A stretch of DNA of 19,297 nt, taken from the NCBI GenBank assembly GCA_030613915.1, contig JAUWKY010000003.1, positions 1 to 19,297 on the forward strand, given 5' to 3'. The position numbers were made by a program, and so were the translations under genes. Under the pieces are notes generated by a model. That model saw only the letters and a program-made list of their open reading frames with translations. It did no database searches and was not told where the DNA came from. This document shows, one piece after another, positions 1 through 19,297 of this stretch (the stretch's first letter is position 1; each line of letters begins with the position of its first letter). This DNA is from Syntrophobacterales bacterium (lineage in GTDB: Bacteria > Desulfobacterota > Syntrophobacteria > BM002).

Positions 1-132
1 TTGGATGCTCTCTGGTTGATCCATAAGTTTTTCCCAGCAAAAATGGTTACATGACAAAAAAAACAGGATGAAACGCCCAAAACCTGAACCTCGCCTCAGA
101 CCTTGGCGCCGCCATCCTGCTCGCTTTCATCA

Positions 133-312
133 AGCCCGGATATTTCATGAATTGCTGTCGCGAGACCACGAAGATGGGAGTGCCACCTGGCAACCGCAAG
201 GAGTTGGTTCCGAGGCGTACCTGAACGGTACGTCGCAGGGACCGACATCCGAGGACGCCAGGAAGGACAACCATATCCGTGGTCGTAGCAAGTCATTCAT
301 GAAGTATCCGGG

Positions 313-314
<2 letters not shown>
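133..314. repeat. 182-bp imperfect palindrome (MITE-like or large hairpin element)
   Basis: The two ends are near-identical 20-mers in inverted orientation: AGCCCGGATATTTCATGAAT at 133-152, and its complement with one change at 295-314. The interior arms also match imperfectly, and the centre is a short perfect hairpin (CGTACC at 216-221, loop TGAAC, GGTACG at 227-232). The transcript could therefore fold into one long hairpin. The right end overlaps the gyrB stop codon, so the element lies directly 3' of gyrB and may act as its terminator. No transposase and no clear target duplication are visible. A dispersed non-autonomous element is the likeliest identity; I cannot check its copy number here. 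Confidence 0.7.
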
Positions 315-2754
<2,440 letters not shown>

Positions 2755-2765
2755 TTAAACATGTT

Positions 2766-2774
2766 ATTATACCA
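2766..2774 (-). promoter_or_regulatory. Extended -10 promoter of gyrB
   Basis: On the minus strand the 103-bp dnaN-gyrB gap carries TGGTATAAT, a perfect TATAAT with the TGn extension. The 17-bp-spaced -35 position (TAGGTT) is poor, as is usual for extended -10 promoters. Transcription would start near 2759 and give a leader of about 35 nt. gyrB can thus be expressed independently of dnaA and dnaN. Confidence 0.55.
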
Positions 2775-2827
2775 GCTTGCCACCCAAAAACCTAGCCAGA
2801 ATATTTCATCTTGCGCCAGTCAGCTCA

Positions 2828-3943
2828 TCACAACCGCATCGGCATAACCACCGAAAAGAAGCCCTCGTCTTCTTCACCAGCGATTATGCATGCGCTTGAT
2901 TCATCGATCATCTTTGCCGATATGACCTTGCTCGTCATAACTGCCAGAATCTCCATAAAATAGCGTGGATTAAAGGCGATAGTCATCTCTTCACCCTGGT
3001 AGGTTACAGGAATCTCCTCCCTGGCGTCGCCTATCTCTGGATTGTTGGAAATAATTTCCATATGTTCTGCATTGATCTTACAGCGTATACCGCGGTACCG
3101 ATCAGTTGAGATAATGGACATGCGTCGTAGCATTTCCATGAATCTCGGACGATCAACCTCCAGTACCCTCTCACAATTTTTCGGTACCACTGTGTCATAA
3201 TCTGGGAAGTCGCCATCGATGAGCCTCATAATTAAGGTGGATTCACCTTGTCTGAAGATGGCAGTATTTTCTTGAAAAGCCACCTGCACCTGCTCGCTTT
3301 CTTCTAGAAGCCGACTCAGTTCCAGCATTCCCTTTCTGGGAATTATAATACCCTTGTCAAAAGCGAATTTGGTCACCTCTGGAAGTGGCTTTTGGATGAA
3401 GGCGAGTCGATGACCGTCGGTGGCCACCAATTTTAGACAGACGGGATCCTCGGTCTCCACTTTTTCAAAATATATTCCAGAGAGATTGTATCGTGTCTCC
3501 TCCGTGGAAACAGCAAAGATCGTCTTGTCTATCATTTCCTTCAGTAGGGGCGCTTCCATCTCAACCCACTCTACATCCTCATATTTCATCACTTGAGGGA
3601 ACTCATCCGCTGGAAGTCCCACGAGATTATACTCTGTAGTTCCACTGGAGATATTTACCCACTGGTTTTCTTTCTCAGTGATGCGGAGTTCAGGAAATGG
3701 AAGTTCTTTAACGATCTCATAGAATTTTCGTGCCTGGATAGTAACCGCTCCTTCTTTTGTGACCTTGGCTTCGTGTCTTCCGGTAAAACTGACCTCCAGA
3801 TTGGTTGCGGTTAGATGCAGTTGTTGCTCTTTTGCTTCTAAAAGCACATTGGAAAGAACCGGCATTGAGCTGCGTTTCTCTGCAACAGACTGGGATTTCT
3901 GTAAACCTCTGAGAAGATCATCTCGTTGAATGGTGAGTTCCAT
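2828..3943 (-). CDS. dnaN: DNA polymerase III beta subunit (sliding clamp)
   Basis: This protein forms the dimeric ring that tethers DNA polymerase III to DNA. The 371-aa product is colinear with DnaN over its full length: the N-terminal MELTIQRDDLLRGL segment, the VSTEETRYNLSGIYFE and VATDGHRLAF segments of the middle domain, the DGDFPDY segment, and the C-terminal VMPMRL tail that lines the protein-binding pocket. The start ATG is preceded by an ideal AAGGAGG. It lies 93 bp downstream of dnaA, in the standard dnaA-dnaN order. A promoter in that gap suggests separate transcription. The next gene is gyrB, not recF. Confidence 0.98.
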   Translation of the reverse strand: MELTIQRDDLLRGLQKSQSVAEKRSSMPVLSNVLLEAKEQQLHLTATNLEVSFTGRHEAKVTKEGAVTIQARKFYEIVKELPFPELRITEKENQWVNISSGTTEYNLVGLPADEFPQVMKYEDVEWVEMEAPLLKEMIDKTIFAVSTEETRYNLSGIYFEKVETEDPVCLKLVATDGHRLAFIQKPLPEVTKFAFDKGIIIPRKGMLELSRLLEESEQVQVAFQENTAIFRQGESTLIMRLIDGDFPDYDTVVPKNCERVLEVDRPRFMEMLRRMSIISTDRYRGIRCKINAEHMEIISNNPEIGDAREEIPVTYQGEEMTIAFNPRYFMEILAVMTSKVISAKMIDESSACIIAGEEDEGFFSVVMPMRL

Positions 3944-3999
3944 TACCCCTCCTTATTAAAGGCTTTGATTATTTATATTAAAGTATTGGTAAAGATAAT

Positions 4000-4028
4000 A
4001 TTAAACATAAGGCCTGTATATTTGTAAA
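4000..4028 (-). promoter_or_regulatory. Predicted dnaN promoter
   Basis: In the AT-rich dnaA-dnaN gap the minus strand reads TTTACA, 17 bases, TTTAAT. This is a plausible sigma-70 promoter whose -35 box starts just after the dnaA stop. The same hexamer pair with the same spacing recurs upstream of the tmcC-like gene. Confidence 0.4.
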
Positions 4029-4036
4029 TAACAACA

Positions 4037-5374
4037 CTAGTCCTTTGATTTTTCAATTACTTCTTCCTTATAATCTTCCAATAGTTTCTTTTCAATCTCA
4101 ACGATTCGTTCAGCAAATACTCTATTTCTTCTTATCTCAGCACGTACCTTGCGACAGGCATAAATAACTGTGGAATGATCCCGACCGCCAAAGGAGTCCC
4201 CAATGGCAGCGTAGGTTGACCCAGTCAGCTTTCTGCTAAGGTACATCCCGGCTTGGCGAGCAATTACCAGGGGCCGGGCTTTAGTTGCTCCTGGGAGCGC
4301 TTCCAAGGAGACACCATAGGCAGCACACACTTCCTTTTGGATGGCTTGCATGGAAAGTCTTTTCGGTCTAGGAGTGGTGTTTCCATGGATAGCAAAGGAT
4401 CTCTCTTTCAGGCTCGGAAGACTGCCCTCCTTTTCAACAATTTCTTGCAACTTTTCCACAAAGTCCTTGATCTCGTGAAAATTAAGAGGCCCATGTTCTG
4501 CAAGATATCGGCAGATCTCTTTAGATGCCGGCATCTTACTTGCGCCGAGGAAGGTTTCGATTACTTGGTAGCAACCGTCAATATCCGGCTCTTGAATGCG
4601 TGCTATCAATCCCCAGCCTAACCGAGAGCGAAGGCCCAGAGAGAGATCGGGGACCTGGTGAGGAAGGCGAGTGGCAGTAAACACCATTCTTGTCCCCACG
4701 TCGTAGCACCAATTAAATATTTCTCTGAGATGTTGCTGGAAATTTCCCTCAGGAGGCACTTGATGGACATCATCCACCAACAGAACCTTGATACCGCTCA
4801 GGCTCTGCCGGAGTGCTTCGTATGGGGAAGGCGGTATGGAGGGACCGAAGACAAGGAGATTTCGACAACTGAGATAGGCGACACTGCCGTCATTGTTGGC
4901 CTGCCAATCATTGCCGATAGCGTGGAGAAGATGAGTCTTGCCTAGTCCCGGAGGCCCTTCAATAAACAGAGGATTGAAGGCGGCATTAGCGTCCTGACAG
5001 ACATCCTTGGCTGCAGCAAAGGCAAAGCGGTTAAAGGGAGCTAATACGTAGTTCTCAAAGGTCTGCGAGGTCTGGAAGGTTGTCGCAAGTGGTACATTGC
5101 CTATGAATGGGCGCTGGGTTTTGGAGGACTTACCCTGACCATCAGGCTTTTGCAGGAGAAGCCGGACACCGCTATCTATCATGCGGCAGGATGATTGCAT
5201 GAGTGCAAGGTAATGTTCCTCAATCCAGTAATAATGGAATCGGCTGGGGGCCTGTAAGACAAGGTGGCCGCTTTGCAGGGTAGTAACCTTAAGAGGCTCT
5301 ATCCATTGCTGGAACTGCTCAGCGGTCAGAGTCTGTTTCAAAACCCTGCGTGCCTCGGGCCACAGGGAGTCCAT
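4037..5374 (-). CDS. dnaA: Chromosomal replication initiator DnaA (divergent)
   Basis: DnaA is an AAA+ ATPase that binds DnaA boxes and opens the replication origin. The 445-aa protein shows domain I (about residues 1-75), a short linker, the AAA+ domain (Walker A GPPGLGKTH from about residue 140; Walker B LLVDD; a sensor/Arg region with LRSRLGWGL) and the C-terminal DNA-binding domain with the signature GGRDHSTVIYACRKV. ATG at 5372-5374 is chosen because GAGGT sits seven bases upstream; a TTG two codons earlier would lie on top of that site. The Walker A region deviates from the usual GGVGLGKTH, and the segment around VDDVHQVPPEGN is also unusual. Gene order with dnaN and gyrB supports a genuine DnaA rather than Hda or a DnaC-like paralogue. 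Confidence 0.93.
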   Translation of the reverse strand: MDSLWPEARRVLKQTLTAEQFQQWIEPLKVTTLQSGHLVLQAPSRFHYYWIEEHYLALMQSSCRMIDSGVRLLLQKPDGQGKSSKTQRPFIGNVPLATTFQTSQTFENYVLAPFNRFAFAAAKDVCQDANAAFNPLFIEGPPGLGKTHLLHAIGNDWQANNDGSVAYLSCRNLLVFGPSIPPSPYEALRQSLSGIKVLLVDDVHQVPPEGNFQQHLREIFNWCYDVGTRMVFTATRLPHQVPDLSLGLRSRLGWGLIARIQEPDIDGCYQVIETFLGASKMPASKEICRYLAEHGPLNFHEIKDFVEKLQEIVEKEGSLPSLKERSFAIHGNTTPRPKRLSMQAIQKEVCAAYGVSLEALPGATKARPLVIARQAGMYLSRKLTGSTYAAIGDSFGGRDHSTVIYACRKVRAEIRRNRVFAERIVEIEKKLLEDYKEEVIEKSKD

Positions 5375-5485
5375 GGGCAAACCTCGTTTCCAAACCGGCT
5401 TCGCCTGCTGTGGCGAAAACTGCCGAGGGAGATATCCATCCTAACGGGATTGGTGTCGTGACCTATATCCTTATAAACTCATTGA

Positions 5486-5559
5486 TTTCTCTATGGGAAT
5501 CTGTTTGTTACTATAGAGAAAAACAGTTCAAAATTCAACGGATTTTTTACCTTAGAGAA
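5486..5559. promoter_or_regulatory. Cluster of TAGAGAA motifs at the dnaA promoter
   Basis: TTTCTCTAT at 5486-5494 and ATAGAGAAA at 5513-5521 are perfect 9-bp inverted arms 18 bases apart. A third related copy, TTAGAGAAT, lies at 5552-5560. The copies flank and overlap the dnaA promoter, which suggests binding sites for a regulator, possibly DnaA itself. They do not match the canonical TTATNCACA box. Confidence 0.3.
5510..5538 (-). promoter_or_regulatory. dnaA promoter
   Basis: The minus strand reads TTGAAT, exactly 17 bases, TATAGT: a strong match to the sigma-70 consensus. Transcription would start near 5503 and leave a leader of about 130 nt before dnaA. The -10 box lies within one arm of a 9-bp inverted repeat (5486-5494 and 5513-5521). 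Confidence 0.6.
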
Positions 5560-5578
5560 TCGCATCTTCCGAGGCGGA

Positions 5579-5608
5579 CTTCATTTTTGTCTTGACAAAA
5601 AGATGAAG
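5579..5608. repeat. 30-bp near-perfect palindrome
   Basis: CTTCAT plus TTTTGTC on the left are mirrored by GACAAAA plus ATGAAG on the right, around a two-base centre and with one two-base bulge. The core TTTTTGTC-TT-GACAAAAA (5584-5601) is perfect. It could be a bidirectional terminator, an operator or an origin structure. A TTGACA (5592-5597) lies in it, but the -10 position is weak. Confidence 0.5.
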
Positions 5609-6050
5609 CTGAAATAAACCTTCTGATAAACAATGTGAAAAAATGTTTTTTCTCGAGGTGGCTTAGTCACCAATCCCCCAAAAGCGTTATTTGGTCTCCG
5701 TTCGCACCATTTTACGCTTATCAAAGACATCCTGGCGTCTTGAAACCTAGCTATGTGAGTTTTTTGCCGAAGCGCTGAACAGAGACATAGTTAGGAAGCT
5801 ACTAGTATGTACAGGCGATAGTTATTTTTCTGCCTAGCTAACTTACCATTCCCGACAAGTTCCAGGTAGTGGAAAATGTTGCACTTCCGGGGCCTGGATT
5901 CAGCGAAGGTAATTATTGCAGTCCTTGATGGACGAAATGCCTGAGGTTTTGAAGATAGACTTGTTCTGGAAAAATATAGTCCGAAGGGGGTGATGACGGC
6001 AGCGATCATATGACTACACCATAACACCTGTAAGAACATTCATATCAACC

Positions 6051-6066
6051 AAGGAGGTAAGGAGGT
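6051..6066 (+). promoter_or_regulatory. Tandem Shine-Dalgarno of fhs
   Basis: AAGGAGGT, the full complement of the 16S anti-SD, occurs twice back to back. The second copy ends four bases before the fhs ATG and the first ends twelve bases before it. This fixes the fhs start and suggests strong translation. Confidence 0.7.
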
Positions 6067-6070
6067 TTCA

Positions 6071-7834
6071 ATGGCTTATGATGCAGTAAAGATGGCAGAC
6101 TGGCAGATCTCGGAAGCGGCTGAGAAGAATATGCCTACCCCCGATGAGTGGCGGGAAAAGCTGGCCCTGGAGAAGGACGAAGTCATCCCTATGGGAAGGT
6201 TGTGCCGCTTGGACTTCATGAAGATCATCGATCGCCTCAAGGATAAGCCGGACGGCAAGTACATTGAGGTGACCGCCATTACTCCCACGCCCTTGGGCGA
6301 AGGAAAGAGCACCACTTCCTGCGGTCTGATGGAAGGTCTTGGAAAGCGCGGCGTCAACGTCGGCGGTTGCCTGCGACAGCCTTCAGGTGGGCCCACCATG
6401 AACATCAAGGGAACCGCGGCCGGCGGCGGCAATTCCCTGCTGATTCCCATGACCGAGTTTTCCATGGGTCTCACCGGCGACATCAACGACATCATGAACG
6501 CCCACAACTTGGCCATGGTGGCCCTGACCGCCAGGATGCAGCATGAGCGTAACTACTCCGATGAACAGCTTGCGCGCCTTACCCGCATGCCCAGGCTGGA
6601 CATCGACCCCACCCGGGTGGAGATGGGCTGGATCATGGATTTTTGTGCCCAGTCTCTGCGGAATATCGTCATAGGTATGGGCGGCAGGTATGACGGTTTC
6701 ACCATGCAGTCCAGTTTCGGGATTGCGGTAAGCTCCGAGCTCATGGCCATCCTTTCCATCGTGCGCGACCTGCCCGACTTGCGCGAGAAACTGAACAACA
6801 TTACCCTCGCCTTCGACAAACAGGGCAAGGTGGTGACCACCGGCGACCTGGAGGTGGGTAACGCCATGACCGCCTGGATGCGGAACACCATCAACCCAAC
6901 TCTGATGTGTACCGCTGAGTATCAGCCCTGCATGGTCCATGCCGGCCCCTTTGCCAACATCGCCGTGGGCCAAAGCTCCATCATTGCCGACCGTGTCGGC
7001 CTCAAGATTTTTGACTACCACGTGACCGAGTCCGGCTTTGGTGCTGATATCGGCTTCGAGAAGTTCTGGAACGTCAAGTGCCGTTACAGCGGTTTGAAAC
7101 CCCACGTTTCCGTGCTCACCAGCACCATTCGTGCCCTGAAGATGCACGGCGGCGGACCCAAGGTGATAGCCGGCCTGCCGCTACCTGAAGAGTACACGAA
7201 AGAAGGTCTGGACGTACTGGAAAAGGGTGTGCAGAACATGGTGCACCACATCAATACCATCCGGCAGTCCGGAATTAACCCGGTGGTCTGCATAAACCGC
7301 TTCCACACCGATACCGACGCTGAGGTGGCCATGGTGCGCAAGGCAGCCGAGGAAGCCGGGGCCCGCTGTGCAGAGTCCACTCACTGGGCCGATGGCGGTG
7401 ACGGTGCCCTGGAGTTCGCTGATGTGGTCATCGAGGCCTGCGAGGAAGAGCCCGACTTCAAGTTCCTCTACCCGTTAGAGACGAAGCTGCGTGATCGGGT
7501 TGAACTCATAGCCAAGAACGTCTATGGAGCCGATGGTGTGGCCTGGACCCCGGTGGCTGAAGCCAAGGCCAAAATGCTCGAGGCTGACTCCCAATACGAT
7601 GACTACACCACCATGATGGTCAAGACCCACCTCTCTCTCACCCACGATCCGGCGGTCAAGGGTGTACCCAAGGGGTGGACTCTCCCCATTCAGGATGTGC
7701 TCATCTTCTCCGGCGCCAAGTTCCTCTGCCCCTGCTGCGGTACCATCAGCCTGATGCCGGGAACCAGTTCGGATCCAGCCTACCGCAGGGTGGATGTGGA
7801 CGTTGATACCGGCAAGGTGACGGGACTGTTCTAG
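6071..7834 (+). CDS. fhs: Formate-tetrahydrofolate ligase
   Basis: The enzyme makes 10-formyl-THF from formate, THF and ATP, the formate-activating step of the Wood-Ljungdahl methyl branch; in acetyl-CoA oxidisers it runs backwards and yields ATP. The 587-aa cytoplasmic protein carries the family nucleotide-binding loop [12 protein letters not shown] (about residues 71-82), the following [17 protein letters not shown] segment, the [10 protein letters not shown] region and the GGGPKV region. It is slightly longer than the common 556-560 aa form, mainly at the N terminus. ATG 6071 is fixed by a tandem AAGGAGGT. folD follows after a structured gap of 157 bp. The linkage with folD, metVF and cooC indicates a catabolic or autotrophic C1 pathway rather than purine synthesis alone. 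Confidence 0.97.
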
Positions 7835-7853
7835 AGGAAATCACTTGAGGAGG

Positions 7854-7979
7854 CGGTCTTTTAGGGAAGACCGGTCCTGAAGGTGGAAAAACACAGGCCG
7901 AGAACTAAAGAATAAGTCCAGTTCAAGGCTGTATGGAAATTGGCAGGCAGGGCTCCATCGCCCTGCCTTGCCTGTTTTT
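7854..7979 (+). promoter_or_regulatory. Three-hairpin leader ending in a terminator-like stem, upstream of folD
   Basis: Between fhs and folD three stem-loops follow one another. P1 is CGGTCTT/AAGACCG at 7854-7873. P2 is an extended stem at 7894-7931 with GAACT/AGTTC and outer CAGGCC/GGCTG. P3 is at 7942-7979, GGCAGG-CAGGGC/GCCCTG-CCTTGCC, followed by TTTTT. P3 is a good intrinsic terminator and ends just before the folD ribosome binding site. It may simply terminate fhs, or act as an attenuator of folD. I do not recognise a known riboswitch class. Confidence 0.45.
7942..7979 (+). terminator. Intrinsic terminator between fhs and folD
   Basis: A GC-rich stem (CAGGGC/GCCCTG, extended outward with one bulge, loop TCCATC) is followed directly by five T residues. 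It sits only 12 bases before the folD start, so folD needs read-through or a control switch. Confidence 0.7.
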
Positions 7980-7991
7980 GAAGGAGGAGTT

Positions 7992-8879
7992 ATGGCTGCA
8001 AAACTGCTAAAAGGCGCAGAGGTCGCCAAAGAGATCCGCGAGAAACTTAAAAAAGAAGTAGATGAATTAAAGGCGAAACACAACGTTGTCCCAGGTCTGG
8101 TAACCATCCTGGTAGGTGAAGATCCCGCTTCTGAGAGTTACGTCCGTGCCAAGCAGAAAACCGCCCATGAACTCGGTTTTCACTCCATCCAGGATAATCA
8201 ACCCGCCGATCTGGATGAGGAGGCGTTGCTGGCTCTCATCGACAAGTACAACAAGGATCCAGAAATTCATGGCATCCTGGTGCAGCTTCCCCTGCCCAAA
8301 CACATCGACGATCAGAAGGTCCTGCTCTCCATCGATCCGGACAAGGACGTGGATGGTTTCCACCCCACCAACGTGGGAAAATTGTTGATCGGTAACCCCT
8401 ACTACAGCCCCTGCACTCCTTCCGGGATACAAGAGCTGCTGGCTCGCTCCGGAGCTACGGTTGAAGGCGCGGAGGTGGTGGTGGTTGGTCGTTCCAACAT
8501 CGTGGGCAAGCCCATTGCCGCCATGCTCATGCAAAAGGGACCCGCGGCCAATGCCACCGTTACCGTGGTGCACACCCGCACTAAGGACGTGGCTTTCCAC
8601 ACCAAGCGCGCCGATATCCTCATTGTCGCCGCTGGCGTGCCTGAATACATCAAAGGCGACATGATCAAGCCGGGTGCGGTGATTATCGATGTGGGCGTCA
8701 ACGAGGTGGGCCGGACTGAGGAAGGCAAACGCATCCTCAAAGGTGATGTGGCCTTTGACGAGGCGGTTGAGGTGGCTTCGGCCATTACGCCTGTCCCGGG
8801 CGGCGTAGGCCCCATGACCATCACCATGTTGATGCAAAACACCGTGCACGCCTGCAAGGTACACAAAAAGCTTGCATAG
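7992..8879 (+). CDS. folD: Bifunctional methylene-THF dehydrogenase / methenyl-THF cyclohydrolase
   Basis: FolD interconverts 10-formyl-, 5,10-methenyl- and 5,10-methylene-THF with NAD(P)H, linking Fhs to MetF in the methyl branch. The 295-aa protein shows the catalytic SESYVRAKQK segment (Tyr50 and Lys54), the QLPLP motif, the DKDVDGFHP segment, the nucleotide-binding VVVGRSNIVGKP and the C-terminal TPVPGGVGPMT. ATG 7992 is chosen because AAGGAGGAG lies just upstream. An in-frame ATG at 7968 would fall inside the terminator hairpin and has no ribosome site. Length is typical for the family. It sits between fhs and hdrA, with a promoter-containing spacer after it. Confidence 0.97.
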   Translation: MAAKLLKGAEVAKEIREKLKKEVDELKAKHNVVPGLVTILVGEDPASESYVRAKQKTAHELGFHSIQDNQPADLDEEALLALIDKYNKDPEIHGILVQLPLPKHIDDQKVLLSIDPDKDVDGFHPTNVGKLLIGNPYYSPCTPSGIQELLARSGATVEGAEVVVVGRSNIVGKPIAAMLMQKGPAANATVTVVHTRTKDVAFHTKRADILIVAAGVPEYIKGDMIKPGAVIIDVGVNEVGRTEEGKRILKGDVAFDEAVEVASAITPVPGGVGPMTITMLMQNTVHACKVHKKLA

Positions 8880-9243
8880 CGCGGAGCCGCAAAGCGCAGT
8901 GGTTGGAGCTTATTGGACAACACCTCCTGCCGCTGTGCTCTGCGTGCCATGCTGTTCGCTCCAGCTTTCCTTGTTCCCGTGTTGAGACAGGGACGAGCAA
9001 AGAGATGTGGTCTTGTGGGAGCGGCTTTTTTGCGGCAGTTTTTATAGAATCGGTTGTTGGCGACAGTGCTGTAGACCTTTCTTTTTAGTTTCTATGTAAC
9101 TTTAATATGTGCTTTTCATCACTAGCGTTTTGAGTTATAATTAAGCCCTTTCCAATGATACCCCTGAGTAGCTTGGATAACATCTTGATATTCATACCAG
9201 AAAACCTTCAGCCGAAGATTAAGCCCCTACAGGAGTATGGCAC
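8880..9243. other. 364-bp spacer between folD and hdrA
   Basis: No gene is visible here. It contains a bulged hairpin (GTTCCCGTGT / ACAGGGAC at 8973-8994) without a T tract, an AT-rich stretch, the predicted hdrA promoter at 9113-9141 and an AGGAG site before hdrA. A clear folD terminator is not apparent. Confidence 0.5.
9113..9141 (+). promoter_or_regulatory. Predicted promoter of the hdrA-mvhD-metVF operon
   Basis: TTTTCA, 17 bases, then a perfect TATAAT. Transcription would begin near 9148 and give a leader of about 95 nt. It implies that the HdrA/MetFV genes can be expressed apart from fhs and folD. Confidence 0.5.
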
Positions 9244-12200
9244 ATGTGCGCTGAAAAAGCCGGTTCAGGAAACGGTGTAGTAGGCTCGGTATTGGTGGCG
9301 GGCGGCGGCATCGCCGGGATTCAGGCAGCTTTGGATCTGGCAAATTCCGGCTATTACGTCCACTTGGTGGAAAAGTCGCCGGCCATCGGTGGGGTTATGG
9401 CGCAGTTGGATAAGACCTTCCCCACCAACGACTGCTCCATGTGTATCATATCCCCTAAATTGGTGGAATGTGGGCAGCATCCCAATATTAACCTGCTTAC
9501 CTGTGCTGCCTTAGAAAACGTCGCCGGTGCCCAGGGCCGTTTGCAGGCAACGATCCGCCAGAAGCCGCGATACATCAGCTTGGACAAGTGCACCGGCTGT
9601 GGTGATTGCGCTGAGGTTTGCCCGGTTTCAATGCCCAGCGAGTTCGACCAGGGTATTGGCCCCAGAAAGGCCACCTACAAACCTTACCCCCAGGCCATTC
9701 CAGGGGAATATGTGATCGACAAGCGCGACCGATCCCCCTGCACCCAGGCGTGTCCCAATCATGTCAACGCCCACGCATATATAGCGCTCATTGCCCAGGG
9801 CAAGTACCGGGAAGCCATGGAGGTTATTCTCAGGACCCTGCCCTTTCCTGGAGTTATCGGTCGCATCTGCCCCCATCCCTGTGAGACCGCCTGCCGGCGG
9901 GGCGAAGTTGATGAGCCGCTCTCCATCTGTGCCCTGAAGCGTTTCGTGGCTGATCAGGTGGATATTGAAGAGTTACCCATACCCGAGATTGAAAAGCGGG
10001 AAGAGAAGGTGGCTATCATTGGTTCCGGTCCGGCGGGACTGACTGCCGCCCACTTTCTTGCTCTGGAGGGGTATCAGGTGACCGTATTCGAATCCCGGTC
10101 AGCGGCCGGTGGTATGTTGCGGGTGGGCATCCCGGACTACAGACTGCCTCCCGAGGTGCTGGACCAGGAGATCCGGGCCATCACCCGACTGGGGGTTGAA
10201 ATAAAACTCAATACTGCTCTTGGCCGGGATGTAAGCATTGATGGGCTTTTATCAGAGGGCTACAAAACGGTCTACCTCGCTATCGGCGCCCATAATAATT
10301 TGCAGCTGAACATCCCAGGGGAGGACGGTGAAGGAGTCATCCCAGGCGTTGGGTTTCTCCGCCAGGTCAATCTGGGCGGAGTGACCGGATTGGAGGGAAG
10401 GGCGGTGATCGTCGGTGGCGGTGATGTGGCCATTGATGCGGCCCGTGCCGCTTTGCGTTTGGGAGCTGAGAAGGTCACCATTCTGTATCGACGCACCCGG
10501 GCTGAAATGCCTGCCCGGGAAAACGAGGTGGAAGATGCCCTGGCCGAAGGCATAGAAATCGAGTACCTCTCCGCACCCCAGCAGATCCTCACCAAAGACA
10601 ATAAGGTGGTTGGGATTGTTTGCCTTAGAATGGAGCTGGGGGAGCCGGATTCCTCCGGCAGACGTCGGCCGGTACCGGTACCTGACAGCGAGTTCATCGT
10701 CGAGACCGAATGGGTGGTGCCCGCCATCGGTCAAACCCCAGATTCCGACTTTCTGGCTGAAACTTCAGGGGTGGAACTGAGCCGGTGGGGAACCATTGAG
10801 GCTGATCCGGTGACCTTTGCCACCAATGTGGAGGGTGTCTTTGCTGGCGGCGATGCCCACACCGGTCCCTGGGTGGCCATCGGCGCGGTGGCCGCAGGCC
10901 GGGAAGCGGCCATTTCCATCTCACGTTATCTGCGGGGCGAAGACCTTCTTGCCGGTCGGGAGCCTATTGAGTTCCCGCAGGAAAATTTCGTGCCGATTCC
11001 CGAAGACATTGAGGAGAGGCCCCGGGCTGAAATGCCCATGTTGGCTATGGCTGCAAGGCGGACAGGTTTTGCCGAAGTGGAGCCGGGACTCACCGAAGAG
11101 CAGGCCAGGGCCGAGGCAGAAAAGTGCCTCAACTGCGCGTCCTGCTGTGAGTGCTTAGAGTGCGTGGCCGCCTGTCAGGCCCAAGCTGTGGAACACAGCA
11201 TGCAGGAGCAGGAAATCACTTTGGAGGTGGGCTCGGTGATTCTAGCGCCCGGGGCGGAAACCTTCGACCCTTCCGTGATAGATACCTATCTCTACGGCCA
11301 CCAGCCAAATGTGGTTACCAGCCTGGAATTCGAGCGGATTCTCAGTGCTTCTGGTCCCTATCAGGGCCATCTGCTGCGGCCATCCGACCATAAAGAACCC
11401 AAGAAGATTGCCTGGATCCAATGCGTGGGGTCCCGCAATGTGCATGATTGCGACAACGGTTACTGCTCTGCAGTCTGCTGCATGTACGCCATAAAAGAGG
11501 CAATTGTTGCCAAAGAACACCTGGCTGAGCCATTGGATGCGGCGATTTTTTTCATGGATATGCGCACTTACGGGAAGGATTTTGAAAGATATTACGATCG
11601 CGCTCGAGAGGAGCACGGGGTTCGTTTTATCCGCTCTCGTATACATGCCATTGATCCGGCTGCTGACGGCAACTTGATGATCAAGTTTGTCGCGGAAGAC
11701 GGTGAGAGGCAAGAAGAAGAATTCGACATGGTGGTTCTGTCGGTGGGCTTACAGCCCTCCAATGACGGCGTGGAGTTGGCAGAGCGTCTCGGGGTTGAGC
11801 TGAACCACTACCGCTTTGCCGAGACCACCAGTTTCGAGCCCGTGAAGACCTCTCGAGAGGGCATTTACGTGTGTGGCGTTTTTAGGGATTGTAAGGACAT
11901 TCCCATCTCGGTAATGGAGGCAAGTGCGGCTGCGGCCGCGGCTGCCACCCCACTGGCGGAAAGCCGCTTCACCCTAACCACGACAAAAGAGCTTCCGCCC
12001 GAACGCTCCGTGGAAGGAGATGAACCCCGGGTAGGGGTTTTTGTTTGTAACTGTGGGATTAACATTGGCGGGGTGGCGGATGTGCCGGCGGTGGCCGCAT
12101 ATGCCAAATCACTGCCTCAGGTAGTGTATGTGGCCGAAAACCTTTTCACCTGTTCGCAGGATACCCAAGAGAAAATTCGCGAGACGGTCAAGGAACACAA

Positions 12201-13692
12201 TATCAATCGGGTGGTGGTGGCCGCCTGCTCGCCCCGCACCCACGAACCCCTCTTCCAAGAGACCATCCGTGAAGTAGGGCTGAACGCCTATCTCTTTGAA
12301 ATGGCAAACATTCGCGACCAAAACACCTGGGTGCATCAAAGCAGCCCCGAAGCTGCTACGGAAAAGGCCAAAGACCTGGTGCGGATGGCAGTTGCCAGGG
12401 CATCATTACTTGAACCATTGCAGCCGGTTACCCTTGGCCTCACCAAGACGGCGCTGGTGGTGGGTGGCGGCGTAGCTGGCATGGTGGCTGCCCTGACCTT
12501 GGCAGACCAGGGTTTTCCAGTGCACCTGGTGGAAATGACAGATAAACTGGGGGGCAATGCCCTGAAATTGCGGGTAACCTGGAAAGGCGAAGATGTTAGT
12601 GCCTATCTCAATCAGTTGGTGAATCGAGTCTTAGAACATAAAAACATTGATATCCACCTTAACATCAAAGTCGCTGGAAACAGTGGGTTTGTGGGGAACT
12701 TTGAAACCATTGTGGAAAAGGTGGACGAGCCTGGGCAAAGGAGCACTATACAACATGGTGTCACCATTGTCGCTACTGGTGGTAAAGGGCTGGAGCCCAC
12801 AGAATACCTTTATGGAGAAGATGAGCGGGTACTCACCCAGTTGGAGCTGGATGGACGGTTAAAAGACAATGGTGTGGCCCCAAAGGAGGTTGGTACGGCG
12901 GTCTTTATTCAATGTGTGGGGTCGCGGGAGCCGGATCGTCCCTATTGTAGCAAAGTTTGTTGCACCCACTCTGTGGAGAGCGCCATTAAGCTAAAAGAGC
13001 TTAAGCCCGAGATGGATGTCTACATCCTCTATCGAGACATGCGCACCTATGGCTTCAGGGAGGATCTTTTCAAAGAGGCCCGTGAGAAAGGGGTTCTCTT
13101 TCTGCGCTATACTCTGGACAAAAAGCCTCAGGTGAACAACGGCAACGGCCAATTGAAAGTTCAAGTGCACGATGCCATTTTGGCGCGCGAAGTCCTCATT
13201 CCCACGGATTTGTTGGTTTTGGCGGCTGCCATCCTGCCCAATGAGGCGAAAGAGGTTGCCAAGAACTTTAAAGTCTCGCAGAATAGCGACGGCTTTTTTA
13301 TGGAGGCTCACGCCAAACTGAGGCCGGTGGACCTTGGCAGTGACGGCCTCTTCCTATGCGGTCTGGCCCATTACCCCAAACCCATTGATGAGGCCATCAC
13401 CCAGGCCCAGGCAGCCGCAGCCAGGGCGGCCACAGTTCTGGCCAAAGACGTGATTACCCTGGAGGCGGTGAAGGCGGTGGTGGAGCCGGATCTTTGCGCC
13501 GTTTGTCTCACCTGCGTGCGCACCTGTCCATATGAGGTGCCGTATATCGGCGAGGAAGGAGCTGCGGTGATTGACCCGGCTGGATGCCGTGGTTGCGGTG
13601 CCTGTGTGGCGGAGTGTCCGGGCAAGGCCATCAGCTTGCAGCATTTCACCGACAGGCAGTTGATCGCTAAGTGCGATGCTTTGCTGTTGTGA
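9244..13692 (+). CDS. hdrA: HdrA-type flavoprotein with GltD/NfnB insertion and duplicated HdrA module
   Basis: This is a 1482-aa soluble FAD/Fe-S protein of the HdrA family, the subunits in which flavin-based electron bifurcation takes place. Module 1 has FAD motif GGGIAG (residues 20-25), TFPTNDCSMC (58-67) and the first ferredoxin half-site CTGCGDCAEVCP (116-127). There a GltD/NfnB-like module is inserted (about 160-590), with its Cys-rich N terminus, FAD motif GSGPAG (260-265), nucleotide motif GGGDVAIDAAR (near 391) and GGDAHTGP. The second half-site then follows (CLNCASCCECLECVAAC from 628), and CVGSR at 727. Module 2 starts with VCNCGINIGG (Cys935, Cys937), has FAD motif GGGVAG (1074-1079), CVGSR (1224) and a C-terminal 2[4Fe-4S] ferredoxin (from 1419 and 1448). 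ATG follows AGGAG. mvhD follows; HdrB and HdrC are absent. The role as an NAD(P)H- and ferredoxin-linked partner of MetFV is inferred. Confidence 0.92.
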   Translation: MCAEKAGSGNGVVGSVLVAGGGIAGIQAALDLANSGYYVHLVEKSPAIGGVMAQLDKTFPTNDCSMCIISPKLVECGQHPNINLLTCAALENVAGAQGRLQATIRQKPRYISLDKCTGCGDCAEVCPVSMPSEFDQGIGPRKATYKPYPQAIPGEYVIDKRDRSPCTQACPNHVNAHAYIALIAQGKYREAMEVILRTLPFPGVIGRICPHPCETACRRGEVDEPLSICALKRFVADQVDIEELPIPEIEKREEKVAIIGSGPAGLTAAHFLALEGYQVTVFESRSAAGGMLRVGIPDYRLPPEVLDQEIRAITRLGVEIKLNTALGRDVSIDGLLSEGYKTVYLAIGAHNNLQLNIPGEDGEGVIPGVGFLRQVNLGGVTGLEGRAVIVGGGDVAIDAARAALRLGAEKVTILYRRTRAEMPARENEVEDALAEGIEIEYLSAPQQILTKDNKVVGIVCLRMELGEPDSSGRRRPVPVPDSEFIVETEWVVPAIGQTPDSDFLAETSGVELSRWGTIEADPVTFATNVEGVFAGGDAHTGPWVAIGAVAAGREAAISISRYLRGEDLLAGREPIEFPQENFVPIPEDIEERPRAEMPMLAMAARRTGFAEVEPGLTEEQARAEAEKCLNCASCCECLECVAACQAQAVEHSMQEQEITLEVGSVILAPGAETFDPSVIDTYLYGHQPNVVTSLEFERILSASGPYQGHLLRPSDHKEPKKIAWIQCVGSRNVHDCDNGYCSAVCCMYAIKEAIVAKEHLAEPLDAAIFFMDMRTYGKDFERYYDRAREEHGVRFIRSRIHAIDPAADGNLMIKFVAEDGERQEEEFDMVVLSVGLQPSNDGVELAERLGVELNHYRFAETTSFEPVKTSREGIYVCGVFRDCKDIPISVMEASAAAAAAATPLAESRFTLTTTKELPPERSVEGDEPRVGVFVCNCGINIGGVADVPAVAAYAKSLPQVVYVAENLFTCSQDTQEKIRETVKEHNINRVVVAACSPRTHEPLFQETIREVGLNAYLFEMANIRDQNTWVHQSSPEAATEKAKDLVRMAVARASLLEPLQPVTLGLTKTALVVGGGVAGMVAALTLADQGFPVHLVEMTDKLGGNALKLRVTWKGEDVSAYLNQLVNRVLEHKNIDIHLNIKVAGNSGFVGNFETIVEKVDEPGQRSTIQHGVTIVATGGKGLEPTEYLYGEDERVLTQLELDGRLKDNGVAPKEVGTAVFIQCVGSREPDRPYCSKVCCTHSVESAIKLKELKPEMDVYILYRDMRTYGFREDLFKEAREKGVLFLRYTLDKKPQVNNGNGQLKVQVHDAILAREVLIPTDLLVLAAAILPNEAKEVAKNFKVSQNSDGFFMEAHAKLRPVDLGSDGLFLCGLAHYPKPIDEAITQAQAAAARAATVLAKDVITLEAVKAVVEPDLCAVCLTCVRTCPYEVPYIGEEGAAVIDPAGCRGCGACVAECPGKAISLQHFTDRQLIAKCDALLL

Positions 13693-13708
13693 GTTGAACA
13701 GGAGTAAT

Positions 13709-13822
13709 ATGCTATTCTTTTCAGCTTTCACCTGGTGGTGGTACAAAAATAAATTGAGAAATCCTTTGGGAGGTTTGATGAAGACGAGATTTGCAGCGGG
13801 AGAACGAAATGGAAAATTTTGA
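13709..13822 (+). CDS. Possible 37-aa small ORF between hdrA and mvhD
   Basis: An ATG at 13709 has CAGGAG five bases upstream, as good a ribosome site as the neighbours have. It opens a 37-codon frame rich in aromatics (FTWWWYKNK) that ends at a TGA overlapping the mvhD start by 14 bases in another frame. It could be a leader peptide that couples translation into mvhD, or a chance ORF in the 116-bp gap. I recognise no family, and there is no independent coding evidence. Confidence 0.2.
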   Translation: MLFFSAFTWWWYKNKLRNPLGGLMKTRFAAGERNGKF

Positions 13823-14246
13823 GCCGCAAATTCTGGCATTCTGTTGCATGTATTGAGCATACTCGGCCGCGGACCTGGCAGGTTCCATGCGATTGAGCTA
13901 TCCGAGTAATGTTAAGGTCATCAACGTGCCCTGCACTGGTAGAGTGGATATCCTGCACCTGCTCAAAGCTATAGAAGATGGTGCCGACGGTGTCTATGTG
14001 GCCGGCTGCTTGGAAGGAGACTGCCACTATCTCACTGGTAACTTGAAAGCCAAAAAGCGGGTAGCCTATGTCAAGAAAGTGCTTGAGGATATTGGGATGG
14101 AACCAGAGCGAGTGGAGATGTACAACCTCAGCGCTGCCCAAGGCACACGGTTTGCCGAGATTGCTCGGGAATTCACCGAGCGCATTCTGGACCTGGGCCC
14201 AAGCCCAGTGGGGTCAGAGGCCAAATCCGGAGGCGAGGCTGCTTGA
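13809..14246 (+). CDS. mvhD: MvhD-type iron-sulfur subunit, selenoprotein (Sec16)
   Basis: MvhD is the small [2Fe-2S] protein that carries electrons between HdrA and a partner such as hydrogenase, formate dehydrogenase or, in acetogens, MetFV. The 145-aa product begins MENFEPQILAFCCMY, then an in-frame TGA (13854-13856), then AYSAADLAGSMR. In other MvhD proteins this position is the last Cys of FCCNWC-x-Y-x-GADLAG, so the TGA reads as selenocysteine in a CxxU motif (Cys13, Sec16). Further conserved cysteines are Cys42 (PCTGR), Cys67 and Cys72 (GCLEGDC), likely cluster ligands. ATG 13809 follows a weak GGGAGA. Without Sec decoding the gene would appear to start at the internal ATG 13887 and lose its N-terminal cluster motif. 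It lies between hdrA and metV. Confidence 0.9.
13854..13891 (+). promoter_or_regulatory. Predicted bacterial SECIS in mvhD
   Basis: Immediately after the UGA the mRNA can fold GGACCU (13871-13876), loop GGC, AGGUUCC (13880-13886) with one bulged U, supported by CGC/GCG below (13868-13870, 13889-13891). The loop begins 21 nt after the UGA and its first two bases are G. Spacing, bulged U and loop G all fit bacterial SECIS rules. Confidence 0.65.
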
Positions 14247-14369
14247 GTGGTTTGTTGACTGTAGCAAAAGTGCATCTTCTTCCGAGAGGGTATGAGATTT
14301 TTCAGCATATAGCATAATCCACGCTGAGGGTCACCATCTGATGGTGGTGGCGGCAAGGAGGGACAACCG

Positions 14370-15044
14370 ATGGTTGTGGGCGAAAGTAAGCCGATTGAAG
14401 AAATTTTGAGCATGGTGGCAGATTTCAACAAGATCCTGCTCACCGGTTGCAAAGGCTGTGTCACCGTCTGTAATGCGGGAGGACAAAAAGAGGTGGGCAT
14501 CCTGGCCTCGGCCCTGAAAATTGCGCGAAAGAAGGAGGGACGGGAGATTGAGATCGATGAGATCACCCTGGAGCGCCAGTGTGACCCGGAATACATTGAC
14601 CAGTTGGAGGATCCCATAGCCAAAAACGGTTATGATGCGGTGGTGTCCATGGCCTGCAGTGTGGGCCCCCAGTATATCGCCAAGCACTATGAGGACATGC
14701 TGGTGTTTCCGGCGCTTAATACAACTTTTATTGGCGGCTCCCTGGAGCACGGAGTGTGGGCCGAGTTTTGCCAGGCCTGCGGGGCCTGTGGTATTCACAA
14801 CTTTGGTGCTCTATGCCCGATTGCCCGCTGTGCCAAGAGCCTGTTGAACGGACCCTGCGGCGGTTCTGCCGGAGGAAAATGTGAGATCAGCCAAGAGACC
14901 GACTGTGTCTGGCATCTCATCTACGAGCGCATGAGTCGCCTGGGGCAATTGGACAAAATGGCCAATGTAGTCATGTTCAAAGACTGGACTAGCAGCCGCG
15001 ACGGCGGACCTCGCAAGATCGTCAGGGAGGATTTAAAGCAATGA
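14370..15044 (+). CDS. metV: MetV, zinc/Fe-S partner of methylene-THF reductase
   Basis: MetV-type proteins (methylene-THF reductase C-terminal-like) pair with MetF in acetogens and other Wood-Ljungdahl organisms. They are needed for its activity and link it to the HdrA/MvhD electron chain. The 224-aa product has a Cys-rich N terminus (GCKGCVTVC, Cys27, Cys30, Cys34), the conserved MACSVGPQ segment, and a C-terminal cluster of cysteines (CQACGACG, ALCPIARCAKSLLNGPCGG, GKCE) able to bind metal or Fe-S. The start follows AAGGAGGG at good spacing. It overlaps metF by four bases (ATGA), so the two are translationally coupled. A 123-bp gap separates it from mvhD, with a small CACCAT/ATGGTG hairpin at 14332-14346. 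Confidence 0.92.
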   Translation: MVVGESKPIEEILSMVADFNKILLTGCKGCVTVCNAGGQKEVGILASALKIARKKEGREIEIDEITLERQCDPEYIDQLEDPIAKNGYDAVVSMACSVGPQYIAKHYEDMLVFPALNTTFIGGSLEHGVWAEFCQACGACGIHNFGALCPIARCAKSLLNGPCGGSAGGKCEISQETDCVWHLIYERMSRLGQLDKMANVVMFKDWTSSRDGGPRKIVREDLKQ

Positions 15045-15967
15045 AAGCTGGAAGCAACTTGGAAAAGGTCTTTGCCGCAGGGCACCTTGCGGTCACCGGT
15101 GAGTTGGGGCCGCCCCGTGGTGCGGATACGGGGCATATTCACGAGAAGGGTAAGTATCTCATAGGCATGGTAGACTCGGTAAACGTCACCGACAATCAGA
15201 CTGCGGTGGTGCGGATGGCCAGCATGGCAGTCTGCCGCCTGCTGTTGGATATGGGGATCGAGCCCAACTTGCAGATGGTCTGCCGGGATCGCAACCGGCT
15301 GGCCATCCAGGCTGATTTGTTAGGGGCTTCAGGTCTGGGCATCAAGAATGTGCTTTGCCTGTCTGGCGACCACCAGAAGTTCGGTGATCACCCCCAGGCC
15401 AAGAATGTCTTTGACATCGACTCCATGCAGCTTATTGCCACCGTGAAGAAAATGAGGGATGAGGGCAAACTCATCAATGACCACGAGTGTGAAGGGGTTC
15501 CCCCGTACTTTATTGGTGCAGCGGTAAATCCCTTCGCCGATCCCTTTGATTTCAGGGTGACCCGTCTCGCCAAGAAAATTGAAGCTGGGGTGGATTTCAT
15601 CCAGACTCAGTGTATCTACAATATGGAGAAATTTCGCACCTATATGCAGCAGGCCTACGACCAGGGGCTCACCGAGAAATGCTACATTATGGCTGGGATT
15701 ACCCCGCTGAAATCGGTGGGTATGGCGCGCTATATGCAGAAATTCGTGCCCGGCTTGGAGGTGACTGAAGACCACATCGAGCGGTTAAAGGGAGTGGATA
15801 AGAAGAAACAAGGTGATGAAGGCATCAAAATCGCCATCGAGCAGATGCAGGAAGTCAAGGAGATGAAAGGCATTGCCGGTATTCACGTCATGGCAATTGA
15901 GTGGGAAGAGCGGGTAGAAGAGCTTGTTACCGGCGCCGGTCTGCTGCCTCGCCCTCAGGTAGCATAG
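15041..15967 (+). CDS. metF: Methylenetetrahydrofolate reductase
   Basis: MetF is a flavoprotein that interconverts 5,10-methylene-THF and 5-methyl-THF, the last redox step of the methyl branch before the corrinoid protein and CODH/ACS. The 308-aa product is colinear with the family: an N-terminal strand with the catalytic Glu (TGELGPPRGAD), DSVNVTDN, the NLQMVCRDRNR segment, LCLSGDH, the AAVNPF strand, and the C-terminal DFIQTQCIYN and GITPLKS segments. The start overlaps the metV stop by four bases and has GGGAGG upstream. Clustering with HdrA and MvhD suggests that its flavin exchanges electrons with that complex rather than directly with NADH; this is inferred from Moorella-type MetFV-Hdr-MvhD clusters. 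Confidence 0.95.
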   Translation: MKAGSNLEKVFAAGHLAVTGELGPPRGADTGHIHEKGKYLIGMVDSVNVTDNQTAVVRMASMAVCRLLLDMGIEPNLQMVCRDRNRLAIQADLLGASGLGIKNVLCLSGDHQKFGDHPQAKNVFDIDSMQLIATVKKMRDEGKLINDHECEGVPPYFIGAAVNPFADPFDFRVTRLAKKIEAGVDFIQTQCIYNMEKFRTYMQQAYDQGLTEKCYIMAGITPLKSVGMARYMQKFVPGLEVTEDHIERLKGVDKKKQGDEGIKIAIEQMQEVKEMKGIAGIHVMAIEWEERVEELVTGAGLLPRPQVA

Positions 15968-16242
15968 AAGACCAGAAATCTAACCAAGTGTCTGGCAATA
16001 GACGCTGCAAACACGTCTGCGAGCGTAGTATTTGCCCATGGGCCTCGCGTGAGCTCACTTAGTCTTGAACCCATTTGGTACCGGGCGGCGACAATGGTAG
16101 CAGCAGAGATATAAAAAAGGTCAGGCAATAGTATCAGCATATGAATAGCAAACATTTACCCCTACAGCAGTTGAAAAAGATCTTTACACTTCGGCCTTTT
16201 TGTTTTTTAATGTAAGAACCTTGTGAAAGTGGGGGGAATCAC
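15968..16242. other. 275-bp spacer between metF and tmcC-like gene
   Basis: No gene is visible. Contents: a stem-loop ACGCTGCA/TGC(G)AGCGT at 16002-16026 without a T tract, two perfect 10-bp palindromes (GCCCATGGGC at 16034-16043 and GTGAGCTCAC at 16049-16058), and the predicted promoter at 16183-16211. Confidence 0.5.
16183..16211 (+). promoter_or_regulatory. Predicted promoter of the tmcCBA-like operon
   Basis: TTTACA, 17 bases, TTTAAT, located 31 bases before the ATG, which has GGGGGGA upstream. The match is the same hexamer pair as in front of dnaN. The distance and the two palindromes upstream suggest regulated expression. Confidence 0.4.
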
Positions 16243-16902
16243 ATGAACCTAGTAACTTTATATGAATTGCTCCGTGGACCCCTGCTCTGGCTGGCATTCG
16301 GGGTTTTTTTCGGCGGGATGGTGCTAAGGGTTATTCTTTTTTACCGGTTGAGCAAAAGAAAAGACGGGGTAATCTACCGCTTCTTCAGCTGGAAATGGCT
16401 CTGGCTCTCCATCTTTCGCTGGATTGTCCCGCTCAATGAGACGGCCAAGAAAAATCCCATTGTTACCTTGGTCGGTTTTGTCTTTCATATTTGTCTCATC
16501 GCGACTCCCATTTTCCTACTGGCGCACGGGGTTCTCTGGTACGAGTCCTGGGAGATCAGCTGGTGGTCCCTCTCTGAGCAAGTGGCCGACTACATGACCC
16601 TCATCGTCATCGGCTGCGGTCTCTTTTTCGCAATCCGCCGCATGGTCTTGCCCCACGTGCGCATCGTGACCACGGCTGCCGATTACTTATTGTTAGCGGT
16701 GACCCTGACTCCCTTTGTAACCGGCTACCTGGCTTATCACCAGTATTTTGATTACAATACCGTGCTCATTCTGCACATGTTTTTTGGGGAACTCATGTTG
16801 GTGGTTATTCCCTTTACCAAGTTGAGCCATTTTCTGATGTTTTTCTTTTCCAGGGCGATTACCGGGATGGAATTTGGCAGGCGGAGTGCTCCATCCTGGT
16901 GA
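16243..16902 (+). CDS. TmcC-like membrane heme b subunit (NarI/DsrM-type)
   Basis: This 219-aa integral membrane protein resembles the cytochrome b subunits of Tmc, Dsr and nitrate reductase complexes, which carry electrons between a cytoplasmic HdrD-like subunit and the periplasmic or quinone side. Five hydrophobic segments are visible, at about residues 12-34, 72-95, 115-133, 146-165 and 172-203. Histidines within or beside them (His82, His95, His166, His178, His196) are candidate heme b ligands. The loop FRWIVPLNETAKKNPIVT is typical of TmcC. It is followed 49 bp later by the HdrD-like gene and then a tetraheme cytochrome, the three-component core of a Tmc complex. Gene order is C-B-A, unlike the tmcABCD order I recall from Desulfovibrio. 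Confidence 0.82.
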   Translation: MNLVTLYELLRGPLLWLAFGVFFGGMVLRVILFYRLSKRKDGVIYRFFSWKWLWLSIFRWIVPLNETAKKNPIVTLVGFVFHICLIATPIFLLAHGVLWYESWEISWWSLSEQVADYMTLIVIGCGLFFAIRRMVLPHVRIVTTAADYLLLAVTLTPFVTGYLAYHQYFDYNTVLILHMFFGELMLVVIPFTKLSHFLMFFFSRAITGMEFGRRSAPSW

Positions 16903-16951
16903 TTCCAGGAACCGCTGCTGTTGCGAGAACTTGTTATCTGAGGAGGAGCAA

Positions 16952-18244
16952 ATGGCGGAAAAAGTAGCCGTTGATCCCCAGGCTTTCAAGAAAGCCGTAG
17001 ATGACAGGACCAATGCCCGCCTCAAGATGTGGCTAGAGATATGCGCCCATTGCGGCCTTTGTGCTGACACCTGCCACTTTTACCTCTCCAATGATCGGGA
17101 TCCCAAGCTGATCCCGGCTATCAAGGGCAAGAAGGTCCTGGAGGCCTTCAAGAAGAAAGACAAGATTGATGAGGCCTTTTTAGAGGAGCTTTACTGGACG
17201 GTCTATGGCGATTGCACCATGTGCAGGCGTTGCACCATGTTCTGCCCTTTTGGCATTGACATTGCCACCATAACCAGTACAGGCCGTGGTCTCTGCGTTT
17301 CTCAGGGCAAGGTGCCCGAGAACCTGGTGAAAACCATTGAGAGTTATTACGAGTATGGTAACCAGATGGAGGTGAGCGAGGAGGACTGGATTGATACCCT
17401 GCAGTGGATGGAGGAAGAACTCCAGGAAGAGCTTCCCGGTGCCACTATCCCCATCGACAAGAAGGGGGCCAATCTTCTTTACACGGTCAATGCCAGGGAG
17501 CCCAAGTTCTACCCCATGGACATCTCCCAGGCTGCAATGGTTTTTTATCTGGCCGGCGAAGATTGGACCATGTCTTCCAAAGGCTGGGACGATACTAATC
17601 TTGCCATGTTTGCCGGCGATCTAAAAGCTGCAGGCTATGTGTCGCAACTGGTTCGCGACGCGGCCGAGGAATTGGAGGTAAAACGCGTCGCCATAACTGA
17701 ATGAGGGCACGCCCTGCGTGCGCTTCAGTTTGAAGCGCCTGTCTGGTTGGGACGCGACCATGAGTTTGAGGTGGTACACAGCGTAACGCTTTTTGCCGAG
17801 TATTTACGTGAGGGGCGACTCAAGTTGGACAAGAGCGTGTTTGGTGACCAGCGCTGCACCTACCAGGACCCCTGCAATGTCAGCCGTAACGGCGGCTGCG
17901 GCAAAGATGCTCGGGAGATCATCCAGTATCTCTGTGAAGATTTTGTTGAGATGGAACCACACGGCGACTATAATTTTTGTTGTGGAGGCGGTGGTGGTGC
18001 TATACCCATGGCCGGAGCTTTCAGGGACAGGCGAATAAGATCCGGCAAGGTGAAAGCGGACGAGATCCGGGCCACCGGAGCGAGCATCTGCTTTACCCCG
18101 TGTCACAACTGTTACGATCAGATCAGAGATCTGAGCAAGGAGTATGAGCTGGGAATCAAGGTGCTTTCTTTCAAGGAGATGTTCGAAGAGGCTCTGATAA
18201 TTCCGGAAGAATTGAAAGCCAAGGAAGAGGACGAAGAGGAATAA
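16952..18244 (+). CDS. TmcB/HdrD-like Fe-S protein with CCG domain, selenoprotein (Sec251)
   Basis: This is the cytoplasmic HdrD-like subunit expected to exchange electrons with the TmcC heme protein. One frame runs from ATG 16952 (AGGAGGAG upstream) to 18244 with a single internal TGA at 17702-17704. The 430-aa product has two [4Fe-4S] motifs (CAHCGLCADTC from Cys31; CTMCRRCTMFCP from Cys88), then a first CCG-like half with few cysteines, then ITE-U-GHALRAL, where the family has Cys (TECGHA). The classic CCG half follows: Cys302, Cys308, CCGGGGG (Cys343-344) and CFTPCHNC (Cys380, 384, 387). Continuous homology on both sides and a SECIS-like hairpin support Sec rather than a nonsense mutation. 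A naive caller would give two genes, 16952-17704 and 17747-18244. Confidence 0.9.
17702..17738 (+). promoter_or_regulatory. Predicted bacterial SECIS in tmcB-like gene
   Basis: A perfect 7-bp stem, GCGCTTC (17720-17726) with GAAGCGC (17732-17738), encloses the loop AGUUU. The loop starts 23 nt after the UGA and has G at its second position, matching the bacterial SECIS rule. Confidence 0.75.
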
Positions 18245-18283
18245 CATCGTTTTTATTAGCCGCATAACCAGGGAGAAAAAACC

Positions 18284-18739
18284 ATGCGCCGGGGACGTTT
18301 TCTGGTATTGATGGTGATTCTGGGTATCGCAACTTTCTTGTGGGCGGTCAACCTGGAGGCTCAGCCAGATGATATTTCCTTGGATGATAACGAAGTATTC
18401 ACCGGTCGGAGCCGGCCCGCGGTGGAATTTCCCCACATGCAACACATCGACGCTGAAATCGAGTGCAGTGATTGCCACCATCGGTTTAAGGGCGGAGAGA
18501 ACGTTGTGGATGAGGGTGAACTGGAAGAAGATGCAGAAGGCATAAAATGTTCATCCTGCCACAAGAGTGAAGCGGGTTTTCGGTTTAAGCCTGACTTGGA
18601 TCCAACCAAGCGGACCTTGCAGCAGGCCTATCACCGGATGTGCATGAGCTGTCATCGCCAAGTAAAGAAAGAAAACAAGACGGCTGGAGCTGTTACTTGT
18701 GGTGGTTGCCACCCGAAGAAAAAGGCTGCCCAGTCCTGA
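18284..18739 (+). CDS. Tetraheme cytochrome c3 (TmcA-like)
   Basis: This exported class III cytochrome c shuttles electrons in the periplasm, typically between hydrogenases or formate dehydrogenases and a transmembrane complex. The 151-aa precursor starts with a signal peptide (RRGRFLVLMVILGIATFLWA, cleavage probably near AQA/NLEAQ). Four CxxCH heme sites are visible: CSDCH (61-65), CSSCH (89-93), CMSCH (120-124) and CGGCH (139-143). FPHMQH before the first site and YHRM before the third provide distal His ligands, as in type II c3/TmcA. GGGAG lies upstream of the start. It follows the TmcB-like gene by 39 bp, so it is very probably the electron donor or acceptor of that complex. No tmcD-like gene follows in the window. 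Confidence 0.88.
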   Translation: MRRGRFLVLMVILGIATFLWAVNLEAQPDDISLDDNEVFTGRSRPAVEFPHMQHIDAEIECSDCHHRFKGGENVVDEGELEEDAEGIKCSSCHKSEAGFRFKPDLDPTKRTLQQAYHRMCMSCHRQVKKENKTAGAVTCGGCHPKKKAAQS

Positions 18740-18815
18740 CGAGCACGACAACCCAAGCTTGATGATCTCGATTTCGCTGCTGAACGCTCCTACCGTTGAG
18801 AAAGCGACACGGGGA

Positions 18816-18844
18816 CCCCAGTACGATCCTTCGGACCTACGGGG
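18816..18844 (+). repeat. Hairpin after the cytochrome gene
   Basis: CCCC-A-GTA-CGA-TCC, loop TTC, GGA-CC-TAC-GGGG forms an imperfect stem of about ten pairs. No T tract follows. It may stabilise the 3' end of the tmc transcript. Confidence 0.4.
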
Positions 18845-18888
18845 CAGGCGCGGCGAGACGGAGACACGGTGAAAAACTACTTCAACCA

Positions 18889-18915
18889 GTCAGAGAGATC
18901 TGTCGCTGACTTTTT
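18889..18915 (+). terminator. Possible terminator before cooC-like gene
   Basis: GTCAG and CTGAC (18889-18893, 18906-18910) enclose a 12-base interior with a short AGATCT palindrome, and TTTTT follows directly. The stem is short, so the call is tentative. Confidence 0.35.
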
Positions 18916-18983
18916 GCACAAAGGATAATTTCTGGGGGCAGTGCAGGGCGGGCTGCAATCCAGAGTTATTATAGGGTGTTCAG

Positions 18984-19297
18984 ATGGTGAAAAAACAAGG
19001 ATACACCATTGCCATGGCGGGAAAAGGAGGAACCGGTAAGACCACACTTGCCGGGCTGTTGGTGCGTTTTCTGAAAGAGCATGAGATGACCCCGATCCTG
19101 GCGGTGGATGCGGATGCAAACTCCAATTTGAATGAGGTACTTGGCCTCGAAGTGGGAGAGACCCTGGGTGAGGCCAGGGAGATGATGAAGAAGGACGTCC
19201 CGGTGGGGATGACCAAGGATATCTTCATAGAAATGAAGGTTGAGCAGGCCCTGGTGGAGTCCAATGGCTTCGACCTCATGGTTATGGGTCGACCGGA
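18984..19297 (+). CDS. CooC/AcsF-type nickel-insertion ATPase, 5' part
   Basis: The 104 visible residues are the start of a SIMIBI-class P-loop ATPase that matures carbon monoxide dehydrogenase or acetyl-CoA synthase by nickel insertion. The loop AGKGGTGKTT lies at about residues 12-21, and AVDADANSNLNEVLGL at about residues 40-55 is the typical CooC switch segment; MinD/ParA proteins differ there. The start ATG has only weak SD-like sequence (AGGGTG), and an in-frame stop lies just upstream, which rules out a longer start nearby. The gene is cut by the window end. It predicts CODH/ACS genes downstream, completing a Wood-Ljungdahl locus; that part is inferred. Confidence 0.85.
   Translation, partial: MVKKQGYTIAMAGKGGTGKTTLAGLLVRFLKEHEMTPILAVDADANSNLNEVLGLEVGETLGEAREMMKKDVPVGMTKDIFIEMKVEQALVESNGFDLMVMGRP

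Follow-up and report, generated by a model that had tools for sequence, protein, structure and literature searches.

An in-frame UGA, probably read as selenocysteine, at the conserved cysteine of an HdrD/TmcB-like subunit encoded in a Tmc-type operon

The closest described counterpart of the gene analysed here is the 'Fe-S oxidoreductase (GlpC)' group (COG0247), a selenoprotein family since 2006 (PMC1794560). The family is also listed in PMC9312934, and it is given with the motif UGH, PTHR43551 and WP_174406253.1 in PMC13188914; DP1009 is listed in PMC1914089. The members are Fe-S oxidoreductases with selenocysteine (Sec) in U-G-H; some, in Deltaproteobacteria, are encoded next to hdrA and frhD, and the published operon reads glpC-hdrA-frhD-frhG-frhA. 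The accessible part of PMC2702500 provides a further precedent: Sec-containing HdrD4 and HdrF2 of Desulfobacterium autotrophicum, which are HdrD-type proteins with HdrC- and HdrB-like parts. The TmcBCA clusters of the same organism are not described as selenoproteins in that part of the paper.

The window, which is the whole stretch of 19,297 nucleotides that was analysed, carries a tmcB/hmcF-like gene at 16952–18244 (+). Read through one TGA, it encodes 430 residues with two 4Fe-4S motifs and two CCG regions. Like the GlpC/COG0247 selenoproteins, the product combines UGH with an Fe4S4 dicluster and CCG architecture, and it shares the HdrD-type composition and Sec of HdrD4 and HdrF2. It differs from the former in its setting, between tmcC and a tmcA-like gene, and from the D. 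autotrophicum Tmc clusters in its Sec. The UGH selenoprotein family is known; what appears to be new is the Tmc-operon setting, and the structural role can be tested. A literature search found neither a Sec-containing TmcB nor a UGH selenoprotein placed in a Tmc operon. The gene very probably places Sec beside the noncubane cluster of a Tmc-type membrane complex in an uncultured sulfate-reducer-like bacterium, whose genome contains dsrA.

The profiles of TmcB (NF045724) and HmcF (NF045711) of sulfate reducers match the protein over their full length, and its gene lies between those of TmcC and TmcA-like partners. The scores lie below both curated cut-offs (406.2 of 735 bits for TmcB, 469.8 of 750 for HmcF), as does that for DsrK (NF045796, 206 of 400), and membership in these three equivalogs was rejected; Sec in place of Cys is a further difference from TmcB and HmcF. 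Of the two partners, the membrane anchor subunit encoded by tmcC (16243–16902, +) exceeds its cut-off (NF045723, 252.7 bits against 240). The class III cytochrome c of the tmcA-like gene (18284–18739, +) falls short of NF045722 (82.3 against 114) and is over the cut-off for Pfam PF02085. Two cubane motifs (C31, C34, C37, C41 and C88, C91, C94, C98) precede the CCG regions. HdrB and HdrD have two complete five-Cys CCG motifs, and one is found here: C308, C343, C344, C384 and C387, with Pfam PF02754 at 302–392. The first is degenerate, with U251 as its remnant, and residues 116 to 250 hold no Cys. An earlier note on this DNA had put the UGA between two CCG-type halves, which holds roughly, save that only the C-terminal half is complete. 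The product is predicted, from profiles and motifs, to be an HmcF/TmcB-like cytoplasmic iron-sulfur subunit of a Tmc/Hmc-type membrane complex.

Under the standard code the locus is split into ORFs at 16874–17704 and 17747–18244. The in-frame TGA (17702–17704, +) is codon 251, in the motif TEUGHA; when it is translated as Sec, a single frame of 430 residues with no other TGA runs to the stop TAA at 18242–18244. The proposals that the two apparent ORFs are one 430-aa gene and that the UGA occupies the conserved Cys of TECGHA are both borne out. Alignment with homologues at this column, which had been suggested as a check, gives Cys in 119 of the best 120 of 2985 homologues found (E ≤ 0.001). 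The remaining one, P0099, is 92% identical and ends exactly before column 251. Standard annotation cuts such genes in two, and this 250-aa stub stands for 328 member sequences. When the window protein, with its residue 251 written as C, is aligned with 62 of these homologues, C251, G252, H253 and A254 do not vary.

The TGA is shared. It occurs at codon 251 in 13 genomes, each codon read in DNA, and TGC or TGT stands there in 29 fetched relatives, a sample in which the Cys matches of class and phylum are partly represented. Among 12 genomes of the family, which are also the 12 that represent the order, a close copy (at least 76% identity) has TGA in six and Cys in four; one genome, G007, has both forms. 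In G003 the Cys form is present only as a distant relative (46%), and G004 and G008 gave no match at E ≤ 1e-80. A search of 55 genomes of the class (E ≤ 1e-125) adds three with TGA (G013, G014, G030), and one of a phylum sample of 395 genomes (E ≤ 1e-110) adds at least four (G100, G164, G192, G390), at most four candidates having been scored per genome. A near-identical gene (98%) from another assembly, L021, also has TGA there. Five family codes (f1, f2, f5, f15 and f39) include the Sec form. Three further candidates with one TGA each, in G143, G127 and G092, were rejected as Sec at this column: L082 has TGT, and L083 and L084 read GECGHA. Twenty-four loci without the motif, distant relatives with mostly GECGH and one AECGH, were left uncounted; for L048 and L051 the column lies outside the printed stretch. 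The Sec copy of G007 (L096:2333-3604) lies in the tmc operon, and the Cys copy (L112:4390-5676) lies elsewhere without tmcC nearby. Selenium-free spare copies are known for methanogen hydrogenases, and the Cys copy is possibly such a spare.

The two ORFs of the standard code would also be expected if the 250-aa first half and a second-half product starting from TTG at 17747 were separate proteins, or if the locus were a pseudogene or contained a sequencing error. These readings are highly improbable. The identical TGA recurs in 13 genomes and in the other assembly, and purifying selection acts on both sides of it: dN/dS between the window gene and its six closest Sec relatives is 0.025–0.098 downstream and 0.034–0.139 upstream (NG86), with several dS values saturated and a few codons before the ATG included upstream. 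A split gene, a pseudogene and an error were rejected as very unlikely on these grounds, and the covarying hairpin described below and the Sec machinery of the genome also speak against them.

The source genome (2.25 Mb, 79% complete) encodes selA (629.5 bits), selB (401.9) and selD (377.4), all over cut-off. The tRNA-Sec gene selC is over the Rfam cut-off in nine of the 12 family genomes, with 150 candidates scored in each. It is not over this cut-off in the source genome (G000, 150 of 227 candidates scored), G001 or G002, and BLAST with a relative's selC, run without a positive control, found nothing in these three; the absence is assumed to reflect missing assembly. The selD gene of the source genome (G000:C280:557-1480, L134) itself has one in-frame TGA and probably encodes a Sec-containing SelD.

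A bacterial SECIS is a hairpin just downstream of the UGA with a G early in its apical loop. The hairpin at 17720–17738 (+), GCGCUUCA-GUU-UGAAGCGC, conforms to this rule with 8 pairs and a GUU loop (17728–17730) placed 23 nt after the UGA. The earlier note had described a perfect 7-bp hairpin with the loop AGUUU at 23 nt. The hairpin stands, with GCGCUUC at 17720–17726, AGUUU at 17727–17731 and GAAGCGC at 17732–17738. The A and the last U of AGUUU also pair, giving 8 pairs and the shorter loop, and 23 nt is the distance to that loop, the stem starting at 15 nt. At the fixed place after the TGA, 7 or 8 of the 8 pairs form in all 13 Sec genes, 12 of which have a GUU loop and one a GUA loop; the suggested SECIS prediction comes out in favour. 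The same place in the Cys genes has 0–5 pairs in 28 of 29; the exception, from G058, has TGT, 7 pairs and the loop GUU. These counts, over 42 rows, omit a partial second G059 copy (Cys, at a contig end) and the near-copy L021 (Sec). The G058 gene (L087:1766-3049) is likely a fossil of a former Sec gene.

Across the 13 aligned rows, 96.2% of cells are paired; the mean after shuffling is 86.5, and slid controls give 11.5–46.2%. Nine cells are changed on both sides (shuffled mean 2.6; none of 500 shuffles as high), and the compensatory switches are A-U to G-C at pair 26/30, G-C to C-G at 21/35 and, once, C-G to A-U at 20/36. Two further measures are weak: the pairs with a change in both partners number three, a count reached in 30 of 500 shuffles, and the further pair types also number three, reached in 367 of 500. 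The three f15 genes carry a G-G mismatch at one of the 8 pairs, and G030 lacks the outermost pair. RNAalifold recovers 7 of 8 pairs from the 13 Sec rows. An unconstrained search for gapless hairpins yields mean best scores of 7.25 for 14 Sec rows versus 4.15 for 30 Cys rows; the G-G mismatch limits it to 4 pairs in G164 and G100 and leads it to a different hairpin in G192. Synonymous recoding of the gene with the window's codon usage gives a stem score at least as good somewhere in the tested range for 624 of 100,000 sequences, and for 187 of 100,000 together with a G in the first two loop positions. A chance hairpin was rejected on the recoding frequencies, the covariation and the pair counts of Sec against Cys genes, and conservation in relatives is stronger evidence than the recoding statistic. 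Single-sequence folding of three short stretches around the hairpin gives weak z-scores (−0.9 to −1.5) and does not prove a SECIS; some Cys stretches fold equally stably in other ways (G038, −17.2 kcal/mol, versus −13.5 for the window). No Rfam family matches in the window at gathering scores, which neither supports nor opposes the hairpin.

The Sec reading of the conserved Cys of this HdrD/TmcB-like subunit is strongly supported by the TGA common to 13 genomes, the covarying SECIS-like hairpin, the presence of selA, selB and selD, and Cys in the homologues; these genomic data indicate that UGA 251 is almost certainly decoded as Sec in a genuine selenoprotein gene.

A second selenoprotein gene nearby, as had been claimed, is probable. 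The mvhD/vhuD-like gene (13809–14246, +; NF045873, 154.6 bits against a cut-off of 215) has an in-frame TGA at 13854–13856 in the motif CCMYU. It follows hdrA (9244–13692, +), which encodes 1482 aa with a GltD-like NAD(P)-binding part and has no in-frame TGA. Next come a gene that we take to be metV (14370–15044, +; no NCBIfam match) and a methylenetetrahydrofolate reductase-like metF (15041–15967, +; best NCBIfam matches below cut-off). Beyond the tmc genes lies a P-loop ATPase gene of MinD type, presumably CooC-like (18984–19297, +; NCBIfam matches weak and below cut-off), cut by the contig end. The order hdrA-mvhD-metV-metF-tmcC-tmcB-tmcA-cooC-like is common to G002 and G009, with Sec, and to G001 and G006, with Cys. 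G005, G007 and G011, whose contigs are shorter, show parts of it, and in G010 the methyl-branch genes are not adjacent; the contig of G005 starts at tmcC, and its Cys tmcB apparently fills the same slot. In the other families examined tmcC-tmcB is kept and the neighbours vary; in G100, fhs-hdrA-mvhD-metV-metF adjoins tmcC-tmcB on the opposite strand. The earlier note had read the two selenoproteins as hinting at a shared Sec-dependent electron pathway. The gene order recurring within the family favours this, but Sec is not obligatory, because a Cys tmcB occupies the same slot in G001, G006 and apparently G005, and the shared path is only suggestive. The metVF cluster of the window, in which neither hdrB nor hdrC was seen, is headed by the Sec-free HdrA with its GltD-like NAD(P)H-binding region; TmcB or UGH paralogues perhaps stand in for HdrBC. 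Elsewhere in the window, gyrB, dnaN and dnaA (313–5380, −; by inspection of translations) form a replication-origin-like group beside the methyl-branch and tmc genes.

EtfD (9ojn) and HdrB (5odc) have the same fold, with a second CCG domain carrying noncubane-cluster ligands. By alignment, the ligands of the first cluster are lost here except the residue that is Sec. The motif stands opposite C581-P-H583-C584 of EtfD, with Sec251 on a ligand of the lost cluster, His253 on a ligand (His583) of the neighbouring noncubane [4Fe-4S] cluster, and A254 in place of Cys584. Homology upholds the proposal of a Sec near a catalytic-type Fe-S site, and a redox-active selenol 251 facing the noncubane cluster may be inferred; the thiol/disulfide or direct Fe-S chemistry that the earlier note had suggested is conjectural. 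The authors of the EtfD structure argue that its His ligand makes the noncubane cluster fully coordinated and non-catalytic, which weakens the case for disulfide chemistry at the cluster itself. In the literature searched, no role was seen assigned to the single Cys that TmcB/HmcF-like CCG proteins have at this site.

The best explanation as a whole, a SelB- and tRNA-Sec-decoded Tmc/Hmc-type subunit with its selenol facing the noncubane cluster, is probable. The steps would be as follows. (i) SelB and tRNA-Sec would decode UGA 251 at the hairpin 23 nt downstream. (ii) Electrons would pass between TmcC with its cytochrome and, through two cubane clusters, one noncubane [4Fe-4S] cluster. (iii) This cluster would be held by C308, C343, C344, C384, C387 and His253. 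(iv) The HdrB-like first cluster site would be lost save for residue 251. (v) The selenolate (a thiolate in Cys forms) would lie in the vacated pocket, facing the noncubane cluster. (vi) It would make and break a bond to a disulfide-type substrate, with the cluster as electron relay. (vii) The selenol would give a faster step or a lower potential. DsrC, which Tmc is predicted to reduce in PMC10553843, is the published candidate for this substrate. The disulfide step at Sec251, taken alone, is tentative and falls somewhat short of an even chance. Instead of being a reaction partner, residue 251 might tune the noncubane cluster, either by ligating it or from its second shell, in a subunit that only moves electrons. 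The alignment of His253 with the EtfD ligand and the non-catalytic description of the EtfD cluster favour such a role. It is nevertheless unlikely: residue 251 is the sole first-cluster ligand kept and is Cys in all 62 aligned homologues, which argues for a role of its own, and Sec would presumably be costly for a spectator.

A redox-active selenol must also be weighed against a near-neutral swap of Sec and Cys, for example following selenium supply, without distinct chemistry. A tree of 54 rows (40 of TmcB type, 14 with Sec and 26 with Cys, plus 14 paralogues; G143, with 39 readable residues only, was left out) requires at least seven Sec/Cys changes in one direction or the other, six of them forced by well-supported branches, and seven to eight in bootstraps. 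Such exchange, like the two copies in G007, would suit a neutral swap. The spread of Sec over five family codes does not, and the hairpin seems to constrain the protein, a cost: RALxFEAP or RAVxFEGP stands in 12 of the 13 Sec forms, with A in place of the S of RSLxFESP, the reading in all four Cys copies from the window's family (f1). Two other paralogous clades have UGH at column 251 as well, LLPEUGHAY/VLPEUGHAY (10 rows) and NTEUGHE (2 rows). A near-neutral swap is distinctly unlikely. Repeated Sec/Cys exchange and UGH in three paralogous clades make residue 251 the one to test, and through Sec a type of cluster that is central to both sulfate reduction and methanogenesis can be approached by spectroscopy and by mass (Se EXAFS, 77Se, alkylation). 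More doubtful still is the stronger proposal that the noncubane [4Fe-4S] cluster has in Sec251 a labile selenolate that directly partners or ligates it and catalyses disulfide exchange; the Tmc-type complex would then connect the methylene-tetrahydrofolate module (hdrA-mvhD-metVF) with the cytochrome pool of the periplasm. If true, this would be a selenium-dependent branch of energy conservation.

The LLPEUGHAY clade may be nearer than the Tmc clade to the published GlpC family, to judge by gene setting. It has hdrA or mvhD on the same stretch in L119, L120, L121, L123, L095 and L118, and neither in L122, L124 and L125. Its loci (L099:5985-7121, −; L095:1428-2573, +; L118–L125) read LLPEUGHAYFATRLGLQ and variants, and by eye they carry a different hairpin, GCGACCA-GGCU-UGGUC-U-GC. 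In G009 and G011 a gene of this clade and the tmcB-type Sec gene lie about 3 kb or less apart. The NTEUGHE clade comprises L126:3872-4996 (+) and L127:3992-5116 (−).
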